In this document: positions 1 through 64,000 of the stretch, in pieces | How the letters are laid out: every line of letters starts with the position of its first letter | How positions within the stretch are numbered: position 1 is the stretch's first letter | Assembly (NCBI RefSeq): GCF_000424545.1 | Contig: NZ_AUKC01000003.1 | Coordinates: 62,001-126,000 of the forward strand | Reading direction: 5' to 3' | DNA from: Butyrivibrio sp. NC3005 | GTDB lineage: Bacteria > Bacillota > Clostridia > Lachnospirales > Lachnospiraceae | DNA length: 64,000 nucleotides | The notes under the pieces: generated by a model | What the model saw: the letters and a program-made list of their open reading frames with translations, nothing else | The model's database searches: none | Told to the model about the DNA's origin: nothing | Translations under genes and position numbers: made by a program

Positions 1-1
1 T

Positions 2-892
2 ATTTCCATGGATGCTCCTGTTATCGCCCTTACAGCCAATGCCATTAACGGAGCAAGAGAAGAATATCTTTCTGCTGGATTCAATGATTATCTTAGTAAG
101 CCTGTTGATACTGAAAAACTTGAAAACATGCTCATCCAATATCTTCCTGGTGGTATGGTTCATCTGTACGGAACAGCCCAGTACAACGAAGATGAGCAGG
201 CTGATACATTATTATCACAAAGTCAAGATGGAGAACCAAACTCTCATGATGACTCACGGCTTACTGCTAACAACAAAGATAATCCGCTTTATCAAGTGAT
301 TAATATGTCCAAGGAAGAGATAGATGAATTCGAGTATAATCATGGCATTAATCTTAGCGAAGCACTTAAGAATTGTGGAAGTGCCGACCTTATGGTAGAT
401 ATTATAAGAGATTTTATAAGCCAGATTGATTCAAAGGCAGAGCTAATCAAAAAATATTGCGATGATATGGACTTCGAAAACTATACCACACAGGTTCATT
501 CATTAAAAAGTTCAGCAAGACTTGTTGGCGCAACACATCTTTCCGGTTTTGCAGCTCATATGGAACAAAGCAGTATTCTCAAAAAAGAAGATCATATAAA
601 AAATATGACACCAATGCTTCTTGGTTTTTATGTCAACTACAAAGAACTCTCTTCATTTTTTGAAAATGAGGAAAACAATGATAATCTTCCTCCTATATCA
701 CAAGAGGAACTACAAGAGTACTTTAGTGGAATACGCGAACTTGTAGAAGCCTTTGATTTTGACAGTGCTGATGAAGCGATTAAAGAAATGCTTACGAATC
801 ATTCTATTCCTGCCGATTATAAAGATAAGGTTAAAAAAATACGTACACTTTTAGTTGCTGCTGATAGAGATAATCTTCTAAAAATGTTGTAA
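2..892 (+). CDS. Hybrid sensor histidine kinase, C-terminal part (receiver end plus Hpt domain); 5' truncated by window
   Basis: The reading frame is open to the left edge, so this is only the 3' end of a longer gene. The first 45 or so residues are the end of a receiver domain: the stretch VIALTANAI and the lysine in YLSKPV are the usual signature around the conserved Lys. A low-complexity linker follows. An Hpt phosphotransfer domain is then visible at about residues 115-215, with the phosphorylatable histidine in the motif HSLKSSARLVGA. The layout matches hybrid histidine kinases that pass phosphate from receiver to Hpt and on to a separate response regulator. The protein 115 bases downstream on the same strand is a good candidate recipient. 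The ligand and the sensor domain cannot be seen. Confidence 0.85.
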   Translation: MSMDAPVIALTANAINGAREEYLSAGFNDYLSKPVDTEKLENMLIQYLPGGMVHLYGTAQYNEDEQADTLLSQSQDGEPNSHDDSRLTANNKDNPLYQVINMSKEEIDEFEYNHGINLSEALKNCGSADLMVDIIRDFISQIDSKAELIKKYCDDMDFENYTTQVHSLKSSARLVGATHLSGFAAHMEQSSILKKEDHIKNMTPMLLGFYVNYKELSSFFENEENNDNLPPISQEELQEYFSGIRELVEAFDFDSADEAIKEMLTNHSIPADYKDKVKKIRTLLVAADRDNLLKML

Positions 893-1007
893 ATGAAGTA
901 TAATCATAATATAGAATATTATTGTGCTAGATTTTGTTTATTGTATTGGAATGTTATTAATACCAAAACCACATATATAACATACTACTGAATGGAAGGT
1001 TGATGAG

Positions 1008-1763
1008 ATGGAAAAAAAGGTCATCTTAATTGGTGATGGGAAAAAATTCATGGTCAAAGCTGTTATAAAAGGCCTCGAAACTGATGGTTTTGCAGTTACA
1101 ACCATTTACCCTCAGCTTGATATCATTCAAAGTCTGCAAGATAGTTATGAACTAATGATACTATATTTGGAAGATATAGTACCTGTTCCGATAATAAAAT
1201 ATCTTGCAGCTTTATCAGATGAGAAAAAAATTAAATTTTTCATTATCGGAAGCACAAACGAATTCACCACGACATTTGAAAACATCTCCAGAGATTCCGT
1301 TACTCAGACGTTCGAAAGACCTCTTAACGTAAAAATACTGACAAGCGCATTAAATATCCTTATAGACAAAACTAATAGAGGTGAAGGAAGTTTTCAAAAG
1401 CGTATTCTGGTTGTAGATGATGATGGGGTTATTTTGCGCACCATTAAAAGCTGGCTTTCCGAAAAATATGAAGTCTACATTGCAAATTCCGGAGAGAATG
1501 CTCTTGCTTTTCTTGGAAGTACAAGTGTTGATTTAGTTCTTTTAGATTTTATGATGCCTGAAATGTCAGGTCCGGAAACGCTTACCGCACTTAGAGAAAA
1601 TCAAACTACAAAAGATACTCCTGTCATGTTTCTTACTGCAAAAAGTGATAAAACAAGTGTCATGACTGCTGCTATGCTAAAACCAGAAAAGTATCTTTTA
1701 AAATCAATGCCCAAAGACGAGCTTCTAGGAGCTATCGACAGCTATTTTGAAACTGGTGTATAG
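1008..1763 (+). CDS. Two-receiver response regulator with degenerate N-terminal receiver
   Basis: A 251-residue protein without an output domain. Residues about 1-120 look like a receiver fold (opening KVILIGDGKKF), but the strand that should end in the phosphorylated Asp reads LMILYLED, so the acceptor position appears lost. Residues about 130-250 are a standard receiver: ILVVDDDG acidic pocket, LVLLDFMMPEMSG with the acceptor Asp, then FLTAKSD and a late Lys in YLLKSM. The gene follows the hybrid kinase on the same strand and ends at a strong terminator, so the two probably form one phosphorelay. With no DNA-binding or enzymatic domain it probably acts through protein contacts. Start chosen at the ATG after a GAAGG-type ribosome site. 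Confidence 0.85.
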   Translation: MEKKVILIGDGKKFMVKAVIKGLETDGFAVTTIYPQLDIIQSLQDSYELMILYLEDIVPVPIIKYLAALSDEKKIKFFIIGSTNEFTTTFENISRDSVTQTFERPLNVKILTSALNILIDKTNRGEGSFQKRILVVDDDGVILRTIKSWLSEKYEVYIANSGENALAFLGSTSVDLVLLDFMMPEMSGPETLTALRENQTTKDTPVMFLTAKSDKTSVMTAAMLKPEKYLLKSMPKDELLGAIDSYFETGV

Positions 1764-1790
1764 GGGCTTGTTTTCATCAAGAAAATTTAA

Positions 1791-1840
1791 AATAACGGAG
1801 CATAAGGCCTTTTGGAATAACCTCATGCTCCATTATTTTT
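1791..1840 (+). terminator. Rho-independent terminator after response regulator
   Basis: The arms GGAGCATAAGG and CCTCATGCTCC pair, flanked by AATAA and TTATT that extend the stem, followed by a run of five T. It lies 28 bases after the response-regulator stop codon. Confidence 0.8.
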
Positions 1841-1847
1841 GAAAAAG

Positions 1848-1924
1848 TTGACTTCTTGTCAATTTCATTCAGAAACTCGCATTTACTGCGAGTTTCGTGA
1901 GAACAAAAATCAAATAGCAAACTT
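1848..1924. repeat. Truncated copy of repeat family A
   Basis: Contains the end GACTTCTTGTC and the hairpin GAAACTCGCA/TGCGAGTTTC in inverted orientation, then stops inside the GCAAAC arm. It is the same unit that recurs in the glycan locus 18-55 kb away. It lies just past the DUF4250 stop codon. Confidence 0.8.
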
Positions 1925-1929
1925 AACTA

Positions 1930-2118
1930 TTATACAAACTGATTCTTATCAACATTATAATGATAATCAATTGCTGCAAGTTTTGTCTCAACCTGATTCC
2001 AATCATCTTCTGATAGTCCTAAATCATCCATCATTTTTTCTTTGTCTGAATACATATCTCTAAGCTTCATATTCATAAAAGACAACAACATTACTGGATC
2101 CTTTGGCAAATTATCCAT
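1930..2118 (-). CDS. DUF4250 domain protein
   Basis: A 62-residue protein beginning MDNLPKDPVMLLSFMNMKLRD, which matches the small DUF4250 family common in Clostridia and Bacteroidetes. The pattern of a PxDPxMLLSxxNxKLRD start followed by a short helical segment is typical, and the length fits. The function of the family is unknown. It starts 14 bases after clpB with a GGAG ribosome site, so it is probably co-transcribed with clpB. A truncated A repeat lies just past its stop. Confidence 0.85.
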   Translation of the reverse strand: MDNLPKDPVMLLSFMNMKLRDMYSDKEKMMDDLGLSEDDWNQVETKLAAIDYHYNVDKNQFV

Positions 2119-2132
2119 TTTTTACTCCGTTC

Positions 2133-4721
2133 TTATTTTTCATTTATCGCTTCCGCAGTAAGCTCTCCATCTTTGACATCAAATACAATTGAATCATCCG
2201 GCTTTACTTTATCCTGCAGTATAAGCCTTGCAGACATAGTCTCGACATACTTTTGAATATATCTTTTAAGAGGTCTTGCACCATAACTTGGATCATAAGC
2301 ATTTTCTACTACAAAGTGCTTTGCCTCATCTGTAAGTCTGATGCTTATTTCTCTTTCGCTAAGCCTCTTATTCAAATCAGCAACAATCAAATCTATTATG
2401 CCTGTTACATGAGTTTTAGTCAAAGGACTAAACATAATAATCTCATCAAGTCTATTTAAAAACTCTGGTCTAAAGTGACCTCTAAGTTCCTGCATTACAG
2501 CATTTTGGGCGCTTTCCTCGATAGTACCGTCTTCTTTGATTCCATCAAGAAGATTCTGAGCACCCAGGTTTGACGTCATTATAAGAATAGTATTCTTAAA
2601 ATCAACAGTTCTTCCCTGTGAATCAGTTACACGTCCATCATCTAGTATCTGCAACATGATATTGAAAACATCCGGATGCGCCTTCTCTATTTCATCAAAT
2701 AGCACTACTGAAAAAGGTTTTCTTCTAACTGCTTCTGTAAGCTGACCACCTTCTTCATATCCAACATATCCTGGAGGTGCTCCAATAAGTCTGGACACAC
2801 TATATTTCTCCATATATTCACTCATATCGATTCGAACCATATTAGTCTCATCATCAAACAATGCTGCCGCAAGAGACTTGGCAAGTTCTGTCTTTCCGAC
2901 ACCGGTAGGTCCGAGAAACAGGAATGATCCAATCGGCTTATCCGGATCTTTAATTCCGGCTTTGCTTCTCATAATAGCCTCAGAAACTTTCTCAACGGCC
3001 TCATCCTGACCTATCACCCTTTTATGAAGTTCATCTGCAAGATGAAGTGTTTTATTTCTTTCACTCTCTGAAAGCTTTGCAACAGGTATGCCCGTCCACT
3101 TTGATACTATTCTTGCAATTTCATCATCTGATACTTTTTCATGCACAAGTGCATTATCACTTGTAGTCTGATTTTCTGCTGCTTCAAGCTCTTTCTGAAG
3201 TTGTGGAAGTTTTCCATACTGAAGTTCAGCTGCTTTACCCAAATCACCATTACGCTTGGCAAGTTCTATCTGAGCATTCAAAGAGTTGATTTCTTCTCTC
3301 ATCTTTGCAAGGTTCTGAGCCGCATTCTTTTCATTTTGCCACTGCGCTTTCTGTGCCTGGAAAGAATCTTTGAGTTCAGCGAGTTCCTTTTGAAGATTTT
3401 CCAGCCTTTCTTTTGAAAGAGAATCCTCCTCCTTCTTCAAAGCAGTCTCTTCTATTTGCATCTGCAAAATTTTTCTATTCATTTCATCCATACTAGCAGG
3501 CATAGAATCCATTTCAGTCTTTACAAGAGCGCAAGCTTCATCTACTAGATCAATCGCCTTATCAGGCAAAAATCTATCAGAAATATATCTGTTTGACAAT
3601 ACAGCTGCACTTACAAGTGCATTATCCATTATTTTTACTTTATGGAAATCTTCGTATCTTTCTTTTATTCCTCTAAGAATACTAATAGTATCTTCAACTG
3701 TAGGCTCGCTTACAAGGACAGGTTGAAAACGTCGCTCTAGTGCTGCATCTTTCTCAATATACTGACGATATTCATTAAGCGTTGTTGCTCCTATACAATG
3801 AAGTTCTCCGCGAGCAAGCATCGGCTTTAACATGTTTCCAGCATCAAGAGAACCATCTGTCTTGCCTGCTCCCACAATTGTATGAAGTTCATCTATGAAT
3901 AGAATGATTTCACCATCAGACTTTGCAACATCTTCCAGAACAGCTTTTAGTCTCTCCTCGAATTCTCCTCTATATTTAGCTCCTGCTACAAGAGCTCCCA
4001 TATCCAATGAAAAAATTTTCTTATCTTTAAGAGACGCAGGAACATCACCATTTGCAATTCGCTGCGCAAGAGCTTCTACAACAGCTGTCTTACCTACACC
4101 AGGTTCCCCTATAAGAACCGGATTGTTCTTACTTTTTCTGGAAAGAATCTGAATAACAGTTCTAATCTCAGAATCTCTTCCTATAACCGGATCCATTTTC
4201 TGCTGTCTTGCCTTGGAAACAAGTTCTTCACCATATTTTTCCAAGGTATCATAGGTTGCCTCAGGATTGTCACTATTAACTGTTCTATTTCCTCTAACCT
4301 CTGATAAAACCTTAAGAAATGAATTTCTGTCGATTCCAAATTGTTTAAAAATATCCTTAATCTCTTTATTAGGGTTTTTGAGCATGCACAAAAAAAGATG
4401 TTCTACGGAAACAAATTCATCTCCCATAGCCTTTGCTTCATCTTCTGCACTTACCAATACTTTATTCAAATATTCGCCAATATATGGACGACCACCTTGA
4501 ACCTTAGGTCTTTTTCCAATTGCCTGTTCTACCCGGCCTTTGAATGAAGAAAGGTCAATCCCCATTTTTTCTATAAGCCTTGATATCAGACTATCATCTA
4601 TCTGCAATAATGAATAAAGAAGATGCTCTTGTTCTATTTCCTGATTACCAAACTCATTTGCGATTTTATCGCACCCATTGACTGCCTCAATGGATTTCTG
4701 AGTGAATTTTTGTATATTCAT
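2133..4721 (-). CDS. clpB: ClpB ATP-dependent disaggregase chaperone
   Basis: An 862-residue Hsp100 protein of normal length. In order it has an N-terminal Clp repeat domain (about 1-145), AAA+ domain 1 with Walker A GEPGVGKT (about residue 205) and Walker B ILFIDELH, a long Glu/Lys/Gln-rich coiled-coil middle domain (about 405-520), AAA+ domain 2 with Walker A GPTGVGKT (about 605) and Walker [12 protein letters not shown], and the small C-terminal domain. The middle domain separates ClpB from ClpA and ClpC. It solubilises aggregated proteins with DnaK. The ATG is preceded by AGGAGGTACTCC. No CIRCE or CtsR box was seen upstream, but a sigma-A-type promoter is present. Confidence 0.97.
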
Positions 4722-4756
4722 GGAGTACCTCCTTTTGTTTTATTTGTTCTACATCA

Positions 4757-4784
4757 AATATAACACATTTTATAATCCCGTCAA
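4757..4784 (-). promoter_or_regulatory. Putative clpB promoter
   Basis: On the minus strand TTGACG (4784-4779) is followed after 16 bases by TATATT (4762-4757), close to a sigma-A promoter, about 36 bases upstream of the clpB start. No heat-shock operator was recognised. Confidence 0.6.
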
Positions 4785-4805
4785 TACGCATTTTATAAAA
4801 TAAAT

Positions 4806-4846
4806 CTAAAAAAACAGGTATTAAATAACTCGTATCTAATACCTGC
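4806..4846 (-). terminator. Terminator downstream of the DUF308 gene
   Basis: On the minus strand the arms CAGGTATTA and TAATACCTG (9 bp) are followed by TTTTTTTA. It separates the DUF308 gene from the clpB promoter. Confidence 0.8.
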
Positions 4847-4868
4847 TTTATAAGTTCAATTAAAAATG

Positions 4869-5471
4869 TTAATATTTTTTGTCTTCATCTATTATTTCTG
4901 CCTCTACATCGATTGTCTCTTTTAATGACTCTTTGTTTTTGACATATTTTCTAACTCTTGTAGAAATCCAAATATTGGATGCTCCATTATAAATCAATAT
5001 TGCACCTATTACTCTAAACACTAAATTTCCTGCAAAAGTCGGATTTATAGTTACAACAAGTCCAAGGATAATCGTAACTACTGAGAACATGAGTGATAAC
5101 CACCATCTGGCATAGGTTGCAGTTCTAAGGGAAAAAGTCTGTCCAGAAGCCATAAGACCATTTATCAAAACAAATAGTCCCACCATACGAAGTACTGTCT
5201 TACTAAAATCATCCGGAGTAGACATCATCCACACACCCAGCATCAATAATACAACTCCGGAAAACATATCGAACACTCCGCCAATAGTCCATGCTCTAAG
5301 TTTGATAAACGCAAGAAGGCATCCTATGCCCAGCATCAAAACAACAACACCTATAACATAAACTATTACTTCCTGAACACTTTCAGGCCATATAACAAGA
5401 ACCAAGCCCAACATAATACTTATAACTGAGTTTACAACAAAATTAAGCTTGATATCTCTAATAAAATTCAT
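4869..5471 (-). CDS. DUF308 (HdeD-like) membrane protein
   Basis: About 200 residues with six closely spaced hydrophobic segments in three pairs, the typical layout of DUF308/HdeD proteins, and a charged cytoplasmic tail (KNKESLKETIDVEAEIIDEDKK). HdeD in enterobacteria is tied to acid resistance; in Firmicutes the role is unknown. I chose the start at MNFIRD because GGGAGG lies six bases upstream of that ATG. It follows engB by 28 bases and is closed by a terminator, so it probably shares the engB transcript. Confidence 0.85.
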   Translation of the reverse strand: MNFIRDIKLNFVVNSVISIMLGLVLVIWPESVQEVIVYVIGVVVLMLGIGCLLAFIKLRAWTIGGVFDMFSGVVLLMLGVWMMSTPDDFSKTVLRMVGLFVLINGLMASGQTFSLRTATYARWWLSLMFSVVTIILGLVVTINPTFAGNLVFRVIGAILIYNGASNIWISTRVRKYVKNKESLKETIDVEAEIIDEDKKY

Positions 5472-5499
5472 GCAATGCCTCCCAAGAAACATTTTTATT

Positions 5500-6087
5500 T
5501 TAAATATAACTTTGAATTATTTCATATATTTCATCTCTACCCTGTTTAGTAATAGATGAATATGGTATAAGAATACCATCTGAAGGCATTCCAAATCCCT
5601 GTCGAAGGACTTTTAGTGCCTTTTGATACTGTGAACGATTAAGCTTATCTGCCTTTGTAGCAATAATAATCGGTTCATAGCCCTGATGTATAATCCATTT
5701 GTACATCTGAATATCATTTGCGCCAGGCTCATGTCTCATATCCACCAAAAGGAAAACCTGTTTCAACACATTAGAAGAATGAAGATAATTCTCTATCATT
5801 TTCCCCCATTTTTCAACTTCGCCTTTAGCTCTCTTAGCATATCCATATCCTGGCAAATCCACAAGATAAAATTCTTTGTTAACATGATAAAAATTTATTG
5901 TTTGTGTTTTTCCAGGCTCTGCGCTGGTTCTAGCAAGGGATTTACGATTCATAAGTCCGTTTATAAGTGATGACTTACCTACGTTACTCTTTCCCGCAAA
6001 TGCAAACTCTGCCTGAACGTTAACAGGAAGTTTACTTGTAATACCGCATACAATTTCAAGCTCAGCGCTTTTTACCTTAAAATCCAT
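5500..6087 (-). CDS. engB: Ribosome biogenesis GTPase EngB (YsxC/YihA)
   Basis: A 195-residue TRAFAC GTPase. Motifs: G1 GKSNVGKSS (about residue 31), G2 around TQTINF, G3 DLPGYG, G4 TKAD, and a short C-terminal Ser-rich G5 region. Length and the motif pattern GYGYAKRAK are typical of EngB, an essential factor in maturation of the 50S subunit. It follows clpX at a distance of 118 bases with a probable terminator between them. In many Firmicutes lon sits between clpX and engB; here there is no lon. Confidence 0.95.
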   Translation of the reverse strand: MDFKVKSAELEIVCGITSKLPVNVQAEFAFAGKSNVGKSSLINGLMNRKSLARTSAEPGKTQTINFYHVNKEFYLVDLPGYGYAKRAKGEVEKWGKMIENYLHSSNVLKQVFLLVDMRHEPGANDIQMYKWIIHQGYEPIIIATKADKLNRSQYQKALKVLRQGFGMPSDGILIPYSSITKQGRDEIYEIIQSYI

Positions 6088-6114
6088 AAAAGCTCTCCGT
6101 AATTCTGTAAATAA

Positions 6115-6165
6115 TAATAAAAAGCGTTACACTCTGCCTATTTTCAAAGTGCAAATAATAACGCA
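6115..6165 (-). terminator. Probable terminator after clpX
   Basis: On the minus strand GCGTTA pairs with TAACGC, with inner support from GCAC/GTG pairing, followed by TTTTTATTATT. A shorter hairpin AGGCAG/CTGCCT lies between it and the clpX stop. Confidence 0.55.
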
Positions 6166-6205
6166 AAGGCAGAGGATATTACACCCCTGCCTATTAATTT
6201 ATAAA

Positions 6206-7474
6206 TCATTTAGCTGTTTTAATCTTTTTTCTCTGGTCCTTGTATACCAAAAGTGGCTGACTTTCGCCCTTTACTGATGCTTTTGTAATAATACATTCCT
6301 GAATGCTATCATCGGAAGGTATTCTGTACATAACATCCATCATAGTTTTCTCCATGATAGAACGAAGCCCTCTTGCACCAGTTGCTCTCTCATAGGCCAT
6401 ATTTGCAATCTCTTCAACAGCATCATCTTCGAAAGTAAGCTTAACACTGTCAAGACCAAAAAGCTTCTGATACTGCTTTACAAGCGCATTCTTTGGTTCC
6501 TTGAGAATTCGAACAAGAGATTCCTTGCTAAGTCCCTCAAGAGTAACCATAATCGGAATACGACCGATAAATTCAGGAATAAGACCAAATTTTGTCAAGT
6601 CCTGAGGTGATACATTCTCAAGTATCTTTCCGATATCATGCTCTGATTTCTCTACGATTTCTGAATTGAAGCCGATAGACTTGTGATCAATTCTTGACTC
6701 AATTATCTTTTCAAGTCCGTCAAACGCTCCACCACAGATAAAGAGAATATTGCTGGTATCAATAGGAATAACTTCCTGATGAGGATGCTTTCTTCCGCCC
6801 TGAGGTGGTACAGAAGCTACAGTTCCTTCAATAATCTTAAGAAGTGCCTGCTGTACACCTTCACCAGATACATCTCTGGTGATTGATACATTCTCACCCT
6901 TTTTACCAATCTTATCTATTTCGTCAATATAGATAATTCCATACTGAGCTCTTTCAACATCATAGTCAGCAGCCTGTATAAGCTTTAAAAGAATATTCTC
7001 AACATCTTCACCTACATAACCTGCTTCGGTTAGTGTTGTTGCATCTGCAATTGCGAATGGAACGTTGATAATCTTTGCAAGTGTTTGTGCAAGGTATGTC
7101 TTACCAGAACCTGTAGGTCCAATCATACATATATTACTCTTCTGAAGCTCTACATCGTCCTCTGAAGTTTTAGGGCTTGTTACTCTCTTATAATGATTGT
7201 AAACAGAAACAGCTAAAACCTTTTTGGCTTCTTCCTGACCTATTACATACTGATCAAGGAAGTTCTTTATCTCAACCGGCTTTAAAAGATTAATATCCTT
7301 GCTGTCTTCAACTTCCTGCTCGTCATCAAATTCCTCTTCAATGATATCTGCACAAATTTCAATACACTCATCACAGATATATACTCCGCCTGGGCCAGCT
7401 ATAAGTTTTTTTACCTGATCCTGTGTCTTATTACAAAAAGAACAGCGAATATCTCCAGAATTTTTACCTGCCAT
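6206..7474 (-). CDS. clpX: ClpX, ATPase subunit of ClpXP protease
   Basis: A 422-residue AAA+ unfoldase. The N-terminal zinc-binding domain has two CxxC pairs (CSFC and CDEC). Walker A is GPTGSGKT (about residue 120), Walker B is [10 protein letters not shown], and the pore and sensor regions are intact. It recognises tagged substrates and feeds them into ClpP. The first in-frame start is TTG, but the ATG one codon later has GAGGG at the right distance, so I start there. It lies 10 bases after clpP and is clearly in the same transcript. Confidence 0.97.
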
Positions 7475-7484
7475 CAACCAACCC

Positions 7485-8093
7485 TCAATCTTTCTTTTCT
7501 ACAGAGGAGTCACTTCTTGCTGTAACAACAGAATCGATAAGACCGAATTCCTTTGCAGCCTCTGCTGAGAGCCAGTTGTCACGTTCAGTAGCCGCTGCTA
7601 CTTCTTCAATTGTTCTTCCTGTATTTGCTGCCATGATTGTATTCATCTTCTCACGAGTCTTCAAAATGTGCTTTGCAGCAATTTCGATTTCTGTAGCCTG
7701 ACCCTGAGAGCCGCCAAGTGGCTGGTGAATCATAATCTCGGCATTAGGAAGTGCAAGACGTTTGCCCTTTGCACCACCAGCAAGAAGGAATGCTCCCATA
7801 CTAGCTGCCATACCGATACAGATAGTAGAAACATCACACTTAATGTACTGCATTGTATCATAAATAGCCATTCCAGAAGCAATCTCTCCTCCTGGACTGT
7901 TAATATACAAATGAATATCTTTACTCGGGTCTTCTGCCTCGAGGAATAAGAGCTGTGCTACAACAACACTGGCGGAAGTTGCATTTACTTCTTCGCCAAG
8001 AAATATAATACGATCCTGCAGCAAACGAGAATAAATATCATAGGATCTCTCGCCACGGCTTGTCTGTTCAATAACATAAGGGATTAAACTCAT
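7485..8093 (-). CDS. clpP: ClpP protease proteolytic subunit
   Basis: A 202-residue serine peptidase. The catalytic Ser is in [11 protein letters not shown] and the catalytic His in MIHQPLGG; the Asp region and the oligomerisation helix are present. The start MSLIPYV is set by GGAGG seven bases upstream; a longer form beginning MWIGGL would lack a ribosome site. ClpP forms the tetradecameric chamber used by ClpX. It is first in a clpP-clpX pair and lies downstream of tig on the same strand, a classic arrangement. Confidence 0.97.
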
Positions 8094-8206
8094 TGATAGA
8101 CCTCCAATCCACACCTTTCAGTTTTTCACACATTTATGTCTTTAGTTTACGCTTTTTAACGATTTAAATCAACCATACGATTATAAAATAACTATAAATA
8201 AACTCA

Positions 8207-8246
8207 AGAGGCTACCGGAAAAACACATCCGGTAGCCTCTTTTTTA
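8207..8246 (+). terminator. Terminator-like hairpin between tig and clpP, U-tract on the plus strand
   Basis: A 12 bp perfect stem (AGAGGCTACCGG with CCGGTAGCCTCT) around a 10-base loop. The T-run (TTTTTTA) follows on the plus strand, although both neighbouring genes are on the minus strand. Read on the minus strand, only CTTGAGTTTATTT follows, which is a poor U-tract. Confidence 0.6.
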
Positions 8247-8286
8247 TTCAAAAGAATAAACTGTTGTTTATTAATCTAAATAATAA

Positions 8287-9687
8287 TTATTCTTCTGTGC
8301 TTTCAGCTTCTTTTTTTGCAGCTGTCTTTCTTGTTCTCTTAACTGGCTTCTTCTCTTCTTCGCCATCTTCTGTCTTTGCAGAAGCTTTCTTTGTTCTTCT
8401 AGCGCTTTCCTTTGCGTTCTCTACGATAAACTCAGCTGCTTTCTGAACTTCAAGATCGCTCTTAAGCTGCTTAATCTGAGATTCGCCAAGAATCTCCTTA
8501 ATCTTGTCAAGTTCCATCTTGTACTGATCTGCCATCTTCTGAAGCTCAGCATTAACTTCTTCTTCAGATGCTTCAATGTTCTCAGCCTTAGCAACTGCCT
8601 CAAGTACTAAGCGGCTCTTAATACGCTCTTCAGCCTGTGGCTTAACCTGCTCAAGCATCTTCTCTTCAGTATTTCCTGTGTACTGAAGATACTGCTGCAT
8701 GTTAAGACCCTGATACTGAAGTCTCTGAGCAAAGTCATTAAGGATGCTTCTCTGCTGTGTCTCAACCATAGCTTCTGGAAGTTCCATCTCGGAATCCTCG
8801 ATAAGAGCCTTAACAGCTTCATCTTCCTTAGCAGCCTTTGCAGCATCTGCCTTACGCTTCTCAAGCTTCTTCTTAACATCTTCCTTATACTCAGCAAGTG
8901 TCTCGAACTCAGAAACATTGCTAGCGAACTCATCATTAAGCTCTGGAAGCTGCTTCTCCTTGATAGCCTTTACTGTGCACTTGAATACTGCAGCCTTACT
9001 AGCAAGATCCTTTGCCTGATAATCTTCAGGGAATGTTACATTAACTTCTACTTCCTTGCCGATTTCAGCACCAACGAGCTGATCTTCGAAGCCAGGAATG
9101 AAAGCACCAGAACCAATTGTAAGAGGATAATCTGTTCCCTTACCACCATCGAATTCCTTGCCATCTACAGAACCTACGAAGTCAAGAGTGATCTGATCGT
9201 CCATCTTAACTGCACGGTCTGTAACATCAACAACACGAGCATTCTTGTTAAGCTCTGTCTTAATCTCGTTATCAATATCTTCATCAGTTACGTCAAGATC
9301 CTGCTTAGAAACCTTGATTCCCTTGTACTTTCCAAGGCTAACTGGTGGCTTTAATGCGACTTCAGCTGTAAAGATGAAAGGCTTTCCAGACTCAATCTGA
9401 GTTACTGCAATCTTAGGGCTGGATACTACTTCCTCACCGCACTCTTCAACTGCATTTGGATACTCATTGTTAATAAGTTCGTTTGCAGCATCTTCATAGA
9501 ATACCTCTACACCATACTGCTTCTCAATCATCTTACGAGGAGCTTTTCCCTTACGGAAACCTGGAAGCTGGATACGATTTTTGTTCTTATTATATGCATT
9601 ATTAATAGCCTCTTCGAGTTTCTCAGCAGAAACCTCGATAGTAAGCTTTGCCATGCTCTTTTCCAACTTTTCAACCTGTACGCTCAT
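8287..9687 (-). CDS. tig: Trigger factor, ribosome-associated chaperone and prolyl isomerase
   Basis: About 466 residues: an N-terminal ribosome-binding domain with the signature GFRKGKAPR, a central FKBP-type PPIase domain (about 160-245, with DQITLDFVGSVDG and FIPGFEDQLVG) and a helical C-terminal chaperone domain. The last 40 or so residues form a Lys/Glu/Arg/Thr-rich tail ending KKEAESTEE, longer than in many homologues and probably disordered. The start MSVQVEK is chosen because AAGGAGG lies just upstream; the frame extends 29 codons further without a ribosome site. It folds nascent chains and precedes clpPX. Confidence 0.96.
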   Translation of the reverse strand: MSVQVEKLEKSMAKLTIEVSAEKLEEAINNAYNKNKNRIQLPGFRKGKAPRKMIEKQYGVEVFYEDAANELINNEYPNAVEECGEEVVSSPKIAVTQIESGKPFIFTAEVALKPPVSLGKYKGIKVSKQDLDVTDEDIDNEIKTELNKNARVVDVTDRAVKMDDQITLDFVGSVDGKEFDGGKGTDYPLTIGSGAFIPGFEDQLVGAEIGKEVEVNVTFPEDYQAKDLASKAAVFKCTVKAIKEKQLPELNDEFASNVSEFETLAEYKEDVKKKLEKRKADAAKAAKEDEAVKALIEDSEMELPEAMVETQQRSILNDFAQRLQYQGLNMQQYLQYTGNTEEKMLEQVKPQAEERIKSRLVLEAVAKAENIEASEEEVNAELQKMADQYKMELDKIKEILGESQIKQLKSDLEVQKAAEFIVENAKESARRTKKASAKTEDGEEEKKPVKRTRKTAAKKEAESTEE

Positions 9688-9852
9688 TTCTGAAATAATC
9701 CTCCTTAAATATATGTTCATTCCTTTACACCGTGTACTGCTCTGCAGAATTCCGTCCGCAAAGCCAGACGGCAATTATTCTAATAGATAAACACAGCCAT
9801 TTATGCATTGTAGCATATTTGTCAAGATTTTTCCATAAATTTTTTTCCATTC

Positions 9853-9905
9853 AAAAGGCGGAAATCAAAGGTTGTACGAATAATCCTTAATTTCCGCCTT
9901 TTTAT
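9853..9905. terminator. Bidirectional terminator between CYTH gene and tig leader
   Basis: AAAGGCGGAAAT pairs with ATTTCCGCCTTT. A T-run follows on the plus strand and TTTT follows on the minus strand, so it can end the CYTH transcript just after its stop codon. Confidence 0.7.
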
Positions 9906-10453
9906 TATAGTGAAAAAAGTTTTTTTATTTCGTCTTTACTACACCTAGACATAAATGCATTGCTATATTTTTTCTGACCTGTTACTTCTTCAAGGAACCA
10001 ATCAGCTTTTATATAGTTATCCGCATCCTCTACCGTTGGAAATTCAACCTCTGCAAAGCATATTCCTTCTAAATCTTTCTCAAAAATATCCAATTCTATC
10101 TTGACTTCTCTTTTTTCAATCTTTTCCTTTAAAGATTTGTTTTTATCAAGATAATCTTTGGAAAAGGCATTTTCATTCAACGGAATAAGCACTCTTTTTT
10201 TTGAGATTACTATTCCATCAGCTTTTTCAAGAAGGTGTGTATAAGACTTTTCATCTAGGAAAAGATTATACTCTTCCTTAACCATAACTCCGTTTACTCC
10301 TTTGTAGGTCATATAAAAAGAGTCGTCTTCACGCCTTACTCTTATAGCCGGATGTACATTAAGATATGCTTGTTCTATAAGATGATACGGATATTTCTCA
10401 ACATCCTTTGGTAAGTGCTTTATCGTAAATTTTTTTTCAATCTCAATTCCCAT
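9905..10453 (-). CDS. CYTH domain protein (triphosphate tunnel metalloenzyme family)
   Basis: A 182-residue protein starting MGIEIEKKF, the ExExK signature that coordinates the triphosphate in CYTH enzymes. Paired basic and acidic residues follow along the tunnel (RVRRED, MTYKG, KKRVLIPL, KIELDIFE, AEVEF), ending near a WF segment as usual. Family members hydrolyse inorganic triphosphate or act on thiamine triphosphate or nucleotides; the substrate here cannot be told. It sits alone between two intergenic gaps and is closed by its own terminator. Confidence 0.88.
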   Translation of the reverse strand: MGIEIEKKFTIKHLPKDVEKYPYHLIEQAYLNVHPAIRVRREDDSFYMTYKGVNGVMVKEEYNLFLDEKSYTHLLEKADGIVISKKRVLIPLNENAFSKDYLDKNKSLKEKIEKREVKIELDIFEKDLEGICFAEVEFPTVEDADNYIKADWFLEEVTGQKKYSNAFMSRCSKDEIKKLFSL

Positions 10454-10599
10454 AATGATAATCCTAAATCTTTTATCGTGTTAATTTTTCCCGCATAATA
10501 GCTAGAACAGTCTTTTTGCTTTATCTGTGTATAAACTAGATTGCAAAATGATTAAAGAACAACATTTTGTGAATTTCAACAGCTAACAAAAAATGATTC

Positions 10600-11640
10600 C
10601 TACAAAAAATTTTGCGTTGATTCACCTTCTATTAGTTTTCCTTTAAAAACCACATGCTGATGCTGTTTTTTTCCTTCTATTATATCGAAAAGAAGAGTAA
10701 TCGTTTCGCCTGCTATAAGTTCTCTAGGTTGCTGCATAGTTGTCAGTCTTGGAATAAGATAATTATCCATATCAAGACCATCAAAACCGGCTATGCTTAT
10801 ATCTTCCGGTATCCTCTTTCCAGCATCCTTAAGGGCACGCATAGCTCCAAGTGCGAGTGAGTCCGATACACAAAAAATAGCTGTGAACTCATCATCTTTA
10901 TCTAGTAGTTTTTGGGTCGCTTTATAACCGTTTTCCATGGAATAAAGGTTCTCTACTTTATCAACAAGGCATATTCTTTCTTCTTTTTCCGGAATACCTG
11001 CTGCCTTTAATGCATCCAGATATCCTTCAAGTCTTTTATAACCTATTGATAATTTTTTTTCATCACCTTCGGCAATGATAGCTATTTTTCTATGTCCTTT
11101 TGATATAAGGTACTGAACCATATTGTAGCTTTCAATTCTGTCATCTACAGCAAGCGATGAATAACTTGAACGATTTATGCTTCCCTCAACAGGATTACCT
11201 GTTGCCGCAAATACTACAGGGACGCTTAATTTTTTTAATTTTGTAGCTTGATGAAAACAGTTTCCACCCAAGAACACTATTCCTCGAAGCCTTTTTTCTT
11301 TTTCAAGTGCAACTGCAACATCCGCTTCATTTTCTCCGTCACCAACGTGCCTAAGTACGAGCGCATATCCATTTTTCTTCGTTTCTTCCTCTATGATAGA
11401 TATCATCGGTGCAAAGAACGGGTTTGTTATACCCTTTATTAAAACAGCTATGCATTTGGCATCGGTTCGTTTCAAATTTCTAGCACTATTATTTGGAACA
11501 TAACCTGTTTGGCGGATAACTTTCATTATCTTTTTTTTCGTTTCAGGATTAATATCATCATGATCATTTAACGCTCTTGAAACTGTACTTACGCCTACGC
11601 CGCATTTTTTTGCAATTTCAACAATTGTCATATGTGGCAT
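10600..11640 (-). CDS. LacI family transcriptional regulator, probable maltodextrin repressor (MalR-like)
   Basis: A 346-residue protein with an N-terminal helix-turn-helix (IVEIAKKCGVGVSTVSRALN) and hinge helix (NNSARNLKRT), then a periplasmic-binding-protein-like effector domain (about 60-340). It lies 26 bases downstream of malQ, so the two are co-transcribed. A LacI-type palindrome centred on AACGTT overlaps the start of the malQ transcript, so negative autoregulation with release by a maltodextrin is likely (inference). The effector is not shown by the sequence. Start ATG is preceded by AGGT at five bases. Confidence 0.88.
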   Translation of the reverse strand: MPHMTIVEIAKKCGVGVSTVSRALNDHDDINPETKKKIMKVIRQTGYVPNNSARNLKRTDAKCIAVLIKGITNPFFAPMISIIEEETKKNGYALVLRHVGDGENEADVAVALEKEKRLRGIVFLGGNCFHQATKLKKLSVPVVFAATGNPVEGSINRSSYSSLAVDDRIESYNMVQYLISKGHRKIAIIAEGDEKKLSIGYKRLEGYLDALKAAGIPEKEERICLVDKVENLYSMENGYKATQKLLDKDDEFTAIFCVSDSLALGAMRALKDAGKRIPEDISIAGFDGLDMDNYLIPRLTTMQQPRELIAGETITLLFDIIEGKKQHQHVVFKGKLIEGESTQNFL

Positions 11641-11666
11641 TACTTACCTGTTTCCTTTCATTTATG

Positions 11667-13190
11667 TCATTTTCTTCCATAAAGTGCTGACATATCTTTT
11701 ATCCTTGCTGCTAGCTCATCAGTCAAAGCATCACTTTTCATTCTCCACTGCCAGTTATTTCCAAGTGTAGATGGGGTATTGATTCTAGCTTCATCACCAA
11801 GATTCAAATAATCCTGCATCGGAATAACTGCTGTATCTGCGACAGAACTAAGTGCACTTCTTATAAACTGCCATGCAATATCTTTTGTTGTATGAATATC
11901 AAGATATTTCCTGGCAAATTTTCTATCAGCTACAGGGCAACTCTCATACCATCCTCTAGTAGTTTCATTATCATGCGTTCCTGTATAAACTATACAGTTC
12001 TTTGGATAATTGTGCGGAAGGTAATCGCTCTCTTCTCTAGAATCAAATGCAAACTGCAAAATCTTCATTCCAGGGAATCCTGTTCTTTTCACTAATTTTA
12101 TAACAGATGGAGTAAGAAATCCAAGATCTTCTGCTATAACTCTAAGATCACCAAGTTTTTCTTTCATAGCTTTAAACAAATCATATCCAGGTCCTTTTTC
12201 CCAATGACCAAACTCTGCAGTAGGGTCACCATAAGGAATCGAATAGTATTCATCAAATCCTCTGAAATGGTCAATTCTAACCACATCATATAGTTTATAG
12301 CAGTGCTTTATTCTCTTCATCCACCACTCATAACCTGTCTTTTTATGATACTCCCAGCGATAAAGAGGATTTCCCCAAAGCTGCCCGGTAGCAGAAAAAG
12401 CATCTGGAGGGCATCCTGCAACTGCAACAGGAAGATTATTCTCATCAAATTGGAAAAGATCTGGATTTGCCCATGTATCTGCACTGTCAAATGCAACATA
12501 AATAGGAATATCACCAATTATCTCTATTCCATTTTTATTAGCATAGGCTTTTAATTTTCTCCACTGTCTATCGAATTCGAACTGCTGCCACTTATAAAAA
12601 CCTATTTCATCATCATATTTGTCACTAAGATCTTCTAATGTTTTACTATCACGAAGTCTTTCTGCATCTGGCCACTTACTATAGCTTTGTCCGTCATGTG
12701 CATTCTTTAATGCCATAAAAAGTGCATAATCATCAAGCCACCAGGCATTTTCTTTGATAAAAGATGCATACTCCCTAATATATGATGCATCACCGCTTAC
12801 GTTTCCTTTTTGTGAAATTCCGGAGTTAACATAAGCCTTCTCTAATACTTTAAATCTGCTATTATATATCTTCTCATAATCAACATATTCATTATTTTTT
12901 CCAAAAGAATATGATTCAATATCTTCTTTTGTCAATAGTCCTTCATCTATTAATATGTCTAAATCTATAAAATATGGATTCCCTGCATATGTAGAAAATG
13001 ACTGATATGGAGAATCACCATAGCTTGTAGGACCAAGTGGCAAAATCTGCCAATAACTTTGGCCTGCCTTTTTCAAAAAATCAACAAAATCTTCAGCTGC
13101 CTTTCCAAATGTTCCAATTCCATAATTTGAAGGAAGGCTTGATATCGGCATTAAAATTCCTGCTCTACGAACCTGTTTTTTCTTTGGCAT
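11667..13190 (-). CDS. malQ: 4-alpha-glucanotransferase (amylomaltase, GH77)
   Basis: A 507-residue GH77 enzyme of normal length. Recognisable: the N-terminal start RRAGILMPISSLPSNYGIG, the sugar-binding and catalytic segments VRIDHFRGF (nucleophile Asp), VIAEDLGFL (acid/base Glu) and YTGTHDNETTRGW (third acid). It disproportionates malto-oligosaccharides in the cytoplasm, giving longer glucans and glucose. AGGAGG precedes the ATG. It is the promoter-proximal gene of the malQ-lacI unit, controlled from the operator upstream. Confidence 0.96.
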   Translation of the reverse strand: MPKKKQVRRAGILMPISSLPSNYGIGTFGKAAEDFVDFLKKAGQSYWQILPLGPTSYGDSPYQSFSTYAGNPYFIDLDILIDEGLLTKEDIESYSFGKNNEYVDYEKIYNSRFKVLEKAYVNSGISQKGNVSGDASYIREYASFIKENAWWLDDYALFMALKNAHDGQSYSKWPDAERLRDSKTLEDLSDKYDDEIGFYKWQQFEFDRQWRKLKAYANKNGIEIIGDIPIYVAFDSADTWANPDLFQFDENNLPVAVAGCPPDAFSATGQLWGNPLYRWEYHKKTGYEWWMKRIKHCYKLYDVVRIDHFRGFDEYYSIPYGDPTAEFGHWEKGPGYDLFKAMKEKLGDLRVIAEDLGFLTPSVIKLVKRTGFPGMKILQFAFDSREESDYLPHNYPKNCIVYTGTHDNETTRGWYESCPVADRKFARKYLDIHTTKDIAWQFIRSALSSVADTAVIPMQDYLNLGDEARINTPSTLGNNWQWRMKSDALTDELAARIKDMSALYGRK

Positions 13191-13211
13191 AAAAAACCTC
13201 CTAATCTGATT

Positions 13212-13229
13212 ACCGGAAACGTTACCGGT
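13212..13229. promoter_or_regulatory. LacI/MalR-type operator upstream of malQ
   Basis: The 18-base sequence ACCGGAAACGTTACCGGT is a palindrome with one mismatched pair, centred on AACGTT as in many LacI-family operators. It lies 22-39 bases upstream of the malQ ATG and just downstream of the predicted -10, where bound repressor would block transcription. Confidence 0.75.
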
Positions 13230-13237
13230 CTACTAAT

Positions 13238-13266
13238 ACTTTATCATACAAGCTTTTTATCTTCAA
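13238..13266 (-). promoter_or_regulatory. Putative malQ promoter
   Basis: On the minus strand TTGAAG (13266-13261) and TAAAGT (13243-13238) are separated by 17 bases. The -35 overlaps the end of the upstream glycosyltransferase gene. Confidence 0.5.
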
Positions 13267-14447
13267 GAATTATTCGCATTTAATATAAATGGCAATAGAT
13301 TTCTGTAATCAAAATACCTGCAGGCCTTTGTCTGTCCGTTTAAAGCTATTTGTTTTCTTTCATCCTCATGATTAAGATAATATTCAATAAGCTCACCAAT
13401 TTCTTCCGGAGTATGCGCAACAACAAGGTCTTGTCCATCCACAAAATAATCATCAAGTTCTTCTTGCCAGGTCGTTACAAGGAATCCTCCAGCGCCTAGA
13501 ACATCCATTATTCTTAGTGACAATCCTGTCCTTATAGAACGCATAGAAAGATTTAAATTTATTTTACTGGTGCAAAAAACATGTGGCATTTTCACCATAT
13601 AATCAGCTTGTCCTAAGTCATATACATGTTCAAGGGTGGGGCCTTTTGCTTTGGTATACATATCTACTTTGAATCTTTGACCAAGATCTTCCAATATCAT
13701 TTTTCGTTCATCTTTAGTACATTTCTTTTTTAAAATATCTCTTATCAAAGTATCTCTATCAAAATTATAATTACCACCAAGCTCAAAGCGCATGTATTTT
13801 GCCATCTGATTAATGATGTCTTTTGATAAAACCTGCTCATTTCCTATAAAATCCACATCGTAGGTATGCCTTTGCATGGCAATTGTTCCTTCTATAATTC
13901 CTTTTAATTCATCCGGCATATGACTTGCTGCAAAATCATAAAAATTGAATTCATTATCATATAAATTTCCTAGAAAAGTCACATCATGCTCATATACAAT
14001 CCCGCCGTCAAATAATTTATCTGAAATATCTTTCAGCCTTTTAGCGTTTATTCCTAGTGGAGAATAGTGTATTGTTTTTATATTCTTTGCCATATACTCT
14101 TTGCATAGATCTTTGTCAAAAAGCCATATACTATTTTCATTATTTTCAACCTCTTTTGAAGCCAACGGGAAATGAGGTGAATCAAAAACCCATGAAACAT
14201 ATCTGACTTTCTGTCGATGACAGACTCTTGATATTATTGGAAAAAAATTCCAGGTAAAAACAAGATCTATTTTTTTGCCGTTTTTCTTGGTTAATATGGC
14301 AGCTTCAAGCGCATTTTCGAAATTCTCATCTTCGTCAAGTTTGTTCCAGGGACAACGAAACTCTATTACATCTTCTCCGAGTTCACGCAAGACCATTCTG
14401 CAGTCTTCTCCTGTAAACTCATTCCATACATAGTATAGTATTTGCAT
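13263..14447 (-). CDS. CgeB-like glycosyltransferase (DUF3880 plus GT1-like domain)
   Basis: About 394 residues. The N-terminal half (VFTWNFFPIISRVCHRQKVRYVSWVFDSPHFP) matches the DUF3880 domain and the C-terminal half (LGAGGFLVTTWQEELDDYFVDGQDLV, then an ARYFDYR-like end) matches the C-terminal domain of CgeB/spore-maturation glycosyltransferases. These transfer a sugar from a nucleotide donor to a surface protein or glycan; substrate unknown. Start at MQILYY because AGAAGG lies five bases upstream. It is the last minus-strand gene before the large non-coding gap and is followed by malQ. Confidence 0.8.
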   Translation of the reverse strand: MQILYYVWNEFTGEDCRMVLRELGEDVIEFRCPWNKLDEDENFENALEAAILTKKNGKKIDLVFTWNFFPIISRVCHRQKVRYVSWVFDSPHFPLASKEVENNENSIWLFDKDLCKEYMAKNIKTIHYSPLGINAKRLKDISDKLFDGGIVYEHDVTFLGNLYDNEFNFYDFAASHMPDELKGIIEGTIAMQRHTYDVDFIGNEQVLSKDIINQMAKYMRFELGGNYNFDRDTLIRDILKKKCTKDERKMILEDLGQRFKVDMYTKAKGPTLEHVYDLGQADYMVKMPHVFCTSKINLNLSMRSIRTGLSLRIMDVLGAGGFLVTTWQEELDDYFVDGQDLVVAHTPEEIGELIEYYLNHEDERKQIALNGQTKACRYFDYRNLLPFILNANNS

Positions 14448-14487
14448 ATTCACCTTCTATTTCAAAAGTTACATAATACATTTTAGG

Positions 14488-14543
14488 GTTCTGTATAGTC
14501 CATTTTGTTGTTTGCATATCTCATCGCAGATATGCTTTAATTG
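14488..14543. repeat. Degenerate fragment of repeat family B
   Basis: The segment from TGTATAGTCC to CGCAGATATGCTTTAATTG aligns with the left half of the B repeats (TATATAGTCC ... CGCAGACACGCTTTCGCTTG) with several substitutions. No matching right half follows, so it is a relic. Confidence 0.6.
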
Positions 14544-14899
14544 AGTGTTTTATCACAGTTCATAAAAATGGTTTTCTTTGCTTTTTATTACATTATCTGT
14601 AATATTCTTTGCGTTTTCACTCTGCTTTCGCATGATAAACTGATATCATATCACATATCTTGTGTTTTTGCGTTTATATATGTTACAAAAAAGCGTTTTG
14701 TTTTCGCTTTTTTTCGTCTTTATGATATCATTTTTTTGTATACGTTTTTTCATAATATTATTATATCAAATGCAGATAAATTGCATACCTTTTTTATTGT
14801 ATTATCTTAGTTCGATAATATGTTATCTTTTTTTCGTGTGTAAGATATGACGTTTCGTCGAGTTTTCAACATTTTTTATATGGTTGTGATAACATATCA

Positions 14900-15555
14900 T
14901 TTGTCGCGCGGAGCTGCGATATCAAAAGAGTTTATGAATTAAGCCTAGCATTCCTAAGCTATTTTGATTATTTTCGACAGGATGTCGAAATAGCAGGATG
15001 CTGCAGACAAGGATGTTTACGATATTATGCTTGATTCATAATACCAAACGAAAAATGGATGTTTCGTTAACTGTTAGTCTTATCCAAAAACATACTAACT
15101 ATTCGTGGCTTGTTACTATGTTTTTGTCTTAGATTTTTTTAAAATCTTTGAAGGATAAACCTCTACACATCTGGAATGGATTCCGGAAATGGCTTTTTTA
15201 AAAAGGATTTTAGAAAGTCAAGACATCTTGCCGAGATTTCGGACTATCCTCAGCAAGAGTCTAAACACATGGATGTAATAAAAAGATCACAGGAATTAGT
15301 TTTAACTACCCTCCTCGTGCATAAGCACACGCCTTGTATAATCAGCTGTTACAGCAGCTCATTCTATGGCAATAAAGCAAATTCCTGTTAAAAGACATCA
15401 TAGATTGGATACTTTGATCAGAAATGGTCGGTGGTCATCGACACATGCACGAGTTCTATTTTCGTGAAGGGGTAAAAACCTTTCTATGATGTTGGTTTTT
15501 TTATAAAAATTATCGTTTCAGACAATCCTAGCCGTTTGAAGCGATAATTTTTTTT
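14900..15555 (+). ncRNA. Candidate large structured non-coding RNA (about 650 nt), family not identified
   Basis: No convincing gene exists between 14448 and 15557. Instead there is a chain of hairpins. Perfect stems: 14972-14979 with 14983-14990 (8 bp, loop GGA); 15023-15029 with 15037-15043 (7 bp); 15047-15053 with 15062-15068 (7 bp); 15131-15137 with 15141-15147 (7 bp). The hairpin 15085-15126 has 10 bp, one C-C mismatch and 4 more bp. TCTGGAA/TTCCGGA at 15170-15187 needs a U-G pair. A long-range 9 bp stem joins 15289-15297 to 15380-15388 and encloses two smaller hairpins. A 10 bp stem joins 15395-15404 to 15483-15492 and encloses GTCG/CGAC and CACGA/TCGTG. The wobble pairs work only if the plus strand is the RNA, and a strong plus-strand terminator ends the region. 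A weak promoter (TTTCAA, 17 bases, TGATAA, at 14864-14892) could start it. Size is in the range of OLE, ROOL and GOLLD RNAs, but I cannot assign it. The 5' boundary is approximate. Confidence 0.6.
15509..15555 (+). terminator. Strong terminator of the candidate RNA
   Basis: Fifteen paired positions (15509-15523 with 15534-15548), two of them U-G or G-U on the plus strand, then eight T. On the minus strand those two become A-C mismatches, though a TTTTTA run on that side may also help end the gene whose stop is at 15558. Confidence 0.85.
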
Positions 15556-15557
15556 GA

Positions 15558-17246
15558 TTAATTTTCAAAGCATTTGGATAGAGCAGCAAGAACAGCTCCC
15601 TGTCCCCATGGATAACTACTATATATTTGTCTATACACGCCTAAGTCCTCACATGGACCTAGCGCATCTGTTACATGTCCGTCTTGATTAATTAGCTTAA
15701 AAAGACCTGTTGCTCCAAGAAGTATTCTTTCTTCTAATAATTCTTTTGAAAGCATATCACCTTCAATGAACTTTGAAGCTTTTTTTATACTATAGATTAT
15801 CATTCCAGAAGCAGAACTATCTATTCTACTTCTATTACCTGGCATTACCCATGAAAAGAGTCCATCATTTCTTTGAGATTCAAGGACTTTGCAGGTCAAT
15901 TTTCTCATCCATTTCAAAAGTTCTTCATAACCTTCAAAATCTTTTGGAATATCAACTAAGCACTCAGAAATCCCAAGCATCAGCCATCCTATAGCACGTC
16001 CCCATCCCAGAATTCCAATAGTCTGAGGATACAACCTGTTATTATCTTCATCATGATTACTTTCTGTTTCCATAAAACTGTAACCATGATAAGGAAGCTT
16101 TGTTGCTTCTTCCGTTGAATACTTTTTAAAATTAAGAAGATTTGCCAAAGCAATATTATAAGCTTTTTTGCTGTCAAAACTGTATTTATTTAAGGCGTTA
16201 TCTTCTTTTTTATCTAATTCTTTTTTATTCTCTATTTTTTCAAGTACTTTTCCAAATGCAGCAAAGAACATCGAAACCATTCCTACTCCGTCAGCAAGAA
16301 CATAATCATCTACGCCTTTAACATTATAGATTACAGAACCTTTTTTGTCTTTTTTTGCATTTTCCAAAAAAAACGCAAGTTTTTCTGCATGCTTTAGATA
16401 TGCTATATCACCTGTTTTTTCAAACATTCTAAGAAAAGTAACACCAAAAAGAGCATCATCTACGTGCTCAAACTCTTTATTTTGCTTTTCCCAATAGGAT
16501 ATATATTCTCGTGACAAATCAAGAGACTGTTCTATAGAAGTATCCTCTGTCAGTCCCAGTAAAAGCATTCCTGCCGGCCAAAACAGAAGGTCTTTTGACA
16601 AACCTCCTCTTCCTATAGCTTTTTTTACACCTGACTTAACTTTATCTTTTAAATCAGGATGCTTAATCTTTTCCAGCATAGAAAATGATGCTTCACACAA
16701 TTTACTAACCACATCACTTGGATTCATCTCAAGACTATACATCTGTTTTACGCATCCGTCAGTACATACTATATCTTCTATTTTGCCAGTTATTCTTAAA
16801 CCGCCTCTAGTAGCGCTTTTAACAGAAGTAATATTGTCATCGAAAATTTTGGCCCTAGAAAAAGGCATATGATACTTCAAAAAGACATAACTGTTTGCAA
16901 GAAAGGTTACATTTTGTCCTATTCCCTTTCCTCTTTCAAGGCTTTCTCCGATAAACAGCCCATATTCTCTGCTGTTATCTTCATCAAGAGGGTTAAACAC
17001 TGCACATCCAACTTCCCTATCTTGCCCACTAGAATCATTTTTTACGCATATGATAAACATATGCATAATTCCTGTTTCTATTTTCTCTTTGAAAAACTTC
17101 TGCTCCTGTTCTAAAGTAAGAAGTTCACGATAGATGTAATGTTTTCTTACATCTTCACTGTTTCTCCATTTTATTATTTTGGCACAGTCTTCATATCTTG
17201 CTTCTCTAAGACCGACTACATCATTCTCGATTACATATTTTTTCAT
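15558..17246 (-). CDS. Fusion: GNAT acetyltransferase plus GH105-like (YteR-type) glycoside hydrolase
   Basis: A 562-residue two-domain protein. Residues about 1-165 look like a RimJ/RimL-type GNAT: LREARYEDCAKIIKWRNSEDV at the start and ESLERGKGIGQNVT in the acetyl-CoA loop. Residues about 190-560 resemble the alpha/alpha-barrel of unsaturated rhamnogalacturonyl hydrolases: YVLADGVGMVSMFFAAFG, HGYSFMETE, LGWGRAIGWLMLGI and QRNDGLFSW. GH105 enzymes hydrate terminal 4,5-unsaturated uronic sugars. There is no signal peptide or membrane segment, so it acts in the cytoplasm. The start codon overlaps the upstream kinase-uridylyltransferase stop (ATGA). Possible role: turnover or modification of an acidic sugar in the glycan pathway (inference). 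The alternative is a GH88/GH105 relative with another substrate. Confidence 0.7.
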   Translation of the reverse strand: MKKYVIENDVVGLREARYEDCAKIIKWRNSEDVRKHYIYRELLTLEQEQKFFKEKIETGIMHMFIICVKNDSSGQDREVGCAVFNPLDEDNSREYGLFIGESLERGKGIGQNVTFLANSYVFLKYHMPFSRAKIFDDNITSVKSATRGGLRITGKIEDIVCTDGCVKQMYSLEMNPSDVVSKLCEASFSMLEKIKHPDLKDKVKSGVKKAIGRGGLSKDLLFWPAGMLLLGLTEDTSIEQSLDLSREYISYWEKQNKEFEHVDDALFGVTFLRMFEKTGDIAYLKHAEKLAFFLENAKKDKKGSVIYNVKGVDDYVLADGVGMVSMFFAAFGKVLEKIENKKELDKKEDNALNKYSFDSKKAYNIALANLLNFKKYSTEEATKLPYHGYSFMETESNHDEDNNRLYPQTIGILGWGRAIGWLMLGISECLVDIPKDFEGYEELLKWMRKLTCKVLESQRNDGLFSWVMPGNRSRIDSSASGMIIYSIKKASKFIEGDMLSKELLEERILLGATGLFKLINQDGHVTDALGPCEDLGVYRQIYSSYPWGQGAVLAALSKCFEN

Positions 17247-19189
17247 ATTTTCTTTCCGAACTCGTTAACTGTCTTTCTATAAGCCTTTGGATTACCTATA
17301 TCGTAGGACTCTCCATCTGGCACAAAAGCATACATTCCGCTTTGGCTTCTAACATATTCTAATGCATCTGTTAACTCTACTTCACCCTTAGAATTTGTAA
17401 TGTTCTCTTTAGCTGCAACTTTCAATCTGTCAAAAATCTGAGAATCAATTACATAAGCTCCAAATGCCGCATAATAGTTTTCTCTATGCTTTCTTGATGC
17501 TACTGATAGATACTGACTTGCATATTCTATCGTAGGCTTTTCTGATATTTTTACAAGATTAAGGACTTTTTCTTCCTTATCTTCCCACACACCACTAAAT
17601 ATTCCATAACTTGATACTTCATCAAGATTTACTCTATGAACTGCCACAACCTGTTTTCCATACTGTTCGTAGGTATCAAGAAGCTGCTTGGTACAAGGTC
17701 TTTCCTCAAAGGAATCATAGATTGTATCGCCAAGAAGCAGTAATATAGGTTGCTGATTTGCAAATTCTTCAGCTTGTAACACCGCATGTCCGAATCCTTT
17801 TGCTTCTTCCTGATAGATAAAATGAAGCTTTTCTCCAATCTTTTGAATATGCTGCTCATAGTTTTTCATATTCTCAGGAAGTTTCAAATAATGTTCATTA
17901 GAAAGAGGAGTCATAAAGAAATTTCTATAATACTCTTCCTCTTCATGATTAATTACCAGACCGATTTCTTCTATTCCTATGTTGTCTAATTCTTCTAAAA
18001 GCACAAGAATAGCTGGTTTTACAAGTCCATCTTTATCAAGCACTGGAGCAAATTCTTTTTTTACACCTCTTGTAAAAGGATACATTCTAGTACCAAAACC
18101 AGCAACTGTAATAACTGCTTTTCTTACTGACTTGGTAGGTTTTAAAGTTAATGAATATGCTGTCATCTTTCTGACATTCTCCAGATACTCAATTAACTTT
18201 TTCTGAGTTTCCTCATCTTTTGCAAGAAGCTGAACTGTGCCATCACCCTGAGAACCAACACCTTTTACACCATATGTAAGTTTCTTTATCTCTTCATCAT
18301 CTATTACGCTATGAAGAACAGGTGCTTTTAATTCACGCGGACTCATTGGTGCAACTTTTTCATCAAAAAGTTTCTGAGCACTTGTCATAAGTTTTCCAAG
18401 ACCTTCTACGTCACCTTTAGAGATACATTCCATTGCCTTTGTAACAATTATTTCATTGTCAGCACCAAGTGCCTGATGAATATTTTTCTCTTTTTCAGAA
18501 TCTGCAAAAGGGAAAGCCTTGTTTAAATCAGACAGTATCTGAACAGTATCTTTTCCTGCCATAAGATCTGCAAAAACATAATGAAGAGGTTTTTTGACAG
18601 TAATTCTTTCTACATCAAGCTCATTTCCATCAAATACCATTGAAATCGGTGTAACTCCATAGGCACAAGCCTGATCGAGGCGGCCACATCTAGAAGGAGT
18701 TCTCTGTTCTCCAAGATACGCGATATTCATAATTCCCTTAGTGTTAAGATGAAGGTCATAAAGTTCATTAAACGCTCTTGCTACCATTACGCAGATAGCT
18801 GCAGAAGAAGAAAGACCACTCTTAATAGGCAAATCCATTCCTGTAATCTCAAGATGAATTCCACCTACGTGATACCACTCTGAAATGTATGAAGCAACAC
18901 CGGCAACATATGAAAAGAAGCCACCTTTTCTTGCTACTTCTCTTAATTTGCTCATTTCCATAGGGCAAGAAAAATCACTTCCCTGAAATTCTTCAATTTT
19001 ACTAGAAACAGAAAAACTATCGTCACATACTGCCTCGCCATATATTCCCTGTTCGATACCAGTAACAAGCGCATGACCTGGAACAATAGCCGAGTTCATC
19101 GTTTTATAAAGTCCGGCCCAATCGCTATGCTCTCCAAATAAGCATAACCTTCCTGGAACAAATAGTTTAACTTTCTTTTTTTCATTCAT
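17243..19189 (-). CDS. Fusion: GHMP-family sugar kinase plus sugar-1-phosphate uridylyltransferase
   Basis: A 648-residue bifunctional protein. Residues about 1-345 are a GHMP kinase like galactokinase: VPGRLCLFGEHSDWAG substrate motif and the ATP loop PIKSGLSSSAAICV. Residues about 355-645 are a GalU-like nucleotidyltransferase: ITVAGFGTRMYPFTRGVKKE is the signature loop with a Lys, followed by APVLDKDG, LLLLGDTIYD and AFGAYVIDS. Such an arrangement would phosphorylate a free sugar at C1 and then make an NDP-sugar, comparable in logic to the fucokinase/GDP-fucose pyrophosphorylase FKP of Bacteroides. The sugar is not clear: galactose, arabinose and uronic acids are all handled by GHMP kinases. 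It is coupled to the downstream GNAT-GH105 gene by an ATGA overlap and lies 30 bases after a GT2 gene. Confidence 0.8.
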   Translation of the reverse strand: MNEKKKVKLFVPGRLCLFGEHSDWAGLYKTMNSAIVPGHALVTGIEQGIYGEAVCDDSFSVSSKIEEFQGSDFSCPMEMSKLREVARKGGFFSYVAGVASYISEWYHVGGIHLEITGMDLPIKSGLSSSAAICVMVARAFNELYDLHLNTKGIMNIAYLGEQRTPSRCGRLDQACAYGVTPISMVFDGNELDVERITVKKPLHYVFADLMAGKDTVQILSDLNKAFPFADSEKEKNIHQALGADNEIIVTKAMECISKGDVEGLGKLMTSAQKLFDEKVAPMSPRELKAPVLHSVIDDEEIKKLTYGVKGVGSQGDGTVQLLAKDEETQKKLIEYLENVRKMTAYSLTLKPTKSVRKAVITVAGFGTRMYPFTRGVKKEFAPVLDKDGLVKPAILVLLEELDNIGIEEIGLVINHEEEEYYRNFFMTPLSNEHYLKLPENMKNYEQHIQKIGEKLHFIYQEEAKGFGHAVLQAEEFANQQPILLLLGDTIYDSFEERPCTKQLLDTYEQYGKQVVAVHRVNLDEVSSYGIFSGVWEDKEEKVLNLVKISEKPTIEYASQYLSVASRKHRENYYAAFGAYVIDSQIFDRLKVAAKENITNSKGEVELTDALEYVRSQSGMYAFVPDGESYDIGNPKAYRKTVNEFGKKI

Positions 19190-19219
19190 AAAATTAAAAT
19201 CCTTTCAAAATGAATGTTT

Positions 19220-20209
19220 TCATCCCTTATAGTGTCTTTCATAAGGCTGCCAGGTTCTCTCACTAATTATATACCTTGGTCTATGCTTGGATTCCATATA
19301 TATCTTTCCTACATAAGTTCCGATTACGCCTATCGAGATAAGCTGTATTCCACCAAGAAAGCATATGATACAGATAAGTGATGCCCAGCCCGGTGCACCT
19401 AGACTAAGTACAGATACTATAATAGCCCAAATAATGCCAATAAATCCTACTGCTGATACGAACATACCAAATGTGGTAATAATAGAAATAGGTTTAACTG
19501 ACAATGAGGTAATTCCATCAAATGCCAAATGGAGCATCTTTGACAACGGGTAATGAGATTCTCCTGCCATACGCTCATGACGCTCATAATACACTTTAGA
19601 ACTCTTAAATCCTACTAGAGGCACCATTCCACGAAGATAGATATTTACTTCATGAAATGAAGCAAACTCATTTAAAACTCTAGAACTGATAAGTCTGTAA
19701 TCAGCATGGTTGTAAACTACCTCTGCACCCATTGAATTAAGAAGTTTATAAAATGATTCAGCTGTAAAACGCTTAAAAAATGTATCAGTTGTTCTGCTTG
19801 ATCGAACTCCATATACCACTTCGGCGCCATCTAGGTATTCATCGACCATTTTGTCCATAGCAGTTATGTCATCCTGACCATCACAATCTATTGATATGGT
19901 AATATCACAAACATCCCTTGCTTCCATTAAACCTGCCAAAACAGCATTCTGATGGCCTCTATTTCTACTTTGTGACATTCCTATAAAATGTGGGTTTTCT
20001 TTGGATAATTTCTGTATTATTTCCCAGGTTTTATCCTTAGAACCATCATTTACAAATAAAATTTTACTTTTATCAGAAATCTTACCATTTGCGGTTAATG
20101 TATTAATTCTATCAAGAAAAAGCGGTGCTGTAACAGGCAGAACTTCTTCCTCGTTATAACATGGGATAACTATCCACAGTATTGGCTTTCCAGTATTCTC
20201 AGTTTGCAT
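19220..20209 (-). CDS. Polyprenyl-phosphate sugar transferase, GT2 (DPM1/GtrB-like)
   Basis: About 329 residues. The GT2 catalytic domain has WIVIPCYNEEE, LFVNDGSKDKTW and the metal-binding region SIDCDGQDD; RNRGHQNAVLAG is typical of GtrB/CsbB-like enzymes. Two C-terminal membrane segments follow, then a short basic tail (ESKHRPRY). Such proteins move a hexose from UDP-sugar to undecaprenyl phosphate on the inner face of the membrane; the lipid-linked sugar is then used by GT-C enzymes outside. I start at MQTENTG because AGGGGG lies six bases upstream of that ATG. It is first in the operon with the two fusion genes. Confidence 0.85.
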   Translation of the reverse strand: MQTENTGKPILWIVIPCYNEEEVLPVTAPLFLDRINTLTANGKISDKSKILFVNDGSKDKTWEIIQKLSKENPHFIGMSQSRNRGHQNAVLAGLMEARDVCDITISIDCDGQDDITAMDKMVDEYLDGAEVVYGVRSSRTTDTFFKRFTAESFYKLLNSMGAEVVYNHADYRLISSRVLNEFASFHEVNIYLRGMVPLVGFKSSKVYYERHERMAGESHYPLSKMLHLAFDGITSLSVKPISIITTFGMFVSAVGFIGIIWAIIVSVLSLGAPGWASLICIICFLGGIQLISIGVIGTYVGKIYMESKHRPRYIISERTWQPYERHYKG

Positions 20210-20240
20210 TTCTACCCCCTTTTTTCTTTGCATAAAAGAT

Positions 20241-20380
20241 AATTTTTGTCACTGCGTTCCAAAAACCATGCAAACTGGCCATTTTAAAAGGCTTCCCCTT
20301 GGACCAGTTTGCCACTTGACTTTTGTTCTCACGAAACTCGCAGTAAATGCGAGTTTCTGAATATAAGTGACAAGATGTCA
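20241..20380. repeat. Repeat family A, copy 1 of a tandem pair
   Basis: About 140 bp between ends ATTTTTGTCACT and AAGTGACAAGATGTCA. Inside are two hairpins: GCAAACTGG/CCAGTTTGC with a nested AAGGC-AAGGGGAA-type tip (here CTTCCCCTTGG, disturbed) and GAAACTCGCA/TGCGAGTTTC. The outer ends TTGTCACT/AGTGACAA pair too, so the whole unit can fold as a Y. Confidence 0.9.
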
Positions 20381-20522
20381 TAGATTTTTGTCACTGCGTT
20401 CCAAAAACCATGCAAACTGGCCATTTTAAAAGGCTTCGCCTTGGACCAGTTTGCCGCTTGACTTTTGTTCTCACGAAACTCGCAGTAAATGCGAGTTTCT
20501 GAATATAAGTGACAAGAAGTCA
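20381..20522. repeat. Repeat family A, copy 2 of a tandem pair
   Basis: Directly abuts the previous copy in the same orientation and is nearly identical, with an intact inner hairpin AAGGC-TTC-GCCTT. The pair lies between a GT2 gene and the FAD oxidoreductase gene. Confidence 0.9.
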
Positions 20523-20627
20523 TTCTTAATTCTCAAAAAACTCTAAACAATAACTAAGAGCCTGTAGTTAAAAAAATACAGACTCTTATATAATAAGTTT
20601 TATAGTTAATGTTGTCTAGTACTGCTA

Positions 20628-22190
20628 TCACTTAGATTCATGATACTCTTTTTCTGTATTGACACTCCAGACATTGGATTTATCTGTTACTCCATTCATA
20701 ATGTCTTTTACTGCCTCAAAAGATGTACACATGGAGTGATCAATGTTATTGTAACGATGCTGACCATTTCTTCCTACACAGAAAAGGTTATCAATAGAAT
20801 CAAGGTATTCTACAAGAGTATCGATTTCATCATATGTATCAAAGTAAGCAGGATATGCTTTCTTAACTCTTTCCACATGATAATCAATAACCTCTGAAAC
20901 ATCTTTGATAAGTCCAAGTGTTACCATTTCTTCAAAGCTCTTTTTAGCAAAATCATCATCGCTCATTTTCCACATGTCATCGCCTTCATTACAGAAGTAT
21001 TCAAGACCAAGCCATGTAGTATTTTCCAAATCTTTAACAAGGTATGGAGACCAGTTATTATAAATCTGGAATCGTCCCATAGAAACTTTTCTATCATGAA
21101 CATATACCCAGTTATCTGGCACAATATTACCTATAGTCTTCATATTGGTCTTGTTTTCAAGCTGAAGATGAGGGATAAGGACACCTACCGTCATATAATC
21201 TCTATAAGGAAGTCCTTTTGCTATACGGCTTGGAGCATCTGGTACATCATTCATTCCTGCAACAAGATCTTTTATAGGCATTGAAGAAATGACATAATCC
21301 CCTTCAACTCTAAATTCCTGACCATCTTTCTCATATATCAGACCTGTTAAATGATTGTTTTCATCCTTAAGTATCTTTGTAACTTTGGCATTAGTAATAA
21401 TCTGTCCGCCTTTTTTCTGAACTTCTTGCGCAGTTACATCCCACAATTCCCCAGGTCCAAGCTTCGGATAGCTAAACTCTTCTATAAGAGAAGTTTCAAC
21501 TTTTCCGCCTTTTTTACCTGATTTTTTACGAAAAGCATTTTTGAGAACAGCCATAATTGATACACCCTTAACACGCTGTGCGCCCCAGCTTGGATCAATC
21601 TGACTTGGATGACGTCCCCAAAGGTTTTCTGTGTAATGTTCAAAAAACATAGAATAAAGCATCTTACCAAATCGATTTATATAAAAATCTTCAAGCGAGT
21701 TTTCTTTTCTCTTAAAGAAAACCGCCTTCATATATGAAAAACCAACAAGTATTGTGGTTCCAATGCCCATATTCTTAAATGTTTCAAACTTTAAAGTTAT
21801 AGGATAATCAAAAAATTTTTGCTTGAAGAAAATTCTTGAAACTCTATTCCTTCTAAGCATTACTCTATCCTGCTTCTCAGGATCAGGACCACCCTCACAA
21901 ATCGTTGCCTGTCTGTTTAAAGCTACATCATCATAAGCAGGTGCGCCTTGTCTTGGAAGCATTTCATCCCACCATTTATTAACTTCAGGAACTTTGGAGA
22001 AGAAACGATGTCCTCCCATATCCATTCTGTTGCCCTTATAGTTTACAGTTTTAGAAATACCGCCAAATTCACTTGACTCTTCAAAAACTACAACTTCAAT
22101 CTTTTCATTTCTTTCCTCGGATTGTTTCAATAACTCGTATGCAGCTGTAAGACCTGCAGGACCAGCACCTATTACCAAAGCCTTTTTCAT
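20628..22190 (-). CDS. FAD-dependent oxidoreductase, UDP-galactopyranose mutase/amine-oxidase-like
   Basis: A 520-residue flavoprotein. The N-terminal dinucleotide-binding motif is [17 protein letters not shown], followed by the second motif EFGGISKTV and [11 protein letters not shown]; the C-terminal FAD-binding segment is [18 protein letters not shown]. The pattern MGGHRFF...P and [20 protein letters not shown] is typical of a family in polysaccharide loci related to UDP-galactopyranose mutase and protoporphyrinogen-oxidase-like proteins. Its reaction is not settled; a redox or isomerising step on a nucleotide or lipid-linked sugar is the likely role (inference). It stands alone between two repeat blocks, so it is its own transcription unit. 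Confidence 0.75.
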
Positions 22191-22499
22191 AAGTTATAAC
22201 CTTTAATAGCTCCCTAGAATAAGCATATAGAAACTTATATAAATGGGTAACTTTGTTTCCTTTCCTTTTTCAACATTATGTGATGCGTATTCCCTCCAAC
22301 ACACGTTGCCATCTGCCCCCTCATACAAACAGCAAATACCAAAAGTAAATATTGGAACTTTTTTACTTTTAGAACTCCATCACAACTTCCTACTAAGTAG
22401 AAAAACTTTTTTGTTATTCATTAACAACTTTTCTATTATAGCGGATTATTACCTAAAATACTAGTATGCAATTAATGCTGTTAACGTTTTCTAATCTTA
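22191..22499. other. AT-rich upstream region of the oxidoreductase gene, no gene seen
   Basis: No supported reading frame. Two small perfect hairpins are visible: AAAAGTAAA/TTTACTTTT (22341-22370) and TTGTTA/TAACAA (22411-22427). The region must carry the promoter of the oxidoreductase, but I cannot pick it with confidence. Confidence 0.5.
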
Positions 22500-22640
22500 T
22501 AGATTTTTGTCACTGCGTTCCAAAAAACACGCAAACTGGCCATTTAAAAAGGCTTCGCCTTGGACCAGTATGCCACTTGACTTTTGTTCTCACGAAACTC
22601 GCAGTAAATGCGAGTTTCTGAATGTAAGTGACAAGAAGTC
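22500..22640. repeat. Repeat family A copy
   Basis: Full-length copy from TAGATTTTTGTCACT to AAGTGACAAGAAGTC, with both internal hairpins. It runs directly into a B repeat. Confidence 0.9.
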
Positions 22641-22839
22641 ATACTTTATTGTTTCTATATAGTCCGTTTTACTGTTTGTATATTTCGTCGCAGACACGCT
22701 TTCGCTTGATTATAAACGTAGTGGTACGTAATGCGCTAAAAAACAGCGCATAAGTACCAACGTTTATAAACAGTTCTGCTCATGAAATATTACAAGCCAG
22801 TAAAACTAATCTACTATGTATTCAAAACAATAAAGTATA
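22640..22839. repeat. Repeat family B copy (long imperfect hairpin)
   Basis: About 200 bp with terminal inverted repeats ATACTTTATTGTTT and AAACAATAAAGTAT. Inner pairings: CCGTTTTACTG with CCAGTAAAACT, TATTTCGTCGCAGA with TTCTGCTCATGAAATA, TTATAAACGTAGTGGTAC with GTACCAACGTTTATAA, and a central ATGCGC/GCGCAT loop. The element can fold along almost its full length. Confidence 0.9.
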
Positions 22840-22899
22840 GATAATATTCACCTGTTTCTACAAATAATAAAAGATTCATAAACCTTTCAAAAACTGATT

Positions 22900-25017
22900 T
22901 TATAGACAGTATTTACCTATATCTACAATAGTAATCATCAACATCATAAAAAGAATAATATCTGTACATGAGCAAAGTCCTGATTCTATATTAACTTTCC
23001 CATTTTCGTCATAAACAATTCTTTCCATTTGCCTTGGATAAGACGCTTTTATGGTTCCATAGATATTTTCTCTTCTTTTTTGAAAAAGGGTGCTTATCCC
23101 TACTCCTAATATAGGTAATACCGGAGTAAAATATCTTCCCTGAATTCCTCTTATAAGATAATCACCTACTTCATTCCAGGTAACATATATACTTCCAAGA
23201 ATAAGAGCAAAACCAGATATAGAAATAAACATCAATATAAAAATATTTCTTTTTCTATAAAGCTGCCTTATAGAATTTCCATTAGCAGTATTTATAGCAA
23301 AAATTACCAATAAAACAAATACAACAATTTCATTGGTTCTTATATCCAGCTGCCCCAAATGATCACCTATCATTTCTCCAGTCCACATCCCACCATATGT
23401 GGTCATGCTTCTTACTACAGTCATAATAGTATCAAATACATGTGTTAATACATATAATATCTGACCTTTAGCATCTATATTATCGCCATTTGAAATAAAC
23501 GCTTTTCCAAATAACATATTTGAAATAATGCATATTACAAATGGAATCATAACAAGAGTGAGTTTTTTGGTTTCAAGCCTTAGTCCAAATATATTTTGGG
23601 GCTTTTCAAACAGCATAAGTGTCATAAGAACTATTACTACATACACTATTTTGCACGAACCAAGCATACATCCTAGCAATAAAAGAAAACCATATTCTTT
23701 TTGGGTTACTTTTCTTTCTTTTTGAATAAGATTCAAAACAAAAGCTATATATAAAAAAGCAAGTGCCATTGTCATGCTATCTGATGTAATCCCCATCATC
23801 TCTTGAAGCGTTGTTGGAAACATCATTACTATAAACAGCATTTCCTTACAACACGGCATCAAGTATAATGCAATCGTACATAATATCCAAGCAAGAATAA
23901 ATCCAAAAACTCTTGCAGTCACGAAAATACTCTGAACATTATCAGTAAATAATTTTGCAGTTTTAATACCTATTATCTGAGGAATATAGCACACAGGTGC
24001 ATATAATGCAGTATTACTAAATTCCACTATGCCTATATCATTTGTATCTACTACACTTTCTTTCTCTTCGAAATTCATAATAGATGTAGGAAGCATATCT
24101 CCAACGACACCTTTTTCTTCGTCATAGACTTTTGCAAACAACTTCCCTTCGGAAAGTTGATATGCTCTGTAAAAGTGATTTGCTTCATCAGGAACTTTTC
24201 CCACAGGAAGCGCTACAAGCATTGCAATACCGCTGCACAATAGAACAAAAGACATCATCGGAACTCTCTTTTGACAAAAAAATCCTATAATGCCAATTAA
24301 TGCAAGTACAACAATAAGGAACACTCCAACATTCTGATAATACCCATTTTCAATTGCATGATCTGTCAGATACTGCAAAAAAACGAACTCTAATACAAAA
24401 GAAAGTACAACAGGTATTAGCTTTGATACAATCATTTCATCTGGTATTTTTCTAATAAGCACAATCAAGAAAAGTCCCAACAAAAAGATGCAAATTTTAG
24501 ATATTTGTACCGAAAAAACAGCACTTTTTAAAGATGTCTGATTTGAGGAATGTAAAACTATAACAGGTGATGATGTAGCTGATTTACAATATATTCCAAT
24601 ATCCTTATTAGTACTTATTACAATTTGATACTTCTCGTTTTTCTCAAGATTGCAATCAACTTTCATTGAATAAATGTCATTCCTTGTCCTTGGAAAAACA
24701 TCCATTTCCTGTTTTGCAACTACATTTCCACAGGAATCAAACATACATGCAAAAATTTTTGCATCTTTATCTGTTTTGCTGCTTATCCTAAGTCTAAAAG
24801 ACAATTCTTCGACAGACTCTCCATTTCCTTCAATTATCGAAGTTGCATATTCATCCTGTCCAAAAAAATAATAAGTGTAATCTTTTTCTTCATATAAAAG
24901 CCTGTTATCTTTATCAATATCGTATGCTTTTATCAGACCAAACGGCATCACCATTATAAACAAAAACAAAAAGACCAATACACAAAAAAGAATACGTATT
25001 TTAAAGTGTGAAATCAT
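22900..25017 (-). CDS. DUF2142 family multi-spanning membrane protein (GT-C-like)
   Basis: A 705-residue protein with an N-terminal anchor, a soluble beta-rich region (about 35-165, extracytoplasmic) and about ten membrane segments. The motif VGKVPDEANHFYRAYQLSEG is the DUF2142 signature: an acidic residue and His near the first extracytoplasmic loop, as expected for a GT-C active site using a lipid-phosphate sugar donor. Proteins of this family are found in surface polysaccharide loci. The substrate is unknown. GGGGGAAG precedes the ATG. It lies upstream of repeat B and downstream of the next membrane gene, with a hairpin between them. Confidence 0.75.
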   Translation of the reverse strand: MISHFKIRILFCVLVFLFLFIMVMPFGLIKAYDIDKDNRLLYEEKDYTYYFFGQDEYATSIIEGNGESVEELSFRLRISSKTDKDAKIFACMFDSCGNVVAKQEMDVFPRTRNDIYSMKVDCNLEKNEKYQIVISTNKDIGIYCKSATSSPVIVLHSSNQTSLKSAVFSVQISKICIFLLGLFLIVLIRKIPDEMIVSKLIPVVLSFVLEFVFLQYLTDHAIENGYYQNVGVFLIVVLALIGIIGFFCQKRVPMMSFVLLCSGIAMLVALPVGKVPDEANHFYRAYQLSEGKLFAKVYDEEKGVVGDMLPTSIMNFEEKESVVDTNDIGIVEFSNTALYAPVCYIPQIIGIKTAKLFTDNVQSIFVTARVFGFILAWILCTIALYLMPCCKEMLFIVMMFPTTLQEMMGITSDSMTMALAFLYIAFVLNLIQKERKVTQKEYGFLLLLGCMLGSCKIVYVVIVLMTLMLFEKPQNIFGLRLETKKLTLVMIPFVICIISNMLFGKAFISNGDNIDAKGQILYVLTHVFDTIMTVVRSMTTYGGMWTGEMIGDHLGQLDIRTNEIVVFVLLVIFAINTANGNSIRQLYRKRNIFILMFISISGFALILGSIYVTWNEVGDYLIRGIQGRYFTPVLPILGVGISTLFQKRRENIYGTIKASYPRQMERIVYDENGKVNIESGLCSCTDIILFMMLMITIVDIGKYCL

Positions 25018-25060
25018 ATTCTTCCCCCTGCTTTTATTTTTTTACCCAAATATCCAGTAA

Positions 25061-25085
25061 AGCCCGCAACGCGTGCGGGCTTTTT
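25061..25085. terminator. GC-rich terminator hairpin between two membrane-protein genes
   Basis: AGCCCGCA pairs with TGCGGGCT around a five-base loop. TTTTT follows on the plus strand; on the minus strand, where the genes are, only TTTA follows. It lies 7 bases upstream of the start of neither gene but directly after the stop of the DUF6044-like gene's downstream side, so it separates the two units. Confidence 0.6.
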
Positions 25086-25092
25086 ATAACTA

Positions 25093-27135
25093 TTAAAAAT
25101 TTGCTTTCTTTTTAAGTTTTCCATAATAAGCATTTTCTTTTGGGAAATACATTTTCCATATGTATCCCTCTGTCTTCCAGATAGTGCTCATTTTCTTCTT
25201 AAATGCATTTTTCTTATCTATTTCACGCTGAATCTTAGCCTGTTTTTCAGCTTCTTTTATTTTGGCCTCAACATTTTCATCAAGACTATAGACATATATT
25301 TTATATGCTTTACCCTCAAATTCTCCTAAAGGTTGCATGAACAAATCAGCAGCATTTTCGATTTCTACTCTGGAAAAAATGTACTTACATTTAAGATTGG
25401 AAAGCTTAGGTGCATCTATATACAACTTATCAGTAGTTATTCCTCCTAAAGACTTACTGTACATAGGAAGTGACTTATATGTTCCAGAATATAGATACAG
25501 TCTTATTCCTGAATTATCAAAATACTCTTTTGATGCAGGCTGCAAATCAAGCGCAGGAGAAATAACTTCTCTCCACTTATCTTTATAACTTTGAGGATAA
25601 TAACCTAAATATCCATCAAGCGTTGAAATATTGTTATATTCAAGAACAGCCGGATACAATCCATAACTTACAGCCAGTTCTTTCTCGTTATATCCTATTT
25701 CCTTTTTTATCTTATCGAAAAGGTCTGTATCAAAAAACTCACCATAGCTTAAAGAATCTACAGTTTGTCCATTATGTTTGCTCTTATAGTACTTTGCATG
25801 TGCTGTATAAAACAAATCATCGTATCTTGCAGACTCTCCAAACAAAAGCATAGGCTGAATCAAAATCACAATAATTGCCAAAATCATAAAACCAAATGAT
25901 ACTGCCTTTACAATTGTTTCTTTCTTTTCTTCAAGATTCTGAGCCATTATACATATTCTGTAGCATGCCAAAAAGAAAGATACATACCACAAAAACGGAT
26001 TAAAGAATACTGTTCTGTTAAACTGAAATCCTTGAAGCTGAGGAATAATCGAAGTTACAAAGTTTCTTACTTGTTCAATATTATAAATTCCATAGATTAC
26101 ACTGTTAAAAATAATAATAAGTGCTGCAAGATTGTAGTAATCCCTAAAGCATCCTGAAATATTATCATTTTTAATATATGTGGAATTCAGGTAAAAGAAA
26201 TATATAACACACACAGGCAAAACAATATAAAGATGTGCATCGTTTGCATGCATCATACCATTTGCCCATACATTTATAATCTCTTTTATAACATCAAAAG
26301 CTCCAAGACTTGCTACTTTCATTGTTGACCTTATGGTCACTTCATCTGAAAACAGCATTGTCATAAATAGTCTATACTCGCAAATAACGCTTCCTATTGC
26401 ATATAGAATCCATGAAAGGAATAAAAATCCCGGAAATTCATGGTCTTTTAGCCACATCCAAATAATACCAATCAGCATATATCCTAGAATAAAAATTCCA
26501 AAATAACTAAAATATGACAGCATTGGAAATAGGAATATGAGTAAAAACCATATAAACGCTGGCTCTGTATATATTTTTCTAAGCAAGAAAATAAAAAGAG
26601 GTATGGATGCAAATGCTAAACCAAAAGCCGGAAAAAGATTCAATATTCCGTAAGCAAATGCAGCAAGAGCCGAAAGTGCCATTGCCTCATGCGGATCACG
26701 ATATACAGAATGAATATAATATACGTCATATTTCTCACGTACATCGAATCCTTCATTTTCAAATACGTCATATGCCAAAAGGCATCCGCCTAGCATTGCA
26801 ATAACTATTTTCAAAAAATACAAAATAATATAAGCAGTGTATGACGGAAATATCATATAAATAATCGTTGATAAAGAAAACTCTGACGGTAAAACATTTC
26901 TTGAAATACCATTCAAAAAATCTGTCGGTGCATCAATTTTCCAAAATGACTGATCATTTCGCATCATTTGATACTGAGGCGTAAAAAGATCCAAATTGTC
27001 ATGTATTGCAAAATAACTTCCATCCTGCCCTGCGGTAATAAATAAAATTGCTGTAGCTATAAAGAAGACACCAAGCAATATAATATACCAAAACTTTTTT
27101 AAAAATTCACCAATAGATTCATAAAAATCGCTCAT
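25093..27135 (-). CDS. DUF6044/YfhO-like multi-spanning membrane protein
   Basis: A 680-residue protein with about twelve hydrophobic segments and a large soluble C-terminal domain (about 455-680). The first loop contains GSYFAIHDNLDLFTPQY, an acidic motif typical of YfhO-related GT-C-type proteins, and FPSYTAYIIL follows. YfhO is needed for glycosylation of lipoteichoic acid in Bacillus, so a transferase role with a lipid-linked donor is plausible here (inference). AGGAGCAGG precedes the ATG. It is upstream of the DUF2142 gene on the same strand, separated by a hairpin. Confidence 0.65.
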   Translation of the reverse strand: MSDFYESIGEFLKKFWYIILLGVFFIATAILFITAGQDGSYFAIHDNLDLFTPQYQMMRNDQSFWKIDAPTDFLNGISRNVLPSEFSLSTIIYMIFPSYTAYIILYFLKIVIAMLGGCLLAYDVFENEGFDVREKYDVYYIHSVYRDPHEAMALSALAAFAYGILNLFPAFGLAFASIPLFIFLLRKIYTEPAFIWFLLIFLFPMLSYFSYFGIFILGYMLIGIIWMWLKDHEFPGFLFLSWILYAIGSVICEYRLFMTMLFSDEVTIRSTMKVASLGAFDVIKEIINVWANGMMHANDAHLYIVLPVCVIYFFYLNSTYIKNDNISGCFRDYYNLAALIIIFNSVIYGIYNIEQVRNFVTSIIPQLQGFQFNRTVFFNPFLWYVSFFLACYRICIMAQNLEEKKETIVKAVSFGFMILAIIVILIQPMLLFGESARYDDLFYTAHAKYYKSKHNGQTVDSLSYGEFFDTDLFDKIKKEIGYNEKELAVSYGLYPAVLEYNNISTLDGYLGYYPQSYKDKWREVISPALDLQPASKEYFDNSGIRLYLYSGTYKSLPMYSKSLGGITTDKLYIDAPKLSNLKCKYIFSRVEIENAADLFMQPLGEFEGKAYKIYVYSLDENVEAKIKEAEKQAKIQREIDKKNAFKKKMSTIWKTEGYIWKMYFPKENAYYGKLKKKANF

Positions 27136-27267
27136 TAAACCTGCTCCTGTGTATTTAGAATCATGATGTCATTACACTACCCATTTCTCTATAACATCAT
27201 CAACTTTCTTACCCTTAACCTTTAGCAGTTTTACTGTAACTGTTCACTTATTTTAATCATATAACAA

Positions 27268-28269
27268 TTATTTTTCCTGTTTAAAGACTTTCATTCTTTC
27301 CTGACCGCCAATTTTGTGAGCAGCTTCTTCACCATCCTGCAAAATAGCCTTTACAAGCTGCATTCTAAATCCTGCATCGATAAAGTCGCAATGCTGGCAG
27401 AATTTATAATTCTGTCTTCCATCAGCTATCATTCTTCTGACCTTCATGAGAGCTTCTCCCTCCCATGCCTCTTTTACACTAACGTTATGTAAGTCGGCAA
27501 AATCTGTCACTTCAAAGTTATCACAACAGCAAAGTCCCACTTTACCATTTGGCATTATCCACATATCTGTAAACGGAAGAAGGCAAGTCTCCTTAATGAC
27601 TTTTTCTGTTGCCTGTTTATTTGGCGCTGATCCGGCTCTGTTTGTCAGAACTTCTTTCAGATATCTCATCTGAATCTGAATATCCAGATTCTCGAACTCA
27701 GATGGATTAGCTATTATATAATCATATATCTCCTGGATATTCTTATGAAGTTTATACTCAGTATCATAATTATTAATAATCAGCTGATTTATATAAGGCG
27801 CAATTGTTTTGACCTGTTCGAGCGTCAGCATAAGTCCATTTGTAGACATGAATATAAAACTATCCGGAAGCTTTTCTCTTGCATACTTGTGAAACTCCAC
27901 AATACGTGTGTCAAGCCATGGCTCATTGTTTCCATAAAGTGTAAGGTGTCCCTTATATCCCCAGTCTGCAAGCTGATCAATAATAGAATAATAAAGATCA
28001 TCTTCTATTTTTCGTAGAGGTCTTTTCTCTGCATGAACATTTGCTGTACAGAATGCACATGTAGAATTACATCTATTGATAGTCTCAATATTTACAACAT
28101 TTGGCATAGGAACTTTTCCAGAATTCAGAAAATAGTCCACGTATTTCTTCTGAGCTTTCCCCCTTGTTACAAACTGAAGCTTAAGATAAGCATTACTTGC
28201 AAGGTTTGGAAAATAAATTCTAGCATTCCAACCTATTTTTCCCATAAAACTGTTAATTCTAATTGGCAT
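27268..28269 (-). CDS. Radical SAM/SPASM domain protein
   Basis: A 333-residue radical SAM enzyme. The cluster motif is CNSTCAFC (about residue 67) in NIETINRCNSTCAFC. A C-terminal SPASM-like region carries further cysteines: CLLPF, GLCCCDN and KFCQHCDF, enough for an auxiliary cluster. There is no precursor peptide gene nearby. In polysaccharide loci such enzymes act on sugars, lipids or peptides; the substrate is not shown. It is six bases downstream of a DPM-like GT2, so they are co-translated and may act on the same lipid-linked intermediate (inference). Confidence 0.85.
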   Translation of the reverse strand: MPIRINSFMGKIGWNARIYFPNLASNAYLKLQFVTRGKAQKKYVDYFLNSGKVPMPNVVNIETINRCNSTCAFCTANVHAEKRPLRKIEDDLYYSIIDQLADWGYKGHLTLYGNNEPWLDTRIVEFHKYAREKLPDSFIFMSTNGLMLTLEQVKTIAPYINQLIINNYDTEYKLHKNIQEIYDYIIANPSEFENLDIQIQMRYLKEVLTNRAGSAPNKQATEKVIKETCLLPFTDMWIMPNGKVGLCCCDNFEVTDFADLHNVSVKEAWEGEALMKVRRMIADGRQNYKFCQHCDFIDAGFRMQLVKAILQDGEEAAHKIGGQERMKVFKQEK

Positions 28270-28275
28270 ACTCTT

Positions 28276-29232
28276 TTAATCTCTTTCTATATTTTTCTTT
28301 ATCTCACTATTTTTTCGTCTTTGAAGACTGTTAAGCTGCATTTCAAACTGTCTTCTATTATTGATAGACATATTTGACAATGTCATTCCTACAAAAAATG
28401 ATTGCAAAGAAGCTATCATTGTAAAACCACAGACAATTAGTGTAGGAAATCTCATAACTTCATGTGTTTCCCAGTAAGCTATAAAAACCGGAATCACAAA
28501 AACAACTGCAAGTATCGCAAGGATAAACGCAAGAAGTCCAAAGAAATTCATCGGCTTATAATCTCTAAAAAGTCTAATAATTGTTCTTAAAACTTTAAAT
28601 CCATCTGCATAGGTATTTAACTTAGATAAAGACCCCTCCGGTCTGTCACGATATTCAATAACAACATTTTCTATTTGCATGTTGTTAGATACTGCGTGAA
28701 TTGTCATTTCAGTTTCTATCTCAAAACCTTTTGACAACACTGGAAATGTCTTAACAAATTCATAACTGAAAGCCCTGTATCCAGTCATGATATCTCTAAC
28801 ATCACATCCAAACATTTTGTTAATTGATCCTCTTACGAGGCTGTTTCCAAAATTGTGAAAAGGCCTTTTATTCTCAGTAAAATAAGTAGAGGATAATCTG
28901 TCTCCAACTACCATATCTGCATTATGGTTAAGTACTTTATCTACCATTTCAGGTGATGCATCCATAGGATATGTATCATCACCATCTACCATAACATAAC
29001 ACTGCGCTTCTATTTCTCTGAACATGCGCCTTATAACATTGCCTTTCCCCTGCATATACTCATTTCTAACAATGGCACCTGCATTTTGAGCTATTTCTGC
29101 GGTTCTGTCTGTAGAATTATTATTGTAAACATATATTACAGCATCCGGTAATGCAGATTTTGTATCTCTTATTACTTTTTCAATAGTTTTTTCTTCATTA
29201 TAACAAGGTATAAGTACAGCAACTTTATCCAT
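28276..29232 (-). CDS. Polyprenyl-phosphate sugar transferase, GT2 (DPM1-like)
   Basis: A 318-residue GT2 enzyme. Motifs: VLIPCYNEEKTI, YVYNNNSTDRT, the GKGNVIRRMF segment and the DGDDTYP metal-binding site, all as in dolichol-phosphate-mannose-synthase-like proteins. Two membrane helices lie at about 235-295, with a short basic tail. It should transfer a hexose from a nucleotide to undecaprenyl phosphate. AGGAGA precedes the ATG. It is first in a unit with the radical SAM gene and is divergent from the SGNH lipoprotein gene. Confidence 0.85.
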   Translation of the reverse strand: MDKVAVLIPCYNEEKTIEKVIRDTKSALPDAVIYVYNNNSTDRTAEIAQNAGAIVRNEYMQGKGNVIRRMFREIEAQCYVMVDGDDTYPMDASPEMVDKVLNHNADMVVGDRLSSTYFTENKRPFHNFGNSLVRGSINKMFGCDVRDIMTGYRAFSYEFVKTFPVLSKGFEIETEMTIHAVSNNMQIENVVIEYRDRPEGSLSKLNTYADGFKVLRTIIRLFRDYKPMNFFGLLAFILAILAVVFVIPVFIAYWETHEVMRFPTLIVCGFTMIASLQSFFVGMTLSNMSINNRRQFEMQLNSLQRRKNSEIKKNIERD

Positions 29233-29457
29233 CTACAATCTCCTGTTTAAACGCCCTTTGTTGACATTATAATCTTTGTAATTGTGTGACAGGGCTCATT
29301 ACTGCCAGCTCCAAACTTATGTATTCTACCAAAGTCGATTGAAAAACACTTCTTCTACCTATTATCACTAGCATGTTTTTCTCTTTGGGCATAGCACCGG
29401 ATGTATTATACCACAATTCCAAGAAAATGTTTAAATAGTTCTTTTTTTTCTTATTTA

Positions 29458-29466
29458 TGTTATAAT
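29458..29466 (+). promoter_or_regulatory. Extended -10 promoter of the SGNH lipoprotein gene
   Basis: TGTTATAAT is a perfect extended -10 (TG, one base, TATAAT). The -35 is poor. It would give a leader of about 170 bases containing the hairpins GTTAAAAC/GTTTTAAC and GTTACT/AGTAAC. The rest of the 406-base divergent gap (29233-29638) shows no gene. Confidence 0.55.
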
Positions 29467-29638
29467 GTTGTTTTGTTAAAACTATTTTCAGTTTGTTTTA
29501 ACGTAAGTGTAATACTATCTTAACATGTATGCACCGGGGTTACTGATTTTTTCAAAGTAACAAACCTAGTAAATTTCTTTTTGAAACTTACCTTCCGTGG
29601 TTTATGAAGTCATATATGTTGTTTTTTAGGAGGTTTTA

Positions 29639-30688
29639 ATGCAAAGAAAACTAAAGATTTTCACATCTATTATACTTAGTGTTTTCACTCTAAGTGCCTG
29701 TAAATTTGACTCGACTATTCCTGCTTCAAACAATGCAGCAAGCGCTTCAAGTTCAAGTTCCCTGCAGGCATCAGCTGCTATAATCGCTACTACAAATACG
29801 GACTCTGGCAACGAAGCCAGTTCAACTGCATCAAGTGCTTCAAGCAGTTCAGATGCAGCATCAAGTGCTTCAACTACAGAAACACCCAAGAAAACTACTA
29901 AAATCGTATTTCTTGGAGATAGTCAGTTTAACAACGGAAGAGACAGCGGAACATCTGTAGCTAAATATGTTCGTGACTTTACCGGTTTCGAAGTTTACAA
30001 CCTTGGCTGCGGCGGAACAACCGCCAGTCTTAATCCAAAAGACAATTATCAGTCTAAAGAGCCTTGCTTTATCAATGTCTGTAGATATTTAAAAGGTGAA
30101 ATTGATGCTTCTATTTTCAATCAGCCAGCATACTCTGCAGCAGCTGCTGTGGCAGGAACTTTTGATCCAAAAGATGTTGACTTTTATGTTGTTGAGTATG
30201 GTATAAACGATTTCAATGCTAAGCGCCCTCTATCAGATGGTAAAAGTACAAACGGTGCCGTTTACTATGTCTCTGCAATGAAAATGGGATTAACCTGGCT
30301 CAAAGAATTAAGTCCTAATGCCACCATCATTTTATGTCCGCCTCTATATGCTCAGTTCTGGGGAAAAGATGGTTCTTTCCTCGGTGATGGAAATGTATAC
30401 AGCAACGGAATAACCAATCTCCATGAATATGCAGATAACTGTGCTCAGGTCGGAAGAAGTCTTGGATGCATTGTTGTTGATACTTATGATGGAAAATACA
30501 TGGATTTAAATAGTATTAACGCCAAGAAATGGCTTGAAAAAGATGGTATTCATCTTACAAGAGCAGGAAGAGTAACATTCGCAAGCGTTATATCTCACTT
30601 TATAAATAAAAAAATGGGATATGATAACAGCGAAATCAATTCCCCTTACACTATTGATACTTATATGACTGCAGAAGATAAGCACTAA
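29639..30688 (+). CDS. SGNH/GDSL hydrolase lipoprotein
   Basis: A 349-residue exported lipoprotein. The signal peptide ends in the lipobox LSAC (Cys about 22). A Ser/Ala/Thr-rich linker of about 50 residues follows, then an SGNH hydrolase domain: IVFLGDSQF with the nucleophile Ser, GCGGTT with the Gly, YGINDFN with the Asn, and the Asp/His pair in KDGIHLTRAGR. Members remove or transfer acyl groups on glycans or lipids. It is one of only two plus-strand genes in the glycan locus. TAGGAGG gives a strong ribosome site. A remnant of repeat A begins four bases after its stop codon. Confidence 0.85.
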   Translation: MQRKLKIFTSIILSVFTLSACKFDSTIPASNNAASASSSSSLQASAAIIATTNTDSGNEASSTASSASSSSDAASSASTTETPKKTTKIVFLGDSQFNNGRDSGTSVAKYVRDFTGFEVYNLGCGGTTASLNPKDNYQSKEPCFINVCRYLKGEIDASIFNQPAYSAAAAVAGTFDPKDVDFYVVEYGINDFNAKRPLSDGKSTNGAVYYVSAMKMGLTWLKELSPNATIILCPPLYAQFWGKDGSFLGDGNVYSNGITNLHEYADNCAQVGRSLGCIVVDTYDGKYMDLNSINAKKWLEKDGIHLTRAGRVTFASVISHFINKKMGYDNSEINSPYTIDTYMTAEDKH

Positions 30689-30706
30689 ATATAAGTGACA
30701 AAAACC

Positions 30707-30992
30707 TATACTTTATTGTTTCTATATAGTCCGTTTTACTGTTTGTATATTTCGTCGCAGACACGCTTTCGCTTGATTATAAACGTAGTGGTACGTAATG
30801 CGCTAAAAAACAGCGCATAAGTAAATGCGGCATAATTTAAACACTTTTAAATTATGTCGTCTGCCGTAGGCAGATTTAAAGGCATTATTTATGCCTTTAA
30901 ACCCCAGATCAACGTTTATAAACAGTTCTGCTCATGAAATATTACAAGCCAGTAAAACTAATCTACTAAATATTCAAAACAATAACCTATAA
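30707..30992. repeat. Repeat family B copy carrying an internal insertion
   Basis: Same ends and inner pairings as the other B copies, but 86 bases longer because of an insertion near the tip. An A-repeat end (ATAAGTGACAAAAACC) precedes it and a full A repeat follows. Confidence 0.9.
30824..30909. repeat. Insertion of three small hairpins inside a B repeat
   Basis: Compared with the copies at 22640 and 56447, 86 extra bases lie between CATAAGTA and the CAACGTTTATAA arm. They hold CATAATTTAAA/TTTAAATTATG-type, TCTGCC/GGCAGA and TAAAGGCAT/ATGCCTTTA hairpins. Confidence 0.8.
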
Positions 30993-31134
30993 CTTTTTGT
31001 CAACTTCATTCAGAAACTCGCATTTACTGCGAGTTTCGTGAGTACAAAAGTCAAGTGGCAAACTGGTCCAAGGCGAAGCCTTTTCAAATGGCCAGTTTGC
31101 GTAGTTTTTGGAACGCAGTGACAAAAATCTATAA
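30993..31134. repeat. Repeat family A copy
   Basis: Full copy in inverted orientation, with both hairpins. Its end (ATCTATA) overlaps the stop codon TAG of the epimerase gene on the minus strand. Confidence 0.9.
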
Positions 31135-32220
31135 ATTCTTATACTCAAAATACCAATCGACAAATTTTCTCAAGCCTTCCTCAAGTGATGTTGATGGCTT
31201 AAATCCAAAGTTTTTTTCAAGATCTGATGTATCTGCATAGGTTTGATACACATCACCTGGCTGCATTGGAAGAAATTCTTTTTTTGCTTCAATCTTCAAG
31301 TATTTTTCAAGAAGCCTCACCATATCCATCAAAGGTTCAGGATGATTATTTCCTATGTTGTATATTTTATATCTAGCACCTTTTCCATTATCTATAGGTG
31401 GATGAAAAATAACATTGCAAATTCCCTTAATAATATCATCGATATAAGTAAAATCTCTTCTCATATCTCCATTATTATAAATCTGAATAGTTTGTCCATT
31501 AACAATTTTATCTGTAAATTTATAATATGCCATATCAGGACGTCCCATTGGTCCATACACAGTAAAGAATCTAAGCCCTGTTGCAGGTATGTCATATAGT
31601 TTACTATAAGCGTGTGCCATAAGCTCATCTGACTTTTTTGTAGCTGCGTACAAACTTACTGGTTCATCAACTTTATCATCTGTCGAGAAAGGGACTTTGG
31701 TGTTTCCACCATAAACAGAACTCGAAGATGCAAAAACAAGATGTTCCACCTTATACTGTCTGCAGCATTCCAATATATTATAAAAACCAATTATATTTGA
31801 CTCTATATAACTGTCCGGATGATCAATGCTATAGCGAACTCCAGCCTGAGCTGCAAGGTTAATTACATAATCAGGATGAAAACTTGCAAAAATGCTTTTT
31901 AACGTATTTCTATTAGATAAATCACCCTTAATAAATATAAACTGTCCTTTTCTATTGTCATTCTTAATATCATCTAGATTAAATAATTCTGATAATGCTT
32001 TATTGTCATTTTCTAATAAGTCTGCAGTCTTATAAACAGAAGAAGTCTGCTCAAGAATACATAACCTCTGCTCTTTCAGCGATACATCATAATAATCATT
32101 AACATTATCTAATCCCACAACAAAGCAGCCATTTTCCAAAAGCTTTTTAGATAAATAAAAGCCAATGAATCCTGCTGCTCCTGTCACAAAATATATCTTT
32201 GTGTTATCTATTTTTTCCAT
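31129..32220 (-). CDS. NAD-dependent sugar epimerase (UDP-glucuronate 4-epimerase-like, extended SDR)
   Basis: About 363 residues. The Rossmann motif is VTGAAGFIG, the active site YAATK with the preceding SSSSVYG, and GLRFFTVYGPMGRPDMA is the substrate-binding region. The start LSKKLLENGCFVVGLDNVNDYYD is typical of UDP-glucuronate 4-epimerases (Cap1J type), which would supply UDP-galacturonate. I start at MEKIDN: its ATG overlaps the TAA of the upstream RfbF gene (TAATG); a longer form would use TTG. It is last in the seven-gene dideoxysugar operon. It could instead work on a CDP-sugar, replacing the missing RfbG, but its sequence is unlike RfbG. Confidence 0.82.
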   Translation of the reverse strand: MEKIDNTKIYFVTGAAGFIGFYLSKKLLENGCFVVGLDNVNDYYDVSLKEQRLCILEQTSSVYKTADLLENDNKALSELFNLDDIKNDNRKGQFIFIKGDLSNRNTLKSIFASFHPDYVINLAAQAGVRYSIDHPDSYIESNIIGFYNILECCRQYKVEHLVFASSSSVYGGNTKVPFSTDDKVDEPVSLYAATKKSDELMAHAYSKLYDIPATGLRFFTVYGPMGRPDMAYYKFTDKIVNGQTIQIYNNGDMRRDFTYIDDIIKGICNVIFHPPIDNGKGARYKIYNIGNNHPEPLMDMVRLLEKYLKIEAKKEFLPMQPGDVYQTYADTSDLEKNFGFKPSTSLEEGLRKFVDWYFEYKNL

Positions 32221-32993
32221 TATTCCCACACTTTCCAAGGAGCATTACCACATGCCCACAATTCTTCAAGCCTGTCATGCTCTCTTTTAGTGTCCATACA
32301 CTGCCAATAACCATCGTAGCGATAACCTTTTAACTGATTTTCTGACGCCAGCTTCTCAAGTACATCTTTTTCAAAGACGGTATTATCACCTTGGATATAG
32401 TTAAAAATCTCAGGTTCTAACACCATATATCCTGCATTGATTCTGCTTCCGTCACTATCATTTTTTTCTCTAAAAGCTGTTATTGTATCTCCATCCATTT
32501 CCATAGTTCCGAACCTCTGACCAATATTAACAGATGTAATGGTAGCAATCTTGCCATGACTTATATGAAAACGCAAAATGTCATTCATGTCAACATCACT
32601 TACTCCATCACCGTATGATAACATAAATCGCTTATTTCCAATATACTTTTGAACTCTTTTGATTCGGCCTCCAGTCATGGTATTTAGACCGGTATCAACT
32701 ACAGTAACCTTCCAGGGTTCACTTGAATTATTATGTATAGTCATATGATTGTCTCTTGTTAAATCAAAAGTCACATCACAATTATATAAATAATAATTAG
32801 CAAACCATTCCTTTATTATATGCTGTTTATATCCGGCACAGATAATAAACTCATTAAATCCCCTTGCTGAATATTCTTTCATTATGTGCCATAAGATTGG
32901 CTTTTCCCCTATTTCAATCATCGGCTTAGGCTTCAAATGACTTTCTTCACTTATTCTGCTGCCAAATCCGCCAGCAAGTAACACTACTTTCAT
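32220..32993 (-). CDS. rfbF: Glucose-1-phosphate cytidylyltransferase
   Basis: A 257-residue nucleotidyltransferase. The start VVLLAGGFGSRISEESHLKPKPM is diagnostic for RfbF/DdhA, with Lys in KPKPM and the ILWHIMKEYSA region. It makes CDP-glucose from CTP and glucose-1-phosphate, the entry to CDP-3,6-dideoxyhexoses such as paratose, abequose and ascarylose. It overlaps the epimerase start by one base. Two hairpins lie between it and the upstream aminotransferase. Confidence 0.95.
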   Translation of the reverse strand: MKVVLLAGGFGSRISEESHLKPKPMIEIGEKPILWHIMKEYSARGFNEFIICAGYKQHIIKEWFANYYLYNCDVTFDLTRDNHMTIHNNSSEPWKVTVVDTGLNTMTGGRIKRVQKYIGNKRFMLSYGDGVSDVDMNDILRFHISHGKIATITSVNIGQRFGTMEMDGDTITAFREKNDSDGSRINAGYMVLEPEIFNYIQGDNTVFEKDVLEKLASENQLKGYRYDGYWQCMDTKREHDRLEELWACGNAPWKVWE

Positions 32994-33034
32994 ACCTTCT
33001 CCTATTTTTTATACGTAACCAATTATGCAAAAGT

Positions 33035-33075
33035 TCCTGCTTCGCAGGACAAAATTTGTCTTAACGACAAATTTT
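33035..33075 (-). terminator. Double hairpin between aminotransferase and rfbF genes
   Basis: On the minus strand AAAATTTGTC/GACAAATTTT (10 bp, perfect) is followed directly by TCCTGC/GCAGGA (6 bp, 3-base loop) and then ACTTTTG. It could act as a terminator or attenuator inside the dideoxysugar gene set. It is not an A or B repeat. Confidence 0.5.
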
Positions 33076-33095
33076 GGTCTAGTACGTTTTTTTCA

Positions 33096-34208
33096 TCAGA
33101 TATGCTTAAAGCTATTAAGACATTTGATTACTCTTTCTTGTTCCTTAAGAGTCATTCCTGTATACATAGGAAGTGACAAAACTTCATCTGCATACTGCTC
33201 TGTTATTTCAAGTGAACCTTTCTTTAATCCCAGATACTCATATGCCTGTGAAAGATGTGGTGGAATAGGGTAATGACAAATCGTTGTTATTCCATTTTCT
33301 TTTAAATAATTCTGAAGTTCATCTCTGTACTTAGGAACTCTAATAACATATTGATGCCAGACCGCCTTGCAATTTGCTCTTACCTCTGGAAGAATGAACA
33401 AAGGATTGGAGATATTCTCCGAATATCTTTTTGCAAGGCTTTCTCTTTCATCATTTATTTTGGGAAGATGTTTAAGCTTAACTCTTAAAAGTGCAGCCTG
33501 CATTTCATCAAGTCTTGAATTTGCTCCAACTACCATGTTGTAGTATCTCTTCTCACTTCCATAGTTTCTATAGATTTTGAAGAGTTTTGCAAGATTCTCA
33601 TCATTTGTAGTTACTGCACCTGCATCTCCAAATGCTCCAAGGTTCTTTGACGGATAAAAAGAAAAGCATCCTACGTCTCCAAATGTTCCTGTCATCTGTC
33701 CGTTATACATTGCGCCATGAGACTGAGCACAATCCTCTACAAGCTTAAGATTGTATTTATCACACAATTCTTTAACCTTATCCATTTTTGCGCTCTGACC
33801 ATATAAATGAACGACCAGAATAGCTTTAGTTTTATCAGTAATCTTCTCTTCAATTTTGGAAACATCAATCTGATAGTATTCATCAGGCTCTACGAAAACA
33901 GGTGTTGCATCATTTATCGTGATTCCCATTACGCTAGCAATATAGGTATTTCCCTGTACAATTACTTCATCGCCCTTGCCGATTCCAAGAACCCGAAAAG
34001 CCAGCCATAATGCATCTAACCCACTAGCTAGTCCAACTGCATATTTTGAACCTATAAAATCTGCAAATTCTTTCTCGAAAGCTTCAACTTCTTTTCCTAA
34101 AATATACCATCCCGAACGAAGAACTCTTAGACAAGCCTCTTCATACTCTTCCTGATTTTCAAAAAAGGCACGATCCATTCGGCTCTGCATAATTACGTCA
34201 TTTTCCAT
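33096..34208 (-). CDS. DegT/DnrJ/EryC1 aminotransferase, FdtB/QdtB-like
   Basis: About 370 residues, PLP-dependent. The PLP Lys is in CFSFYPSKNLGAFGDAG, and NSRLDEMQAALLRVKLKHL is typical of dTDP-3-amino-3,6-dideoxyhexose transaminases (FdtB, QdtB). Together with the FdtA-like cupin two genes upstream this gives a Fuc3N- or Qui3N-type sugar. The frame opens with TTG at 34220, but the ATG at 34208 is better spaced from AGGAG, which lies in the end of the upstream gene; the two genes overlap. Confidence 0.88.
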   Translation of the reverse strand: MENDVIMQSRMDRAFFENQEEYEEACLRVLRSGWYILGKEVEAFEKEFADFIGSKYAVGLASGLDALWLAFRVLGIGKGDEVIVQGNTYIASVMGITINDATPVFVEPDEYYQIDVSKIEEKITDKTKAILVVHLYGQSAKMDKVKELCDKYNLKLVEDCAQSHGAMYNGQMTGTFGDVGCFSFYPSKNLGAFGDAGAVTTNDENLAKLFKIYRNYGSEKRYYNMVVGANSRLDEMQAALLRVKLKHLPKINDERESLAKRYSENISNPLFILPEVRANCKAVWHQYVIRVPKYRDELQNYLKENGITTICHYPIPPHLSQAYEYLGLKKGSLEITEQYADEVLSLPMYTGMTLKEQERVIKCLNSFKHI

Positions 34209-35718
34209 ATTTTTGTTCAAACTCCTCTCTTGGAACGGCTATAACACTGTTTTTCCCATAGAATCTTTCTGTAGCATAGTTAGTATACGAATCTTGGTCT
34301 CTCATAAGTGCAAAATGCATAAATGGTCCCTGCTGATCATTCATCTCAGGTACAACAGCATCTTTGATTTCTTCATTCTCCAATATCGCAAGACGTTCCT
34401 TCATCTGTGTTTCAAAATCTTCAAGCTGACCACTTGAAACAAACTGATAGCATGTATAGTCTAGCGAAGTCTTTACCATTTTCTTTGATAGAAGCAAAAA
34501 CAATAAGCCTGATACTGCAAATACTGTCACCTTAAGAGTTTTCTTATTAAAAAATCCAAAGAAAGATGTCTTGTATTTCAAATAAAAAGCAAAATATACT
34601 GTTAAAAGAATAAGCGCTATTGCAAAAGTGTAGTAATATGAATCAAAAACCCCACCTGAATATCCTGATCTAACATCTCCCGCATACATTTGCGGAGCAT
34701 AAACCGATGAAACAAGACAATAAAACATAATAAGTATAAGAACTGGATGTTCAAATATCCTGCTGTTTTTAGCTCTATTATCAGCAGTTCTTGCAACTAT
34801 AACAAATGTCGCTAACACCAACACCCACAAAAGCTTATTATCGCAGAAGTATTTTGCATTCGAAACTATACCCTCTTTAAACGAATTAACAACAGCCATA
34901 ATAGCTCTCATTGGTCCAAATCCAAAATCTTCTCCACCTCGAACTTTATTTCCCGGAGCAGCTGCACTAATTCCAAATCCTATAAGTTCTATAACAATTG
35001 GAAGGGCCAGAAGATATACGTTTTTTACCCTCTTTTTCTCGATTATAAGCATCCAAGCTGTAATAAAAAAGATGCTGACTAACGATATTACGACTTCTGG
35101 ATAGCCTGCTCCTCCAAGGTATGTCATACCTATAAGAAGTCCTATATAAAATTTTCTATGACCAGTCTCTAAAAAATTTAGACAGGCTGTTATGCATAAA
35201 AGGACGATTCCAAACGGAAATACATAATGAATCATTCCTGTGTACCAAAAATAAGCTGCTCTTGGATATGGTGCCCACTGCAACAATCCAATACTTAATA
35301 AATCAAATATAACCACAAATGCTGAAAAAGAAAGACCAAATCTTTTTACAAAAACATTTTTGATAAAGATAAAAGAGCATCCAAGGAGCATTACAAGTGC
35401 AATCCATGTAGTTATTCTGTAAAAATGCTCACTTACAATTACAGGAACTATTCTAAACAAAAATCCAGATGACCATGTTCCCTGAAAGTGATTGTATTCA
35501 AATACCATATCCTTAAAAATTGCCTGCATTATTCCTACAAAGCCTGCACCATCACGCATTGCCTGTTTTGCTACTGCACCGTACACAAAATCATCACCCG
35601 TTGCATAGTTGTGAAAAGAACAGTATGCAATAGGCAGAATTGAAATAACAGTTACAATCGTAATCAGAATTGCAATTATATCTAGAGGTTTTATTTTCTT
35701 ATTATCTATTTCACTCAT
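34198..35718 (-). CDS. DUF6056-type multi-spanning membrane protein (GT-C-like)
   Basis: A 506-residue protein with about eleven hydrophobic segments. The first extracytoplasmic loop has ATGDDFVYGAVAKQ (tandem Asp) and then HFQGTWSSGFL, matching DUF6056 proteins; a soluble C-terminal part of about 75 residues follows. The DD motif position fits the catalytic Asp of GT-C glycosyltransferases, so use of a polyprenyl-phosphate sugar is likely (inference). The GT2 directly downstream in the strand order, whose stop is adjacent to its start, would be the donor maker. A second DUF6056 gene is at 38689. Confidence 0.7.
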   Translation of the reverse strand: MSEIDNKKIKPLDIIAILITIVTVISILPIAYCSFHNYATGDDFVYGAVAKQAMRDGAGFVGIMQAIFKDMVFEYNHFQGTWSSGFLFRIVPVIVSEHFYRITTWIALVMLLGCSFIFIKNVFVKRFGLSFSAFVVIFDLLSIGLLQWAPYPRAAYFWYTGMIHYVFPFGIVLLCITACLNFLETGHRKFYIGLLIGMTYLGGAGYPEVVISLVSIFFITAWMLIIEKKRVKNVYLLALPIVIELIGFGISAAAPGNKVRGGEDFGFGPMRAIMAVVNSFKEGIVSNAKYFCDNKLLWVLVLATFVIVARTADNRAKNSRIFEHPVLILIMFYCLVSSVYAPQMYAGDVRSGYSGGVFDSYYYTFAIALILLTVYFAFYLKYKTSFFGFFNKKTLKVTVFAVSGLLFLLLSKKMVKTSLDYTCYQFVSSGQLEDFETQMKERLAILENEEIKDAVVPEMNDQQGPFMHFALMRDQDSYTNYATERFYGKNSVIAVPREEFEQKYGK

Positions 35719-36660
35719 TTAGTCCTTCTCCAACCCATTGTAAGATACTTTCTCATCGATAATAAATACTGGTCTCTTTCTAGATGCATCAAGAGTCCTC
35801 CACAGGTATTCACCAAGTATTCCAAGCATTACCAGAATAAGTCCCATGCCAAATAGCAGTACACACATAAGTGATGCATATCCTGCAATAGGTGTTCCAA
35901 CTGTAACATGCTCTACTATTGTATTTATTCCTAAAATAAGTGCAAATAAATCAAATAATGCCCCTGCTATTGTCATAAATCTAATAGGAATATATGTAAA
36001 ACTCATCATAGAATCTACAACTAGCTTAAATTTCTTACTGAACGTCCAGCGGCCTTTTCCAGCCTTTCTATCCTGACGATCAAAATAAATCTTTTCAGAT
36101 TTAAAACCTACCCACATTACCTGAAGTGTCAGAGAAGAATTCTTTTCATCGAGCATCTCGATTACATCTATTACTTTTCTATCAATAAGATAACAATCGC
36201 ACCCTCCTTTAGGCATTTCCTTATTGACCGTTTTTCTAATAAGGGAATAATACATACCTGCAAAAAGCTTCGTCATAAAGCTGTCCTCTCTTGAGCGCCT
36301 TACTGCAAGAACAACTTTATTTCCACGTTTCCAGCTATCATACATTTCCAGAATAAGTGACGAATCCTCCTGTAAATCTGCCTGCTTAGTTACAGCACAG
36401 TCGCCTGTACATACAGAAAGCCCTGCCAGAATAGCAGCATGCTCACCAAAATTTCTGGACAACCTGGTGCAGACTACATTGGAGTCTTTTTGACCTATTT
36501 TATTCATAATCTCCCATGAATTATCCCCAGAACCATCATCTACAAAGACGATTTCATATTCTTCCAGTTTGGAAAGGACTTTAGCTTTCAAGTCCTCATA
36601 TAACATTTCAAGTGTATCTGAATTATAGTAAACAGGTATTACGATAGAAAGCTTACTCAT
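35719..36660 (-). CDS. GT2 glycosyltransferase with two C-terminal membrane helices (GtrB-like)
   Basis: A 313-residue GT2 enzyme: LSIVIPVYYNSDTL, IVFVDDGSGDNSW, LSRNFGEHAAILAGL. Where most relatives have DADLQ, this reads TKQADLQED, so the first acidic residue of the metal motif is Gln. Two membrane helices lie at about 225-290. The gene overlaps the FdtA-like gene by eight bases and abuts the DUF6056 gene, so the three are translated together. It would put the amino-dideoxy sugar onto undecaprenyl phosphate (inference). Confidence 0.85.
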   Translation of the reverse strand: MSKLSIVIPVYYNSDTLEMLYEDLKAKVLSKLEEYEIVFVDDGSGDNSWEIMNKIGQKDSNVVCTRLSRNFGEHAAILAGLSVCTGDCAVTKQADLQEDSSLILEMYDSWKRGNKVVLAVRRSREDSFMTKLFAGMYYSLIRKTVNKEMPKGGCDCYLIDRKVIDVIEMLDEKNSSLTLQVMWVGFKSEKIYFDRQDRKAGKGRWTFSKKFKLVVDSMMSFTYIPIRFMTIAGALFDLFALILGINTIVEHVTVGTPIAGYASLMCVLLFGMGLILVMLGILGEYLWRTLDASRKRPVFIIDEKVSYNGLEKD

Positions 36661-37072
36661 GGTTTTTCTTTATTTCCTCCAAAAATGCATCATAGTCTCT
36701 TATATACTCTTCTTCAATGTAGTGTTCGCTGGCAAGTACTAAAAGAACTGAATCCGGAGAAAAATTGTACATTTCTTTCCAAACCATTGGTCCTAAATAA
36801 AGTCCCATTCTCGGCTTATCTAAATGAATCACCTCTCTACTTGTACCGTCATCTACTAAAACGTCACTGCTTCCTGCAACATTTATAAGCACAAACTCAG
36901 TATATCTGTTAGCATGGATTCCTCTTATAACAGTGTCATCTGAACCAGACATATAGAATACCCTTTTAATATCAAATGGTATATCCATCCCATTTCCTTC
37001 TGCAACAACGAGATTTCCTCGCTCATCACCATACTCTTTAAAGTTAAGTACTTCGTAAGTCTTTTTAGCCAT
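36653..37072 (-). CDS. FdtA/QdtA-family sugar 3,4-ketoisomerase (cupin)
   Basis: A 139-residue cupin. The start NFKEYGDERGNLVVAEG and FDIKRVFYM, then RGIHANRYTEFVLINVAGS, match the WxcM/FdtA family, which isomerises dTDP-4-keto-6-deoxyglucose to the 3-keto sugar. FdtA normally has RGxHAHK with two catalytic His; here the second is Asn (HAN), a variant I believe also occurs in relatives. It is followed by a GtrB-like GT2 and lies five bases after rfbH. It acts before the FdtB-like aminotransferase. Confidence 0.8.
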   Translation of the reverse strand: MAKKTYEVLNFKEYGDERGNLVVAEGNGMDIPFDIKRVFYMSGSDDTVIRGIHANRYTEFVLINVAGSSDVLVDDGTSREVIHLDKPRMGLYLGPMVWKEMYNFSPDSVLLVLASEHYIEEEYIRDYDAFLEEIKKNHE

Positions 37073-37077
37073 CTTTT

Positions 37078-38424
37078 TTATAACAACCCTTCATGTATTT
37101 TTTTAGATATATCTTCAAGCATATGCTTGGTCATTCCCGGATAAACGCCTACCCAAAACGTTCTCTGCATAATTATATCAGTATTTGTGAGTTTTCCAAC
37201 AACTCTATATCCAGTTTTGCTATTTCTAAGTTCATCAAAACATGGATGTTTTAGTAAATTACCAGCAAAAAGCATTCTTGTCTGAATCTTACTGTTTTCA
37301 AGACAATCAACTATTTTTTTGCGTTCAACTCCTTCTTTACAGGTAATACAAAAGCCAAACCAGCTTGGACAAGCATATTCTGTTTTTTTAGGTAAAATTA
37401 GTTTGTCACTTGTATCTTCTAGAAGTGAGTATAAATATTCAAAGTTTTCACGTCTCCTCTTCGTAAAAAACTTTATCTTTTCAAGCTGAGCAAGGCCTAT
37501 AGCAGCCTGCATGTCTGTAGCTTTTAAGTTGTATCCAAAGTGTGAATACACATATTTGTGATCATATCCTTTAGGAAGTTCTCCCCACTTACCATCAAAA
37601 CGATGACCGCAAACATTGTCATATCCTGACGGACATACACAATCTCTTCCCCAGTCGCGTAGAGATTTTATTATCTTGTTAAGCAAAGGATTATCAGTAT
37701 AAACTGCTCCTCCCTCTCCCATGGTCATATGATGCGGAGGATAAAAACTCGATGTACCTATATCACCGACAGTTCCTGTAAACTTCCTTCCACTCTCCAT
37801 CTCGTATTCACTTCCGAGAGAATCACAGTTATCTTCAATAAGCCATAAATTATGCTCTTCACAGAATCTCTTAACACTTCTAAGATCAAAAGGATTCCCC
37901 AGAGTGTGAGCTATCATTACAGCCTTTGTTTTATCTGATAAAGCTTTTTCAAGCATACTAACATCAATATTGTACTCAGGTATCGTAACATCTACAAATA
38001 CAGGAACTGCGCCATATTGAATGACAGGCGCAACTGTTGTAGGAAATCCAGCCGCAACGGTAATAACCTCATCTTGTCTATTAACTCTTCTTTCACCAAG
38101 TAAAGGCGATGTTAAAGTCATAAATGCAAGAAGATTTGCGGATGAACCAGAGTTTACCAAACTGCAAAACTTAACTCCAAGATAGTTTGCAAACTCATTT
38201 TCAAACTTTTTGGTATATCTTCCTGACGTAAGCCAAAATTCCAAACTGCTGTCTACGAGATTTGTCATCTCACGGCTGTCATATACCCTGGATGCATACG
38301 GAATTCTATCACCTGTTTCATATTCTTTTTTTGTATGAAATTTTTGATAGTAATCAGCAACTTCTCTTAAAATGTGCTCTTTTGCTTCTGCTTCATTCAT
38401 ATGTTCGAAAATATTGCTCTCCAT
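37078..38424 (-). CDS. rfbH: CDP-4-dehydro-6-deoxyglucose 3-dehydratase (E1/RfbH type)
   Basis: About 448 residues of the aminotransferase fold. The PLP Lys is replaced by His in SSFYPPHHMTMGEGGAV, the hallmark of RfbH/E1, which dehydrates rather than transaminates. Cysteines in GRDCVCPSGYDNVCG and later PSWFGFCITC suit the [2Fe-2S] cluster of the family. It makes the 3-deoxy intermediate of CDP-3,6-dideoxyhexoses with an E3-type reductase, which is not seen here. I start at MESNIFEH because AGGTG lies five bases before that ATG. It is first in the operon reaching to 31129. Confidence 0.92.
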   Translation of the reverse strand: MESNIFEHMNEAEAKEHILREVADYYQKFHTKKEYETGDRIPYASRVYDSREMTNLVDSSLEFWLTSGRYTKKFENEFANYLGVKFCSLVNSGSSANLLAFMTLTSPLLGERRVNRQDEVITVAAGFPTTVAPVIQYGAVPVFVDVTIPEYNIDVSMLEKALSDKTKAVMIAHTLGNPFDLRSVKRFCEEHNLWLIEDNCDSLGSEYEMESGRKFTGTVGDIGTSSFYPPHHMTMGEGGAVYTDNPLLNKIIKSLRDWGRDCVCPSGYDNVCGHRFDGKWGELPKGYDHKYVYSHFGYNLKATDMQAAIGLAQLEKIKFFTKRRRENFEYLYSLLEDTSDKLILPKKTEYACPSWFGFCITCKEGVERKKIVDCLENSKIQTRMLFAGNLLKHPCFDELRNSKTGYRVVGKLTNTDIIMQRTFWVGVYPGMTKHMLEDISKKIHEGLL

Positions 38425-38568
38425 CACAGCACCTGCTACTATAATCATACACGTATTGCCTTTTCTTATGACTTTTCTAAGATTAATGTAGCTTATCCTT
38501 TCTTTTTATAGTCTATATTTTCGTAGACGCATAGTAACTTATTCACTACCCTGAAGCTTGTTTCTATG

Positions 38569-38688
38569 ACTTTCGCATTTACTGCAAGTTTCGTGAGAAC
38601 AAAAGTCAAGTGGCAAACTGGTCCAAGGCGAAGCCTTTTCAAATAGCCAGTTTGCGTAGTTTTTGGAACACAGTGACCAAAACTTGAC
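38569..38688. repeat. Degenerate copy of repeat family A
   Basis: From ACTTTCGCATTTACTGCAAG through the GGCAAACTGGTCCAAGGCG hairpin to CAGTGACCAAAACTTGACTT. Several substitutions; its end touches the stop codon of the next gene. Upstream (38500-38560) a fragment with TAGTCTATATTTTCGTAGACGC recalls the B repeats. Confidence 0.8.
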
Positions 38689-40182
38689 TTACCTAGTCTC
38701 ATCTTTATATAAAACGCTATCTTTATTATAATAGTCTTTTAGACCATATCTCCAGCTTGCAATCTCATTTGATGATAATATTTCCTCTATAACTTCCGGT
38801 CTGTCAACGAAAACATCTTTTATATTGTCATCCTGCAAAATCTCAAGATTTTTCTCAATTGTATCTGCCCATTTTTGCGCATTCCCATTTCGAATGGCAT
38901 AAAAAGCTGATGTCGATGTATAGTGGCTTATATCCTGCGATACAACGTATCCCGAGCCTAAAAGCGTAAATAGAATTGTCAGGGCGCAGCCTAGAAGTCT
39001 TGCTTTTGGAGCAAAAAACTTAGTTTTTTTGTCATCAAAAACATGAATATTCTTCGAAGCTATATACCCGCATATATAAATCATATTCCAAAAAATCAGC
39101 AAGATGAAAACAAAATATATAAAGTTTTGTGTTCTAAGAATATCTGTTTCATTGCTTGTATACAGATTCGGTGTCCATAAAGAAGAAAAAAAGCAAAAAC
39201 TTGCAATAAGCATTAATAGAGGATATCCAAATACTATTTTGCCCATTATTCTTTTTGAAATACCTATGCAAAACGGTAATAACCATAGCAAAAAAATAAT
39301 CAAGGTTATATCTATCCATTTTATACTATAAATAGCACCTGCGGCAAATGCCCTACCTATTGTAGGTAATACTCCATACGTCTTACCTCCCATAACCTCA
39401 AGTCTTATATCATTTCCTTTAGCAGTAAAATTAATCACCATACCTATTATCATCAATAAAGTAGGAATCAAAAGCCTCATTATCTTTTTATATTTTAACC
39501 TATTTATTAATAAAAATCCTACAATAAGAAGATTCATAAGCACTGCAGCAAGAACTGTAAGCGTATTTCCTCCTGCAACAAGAAATGAAAAAATACTGGT
39601 TATAACTGATAAAACTGCCTCTTTTTTCTTTGTTTCTGCTAGCAACAATCTAATGTTTAATCCCAGCACCAAAATCCAAAGTGCATGAATTACAGTGTAA
39701 TGAACTGCTCCATTATACCATGTAAAGCCTTGAGCCTGCTGTCTGCAGTTCTGAATTGATATAAGGCTTATAAGACTTGTAAGTCCCAACGCATACTCAA
39801 AAGGCATCTTAAGCCATCTTATCGTAATAGACGAAATAAAAAAATATGTCCCGGCAAAAAAGCAAATAATAATAAACATTGGAACTATATGATACATCTG
39901 TTCTGAAAAAATTCCCGGCTGAAGCGCCATCAAAAATTCAGATGTATAAGTCCCCTGCCAAGTCTCCATATATACTCCAACAGTCTTAAATGCAGCTTTA
40001 ATCACTTCTAACAGATTATGAGTATTATTCCATGCCAAATGCGTATATAGACCATAGGAATAGTCATCAGACTGTGCGTAGATATACCTGGATATCATTA
40101 AAACTGGTATTAAGCTAAATATAAATAATAGCAATAGTATGTATGATTCTCTTTTTATAAAATCATGTTTCTTATGTTTCAT
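38689..40182 (-). CDS. DUF6056-type multi-spanning membrane protein (GT-C-like)
   Basis: A 497-residue paralogue of the protein at 34198: the first loop has YAQSDDYSYGLYTHLAW and ETWQGTYTSEFLMALQPG, with about eleven membrane segments and a short soluble C-terminus. The SDD/GT pattern is conserved between the two, which supports a catalytic role. Its start codon overlaps the upstream membrane gene by one base (TAATG). The stop is next to a degenerate A repeat. Substrate unknown. Confidence 0.7.
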   Translation of the reverse strand: MKHKKHDFIKRESYILLLLFIFSLIPVLMISRYIYAQSDDYSYGLYTHLAWNNTHNLLEVIKAAFKTVGVYMETWQGTYTSEFLMALQPGIFSEQMYHIVPMFIIICFFAGTYFFISSITIRWLKMPFEYALGLTSLISLISIQNCRQQAQGFTWYNGAVHYTVIHALWILVLGLNIRLLLAETKKKEAVLSVITSIFSFLVAGGNTLTVLAAVLMNLLIVGFLLINRLKYKKIMRLLIPTLLMIIGMVINFTAKGNDIRLEVMGGKTYGVLPTIGRAFAAGAIYSIKWIDITLIIFLLWLLPFCIGISKRIMGKIVFGYPLLMLIASFCFFSSLWTPNLYTSNETDILRTQNFIYFVFILLIFWNMIYICGYIASKNIHVFDDKKTKFFAPKARLLGCALTILFTLLGSGYVVSQDISHYTSTSAFYAIRNGNAQKWADTIEKNLEILQDDNIKDVFVDRPEVIEEILSSNEIASWRYGLKDYYNKDSVLYKDETR

Positions 40183-41708
40183 TAATTATTCCTCACGTAC
40201 ATAGACATAGAGCCATATCTTTTTTCACTAAATTCAGATAAATCCACGCCCTTATCACCACCGTAATGTCTGTCATCTTCGTTAGCCACTACCACAATAT
40301 CAATATCTTCAAATGGAATTGGTGACGTATCTTCACCTGACGCGTAACTATACTCATCGTATTTGAAGGACTTTGTTATCTCATTAGTATCTTCATGATA
40401 GTAGTAAACACTATCAAATCCATGACATGCCAAATAATACTTTATAGTTAGATTTCCTTCTTCATCAGGAGAAAATAGAGTCATTACTTTAACTTTACTG
40501 TTTTTCTTACCAGAATACTCTAATACTCCATTCATAACCGAAGTTAAACTTTTTCCGCTATATGCAAAATACCCAGCTTCTATATCTACACAATGAAGAT
40601 GAGCTAGCAATAATAGTATTAATGACAGCTTATATAAGTAGCATCTTTTTCCATGAAAAAATGAAGCCTTAGGAATAACTATAACAAAAAACGCAGCAAA
40701 TCCAATTGATGCAGGCAAAATATACCTTTCTAATAATCCAGAATTGGCATATAACACAAATTGAGGAAGTATAAAACTAAGAGTAAGTAATATTTCCTTC
40801 CAAAGCTTTTTCATATCCTCCCAAAAAGTTAAAAGAACAGCTATCATGACCATTCCAAATCTAAGATACCATTTTAAATCTGTAGTAAATTCTGTTTTAA
40901 TCACTTCCAAATAGTGTCTGATTATATTAATAATTCCGCCTTCTACATTAGCAAGATTAGAATACTGACCTCTAACAAATACCTTTATTAGAATTATCTG
41001 CATTATCATTATTATGAATAAAGCTATTACAAACTTTAAACATGGAGAATCAATGCTGAGTTTCTTTTCTTTTTTCATAGAAACATTGTGATTATATTCA
41101 AAATATAGCGCATATAAAATAAGAAATGGAATTGTAACAATATATGATTCCTTATAAAATCCCATAATAATCACGAAAAAAGCGCTAAAACATGAATATA
41201 AAAGTGTACGTTTTTTCAAAAACTTTAATTCCAAATAAAAAGCAATTACTAGAAGCAATGTTCCAAAATTTTCCTGCGGTCCCATCTTCCACACTGCTGC
41301 CATCTGATATCCGATTATAGATAATAAAGCAAACAAATAAGAATAATAAGAATTGGCACCTAGTTCCTTTCCAATTAAATACAATATAGTTAATGTAAGC
41401 GATGCTACTATTCCTCTAACTATTGAAATAGCAACAGTATTAATTCCAAAAAAATACACTAAAAGAACTCTGAAAAAATAATATAATGGTCTAAATCTAA
41501 GTGCAAAATCATTAGTACACCAACTATATATAACCTTAGAAAGTGGAAAATTCTTATTACTAAGCAAATACTGCATCTCTGCAAATTCATGATCATCAAC
41601 ATAATGAAAGCCAGAATCTATTGTCCCTTTTATTATCATTATCCCAAAAACCACGAGCAATGATATAATAAAACATATTGTAAATTCTGCCATTTTCCTT
41701 TTTCTCAT
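40182..41708 (-). CDS. Multi-spanning membrane protein, GT-C-like, family not assigned
   Basis: A 508-residue protein with about eleven hydrophobic segments. An acidic/His motif (FHYVDDHEFAEMQYLLS) lies in the first extracytoplasmic loop after the first helix, as in GT39/GT83-like transferases, and RFRPLYYFFRVL follows. The C-terminal 110 residues are soluble and acidic. This suggests a glycosyltransferase that uses a lipid-linked sugar, but I do not recognise a named family. Paired by TAATG overlap with the DUF6056 gene. AGAGGA precedes the ATG. Confidence 0.6.
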   Translation of the reverse strand: MRKRKMAEFTICFIISLLVVFGIMIIKGTIDSGFHYVDDHEFAEMQYLLSNKNFPLSKVIYSWCTNDFALRFRPLYYFFRVLLVYFFGINTVAISIVRGIVASLTLTILYLIGKELGANSYYSYLFALLSIIGYQMAAVWKMGPQENFGTLLLVIAFYLELKFLKKRTLLYSCFSAFFVIIMGFYKESYIVTIPFLILYALYFEYNHNVSMKKEKKLSIDSPCLKFVIALFIIMIMQIILIKVFVRGQYSNLANVEGGIINIIRHYLEVIKTEFTTDLKWYLRFGMVMIAVLLTFWEDMKKLWKEILLTLSFILPQFVLYANSGLLERYILPASIGFAAFFVIVIPKASFFHGKRCYLYKLSLILLLLAHLHCVDIEAGYFAYSGKSLTSVMNGVLEYSGKKNSKVKVMTLFSPDEEGNLTIKYYLACHGFDSVYYYHEDTNEITKSFKYDEYSYASGEDTSPIPFEDIDIVVVANEDDRHYGGDKGVDLSEFSEKRYGSMSMYVRNN

Positions 41709-41855
41709 TATTCAATCCTCTTTTTTAAGTTTTTAATAAAAATCCCAGAAACAAGCTGGCAAATAGTATTTCTCCAAAATCATAAAGATATTAAATTTAG
41801 CCGCATCTTTCATTATCATTGATAGAAAGTCTCTTTTCAAGCTTTTTTACATTAT

Positions 41856-41884
41856 TTGCTAAAAAAACAAAACAACACTATAAT
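41856..41884 (+). promoter_or_regulatory. Promoter of the PseC-like gene
   Basis: TTGCTA (41856-41861), 17 bases, then a perfect TATAAT (41879-41884). The predicted leader of about 170 bases begins with the hairpin CATTGC-AA-GCAATG and AATGC/GCATT. The rest of the 353-base divergent gap has no gene. Confidence 0.7.
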
Positions 41885-42061
41885 GATAACATTGCAAGCA
41901 ATGCAATAAAGCATTTTTGGCTACTAACTGGCATTGTTTCATGAATAATCAATTCAAAAATTTCAATTTTACATGATGTTCTAATTGCTTTGTAATTAAA
42001 TAAACCTTGCAATTGTCCATCAACATAATAAAAAATAACTTGATAATAAGGAAGGTTTTAT

Positions 42062-43261
42062 ATGGAAAAATTAGCAATTAACGGCGGTGTTCCTGTCAGA
42101 TCCACAAAGCTCTACTACGGAAGACAGTGGATAACCGAAGAAGATGCCGAAGAAATTAAAAAAACTGCATTATCAGATTTTGTAACATGTGGACCAAAAG
42201 TAGATGAGCTTGAAAAAAAACTTTGCGAGTATACCGGTGCAAAATATGCAGTTGCATGCACAAACGACACTTCTGCACTTCATATTGCAGCACTTGCAGC
42301 TGGAGTTGGTCCTGGAGATGAGATAATAACTACTCCTCTTACTTTTATGGCAAGTTCTAACTGTGCTCTATACTGCGGCGCTACACCTGTATTCGCAGAT
42401 GTCGACCCAATAACCTATAATATCGACCCACAATCTATTGAAGAGCATATAACACCTAGAACAAAGGCTGTTGTTGCTGTCGATTATACAGGCCAGGTTG
42501 TTGATATAGATGCAATCCGCAAAATATGTGATAAGCACAACCTTATTCTCATAGAAGATGCAGCACATTCGATTGGATCTAAATATAATGGAAAGATGGT
42601 CGGAACACTTGCTGATATGACATGTTTTTCATTCCACCCTGTAAAGACGGTTACAGCTGGTGAAGGCGGTGCCATACTTACTGATAATAAAGAATATTAT
42701 GAAAAACTAAAACTTCTACGTTCTCATGGCATGGAACATGATGCAAGTAAAATGATTGATGGTATTCCGGAAGGACCTTGGTACTATGAACAGCAAATGC
42801 TTGGTTTCAACTACAGAATGACAGACCTTCAGGCAGCTTTATTATGCAGCCAGCTTAATAAAATAGATATGTTCGTTAAACGCCGTAAGGAGATAGTTGC
42901 CAAATACAATGAAGCATTTAAGGATATGCCCGAAATAATCTGTCCTCAAGATATAAAAGAGTCTGACTCTTCAAGACATTTGTATGTAATAAGACTTAAC
43001 TTTGATAAACTGTCCTGCAGTAGACGTGAATTCTTCGATGCACTTGGGGCTGAGAATATTATTTGCCAGATTCATTACATACCTGTTTACTATTTCCCAT
43101 ATTACAGAAGCCTTGGTTATAACAAAGGTCTGTGTCCAAATGCAGAAAAAATCTATGAAGGCATAATGAGTATACCTCTGTACCCTAAAATGACAGATAG
43201 AGACGTTGAAGACGTTATCTGCGCAGTAAAAAAAGTAGTAGAGAATTATCGTAAGAATTAA
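42062..43261 (+). CDS. DegT/DnrJ aminotransferase, PseC-like
   Basis: A 399-residue PLP enzyme. The start AINGGVPVR and the PLP Lys in FSFHPVKTVTAGEGGAI are typical of UDP-4-amino-4,6-dideoxy-AltNAc transaminase PseC and close relatives; YEQQMLGFNYRMTDLQAAL is the substrate loop. No PseB, PseH, PseG or PseI gene is in the window, so a pseudaminic acid pathway is not shown; it may make another 4-amino sugar. It is one of two plus-strand genes here and has its own promoter. AAGGAAGG precedes the ATG. An A repeat begins 13 bases after its stop. Confidence 0.8.
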   Translation: MEKLAINGGVPVRSTKLYYGRQWITEEDAEEIKKTALSDFVTCGPKVDELEKKLCEYTGAKYAVACTNDTSALHIAALAAGVGPGDEIITTPLTFMASSNCALYCGATPVFADVDPITYNIDPQSIEEHITPRTKAVVAVDYTGQVVDIDAIRKICDKHNLILIEDAAHSIGSKYNGKMVGTLADMTCFSFHPVKTVTAGEGGAILTDNKEYYEKLKLLRSHGMEHDASKMIDGIPEGPWYYEQQMLGFNYRMTDLQAALLCSQLNKIDMFVKRRKEIVAKYNEAFKDMPEIICPQDIKESDSSRHLYVIRLNFDKLSCSRREFFDALGAENIICQIHYIPVYYFPYYRSLGYNKGLCPNAEKIYEGIMSIPLYPKMTDRDVEDVICAVKKVVENYRKN

Positions 43262-43274
43262 GGAACAAGAAGGT

Positions 43275-43367
43275 ATAGATTTTTGTCACTTCGTTCCAAA
43301 AATAAGCAAACTGGCTATTTAAAAAGGATTTGCCTTGGACCAGTTTGCCACTTGACTTTTTGTTATG
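43275..43367. repeat. Truncated repeat A
   Basis: Has the TAGATTTTTGTCACTTCG end and the GCAAACTGG/CCAGTTTGC hairpin, but breaks off after CTTGACTTTTTGTT, before the second hairpin. Confidence 0.85.
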
Positions 43368-43376
43368 TGAACTAAT

Positions 43377-43550
43377 TAGATTAGTTTTACTGGCTTGTAA
43401 TATTTCATGAGCAGAACTGTTTATAAACGTTGGTTCTTATGCGCTGTTTTTTAGCGCATTACGAACCACTACGTTTATAATCAAGCGAAAGCGTGTCTGC
43501 GACGAAATATACAAACAGTAAAACGGACTATATAAAAACAATAAAGTATA
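43377..43550. repeat. Repeat family B copy, left end truncated, inverted orientation
   Basis: Runs from TAGATTAGTTTTACTGG through the central GCGCTGTTTTTTAGCGC hairpin to AACAATAAAGTATA. About 25 bases of the outer end are missing where it meets the truncated A repeat. Confidence 0.88.
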
Positions 43551-43692
43551 GATTTTTGTCACTACGTTCCAAAAACTACGCAAACTGGCCATTTGAAAAG
43601 GCTTCGCCTTGGACCAGTTTGCCACTTGACTTTTGTTCTCACGAAACTCGCAGTAAATGCGAGTTTCTGATTATAAGTGACAAGAAGTCATA
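43551..43692. repeat. Repeat family A copy
   Basis: Full copy with both hairpins. It is followed by a second, 16-base A end (TTTTTTGTCACTTCGT) that overlaps the 3' end of the next minus-strand gene. Confidence 0.9.
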
Positions 43693-43700
43693 CTTTTTTG

Positions 43701-45206
43701 TCACTTCGTAGTCACCTTGAAATATTCATTCAATTCTTTATTTTTCTTTATCTTAACGTTAACCAGCTTATTGATTATTCCGAACTTAAGCATATTCTTG
43801 CTGATTGCATTCCCAAGATTATCACCAAAAGCCCATTCTAAACTTGTTCCTGTATAATCAGGTATTTCCATAACTACTTCGTTTTCACCATTTACAAAAG
43901 AGTCGTATATTGTATTTACAAAATATGTATCCATTTCATAGCATGTTTCATATGATGTTTCATCCATTGTGCTAATCATGTATCTTCCATCAGGATAAAT
44001 AGAACACAATGTACAGATTGCAGCGATGACTATCATTCCAACCTTACTATTTTTCAAAGTTACTATCATAGCTATAACTATCAAAATAGACAGCTCTGAC
44101 CATACACCATAAGATGCCTCTATTCTGGCAAAGTACGGAATTTTAGCACATAATAGTAATAAGAAAACTGTAAGAAAACCAAGTGAGATAATAAGCATTC
44201 TATAAACATCAAAAATATCTTTTTCTTCTTTATCAAATTTGCTATATAAAACTATTCTATTAAACAAAATACCTATAAACGAAACTACTGATATTAGCAT
44301 AAACGGCTTTGCAATAGCACATATCATAATACGCAACTGAAGGAGCGAAGTTCCTATATCAAAGCCTCCACCATCTGACACAATTGCCGCTCTTCCACCA
44401 TTAACTTCAAATAGCAAAACAATTCCATATGCAAAAATAACACATATTTCTATTAATTCTCTTTTGCAGAATATCCTTAAAAGTTCCTTTTTGCGGCTTT
44501 CTTTTAAATAATCAAGTAAATCAACTATTACTCTTGCAACGCAAAAAGTAACTATTATTCCCGAATGAAATAGGTTAGAAAACAAAGCTCCATAGACAAG
44601 TAATAAGAATTCTACTTTTCTATAAATTCTCCAATTGCAAAATCTTTCAAGCATAGATCTTTTACTTTGTAAGAAAATCAACACACACGTAATATTAACT
44701 ATTCCAGATAAAGTATAAAAAAATATGCAACATAAATCTGCAGCATGGAATAAACAATTACTGTTTCCTCGATTTCTAAAAATAGCAAAATGAAAAATCA
44801 AAAAAAGAAGTTCACAGCATAACGCCTTTTTCTTTTCACATTTTAACCTATCTCTAAAAAAATAAAATGCTGCCAAAAGCATAATCATAATAAATGAGGA
44901 CATAATAAAAGCAGCTGAAACTGTAATAGCATAAATATAGTTTCTACTTCCTAATAAAGGGTAAAAAACACGTCCTGCAAGAAAACCACATAGATTTAAT
45001 AGCATCTGTGGCATTACTCTGGTAGGATTCCACCCCTTCCATATTGGAAATGGGACTCTGATTGTTCCCATTAAATCCCAATCATCAAAATCAAAAATAA
45101 TAAGTGGAGATATTTTAATGAAAAAAAACATTAAAAAAATCCAAATACAAAACTGTATTATTCCAAAAACAAATTTGGATTTATTCTTAAAAATCATACC
45201 AGCCAT
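43701..45206 (-). CDS. Multi-spanning membrane protein, GT-C-like, family not assigned
   Basis: A 501-residue protein with about eleven hydrophobic segments. The first loop reads IIFDFDDWDLMGTIRVPFP, with an acidic cluster (DFDDWD) in the place of the GT-C catalytic motif, and WNPTRVMPQML follows. Several Cys-rich helices. No named family recognised. It overlaps the PIG-V-like gene upstream by 13 bases. Its last codons ACG AAG TGA lie in a repeat A end, so the stop codon comes from the repeat. Confidence 0.6.
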   Translation of the reverse strand: MAGMIFKNKSKFVFGIIQFCIWIFLMFFFIKISPLIIFDFDDWDLMGTIRVPFPIWKGWNPTRVMPQMLLNLCGFLAGRVFYPLLGSRNYIYAITVSAAFIMSSFIMIMLLAAFYFFRDRLKCEKKKALCCELLFLIFHFAIFRNRGNSNCLFHAADLCCIFFYTLSGIVNITCVLIFLQSKRSMLERFCNWRIYRKVEFLLLVYGALFSNLFHSGIIVTFCVARVIVDLLDYLKESRKKELLRIFCKRELIEICVIFAYGIVLLFEVNGGRAAIVSDGGGFDIGTSLLQLRIMICAIAKPFMLISVVSFIGILFNRIVLYSKFDKEEKDIFDVYRMLIISLGFLTVFLLLLCAKIPYFARIEASYGVWSELSILIVIAMIVTLKNSKVGMIVIAAICTLCSIYPDGRYMISTMDETSYETCYEMDTYFVNTIYDSFVNGENEVVMEIPDYTGTSLEWAFGDNLGNAISKNMLKFGIINKLVNVKIKKNKELNEYFKVTTK

Positions 45207-46321
45207 CCATTTCCGTCAATCCACAAGTACATAAGTACAACTTCAGCTAAAATCATTACTCCTAGAATTATCCATCTAATCTTTTTATTAAATTTCATAC
45301 ACAGATCTGAAAAAATAAGTTCTGTTACTAAAGAGATATGAAGATATCGATGCTGACATCCCATGCCACGCTGAAAAGGAATTAACCAGTTAATTGCCCC
45401 CCATACTCGTTCTGAGTTACGTTTGCAAGTACAAATCATAGCCAGAATAAGCAATAGTCCTCCGCAATATCCCCAGAACCATAACTGTCTTCCATATATC
45501 ACAATTGCTCTGTAAAATACATTGAACATTCCCGGCTTTGTATCCAGCATAAAAGCCTTCTGAATATGTACAAATGCAAGCGGATCACCGGTAAGCCTCC
45601 ACAAATGATGCATAAACAAAAAAAGTCCAAGCGGCACCATCATTGTTCCTAATACAAGTCTTGTATTACAAAATGTCTTTATAACAAAATCTTTTAAACT
45701 CTTTGCTCCAGATTTTTTTATCCAATAAAACAGTATGGCAAAGACAAAGAAAACTCCAGTGTTCCTTGTTGCTGATAATAAAGCTCCGCAAAGTCCCATT
45801 TTAAGGTAATGCCCTTCTTCCATGTACACAAAACACATAGTAAGAAACATTAAATACATTGCCTCTGTATACATGATGCTTTCATAGAATCCGCAGACAC
45901 CCAATACCATAAGTGATAAATAAAATTTAACTTCTTCGATATTATTCCTGGTTCGCATTATATATCGCCAGGCATAAATACATGAAATAAAACAGCAAAT
46001 ATTACTTAAGATAAAACCAGACAAGTCTATGGATAAACCGGTTATAATTGTAACAACCTTAACTGTTAACGGGTATAAAGGAAAAAAAGCCCAGCTAGCA
46101 GTTTTAGTCGCACTAGTAGGATATCCATTTACAATGATATCCCTATAGTAGCCACAATCCCATATATTCACAGCTGATAGAAAACGTTCAAAAGAAAATG
46201 TTCTATCATGAATCACAAATACACAATAAAACATTGCTCTTGATATAAAAAGTAATATCAGAACATAGAATATAATAAATTTTATACTGTTTTTTTCAGA
46301 GAAAATCTTCTTATTATCCAT
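45194..46321 (-). CDS. PIG-V-like mannosyltransferase (GT-C)
   Basis: A 375-residue membrane protein. The loop SAVNIWDCGYYRDIIVNGYP followed by SWAFFPLYPLTVK matches the PIG-V/GPI-mannosyltransferase family pattern (WDxxxYxxIxxxGY ... FFPLYP), with the catalytic Asp in WD. About eight to ten membrane segments. It would transfer a sugar, perhaps mannose, from a polyprenyl-phosphate donor to a surface acceptor. Bacteria do not make GPI anchors, so the acceptor here is a glycan or protein. It overlaps its neighbours on both sides, indicating coupled translation. Confidence 0.75.
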   Translation of the reverse strand: MDNKKIFSEKNSIKFIIFYVLILLFISRAMFYCVFVIHDRTFSFERFLSAVNIWDCGYYRDIIVNGYPTSATKTASWAFFPLYPLTVKVVTIITGLSIDLSGFILSNICCFISCIYAWRYIMRTRNNIEEVKFYLSLMVLGVCGFYESIMYTEAMYLMFLTMCFVYMEEGHYLKMGLCGALLSATRNTGVFFVFAILFYWIKKSGAKSLKDFVIKTFCNTRLVLGTMMVPLGLFLFMHHLWRLTGDPLAFVHIQKAFMLDTKPGMFNVFYRAIVIYGRQLWFWGYCGGLLLILAMICTCKRNSERVWGAINWLIPFQRGMGCQHRYLHISLVTELIFSDLCMKFNKKIRWIILGVMILAEVVLMYLWIDGNGWLV

Positions 46322-47624
46322 TACTCTTCCTATAATACCTTTTGAACAAAATAAATACAGCTCCTATAACTGTTATAAGAGAAACGCCTTCTGCAAATCT
46401 CCAACAAAAAGGTTCAGAGAAATAAACCTTCACTTCTCCTGTGTATTCTGCTGGAATAATGATTCTTAACAAATGGCCATCTCCAGTATCATAATCCATT
46501 TTATTACCATCGTAATCAACAGCATGTTTCTTTTTTCCAATCCAACTATATAAACCAAGCAGTATAAGAGGCAAAAAAGCAATTGCAGTATATTCACCAA
46601 CAGCTGCTCTTGTATATAAATCCACAAATCTGTAAATGGATAACGAATAAATACAGCTGGTAAACATAGCTATTCTATCGTCATTTGATACTTTCCTGGA
46701 ACAATAAAAACTAACGAGTACTGTTACTAGATTTATCAGAATAACATACACTTTATATGCTGTTCTAAGTGGAAATCCTACCAAATATATAAATGCTGGA
46801 ATGTAAAGGAATATATCCCCATAACAAACCCCAGTAGCATATCCCGCACTATTCATCCATGACCACTGAATTTTAACCGGAAGATTTCTGGCACTAATCC
46901 CATCTGCAATACTTTTTATTCTAAGCAAATGGAATCCCAAATCATGGCCAATAGGAAGAGAATCAACAAACAATGGGATACTGCTTATTATTGTCATAAC
47001 AGTCACAAAGAAATACAGTTTTTTTGCCTCTTTGGATTTACTTTTCCATTTGGGTGAACAAAAAATAACTACAATCACATCTATTATAAAAAGAATAAAT
47101 GCGTATTTAAGAAAGTGCATAACAAGTGAGTGAACTTTTAGGTATTGCAACTGCGTTCTAGATACAGTGATAATATTATCAGAAGAAGTATGATTTTCTG
47201 ATAACATGTTCTCTTCATATTTTCCCTTAATCACTATCTGAAAATCGCAAGAATCTTCATTGACATAAACTCTTGTCAAAACCTTCTGAGATTTATTTCT
47301 AAGCTTAAAATTATCAATCACCAGCCCATGAACATAACCAGAATTAGGATTAATAATTCCCTCTCTCTCCTTTTCTTTATATGTCACTTCTAAATCGGGA
47401 ATATTCTCAGTATTGTAAGTATAATCAAATGCCATTTGATAAATACCTTTTTTCAAACTAATCACATCTGATGATATTACTAATTCACCGTCTTTATCTT
47501 CTTCAATCTTGAAAAAGTCGCCTGAATAATCTAGATCATTTCTAGAACTTATATATGGTATTATTAGCAAAAATAATAAAATTAGTTCTATAAAAACTAA
47601 TACTAATATCTTTTTCCTATTCAC
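46314..47624 (-). CDS. YfhO-like membrane protein, apparently with a large internal deletion
   Basis: A 436-residue protein. It has an N-terminal anchor, a soluble domain (about 25-165), then helices with LPIGHDLGFHLLRIKSIADG, a typical first-loop motif of large GT-C-like proteins, and YGDIFLYIPAF. After LGLYSWIGKKK at about residue 358 the sequence jumps to a soluble piece (HAVDYDGNKMDYDTGDGHLL) ending EYTGEVKVYFSEPFCWRFAEG and a final helix, which looks like the very C-terminus of such proteins. Relatives are usually much longer, so several helices and most of the C-terminal domain seem to be missing while the frame is kept. It may be non-functional or a reduced partner protein. Confidence 0.6.
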   Translation of the reverse strand: MNRKKILVLVFIELILLFLLIIPYISSRNDLDYSGDFFKIEEDKDGELVISSDVISLKKGIYQMAFDYTYNTENIPDLEVTYKEKEREGIINPNSGYVHGLVIDNFKLRNKSQKVLTRVYVNEDSCDFQIVIKGKYEENMLSENHTSSDNIITVSRTQLQYLKVHSLVMHFLKYAFILFIIDVIVVIFCSPKWKSKSKEAKKLYFFVTVMTIISSIPLFVDSLPIGHDLGFHLLRIKSIADGISARNLPVKIQWSWMNSAGYATGVCYGDIFLYIPAFIYLVGFPLRTAYKVYVILINLVTVLVSFYCSRKVSNDDRIAMFTSCIYSLSIYRFVDLYTRAAVGEYTAIAFLPLILLGLYSWIGKKKHAVDYDGNKMDYDTGDGHLLRIIIPAEYTGEVKVYFSEPFCWRFAEGVSLITVIGAVFILFKRYYRKSNG

Positions 47625-47658
47625 AATAATCCCTCTTTATTGTTTTTTAATTTTGCAA

Positions 47659-47728
47659 CCTAGTTTTTGTTCTTACGAACAATGACGTAAATGTGAGTTT
47701 CTGAATGAGATTGATCAAAAGTCACTTG
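47659..47728. repeat. Degenerate remnant of repeat family A
   Basis: TTTTTGTTCTTACGAACAATGACGTAAATGTGAGTTTC... recalls the second half of repeat A, with drifted bases. It ends AAAAGTCACTT, which covers the TGA stop codon of the GT2 gene on the minus strand. Confidence 0.65.
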
Positions 47729-48669
47729 CTCTTAATATTAGTCTCTCTTGCTATAAAAATAGGTCTTCTCTTAACTTCAAGATAAATCCTTGCCAGATAC
47801 TCTCCTATTATTCCTAAAATAAGCAAAATAGTACCGCCAAAAAAAGCTATAAGAATAACTATTGTTCCATATCCTGTTCTTGGACCATTATTAGACAATT
47901 CTCTAACTGCAAATATTATCGCAGAAATAAAGGTTACAAAGTCAATCAAAAAACCCAGCCAAATAACTGCTCTTAAAGGAGTTGTTGCAAATGCAAAAAA
48001 TCCATCTATTGCATAGTGCATAAGGCCTCTTGCAGACCACTTGGTAACGCCTGCTGCTCTTTGGACATTTTTATACTCTATCCACTTAGTCTTGAATCCA
48101 ACCCAGGACATCATTCCTTTTGTAAATCTGCCTCGCTCCTGCATATCTAGCATTGCTTTAACAACAGAGTTTTTCATCATTCTAAAATCAGATCCGCCTG
48201 GTATAAGTTCTATCGCAGTCACCTTATTAAATAATTTGTAGAAAAGATTTGAAAGACCACTTCTTATCAAAGGCTCTCCTTCCCTTGATACTCTTCTTGC
48301 TCCGCAAACATCGTAATCTTCATTTACAAGCGCATTTAACATATCTTTTAAAAGTGCTGGCGGATGTTGCAAATCTGCATCCATAAGCACTACATAATCA
48401 GATGAAGCATACGACAATCCCGCATAAATAGCAGACTCTTTTCCAAAATTTCTTGAAAAAGAAATGTATTTAACCCTCTCATTACCATGCTCTTTAGCAA
48501 GATTTTTAATGTGAAACATAGTAGAATCACGACTCCCGTCATCTACTAGAATTAAAGTCCAATCAAGGTATTCAATTGGATCAAGTACTTTTTCCAGTTC
48601 CTTGTACAATAAGTCAACACAATCCGCCTCATTGTAACATGGAACCACAACATCTAATGTTCTTTTCAT
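47722..48669 (-). CDS. Polyprenyl-phosphate sugar transferase, GT2 (GtrB-like)
   Basis: About 315 residues. Motifs: VVVPCYNEADCV, LILVDDGSRDSTM, ISFSRNFGKESAIYAGL and MDADLQHPP; two C-terminal helices and a tail LEVKRRPIFI. This is the classical GtrB/CsbB layout. I start at MKRTLD because GAGG lies six bases upstream of that ATG. The stop codon AAG TGA lies within an A-repeat remnant. It would feed the GT-C proteins of the neighbouring cassettes with a lipid-linked hexose. Confidence 0.87.
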   Translation of the reverse strand: MKRTLDVVVPCYNEADCVDLLYKELEKVLDPIEYLDWTLILVDDGSRDSTMFHIKNLAKEHGNERVKYISFSRNFGKESAIYAGLSYASSDYVVLMDADLQHPPALLKDMLNALVNEDYDVCGARRVSREGEPLIRSGLSNLFYKLFNKVTAIELIPGGSDFRMMKNSVVKAMLDMQERGRFTKGMMSWVGFKTKWIEYKNVQRAAGVTKWSARGLMHYAIDGFFAFATTPLRAVIWLGFLIDFVTFISAIIFAVRELSNNGPRTGYGTIVILIAFFGGTILLILGIIGEYLARIYLEVKRRPIFIARETNIKSK

Positions 48670-48708
48670 TATTAACCTCAACAACCTGTTTAACTCAATA
48701 TTTATTAA

Positions 48709-49818
48709 TCACTCATGCACGTATTTTTTTCGATATATCAAAAAATGAATTATTGTCGGCAAAACCATAGCTAACATCCAATACATAATCCCAAATACAG
48801 GACCCGTTTTAGCAAGCGTTGGTGTTGCTGCCATGTAATAATATGGAAGATGTCTAACTCCGACTATAAATGCGGTAACAAACTTAAATGCCAAAAAATG
48901 TAGCAGCATTATCTCAAGAGTAGATTCTCCAAACAAAATAAATAAACGAGAAATTTTAAATCGTGCCAAAATGTTAGCCAAACCATACATCATGCACCAA
49001 CCGCATATACAATTTACTACAGTTCTTATAACTGTAACAACCTCAATAGGCATAAATGGTAGATATTTGTCTATTAAACCGCCATAAGTCATGTTTAAAT
49101 ATACTATAACGCCAGATACCGCAATAATAGCTAACCAGTTAATAACTGATACTCTGCTCAAAAAACTCTTTCTAAATACAAGCTGCCCGAGCGCAAATGC
49201 ATAGTAATATAAAAGGAGCTGTGCAACAGATCCTATCAAAATAAAATTCCTACTAGCATTAAAAGCCCATACAAACAGCATGACAAATCCAATTATAAGC
49301 TGTATATTCTGACTTTTTTTAAACTTGATTAATAGATAGGACACTGCCCCGTATACAATTGATAATATGAACAAACAGCGCAAAAACCATGTTGCACCGC
49401 CAAATCTAGGTGAATAACCAATAAATAAAGCACATAATCCAATCTGTTTCAAAGTTTCTACAGGCGATAATATAGCATCAGGTCCAATTCCCGGCTGAAA
49501 ACTATCCATAAGCTTTGCATCTGTACATAAAAAATGAATCTTTACAAAAAAGTTGTTTAATAATATAAAGAAAGAGTTTGCTAAAACATATGGTAAATAC
49601 AAGGTCTTAACTTTCTTTATGAAATATAATTTCAACTTTTCTACACTATCTACTCGTTCTATCTTGAAAAGATATCCAGAAATAGCCATAAACAAAGCCA
49701 TATGAAATTGATCAATGAATAAATCCCCAGGAAAATTCAAAAACCAAGAATGTGCCATAACTACCAAAAAAATGGCAATCCCTCTAAGCACATCTATGAG
49801 CGGATCTCTTTTTATCAT
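48709..49818 (-). CDS. Acyltransferase family 3 protein (O-acetyltransferase)
   Basis: A 369-residue membrane protein with about ten helices. The start RDPLIDVLRGIAIFLVVMAHSW has the Arg and His of the acyltransferase-3 family (OafA, fucose 4-O-acetylase), and ISGYLFK follows. It would O-acetylate a glycan across or at the membrane. It overlaps the upstream GT4 gene by four bases (ATGA) and precedes the GT2 gene, so sugar transfer and acetylation are in one transcript. Confidence 0.85.
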   Translation of the reverse strand: MIKRDPLIDVLRGIAIFLVVMAHSWFLNFPGDLFIDQFHMALFMAISGYLFKIERVDSVEKLKLYFIKKVKTLYLPYVLANSFFILLNNFFVKIHFLCTDAKLMDSFQPGIGPDAILSPVETLKQIGLCALFIGYSPRFGGATWFLRCLFILSIVYGAVSYLLIKFKKSQNIQLIIGFVMLFVWAFNASRNFILIGSVAQLLLYYYAFALGQLVFRKSFLSRVSVINWLAIIAVSGVIVYLNMTYGGLIDKYLPFMPIEVVTVIRTVVNCICGWCMMYGLANILARFKISRLFILFGESTLEIMLLHFLAFKFVTAFIVGVRHLPYYYMAATPTLAKTGPVFGIMYWMLAMVLPTIIHFLIYRKKYVHE

Positions 49819-50948
49819 TTATACTTACACCACACTCTTCCTAAACATGATAAATACATCTTTGCAATTCTTTTCTTGTCATAAACTTCCTGATCTATCT
49901 TAGCACTATTATTAACAGGATTCTTCATATGCTTAATCCAGTCATCAGCATCATATGGATCATCTACATATTCTGCCACATTTTGAGTTACTTCCGGAAT
50001 ACAGGCACATTTTGTCGTAACAACCGTTGTTCCCATAATCATCGCTTCGATAGGTGGAATTCCAAAGCCTTCAAAAACACTCGGAAAAAGAAACGCCTTT
50101 GCATTAGCATATAATGAATTTCTATCTGCAGTATCTATAAAGCCTGTAAGTTCTATTACATCTTCAAGACCTTCTTCTTTTATCTGCTTTTTTATTGCAT
50201 CTGCAGCATTACCATTTATTCCTGTAATTAGAAGCTTATGACAATAATCGCGCTCCAAGCTATGCTCTTTAATAATCTTTTTCATTACTTTTATAAGCGT
50301 AGGAATATTCTTGTGTTTAATAAGTTGTCCCACAGTATAATAGTAAGATTTACTCTCGATTCCATACTTTTTTGAAAGAATATCAAAAGAAGTTTGCTCA
50401 TCTTTATCAAGCACCACTGCATTATAAATAGTAGCCATCTTCTTAGGATTGAAATGATATACTTTCACAAGATCCTTTGCTACATAATCAGAAATTGTCA
50501 CATTAAAATCAGACTTCCATTTATCTGTCAACCACAAAAGTTTAGAGTAAACAACCTCATGCAAAGGATGATATTGTGGATAATGATATGCCTGAATATC
50601 ATGGATTGTAGTGATATACCTGATTCCAAAATTCATAACTGGTCTATCATATACAGGGCTAAAACATAGTTCCAAGCCATTCTTTTTCAAAAATCCTGCA
50701 AGATGAAGATTCTGCCAAATAATTCGCTTCGAAATATTAGCAGATTCTATACCTGCAACGACAAGTTTAAAGCGCTTATCCTGACTGTAATGCTTAAATG
50801 TATCTGCATTATCTTCAGATACAATTAATACAGCTTCAAAGTCTTCTTGAAGCAGTATCATTCCATCTAGTAAGTTTCTAGTCATGAACTCAGTTCCACC
50901 AACTTTTCCTGGACGAACCCACAACAAATTTATTCCAAATCTTAACAT
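49815..50948 (-). CDS. Glycosyltransferase family 4
   Basis: A 377-residue cytoplasmic GT-B enzyme. The N-terminal part has GKVGGTEFMTRNLL (Gly-rich acceptor/donor loop) and TIHDIQAYHYPQY; the C-terminal part has the EX7E-type motif in PSVFEGFGIPPIEAMIMGT and PEVTQNVAEYVDP-like end. It uses a nucleotide sugar directly, in contrast to most transferases in this locus. TTGGAG precedes the ATG. It is translationally coupled with the downstream acyltransferase. Confidence 0.9.
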   Translation of the reverse strand: MLRFGINLLWVRPGKVGGTEFMTRNLLDGMILLQEDFEAVLIVSEDNADTFKHYSQDKRFKLVVAGIESANISKRIIWQNLHLAGFLKKNGLELCFSPVYDRPVMNFGIRYITTIHDIQAYHYPQYHPLHEVVYSKLLWLTDKWKSDFNVTISDYVAKDLVKVYHFNPKKMATIYNAVVLDKDEQTSFDILSKKYGIESKSYYYTVGQLIKHKNIPTLIKVMKKIIKEHSLERDYCHKLLITGINGNAADAIKKQIKEEGLEDVIELTGFIDTADRNSLYANAKAFLFPSVFEGFGIPPIEAMIMGTTVVTTKCACIPEVTQNVAEYVDDPYDADDWIKHMKNPVNNSAKIDQEVYDKKRIAKMYLSCLGRVWCKYK

Positions 50949-51013
50949 AACAACTCCAATTCAACTGAAAAAATGGTGACTTCTTGATATATACAATAAC
51001 CTTTTTATAGCTT

Positions 51014-52075
51014 TCAAATAAAATCTCTTATTATAGGAATCTTTTTCATAATACTAATAGAAATAAATGCTATTCCTGCAACTAGAATTGATACCAGCAC
51101 AACTCCTGCAAATGGATGAATCATTACTGCATTTATTCCCAATGGATGATCAAGAATTTCAATAACAGCAGCGTGTATCAAATACACTCCGAAACTAACT
51201 GAAGATAGCAAGTATATGCAATTTTTCAACTTATCACTTTCTATTTTGAAGTTTTCTTTCATCCAGACAAATAGCGAAGATGAAAACAGTAATGTTATTA
51301 TAGAAAAATCACTTCCAACAAACGTAATGTTAATGCCTGTTATTTTCGTCAAAAACGGTAATCCCAAAAGCATAAAAAAGCTAATAATTCCGCCTAAATA
51401 CAATAACATTCTACTTTTTTCCTTCACAAAGCCTTTGGACAAATAATAACCAATAACAAAATATCCAAGATAGCTGGTGGGCATTTTTAAACGAAGAGTC
51501 TCGATACTTTTACTAAATTGGACTAATAAAATGCTCTTGTCTAGGATGCCAAAACCTCTCAAAAAATCATCTATAGAAGGAATCAAAAAACCAAAAATCA
51601 CTATAAAAAAACAAAAATATCTTGTTAATACCATATCTTTTGCAACTGGCTTTATTAAAGGAATCATCATATAAACACCGATTATCATATACAAAAACCA
51701 CATATGATAATGCCCTTTAATAAACTCCGTAAGAAAAGATTCCATGTTATCTTTTTGTCCATTTGTAAAAACAGTTAATAAAGTATAACCCAATGACCAT
51801 AATATAAAACATTTCAAAATATGTCCTATATTATGCTTATAAAGTCTTTGTATACTAACATTTTTATTACTGCCTAGAAAAAGTGCTCCGGAAATCATTA
51901 CAAACATTCCAACAGCCCAGTGCGTAATACAGTTCCATTGACTAAGCCAAAAGTATTCTCTGGTAGCACTATCTAGCTTGTCCATATATGTTGATGATAC
52001 ATGTAGCACTATTACTGTAAATGAAGCTAGTATTCTTAACATATCCAAATAGTATTTTCTGCTATCATTTTCCAT
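51014..52075 (-). CDS. Acyltransferase family 3 protein
   Basis: About 353 residues with around ten helices. YYLDMLRILASFTVIVLHVSST holds the expected Arg and His; GMFVMISGALFLG and HMWFLYMIIGVYM follow, typical of the OafA/WecH branch. It would move an acyl group, probably acetyl or succinyl, to an extracytoplasmic sugar. I start at MENDSRK (ATG with GGAG upstream), not the preceding TTG codons. It is distinct from the acyltransferase at 48709. Confidence 0.85.
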   Translation of the reverse strand: MENDSRKYYLDMLRILASFTVIVLHVSSTYMDKLDSATREYFWLSQWNCITHWAVGMFVMISGALFLGSNKNVSIQRLYKHNIGHILKCFILWSLGYTLLTVFTNGQKDNMESFLTEFIKGHYHMWFLYMIIGVYMMIPLIKPVAKDMVLTRYFCFFIVIFGFLIPSIDDFLRGFGILDKSILLVQFSKSIETLRLKMPTSYLGYFVIGYYLSKGFVKEKSRMLLYLGGIISFFMLLGLPFLTKITGINITFVGSDFSIITLLFSSSLFVWMKENFKIESDKLKNCIYLLSSVSFGVYLIHAAVIEILDHPLGINAVMIHPFAGVVLVSILVAGIAFISISIMKKIPIIRDFI

Positions 52076-52182
52076 CAACAAAACTCCTAACTATTATTTC
52101 AATTTGTATATCAAACGTTTTTTAAGTAACTTGTCACTAAACCTTCGCTTAATCCGAGAAGAAAAATTGAATCTATTCCAAT

Positions 52183-53607
52183 TTATCCCCAACTATAGAA
52201 ATAAAGCACAAGTGGAACTACGCCTATAATTAACGATATTCCTGCTCTAAGTGGAAGAAGCCAAAAAGGAATATCCTCACCTTTTTTGGTAATAGCAAAA
52301 TCTTTTTTCCAGAATGGCCAGTTAAGTATTGCAAAAATAAGTACAAGCGCTGTATATACTGAAAGTCCAATGCCGACTGCATAATTCTGTAAGCGTGCAT
52401 CTGCAATATAATTTCTAAGTAGTGTTACTACACTATCACCTGATCCAGAACCTGGCGTCACAACATGTTTCCACAATGACAGGCTAACAATTTCAGCCTT
52501 GAAACACCATGTAAAATAAAACATCTGAGCAAAGATAAATGCTGCTGTCATCAAAGTTTCAAGCATAATATTTATATACTGATACTTCTTATTCAGAAGA
52601 ATAAGTGCAACAACATATGGTACCATAAGAAGCTGCCAATATGGATGAGAATAAGCAAGCGTAAACTGTATGAAATAAGCGATAAAACCACAATACATCA
52701 CGAGCTTTCCATTCTTCCATACCTCTTTTTCTTCATGCATATAACACCAGAAAAGGAATGCAATCTCACCAAAAATAAATAAGAAAAGTATACCAAATGC
52801 TATATTTCCTCTATCAAACAAATCCATATACACAGGCTTAGCAACATTTGTCCCGGAACTACTCGGAGAAAATACACATCCGTCCACAAGTTCAGGTCTT
52901 CCGTATGGAAATACTATCCAGAAGAATAAGCATGGAATCATGACAAGTATCATTTTAAGAAGTATTCTGCTTATTCGCTTTTCTTTTAGCAATAAAAGCG
53001 GAACAAATACAAGAAGTCCGAAATACTTAAACGGTGCTACAAGTGCAAAAACGATAATAAATTTCTTCTCATCGTTTCGCAAATAATACGTAAGCCCCAG
53101 CATTGTCAATGTCAGGGAAATGATATCATACTGACTTAATACAACCAGTCCAGAAACATAAAATCCAGAGGTAAAGAACATTAATATGCCTGTTTTCCTG
53201 TCATCTTCGCCAATTCCAAGTTCTTCCAACATAGAACGAAAAGTTTTAATAAAAAGGAAAGAAAAAAACAGCATCAAAGACTTCATCCACATAAGACACA
53301 AAGAGGAATGAAAAATATCAATTGATGTTATCTTCTCAACAATCCATAAAGGCAAATTCCATATAGCAAAAATAATGTACATTGGAAAATCATACAAAGG
53401 AACATACTGCATATTTCCAATTAAAAATATCTGTTTATAGAACTGCCTGATATTTCCAGCAAAAAGAATATCCCAGAATCTAACACCCTCTAATCCGGTT
53501 TCATAAAAATCAGCATAGAAATAACTATAGAAAAGGGCTACCGCTATAAACGCATAACCATAAATCCATATATTATTTCTTTGAACTTTATTCTTAGTAT
53601 TTCCCAT
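52183..53607 (-). CDS. Multi-spanning membrane glycosyltransferase-like protein (GT-C/GT87-like), family uncertain
   Basis: A 474-residue protein with about eleven hydrophobic segments. The first loop (YADFYETGLEGVRFWDILFAG and LYDFPMYIIF) carries acidic residues; SQYDIISLTLTMLGL and APFKYFGLLVFVPLLLL resemble the second part of mannosyltransferases of the GT87/DUF2029 group. The donor should be a lipid-phosphate sugar. I cannot name the family with confidence. Weak ribosome site; the gene stands with 100-base gaps on both sides. Confidence 0.6.
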   Translation of the reverse strand: MGNTKNKVQRNNIWIYGYAFIAVALFYSYFYADFYETGLEGVRFWDILFAGNIRQFYKQIFLIGNMQYVPLYDFPMYIIFAIWNLPLWIVEKITSIDIFHSSLCLMWMKSLMLFFSFLFIKTFRSMLEELGIGEDDRKTGILMFFTSGFYVSGLVVLSQYDIISLTLTMLGLTYYLRNDEKKFIIVFALVAPFKYFGLLVFVPLLLLKEKRISRILLKMILVMIPCLFFWIVFPYGRPELVDGCVFSPSSSGTNVAKPVYMDLFDRGNIAFGILFLFIFGEIAFLFWCYMHEEKEVWKNGKLVMYCGFIAYFIQFTLAYSHPYWQLLMVPYVVALILLNKKYQYINIMLETLMTAAFIFAQMFYFTWCFKAEIVSLSLWKHVVTPGSGSGDSVVTLLRNYIADARLQNYAVGIGLSVYTALVLIFAILNWPFWKKDFAITKKGEDIPFWLLPLRAGISLIIGVVPLVLYFYSWG

Positions 53608-53726
53608 ATATGTTTTTTATAAACTCCCATCCTGCTGCTTATATTTGTTACTTGTATTTTCTGTTTCCACTATATTTACTTACAATCTGCTTGCATCTAT
53701 TTTTATAATAAAACAATGCCTCGACA

Positions 53727-54758
53727 TTACTTTGTCTTGTTTAATGCTTTAGTAAAGTTTTTAGTAAATTCTTCTCTTCCACTTGAAGATAAATGAAGCC
53801 AATCAACAAAATAGTCAACATTGCCCGTATCAAATGATATCACATCTTCTGCAACTTTTTCATCATTTATTTCAGAATTGCATGTAAACTTGCTATCCTC
53901 TATCAAATAAAAATCAACATTATTTTTCAAAAGAAGCTTAATATAGCTCTTCATAAGTCCAGCATAATTGTCCTGTGCCATAATGCTGGCATATTTGGGT
54001 GTTTCTATAAATGTAATTGGAATATTATTATTTTTACACAGGGAAATAGTTTTTTTAACATAACTCTCCTGATTCTTGTTAAAAACAACAGGCAATATTT
54101 TATCATAATCTGTTTTCTTTAGTTTAGCTATCCTATCAGCTTTAGACATGGAAACCATGCCATCAACGCCGCCTCCCATCTCAACCTGAAGATTTCCTCC
54201 TTGTAAAAACTGAGCATTTGTTATTTTATAATCTATTGGCCATGACAAAAGTCTCTCATTGCCAGTTGTAACAAACATATCCCAGAAATTTTTTATAGGA
54301 CTATCCGAAAATCTGCTCATATCTTTCCAAAGCCTGCATTTAAACGCAAAATCTGTTTCCATCAAAAGCCTGCTATCTTCAACCCATGGATCAACTGTCA
54401 TAGCAAAAGCATACAAGTCAACATATAAATGCCTGATTTTGACTCCCTTTTGCAAAACATATGCAAGTTCCTCGTAGCATTGAAAAGGCCTTGTTCCATT
54501 ATATGATAATATATAGTTTACTCCGTCAACATTTTGATTTAACACATTTATATCGAGCCCTTTTCGAAACATTGATGATCCAATATAAATATTGACACCC
54601 TTACCATCATTATACTCGCCATTATGATAGCCCGTTATCAAAGCCTGTACTCCATAATTTGCATGAGACAACAAAAGCCTTGCATATTCATTTTTTATCA
54701 AAATAAGCATCAGCGACAATATAAGCGCAAATGCAATGCTTTTAAAAATTTTCTTCAT
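53727..54758 (-). CDS. SGNH-like partner of MBOAT acyltransferase (DltD/AlgJ-like role)
   Basis: A 343-residue protein with an N-terminal membrane anchor (about 5-25) and an extracytoplasmic SGNH-like domain. GVNIYIGSSMFRKGLD has the Ser block (GSS), and VDWLHLSSSGREEF has the Asp and His (DxLH) of the triad. It lies nine bases after the MBOAT gene, and MBOAT plus anchored SGNH partner is the standard pairing in DltB-DltD, AlgI-AlgJ/X and related systems. It would complete transfer of an acyl group to an exported polymer. AAAGGTG precedes the ATG. Confidence 0.75.
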   Translation of the reverse strand: MKKIFKSIAFALILSLMLILIKNEYARLLLSHANYGVQALITGYHNGEYNDGKGVNIYIGSSMFRKGLDINVLNQNVDGVNYILSYNGTRPFQCYEELAYVLQKGVKIRHLYVDLYAFAMTVDPWVEDSRLLMETDFAFKCRLWKDMSRFSDSPIKNFWDMFVTTGNERLLSWPIDYKITNAQFLQGGNLQVEMGGGVDGMVSMSKADRIAKLKKTDYDKILPVVFNKNQESYVKKTISLCKNNNIPITFIETPKYASIMAQDNYAGLMKSYIKLLLKNNVDFYLIEDSKFTCNSEINDEKVAEDVISFDTGNVDYFVDWLHLSSSGREEFTKNFTKALNKTK

Positions 54759-54767
54759 CTTTCACCT

Positions 54768-56228
54768 TTAGTAATTTGCATACAAAAAGCTTCCAGAGCC
54801 TGTTACTCCGAACATAATAATAAATAATACATATAAAAAGATTCTAAAAGACTCTAACTTGTTGTATCTACCTACATGGTACTCATTATCATACTCAACT
54901 ACAAACATAAATACCAGCATTATAAACAAAGTCAAAACATATGCTACGCAGGTGCTATCACTTGTAAATGGAAGTATTGAAGCAGTTATAGTCTGATAAT
55001 TAATCGATATTGAATCAAACATGTGTACTACATACAATGCCGCATCCGCAAATGTATTAGCTCTGAACAAAATCCATCCAAACAGAGCAATCACGAACAC
55101 TAAAATCTGTCTTAACGACCTAATAACTGGATTTATTTTATTTTCAGCTATATCTTTTTTCTTAGAAAAAACTCCAGATGTAACATTCCAAAATCCATGA
55201 TATATTCCCCAGACAGGATATCTCAAACCACTTCCATGCCATAATCCGCAAATAAAAAATACAGCAAATACATTTAATTTAGATCTCAACTTAGAAACTC
55301 TGCTGCCTCCAAGAGGAAAATAAATATAGTCTCGTAGCCATGTCGACAAAGAAATATGCCATCTATGCCAAAAATCCTTCATATCTAATGCAAAATAAGG
55401 CCTATTAAAATTCATATCACAGTCAAGTCCAAACATTTTAGTAGTACCTATAGCAATTTCTGAGTAACCTGCAAAATCAAGATAAAGCTGCAACGAATAT
55501 AAAACAGCAGCAATCCATAACGAAATCGAAGGATAAAACTTATACGAACCAAAAATAAGTTCAACATATGCGCTCATTCTATCTGCTAAAACAAGTTTTT
55601 TAAACAAACCCGATATAACAAGTTTTATACCATCGCCAAAAAGCTTATTATCAAATTCGATTCCCTTATTAAAAGAATCTTCTATTTGTTTAAATCTAGC
55701 AATTGGGCCACTTACCATTTGAGGAAAAAACAACACATAAGAAGCATAATTAATAATGGAACAATTTCCATCAATCTTATTTTTCCTAATATCAACAAGA
55801 TAACTAATCTGCCTAAAACTATAATATGAAATCCCAAGAGGCATGATAACCTTTAGACTTAAATCCATTCTTTCAGCAAAAAAATTGAAATACTTAAAAA
55901 AGCACAGCACAATAACTATCACAATTATTCCAAACCAAAGAATAATATCTGCACTGCCTTTTATCGCTTTTTCTTTTACTTCTTTTTCTTTCGAAAGTTC
56001 CCTGCCAAGATACCTTCCTATAGCCCATGAAAACAAAGTCTGTGCTACAACAAGTGCCAAAAAGCGTAAGTCAACTAAACTATAAAATAACAAACTTTCA
56101 AGGAGCAGAATAAATACTCTGCTCCTTTTAGGAAATAAGTAAAAAACACATATGCAACTAATTATGAATAACAAAAGAGCATAAATACTCCCATTTAAAT
56201 TGTTAAGCCAAAGCGAAATAAAACTCAT
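54768..56228 (-). CDS. MBOAT family O-acyltransferase (DltB/AlgI-like)
   Basis: A 486-residue membrane protein with about eleven helices. The catalytic region is clear: DFWHRWHISLSTWLRDYIYFPLGGSR, then the active-site His in CGLWHGSGLRYPVWGIYHGFW. It passes acyl groups from a cytoplasmic donor across the membrane to an exported glycan or to the SGNH partner. Its start overlaps the stop of a 52-residue membrane microprotein (ATGA), and the SGNH partner follows, giving a three-gene module. Confidence 0.93.
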   Translation of the reverse strand: MSFISLWLNNLNGSIYALLLFIISCICVFYLFPKRSRVFILLLESLLFYSLVDLRFLALVVAQTLFSWAIGRYLGRELSKEKEVKEKAIKGSADIILWFGIIVIVIVLCFFKYFNFFAERMDLSLKVIMPLGISYYSFRQISYLVDIRKNKIDGNCSIINYASYVLFFPQMVSGPIARFKQIEDSFNKGIEFDNKLFGDGIKLVISGLFKKLVLADRMSAYVELIFGSYKFYPSISLWIAAVLYSLQLYLDFAGYSEIAIGTTKMFGLDCDMNFNRPYFALDMKDFWHRWHISLSTWLRDYIYFPLGGSRVSKLRSKLNVFAVFFICGLWHGSGLRYPVWGIYHGFWNVTSGVFSKKKDIAENKINPVIRSLRQILVFVIALFGWILFRANTFADAALYVVHMFDSISINYQTITASILPFTSDSTCVAYVLTLFIMLVFMFVVEYDNEYHVGRYNKLESFRIFLYVLFIIMFGVTGSGSFLYANY

Positions 56229-56383
56229 TCGCCTCTATCCTCCCAAAAGTATCCTTCATCAAGATATCTCATCTTATAATCAGCAGTCGTCTTAGGATTT
56301 ATACATCTAAAAAGCATCAGCACATAAAAGCTGAATAAAGCAACTGAAATAATATATGCAAATATTCGAAAAATCTTATTCAT
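56225..56383 (-). CDS. Small membrane protein (52 aa) preceding the MBOAT gene, DltX-like position
   Basis: A 52-residue reading frame beginning MNKIFRIFAYIISVALFSF. A single hydrophobic helix (about 4-26) is followed by a polar C-terminus with aromatic residues (KMRYLDEGYFWEDRGE). AGGAG lies six bases before the ATG, and its TGA overlaps the MBOAT ATG, so it is almost certainly translated and coupled. It resembles DltX, the small protein that accompanies DltB and DltD, in size, topology and position, though I see no convincing DltX sequence match. Role inferred: subunit or acyl-carrying partner of the MBOAT complex. Confidence 0.75.
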   Translation of the reverse strand: MNKIFRIFAYIISVALFSFYVLMLFRCINPKTTADYKMRYLDEGYFWEDRGE

Positions 56384-56446
56384 AGTACTCCTGAAAAAAT
56401 AATGTCCTGCTTTATTGTTTTAGTAATTCGTTCGAATAACAAAAAG

Positions 56447-56645
56447 TATACTTTATTGTTTCTATATAGTCCGTTTTACTGTTTGTATATTTCGTCGCAG
56501 ACACGCTTTCGCTTGATTATAAACGTAGTGGTACGTAATGCGCTAAAAAACAGCGCATAAGTACCAACGTTTATAAACAGTTCTGCTCATGAAATATTAC
56601 AAGCCAGTAAAACTAATCTACTAAGTATTTAAAACAATAAAGTAT
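56447..56645. repeat. Repeat family B copy
   Basis: Full copy with terminal inverted repeats TATACTTTATTGTTT and AAACAATAAAGTAT and all internal pairings. It is followed without gap by an A repeat. Confidence 0.9.
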
Positions 56646-56788
56646 GACTTCTTGTCACTTATAATCAGAAACTCGCATTTACTGCGAGTTTCGTGAGAAC
56701 AAAAGTCAAGTGGCAAACTGGTTCAAGGCGAAGCCTTTTTTAATGGCAAGTTTGCGTGGTTTTTGGAACGCAGTGACAAAAATCTATA
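56646..56788. repeat. Repeat family A copy
   Basis: Inverted orientation, both hairpins present, inner tip AAGGC-GAA-GCCTT. It ends five bases from the stop codon of the next gene. Confidence 0.9.
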
Positions 56789-56792
56789 GATT

Positions 56793-58466
56793 CTACTCAG
56801 TGCGAGATGATTTAAATCCATCTTCCAATGAATTACCTCTAAACTGCAGCTCTTCAAGCTGAGCACTTTCTGGTGTGCTAGGAAAATAATTATAGTCTGA
56901 CTGAGCTCCCTGTGTTGGGACATAGATTATTATATCAGAACCATCTTCATACTTTAATCCGGTTTCATGACCTTCTACTGAAAATGACTTATAGTCTGCT
57001 GGTCTAAACAATCCTGCATTTTCCACATTAAGGTCAATTGCAGAATAGACTTCTGTGATTAATACCGCACCTGCACACAAAGCTAAAATGTTATTCTCTC
57101 GAACAAGTGTTCCCAAAACCACCATGCAGATAATCCACATGTACAATTCACCATATCGAATCAAAGGTGCAGACTGCATCCAGAAAACGAATGAGCAAAC
57201 TGCAACGAACATAACGAAATCTTCCTGTACAAGCTTTTCTTTCTTTACAATCTTTTTCAAAAAGTGAAGTACAAATACTATAAGCGCTATAATATCCACG
57301 ACAAATAATATCTGGCTTCTAACACTTAAATTAGAATACCATACAGGAAGCCATTTCAAAAATCCAATAGACATCGGATCTTCCATGTACTGCACTCCTC
57401 TTCCCCACATGATAATACCATCACTATCAAGCTTTGCAACTGACTTTGGCATTTTCCAGTCAACATTAAATAAATCAATAGAAGTTACAGGATAAATAAG
57501 GTATCCGGAAATAATAACGTTTCTTGCCAAAAATGGTGCTACTACGATAAGTCCCATTGCTACAAAAATAATAATCTGTCTCCAGTTTTTCTTCTTTATA
57601 AGCTCAACAAGCGGATACAGTACAAGAAGCACTATAAGCCCTGCAGACAGCTTTAAAGTAACTGAATATACTCCAAAGATTGCTATAAGTCCAAATAAAG
57701 CTATACTATCCTCTTTTCTCTCAATAAATTCAAACCATTTAATAAATACAAAGGCGATACAATGCATTACAAGAGGGTCTGTATCTGCAGATCCATAGGA
57801 CATTAGTCTTCCTATTATATAGATAATAGTTACTATTTTTAATAAATCAGATACTAGAACTCTTTTAGTTTTAACACTTCTAATAGTAAGCGCACAATAA
57901 CAAACCATTAAAAATGCAAAAAAGCCGTTTAATGCATGAAGACTTTGACCTACTACTGAACTCCAACTATACAAAGCTCCCAGACTTTCATAAGCACTGT
58001 TATAAGCAAATCTAAAATGCAGATTCCCAAGACCTTTCACAGTTCCATATTTTTCAATCCATTCAACTGCCTGAATATGATACATATATGTATCGCCAAG
58101 ATATGGTGTTGATGATCCTATCGCAAGGAAAAAAAGTCCTATTACCACTATAAGTGCTTTCTTCCATGTCTTAATCTGCCCTATAGCAGCAAAGCTTCTC
58201 TCAATTTCATTTCTAAAGCTCTTTTTTACTACAACTAGAGAAATAACAACAATAGCACCAAGAACAATATTCGCCTTAACTCCCACTCTATAAAAAAGGC
58301 TAAAGGTTTCAGCAAAAACTGTAGTGAAAGCTGTACCTATTGCAATACGAGCTTCTACTCTATTTAACCTACAGCTAAATATCTTTTCAAAAAGGCTTCC
58401 CAGTCCCCAGCCAATCATATATATGGAAATAAATGCCCAGCACCAGTTTATGCAATTAAGTATCAT
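56793..58466 (-). CDS. Multi-spanning membrane protein, LIC_10190-like (GT-C-like)
   Basis: A 557-residue protein with about twelve hydrophobic segments. The motif PYLGDTYMYHIQAVEWIEKYG (Asp and His in the loop after an early helix) and NLHFRFAYNSAYESLGALY match a family of membrane proteins annotated after Leptospira LIC_10190, which resembles GT-C transferases. The C-terminal 75 residues are soluble. GGGAGA precedes the ATG. It lies downstream of the GtrII-like gene and next to repeats. Substrate unknown. Confidence 0.65.
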   Translation of the reverse strand: MILNCINWCWAFISIYMIGWGLGSLFEKIFSCRLNRVEARIAIGTAFTTVFAETFSLFYRVGVKANIVLGAIVVISLVVVKKSFRNEIERSFAAIGQIKTWKKALIVVIGLFFLAIGSSTPYLGDTYMYHIQAVEWIEKYGTVKGLGNLHFRFAYNSAYESLGALYSWSSVVGQSLHALNGFFAFLMVCYCALTIRSVKTKRVLVSDLLKIVTIIYIIGRLMSYGSADTDPLVMHCIAFVFIKWFEFIERKEDSIALFGLIAIFGVYSVTLKLSAGLIVLLVLYPLVELIKKKNWRQIIIFVAMGLIVVAPFLARNVIISGYLIYPVTSIDLFNVDWKMPKSVAKLDSDGIIMWGRGVQYMEDPMSIGFLKWLPVWYSNLSVRSQILFVVDIIALIVFVLHFLKKIVKKEKLVQEDFVMFVAVCSFVFWMQSAPLIRYGELYMWIICMVVLGTLVRENNILALCAGAVLITEVYSAIDLNVENAGLFRPADYKSFSVEGHETGLKYEDGSDIIIYVPTQGAQSDYNYFPSTPESAQLEELQFRGNSLEDGFKSSRTE

Positions 58467-58583
58467 TCTAATAATCTCCCTCTATGCACCCTTCAAAAAT
58501 TTGTTAACACGCTCACTACTACACACTCAGCATCTACAGACTTTATGAAATACCCTCAATAATAATATACTGCTTTCCCAATC

Positions 58584-60206
58584 TTAACCAAACAATACAT
58601 TCGGAGGCATAACTGTCTTAACCACAACGACTGTTACTCCATCGTACTTAGTTATTGCAAAATCACCAGACATTAATTTCTCATACTTATTTTTAAGATT
58701 TGAATTCTCGATTTCTTCCTGCTTGTCAATACTTGGAGAAAGAAGCTGCATACCTTCATAGTTCTGAATATGTGCTCTTATTGAACTATCCTTATAGCAA
58801 TATAAATTTGTAGTTGCTACAGGCCATATTACGTCATACAATTCCGGATCATATTTAATAGGACTTACGCTTTCATTCTTGTCCCAAGATGTGATGTTAA
58901 GGAAATATACTTCATCTTTCTCGTACGAGAAATCTTCCCTACTATCTAGTGATGACAATATTCTAGTGCAAAGTGTTGCATCCTGTTGCATCACAAAAGC
59001 CTGAACCTGGTATCCGTTATTATCAAACAGGAAAAAACCATACATCATCATTATAAAATCAGCCAAATATACCATTAAAAGTTTCTTATATCTTCTAACA
59101 TCATATTCAGCAACTCTTTCAGCTAGCATAACAGTTCCAGCTAATAGGAATATAAACGGAAGTCTGTGTTGTCCTTTATACATAAAGGTATATCCTACCA
59201 GAGTAATCGTACATATTGCTACTGGAAGAAGTGCCACTCCAAGAACAGCCAATATTTTTCTTGATTTATCTATCTTGTTCTTATTCTCTTTAAAAAGAAT
59301 ACCAAGAAATAAAATATCCAGTAGATATGCAATGTATATAGTAATACTAAACTTGGGAATAATCTGAATCTTCCATATTCCCTGAACAATAAACTTCTTG
59401 TAAACCTGAATAATATTAGCTCCGATATGGGTAATAAAACCTCCTGTAAGTGCATCTTCAGCACCCTGATATCCAGTCATACTATATCCGCCAAATACTA
59501 CAATTCCGATACATAGTATTAATACCATTATTCCTAGAATCACTAGAACTGATATACTCTTCCAGGCTCTGTTAAGCAAATATCTGGTACTAACCTCAGT
59601 ATTATCAGCAAGTTCTGCAATAAGCCATAGTAAAACAAGTGTCAAATAGCATGACATAGCTGTTGGCATAGTAATAAGAGATAAGCCAAACAAAACAGAA
59701 CCTCTTATCATCTGTTTTTTAGAATTTTCTTTTCTGGTAACGCAAAAGGCTGCAATAGTTGCAAATAAAAATGCTATTGGATAAGACACTTCACCTAGCA
59801 CAATATTGGCCTGAGTAGTAGGTGATACCTGCAAAAGAGTCGCAATAGCAATACCTCCTGCATAAGACTTAATCTTAAACATCGAGATAATAAAAAGCGC
59901 CATCACAGCCATAGTAATAATAGTAATCCAGCCTGATACATAAAAAGCTCTATACCATGTTTGAATTAAATCTATAAATCCGCCGAGTATTCTTCCTGTA
60001 CTTGCACCATGGAACATAAATCCAAGTCCCTTAGGCGGAGCTGGATAATTTATCATAATAATATCATCACTTCCTGGCATATTCACCATATAGTACAGAT
60101 GACTTATGATACCTGATATAATCCCTGTAACAAAAATCGTAAGTGATTTTTTTACATCTTTACTACTATTTAGCTTTTCCAAAAATGTTTTAATTATACT
60201 ATCCAA
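58584..60206 (-). CDS. Glucosyltransferase domain membrane protein (GtrII-like), TTG start
   Basis: A 540-residue protein with about eleven helices. The first loop PGSDDIIMINYPAPPKGLGF and GASTGRILGGFIDL match the Glucos_trans_II family (GtrII/GtrIII of O-antigen-modifying systems): DD motif and a later Arg. Such enzymes move glucose from undecaprenyl phosphate to a polysaccharide, working with a GtrB. No ATG is available near the beginning; TTG is preceded by GGGAG at about seven bases, so I use it. The C-terminal part (about 400-540) is extracytoplasmic. Confidence 0.72.
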   Translation of the reverse strand: MDSIIKTFLEKLNSSKDVKKSLTIFVTGIISGIISHLYYMVNMPGSDDIIMINYPAPPKGLGFMFHGASTGRILGGFIDLIQTWYRAFYVSGWITIITMAVMALFIISMFKIKSYAGGIAIATLLQVSPTTQANIVLGEVSYPIAFLFATIAAFCVTRKENSKKQMIRGSVLFGLSLITMPTAMSCYLTLVLLWLIAELADNTEVSTRYLLNRAWKSISVLVILGIMVLILCIGIVVFGGYSMTGYQGAEDALTGGFITHIGANIIQVYKKFIVQGIWKIQIIPKFSITIYIAYLLDILFLGILFKENKNKIDKSRKILAVLGVALLPVAICTITLVGYTFMYKGQHRLPFIFLLAGTVMLAERVAEYDVRRYKKLLMVYLADFIMMMYGFFLFDNNGYQVQAFVMQQDATLCTRILSSLDSREDFSYEKDEVYFLNITSWDKNESVSPIKYDPELYDVIWPVATTNLYCYKDSSIRAHIQNYEGMQLLSPSIDKQEEIENSNLKNKYEKLMSGDFAITKYDGVTVVVVKTVMPPNVLFG

Positions 60207-60249
60207 ATTAATACTCCCTGTAAAGCAAAGTTATAATCACAAAAATATC

Positions 60250-63200
60250 TTAAAACAAGGTTCCCTGCTCAAATACTTCGATGTGAGAAGTTCTTATTTC
60301 TTCAATTTCACTTCCTCTTTGATGTTTTGCCTGTAAATACTGCATTCCGTTTTTCAAACTGGCCATAACAAGATTGAGCACATAAATATTGTCAAATCTT
60401 CCATAAATCGAATCACCGCCAAGACCTGACAAACATATTAACTGCGTATGATTCTTTTTTGCAAGATTCATCATAGGTTTTAGCAAATGTTCCGAATAAG
60501 TCATTCCAAACGGATTATCCATAAGAAGTACTTTACCTTCATTTCTATCTGCAAACAAATCGCTTTCATCTCTTCTTATATAATGAAGTAACGATGATAG
60601 AATAACAAAAGTTGACAAAAAGCCCTCTCCTCCAGAATTCTTGGCAACTTCTTCCCAGCTTATAGCATACTCTTTCTGTTTCTCAATTTTGTAGAGTTTA
60701 ATTCTGACATTAGATGTCCCAATAATCTCATCATACATAGCTTTTGTATTTACTTTAGTTCCTATGTATTCAGCTATGCTTTCATTACGTTTGAATAACC
60801 CCATACAATGCTTTGTTATTTCTTCTATAAAATCTCTTACCTTGACTTTATAAATCTCTTCATTATCCTGCCAAGCCGGCAATGAAATGGTCAACATTTT
60901 AATATTACGCTCTCTGACTGAAATTGTCGAGTTACTATCTATTTTGCCCATCTCCAAATGAACCTGCCTTATATAATCAAGGATTTCTGATAAAATGCTT
61001 TCTTTTTCCTTCTCAATCATATCCAAATCAACAGCAATTTTCTTCATCAACGAATCATAAGCATTTACGCTTATTTCTATCTGACGAAGAATTTCTTTTG
61101 GCTCATCCAAAAGTCTAAGCATAGCTTCTAATGGCTTTTTATAATAAGGATCTGCAAATACAGGATTAAGAAATACATCATTAATACAGTCTGACAATCT
61201 GTTTCTGCATCTTTGCTGCTCTTCTTGTGCCTTCATATAAGAAGAAACAAGTCTGCCTCTATATTTCCTTAATTCATCTTCGCTCATACTCCTAAAATCT
61301 TCTTCAAATGTTATTATAGCTGATGGTTCAAGCTCTTCATACTCAGCAAGTGAAGCCATAACTGCCTTAAAACTCTGTAAAGAAGCTATAATACCTTCAA
61401 CTTTTTTATCGATTTCTTTTATCTCATATCGAAGGACTTCAATCTTTTCATCAAAATTTTGCTCTATAATCTGCTCTTTTGGAAGAACATCTACAAAACC
61501 AGTCTCTTTTTTCATCTGAGAAAACATTGCCTGTGCTTTAGCTTCTAATACCGACACTTTTTTATCTTCTTCATGAAAGCGCTTTTGTTTGATATCTCTC
61601 TCGTTTTTGCAAACAGAAAGCATTTTGAGACACTTATTCTCATTTTCTTGTGATGCATCAATCTCATCAAAGCATTCTTCTGATAAACCATATTTAGCTA
61701 TAGTGTTTTCAAAATTTCTCTTCGCCCTGTTTAATCGCTTTTCTTGCTCTATTAATTCGTTCTCCAAAGAGCTTATATCTGCAGAAACGCCTTTTGTAAT
61801 TGCCATATATTCTGCTTCTAATTCTTCAAGAGATTTTCCAAAAGTTTCCTTTATTTCTCCATCACTTTCGCTAACATCTATTTTTCTATCTTTATAAACT
61901 TCAAATAAATCCTTTTTCGTATTCTCGTTATAAAGCTTAGACAAGAGCTGCTCTTTAAGACTTGTATTTTGCAAAATCAAATCTCTATCTTTGTCCGCAG
62001 CCTTCTTTGTCACATCTTTCCTGCTTTCGAGACGTTTTCTTTCCTCAATTTTTCTTGTCTTTTTTTCTATCTTTTGGACATACGCATCATATAGTGCAAT
62101 AAATTTATCCATTTCAAGATTCTGGTCAGAAAGGACTCTTCTTTTATCTTCAATAATCCTTATTTTTTCCGCATTTTCTTTGATTTCTTCTTTGTTTCTT
62201 ATACGAAGCGTCTCATTCTCCGTTATTTTTTCATCAAGTTTTAAAAGATTATCCTCGTAGTCTTTAAGCTGCGCTAAAGCCTCTTCTTTTTTTATTTTAG
62301 TTACATCCTGACCTCTTATTATTTCTCTTCTTTTGATATATTCTTCTTTTTCTTCAAGTCTTATTTTAAGCTTATCTTCTAATACCTTGATTTCTTCTTT
62401 TTTTAAAGAAATCATTTCAGCTAAAGAATCTTCATTTAAAAGTTTCTCGTTGAAATGTATAAAAAAGCTTATGTTATCAAGTTCAACAACACTTGAATTT
62501 CTATTTAAAGATTCTATAATACCATTTTCAAGTTCCTGTCTAAGGACAATAGGAACAGGCATAGAAGTAACAATCTCCTCATCTACATTCTTTAACCTTT
62601 CAAGTTCTTCTCTTGTAAGAACCAAAGAATATGGAAGAAAAGGATTTTTCCTTACAAGCTCTAAGTTTTCCTTCTCTGACTTTCCATTCTTTTTCAAAAA
62701 ATACATGCCAAAAATAACCGGAATAAGATTTTTATCAAAAACCTCTTTGATAGTCAAAGGAAGTTCAGTAATAATACCTTCTTCCAATGCTCTAAGTTCT
62801 CTTATAAGCCTATAGTCATTTTCTTCCATCTGTCTGATATTCGTAGACATATCCCTTATTTTCAGGTCAAACTTCTCAATAATCTTATCTTTATCATAAA
62901 TCATATCTTCTGAAAGCTGCAGATATGACATAATATCTCGTCTACTTTTTAATTGACTTTCAAAGTTTTCAACGCATTTTTTACAAACTTCAAGTTCGCT
63001 TAGAAGCCTTCTTTTTTCAACTTTGTCATCAGAAACAAGACTCTCATATTTTCTATCGAGAATCTCCATTTTTTCCATTTTCTTCTTTAAATTTTTGCAC
63101 TCATTATCTGCTTCAACAAACTTTTTTGATACATCGGCCTTCTCAACTGTAAGCATACCGTCTTCATAGTATCCCAAAATATTTCTTCGAAAAACTGTAT

Positions 63201-64000
63201 TAAATCTTTTATTAAACTCGTCTTCCACAGAAGAAAAGTTAGAAATGCTTCCTTCTAAGATTCCTAGTTCGTGCGATACCTTTGAAACCATATTTTCTGT
63301 CTCTTCTAAAAGAGCTGTTCTTTCCATAAGGCGAGACGTAATTTCATCAATTTTTGCTTGGATATTAATACTCGACGCTTTGGTTTCAGCACACGTGTCA
63401 GCATATTTTCCATAAATGACAGTTCCTAACAACTCTCTTCTAGGCTCTAAATCCTCATTTTTTCTTTTGGCAACTTCAAGCTTTGCTGATAAAGTATCTT
63501 TAAAACTTTTCTCAGATTCTCTAACTTCTAAAAGTCTCTTTGCTTCAATCTCATGAAGTTTTCTTTGAATTTCTTCAATATCTCTGTCTATTCCAGAAAG
63601 CTCCATTTCTGTCATATGAAGATTTGACAAGGTATCTTCCTTATCTGTCAAAATTGCATGAATTTTTGCAGAATACTTTTCATAGACTATTTTTCCAATC
63701 TCAGATAATTTGTCTTTTCTTTTATTATTATAGTCATCTATATTATTTTTTGCTTCTTCCTGAAGTATACCTATTTTTTTGCAAAAAGAAATAATATAGT
63801 CCCTTTGTTTTTCTACAACGTCTTGTTGAAGAGAAGCCTTTTTAGCCACTTTCTTAACACTTAAAGTATCTGTTTCATCGTCTCTTTCAACCAACTGCTT
63901 AAACAGCGTTATAGCTTCTTTTCTCTTAATCTTATCTTCATTCTCATAGCATTGACGAATGTGGCTACTTGTTATTTTATTAAATTCTTTAATTCTGCTG
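60250..64000 (-). CDS. SMC-like coiled-coil ATPase (MukB/JetC-like architecture), N-terminus outside window
   Basis: The frame is open to the right edge, so at least 1249 residues are present and the Walker A end is missing. Long Lys/Glu-rich coiled coils run on both sides of a compact hinge-like domain (about 365-500 counted from the first TTG at 63894, with LIPVIFGMYFLKKNGKSEKE and VVELDNISFFIHFNE). The C-terminal head has the ABC signature region AKNSGGEGFLSTFVILSSLL, Walker B GKVLLMDNPFG and a following LSGLGGDS. This is the layout of SMC, MukB and the Wadjet JetC. No kleisin or partner genes are inside the window, so housekeeping, plasmid defence and repair roles remain open. A CKKC pair near residue 303 is not at the hinge, so not a Rad50 hook. 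Confidence 0.75.
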   Translation of the reverse strand, partial: SRIKEFNKITSSHIRQCYENEDKIKRKEAITLFKQLVERDDETDTLSVKKVAKKASLQQDVVEKQRDYIISFCKKIGILQEEAKNNIDDYNNKRKDKLSEIGKIVYEKYSAKIHAILTDKEDTLSNLHMTEMELSGIDRDIEEIQRKLHEIEAKRLLEVRESEKSFKDTLSAKLEVAKRKNEDLEPRRELLGTVIYGKYADTCAETKASSINIQAKIDEITSRLMERTALLEETENMVSKVSHELGILEGSISNFSSVEDEFNKRFNTVFRRNILGYYEDGMLTVEKADVSKKFVEADNECKNLKKKMEKMEILDRKYESLVSDDKVEKRRLLSELEVCKKCVENFESQLKSRRDIMSYLQLSEDMIYDKDKIIEKFDLKIRDMSTNIRQMEENDYRLIRELRALEEGIITELPLTIKEVFDKNLIPVIFGMYFLKKNGKSEKENLELVRKNPFLPYSLVLTREELERLKNVDEEIVTSMPVPIVLRQELENGIIESLNRNSSVVELDNISFFIHFNEKLLNEDSLAEMISLKKEEIKVLEDKLKIRLEEKEEYIKRREIIRGQDVTKIKKEEALAQLKDYEDNLLKLDEKITENETLRIRNKEEIKENAEKIRIIEDKRRVLSDQNLEMDKFIALYDAYVQKIEKKTRKIEERKRLESRKDVTKKAADKDRDLILQNTSLKEQLLSKLYNENTKKDLFEVYKDRKIDVSESDGEIKETFGKSLEELEAEYMAITKGVSADISSLENELIEQEKRLNRAKRNFENTIAKYGLSEECFDEIDASQENENKCLKMLSVCKNERDIKQKRFHEEDKKVSVLEAKAQAMFSQMKKETGFVDVLPKEQIIEQNFDEKIEVLRYEIKEIDKKVEGIIASLQSFKAVMASLAEYEELEPSAIITFEEDFRSMSEDELRKYRGRLVSSYMKAQEEQQRCRNRLSDCINDVFLNPVFADPYYKKPLEAMLRLLDEPKEILRQIEISVNAYDSLMKKIAVDLDMIEKEKESILSEILDYIRQVHLEMGKIDSNSTISVRERNIKMLTISLPAWQDNEEIYKVKVRDFIEEITKHCMGLFKRNESIAEYIGTKVNTKAMYDEIIGTSNVRIKLYKIEKQKEYAISWEEVAKNSGGEGFLSTFVILSSLLHYIRRDESDLFADRNEGKVLLMDNPFGMTYSEHLLKPMMNLAKKNHTQLICLSGLGGDSIYGRFDNIYVLNLVMASLKNGMQYLQAKHQRGSEIEEIRTSHIEVFEQGTLF

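Follow-up and report, generated by a model that had tools for sequence, protein, structure and literature searches.

A candidate CsrB-like RNA in the FliW-bearing bacterium Butyrivibrio sp. NC3005

Control of CsrA has been described through decoy RNAs in Gammaproteobacteria and through the protein FliW elsewhere. The CsrA consensus obtained by SELEX, as given in a 2020 review, is RUACARGGAUGU, and its GGA lies in most cases within a hairpin loop (PMC7652899). In a second paper, FliW is reported to be strongly anti-correlated with BarA-UvrY, the activator of CsrB/C, and species with FliW are suggested to rely on it instead (PMC4682653). The 2020 review further cites a proposal that FliW works by allostery, at a distance from the RNA pocket, so that an RNA and a protein antagonist could work jointly; whether FliW and sRNAs do so in any species is described there as still to be determined (PMC7652899). 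In Campylobacter jejuni, the flaA mRNA titrates CsrA jointly with FliW, as the candidate RNA described below would do; however, flaA is an mRNA and itself a CsrA target, whereas ours is a candidate non-coding RNA, and C. jejuni is said to be without antagonising sRNAs (PMC4894983). Predicted RsmA-regulating sRNAs in Gram-positives, for example in Oceanobacillus iheyensis, are likewise computationally proposed CsrA-binding sRNAs, likened to ours by description and differing in organism; according to that 2017 paper, validation of such an sRNA was still lacking for Gram-positives (PMC5568370). None of the open-licence PMC papers among the matches listed dealt with a CsrA sponge RNA from Butyrivibrio or Lachnospiraceae.

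The window, that is, the whole 64,000-nt stretch of Butyrivibrio sp. NC3005 DNA that was analysed, holds a gap of 1104 nt between two minus-strand genes, a glycosyltransferase gene on the left (DUF3880 and Glyco_trans_1_2, 13263-14453) and a GNAT/GH88 gene on the right (15558-17246); the last 677 bases of this gap, read on the plus strand (14880-15556), make up the candidate RNA. The protein downstream of it has matches of 35-46% in 33 other genomes of the genus. An AT-rich stretch (14454-14880) extends from the divergent glycosyltransferase gene to the RNA and is, from its sequence and a promoter scan, the presumed promoter region. Within 14454-14880 the scan yielded no convincing promoter for the candidate, and from 14478 to 15518 it listed no sigma-70-like site on the plus strand; the position of the 5′ end is accordingly uncertain, at about 14880-14905. 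In line with a first-pass annotation of this DNA, which had seen no credible gene in the gap, the sole open reading frame (ORF) of at least 50 aa within 14880-15556 is a 71-aa frame with an ATG start (15176-15391), for which a Pfam search returned no match.

Folding of 14880-15556 gave -194.6 kcal/mol for the plus strand, against a shuffle mean of -148.6 (sd 6.1; z -7.51), and -169.4 kcal/mol for the minus strand (z -6.33), with 0 of 20 shuffles equal in either case. Both strands fold better than chance, as with inverted repeats, and the plus strand is ahead by about 25 kcal/mol. Its best fold contains 27 helices of at least 4 bp, with G-U accounting for 25 of 235 pairs, two of them inside the terminator stem, confirming the strong folding that had been claimed at first pass; a claimed 9-bp long-range stem is also exact in its pairing (15289-15297 with 15380-15388, ACAGGAATT/AATTCCTGT). 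This stem is contained in a GGA-poor, structured 3′ domain (15278-15504), which in the best fold has an 11-bp outer stem besides. The plus strand then ends in a terminator-like stem and T-run (15505-15554), as had been described, except that the best fold gives the stem 19 bp (15505-15523 with 15534-15552) rather than 15. The stem (15505-15552) is missing from the list of a simple terminator scan because its 10-nt loop exceeds the limit of 8 set in that scan. It also folds on the minus strand, with mismatches; bidirectional use is therefore possible, and the stem may serve both directions. Sequence and predicted folding together speak for a large, structured RNA on the plus strand that would have a terminator of its own.

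The first-pass annotation had compared this RNA with the OLE, ROOL and GOLLD classes while recognising none of them. With Rfam covariance models, no family reached gathering score anywhere in the window, and OLE, ROOL, GOLLD and raiA were all absent from the eight matches that 14454-15600 gave at a limit of E 10; the likeness to OLE, ROOL and GOLLD is thus not supported. The eight matches themselves (ctRNA_pND324, CRISPR-DR24, miRNAs, U4 and others) were far below gathering scores and were rejected. CsrB/RsmB (RF00018), too, failed to reach its gathering score in the window and did not appear in 14454-15600 at the E 10 limit. A tRNA or tmRNA identity was discarded as well, ARAGORN finding 0 genes in the window, in agreement with the earlier statement that tmRNA signatures are absent. 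Rather than to OLE, ROOL or GOLLD, the loops point to a design like that of CsrB.

The telling feature of the locus, missed at first pass, is a CsrA/RsmA code that recurs along the plus strand, with GGA set in hairpin loops within A(N)GGAU; these repeats include CAGGATG twice, CAAGGATG and CATGGATG. CA(N)GGATG occurs four times on the plus strand versus 0.08 expected, a count reached by 0 of 1000 dinucleotide shuffles, and 0 times on the minus strand. For A(N)GGAT, 11 overlapping matches correspond to 8 distinct sites, versus 1.8 in shuffles (0 of 1000 reach this; minus strand 1), and GGA alone is moderately enriched (14 versus 8.7; 10 of 1000 shuffles). GGA-loop hairpins were defined as those with GGA wholly in a loop of 4-9 nt and at least 4 uninterrupted closing pairs, at most one of them G-U. 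By this measure, simple hairpin loops can accommodate 10 of the 14 GGA; shuffles average 2.45, with 0 of 500 as high as 10, and the minus strand of this stretch has 2. Some of these hairpins are mutually exclusive or compete with longer helices. The probability of being unpaired in the full fold is at least 0.8 for 7 of the 14, 0.15 or less for 6 and 0.48 for one.

These signals are concentrated in a sponge-like domain on the plus strand (14905-15275), which holds 12 GGA, including 9 that can sit in a simple hairpin loop, and all four CA(N)GGATG, with 0 of 300 shuffles reaching either count; the remainder (15276-15556) has one GGA-loop hairpin, the chance level. At the 5′ end, a hairpin with a GCGGAGCU loop (14902-14921) leaves its GGA unpaired (0.99). 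Two hairpins have their GGA paired in the best full fold, namely TTTCGAC-AGGAT-GTCGAAA (14972-14990; 0.10 unpaired), which costs 3.5 kcal/mol to force within its domain, and TAGC-AGGAT-GCTG (14991-15003; 0.00). The GGA is largely unpaired in AGACA-AGGA-TGTTT, which includes ACAAGGATGT (15005-15018; 0.82), in AACGAAA-AATGGATG-TTTCGTT (15047-15068; 0.98), in the loop of TCTGGAA-TGGA-TTCCGGA (15170-15187; 1.00) and in TTTTTAAAA-AGGA-TTTTAGAAA (15195-15216; 0.95), as it is at a ACATGGATGT site that is unpaired in the best fold (15267-15276; 0.85). Stems vary between the hairpins, and the GGA loop recurs.

A motif scan across named genomes, which gave at least 120 stretches, 120 of which were screened, supplied the CsrB loci for comparison. 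Fifteen scan loci were submitted to Rfam (14 by motif richness, plus L153), and since 6 of the 15 proved to be CsrB, with 9 left without a match, the motif grammar finds real Csr RNAs. The six Rfam-matched CsrBs (L109, Citrobacter sedlakii; L128, Citrobacter youngae; L117, Erwinia persicina; L155, Aeromonas veronii; L182; L200) have 10-13 GGA-loop hairpins in 294-360 nt, versus 9 in the core of our candidate (14905-15275, 371 nt), and a GGA density per 100 nt of 5.8-7.8 versus 3.2. The candidate resembles CsrB/RsmB of Gammaproteobacteria in its CAGGAUG-type repeats, in the similar number of GGA loops and in being a putative stand-alone gene with a terminator-like stem at its end; in contrast, it lacks a match to the Rfam model, is AT-rich, larger and less dense in GGA, and carries an additional GGA-poor 3′ domain, and its host has FliW. 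Four other scan loci, L137 (Shewanella salipaludis), L114 (Arsukibacterium tuosuense), L113 (Marinobacterium rhizophilum) and L189, show 9-18 GGA-loop hairpins without an Rfam CsrB match and are perhaps unannotated Csr RNAs.

Elsewhere in the window, CA(N)GGATG reaches at most 2 per 620 nt, and the plus strand at most 6 GGA-loop hairpins per 620 nt. GGA-rich minus-strand stretches near 13531, 28138 and 37212 reach 10-11 per 620 nt, so the GGA-loop count alone is not diagnostic. Per base, in a comparison of 38 strand-stretches from the window and an ad hoc set of own-genome loci, minus strand 1761-2135 has 1.07 GGA-loop hairpins per 100 nt versus 0.91 in the whole 1104-nt gap, and both this stretch and the plus strand of L234 are also above the whole gap in A(N)GGAT; the GGA sites of 1761-2135 fall within a 62-codon reading frame. 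Three close AGGAT motifs occur at 32 distinct places in the own genome (34 matches, two overlapping pairs merged), and 30 of the 31 places other than the candidate lie in stop-free frames of at least 109 aa, the exception (L243) being near a contig end. Among the 32, the candidate RNA leads in GGA-loop hairpins (9, next 8) and in CA(N)GGATG (4, next 3), and one coding place exceeds it in A(N)GGAT (12 versus 11). TTACAGGATGTAA is present twice in the genome, each time within a long open frame.

The genome encodes one csrA (PF02599), directly after fliW, with a flagellin-family gene (C6:64063) upstream of fliW-csrA on the same contig; residues 1-62 of the CsrA protein align with a solved CsrA chain. 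Across the genus, csrA is present in 73 of 79 genomes and in all 47 of good quality. The leader of the best-scoring flagellin gene (L213) combines a TGGAA-AGGA-TTCCG hairpin, of the type seen in the candidate, with an ACGGAT site and an AAGGAGG ribosome-binding site, a plan resembling that of B. subtilis hag, in which the ribosome-binding site is overlapped by one of the two sites for CsrA (PMC7652899). The upstream stretches of four further flagellin-family genes were read and are without this combination, two having no GGA hairpin (L215, L216) and two having two each in other arrangements (L214, L219).

The intergenic region itself, which the first-pass annotation had suggested looking for in related genomes, did not turn up there: searches by DNA similarity through 61 relatives, 79 genomes of the genus and 397 of the family (own genome included each time) gave no homologue of the candidate. 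Its non-self DNA matches span about 22-48 nt, and phage records gave no match. Of the matched loci, L004, L005 and L010-L013 were read, ORFs were listed for L005 and L006, and motifs were counted in L002, L003, L008 and L009. In a motif search of the genus, the matches listed are mostly coding-like by eye; a separate motif search matched 25 of the 397 family genomes (own included) versus 2 hits for a backward control, and the locus in G458 was examined.

Several repeats were seen along the way. A long palindromic intergenic element is present in two copies in a family relative, G459 (L012 1400-1700 and L013 1-260), and holds TTTCGACAGGATGTCGAAATA, a hairpin also present at window 14972. The window has copies of an intergenic repeat family at 14466-14538, 22641-22702, 30693-30769, 43488-43563 and 56447-56509, with another at L005 1677-1754, and L005 1258-1760 resembles several repeat cassettes in series. 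ORFs at window 20199-20381 and 20329-20523 and at L005 1233-1418 have translations that all start with the MTSCHLYSETRIYCEF peptide, and are probably a dispersed repeat rather than genes.

Relatives of the host, mostly of the same genus, carry a different element with similar loops. The pattern ACAGGATGT..ACA(N)GGATGT is found in 8 of 79 genus genomes, 25 times in G061, 26 in G062 and 25 in G102, and once each in the own genome (at the candidate RNA locus), G070, G071, G013 and G090. A two-hairpin element of about 57 nt is dispersed in G061, G062 and G102 (for example, L254, L256 and L257), sometimes in tandem with steps of about 58 nt, and has a few copies in G070, G218 and G458 (sequence same as L153, Lachnospiraceae bacterium XBB2008). 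A profile of the element gave 82 hits in the loci searched, of which 51 distinct near-complete copies were left once duplicates and any copy with over 6 gaps had been set aside. Across this set, 962 of 995 cells pair in register, versus 546/1003, 273/1002, 286/941 and 332/888 when slid by -2, -1, +1 and +2, and 13 of 20 stem pairs have changed on both sides. The first loop reads AGGAT in 49 copies and AGGAC in 2, and the other ATGGAT in 41, AGGGAT in 5, ACGGAT in 3, and AAGGAT and AGGAAT in one each; since GGATGT was part of the seeds, some of the constancy of GGA is built in, which does not apply to the stem covariation outside the seed. CsrA is tolerant at the free N of ANGGAU. The element is possibly a distributed CsrA decoy: like the candidate RNA, it sets AGGAT and ANGGAT loops on changing stems, but unlike it, it is about 57 nt long, exists in dozens of copies and is not homologous by its model, the profile finding no copy in the window or the own-genome loci searched. 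Among the matches listed from open-licence PMC papers, none was a paper on this element.

From its composition, loop placement, strand asymmetry, terminator-like end and csrA-fliW neighbourhood, we consider it likely that the candidate is a CsrB-like RNA sequestering CsrA, with an extra 3′ domain, in a FliW host. The large size, the GGA-poor 3′ domain with its 11-bp outer and 9-bp stems, the several GGA buried in the fold and the lack of an Rfam match would also suit a structured RNA of an undescribed class, in which the 3′ domain does the main work and CsrA binding is incidental or only stability-related; this is an unlikely reading, leaving the repeated CA(N)GGATG and their loop placement unexplained.

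It is more doubtful still that genomic palindromic repeats have simply piled up here, in a repeat cluster or decayed region with no RNA function. Dispersed intergenic repeats do exist, 14466-14538 having four further matches within the window and a fifth in L005, the hairpin at 15222-15261 resembles one in L005, and relatives carry dispersed GGA-loop elements. However, besides the L005-like hairpin, the sole own-genome match of the candidate is one of about 40 nt at 81%, located in a gene (L006); neither the window nor the own-genome loci searched hold a copy by the model of the relatives' element, and the stems differ among hairpins in which the GGA loop recurs. As for a short coding gene at 15176-15391 with structured flanks, to which we give hardly any credence, the 71-aa ORF does have an ATG, but it is Pfam-negative, crosses several stems and shows by eye no ribosome-binding site upstream.

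As a CsrA-sequestering RNA, the candidate would be transcribed from about 14880-14905, and CsrA dimers would bind several of its loops; when abundant, it would titrate CsrA and free CsrA-repressed mRNAs such as flagellin, acting alongside FliW, the protein antagonist of CsrA. Two folds compete at sites 14980 and 14996, so CsrA may also alter the fold. The GGA-poor 3′ domain is probably there for stability or for some other partner.

More tentatively, and with rather more doubt than confidence, the genus may have an RNA arm of CsrA control beside FliW, comprising a large sponge here and a dispersed two-hairpin sponge in G061, G062 and G102, decoys of different form invented by separate lineages. 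CsrA sponge RNAs are already known; what would be new, if the sponge reading is true, is the FliW-bearing host, and a sponge RNA in a bacterium with fliW-csrA would then offer a concrete locus for the question of whether FliW and sRNAs act together.
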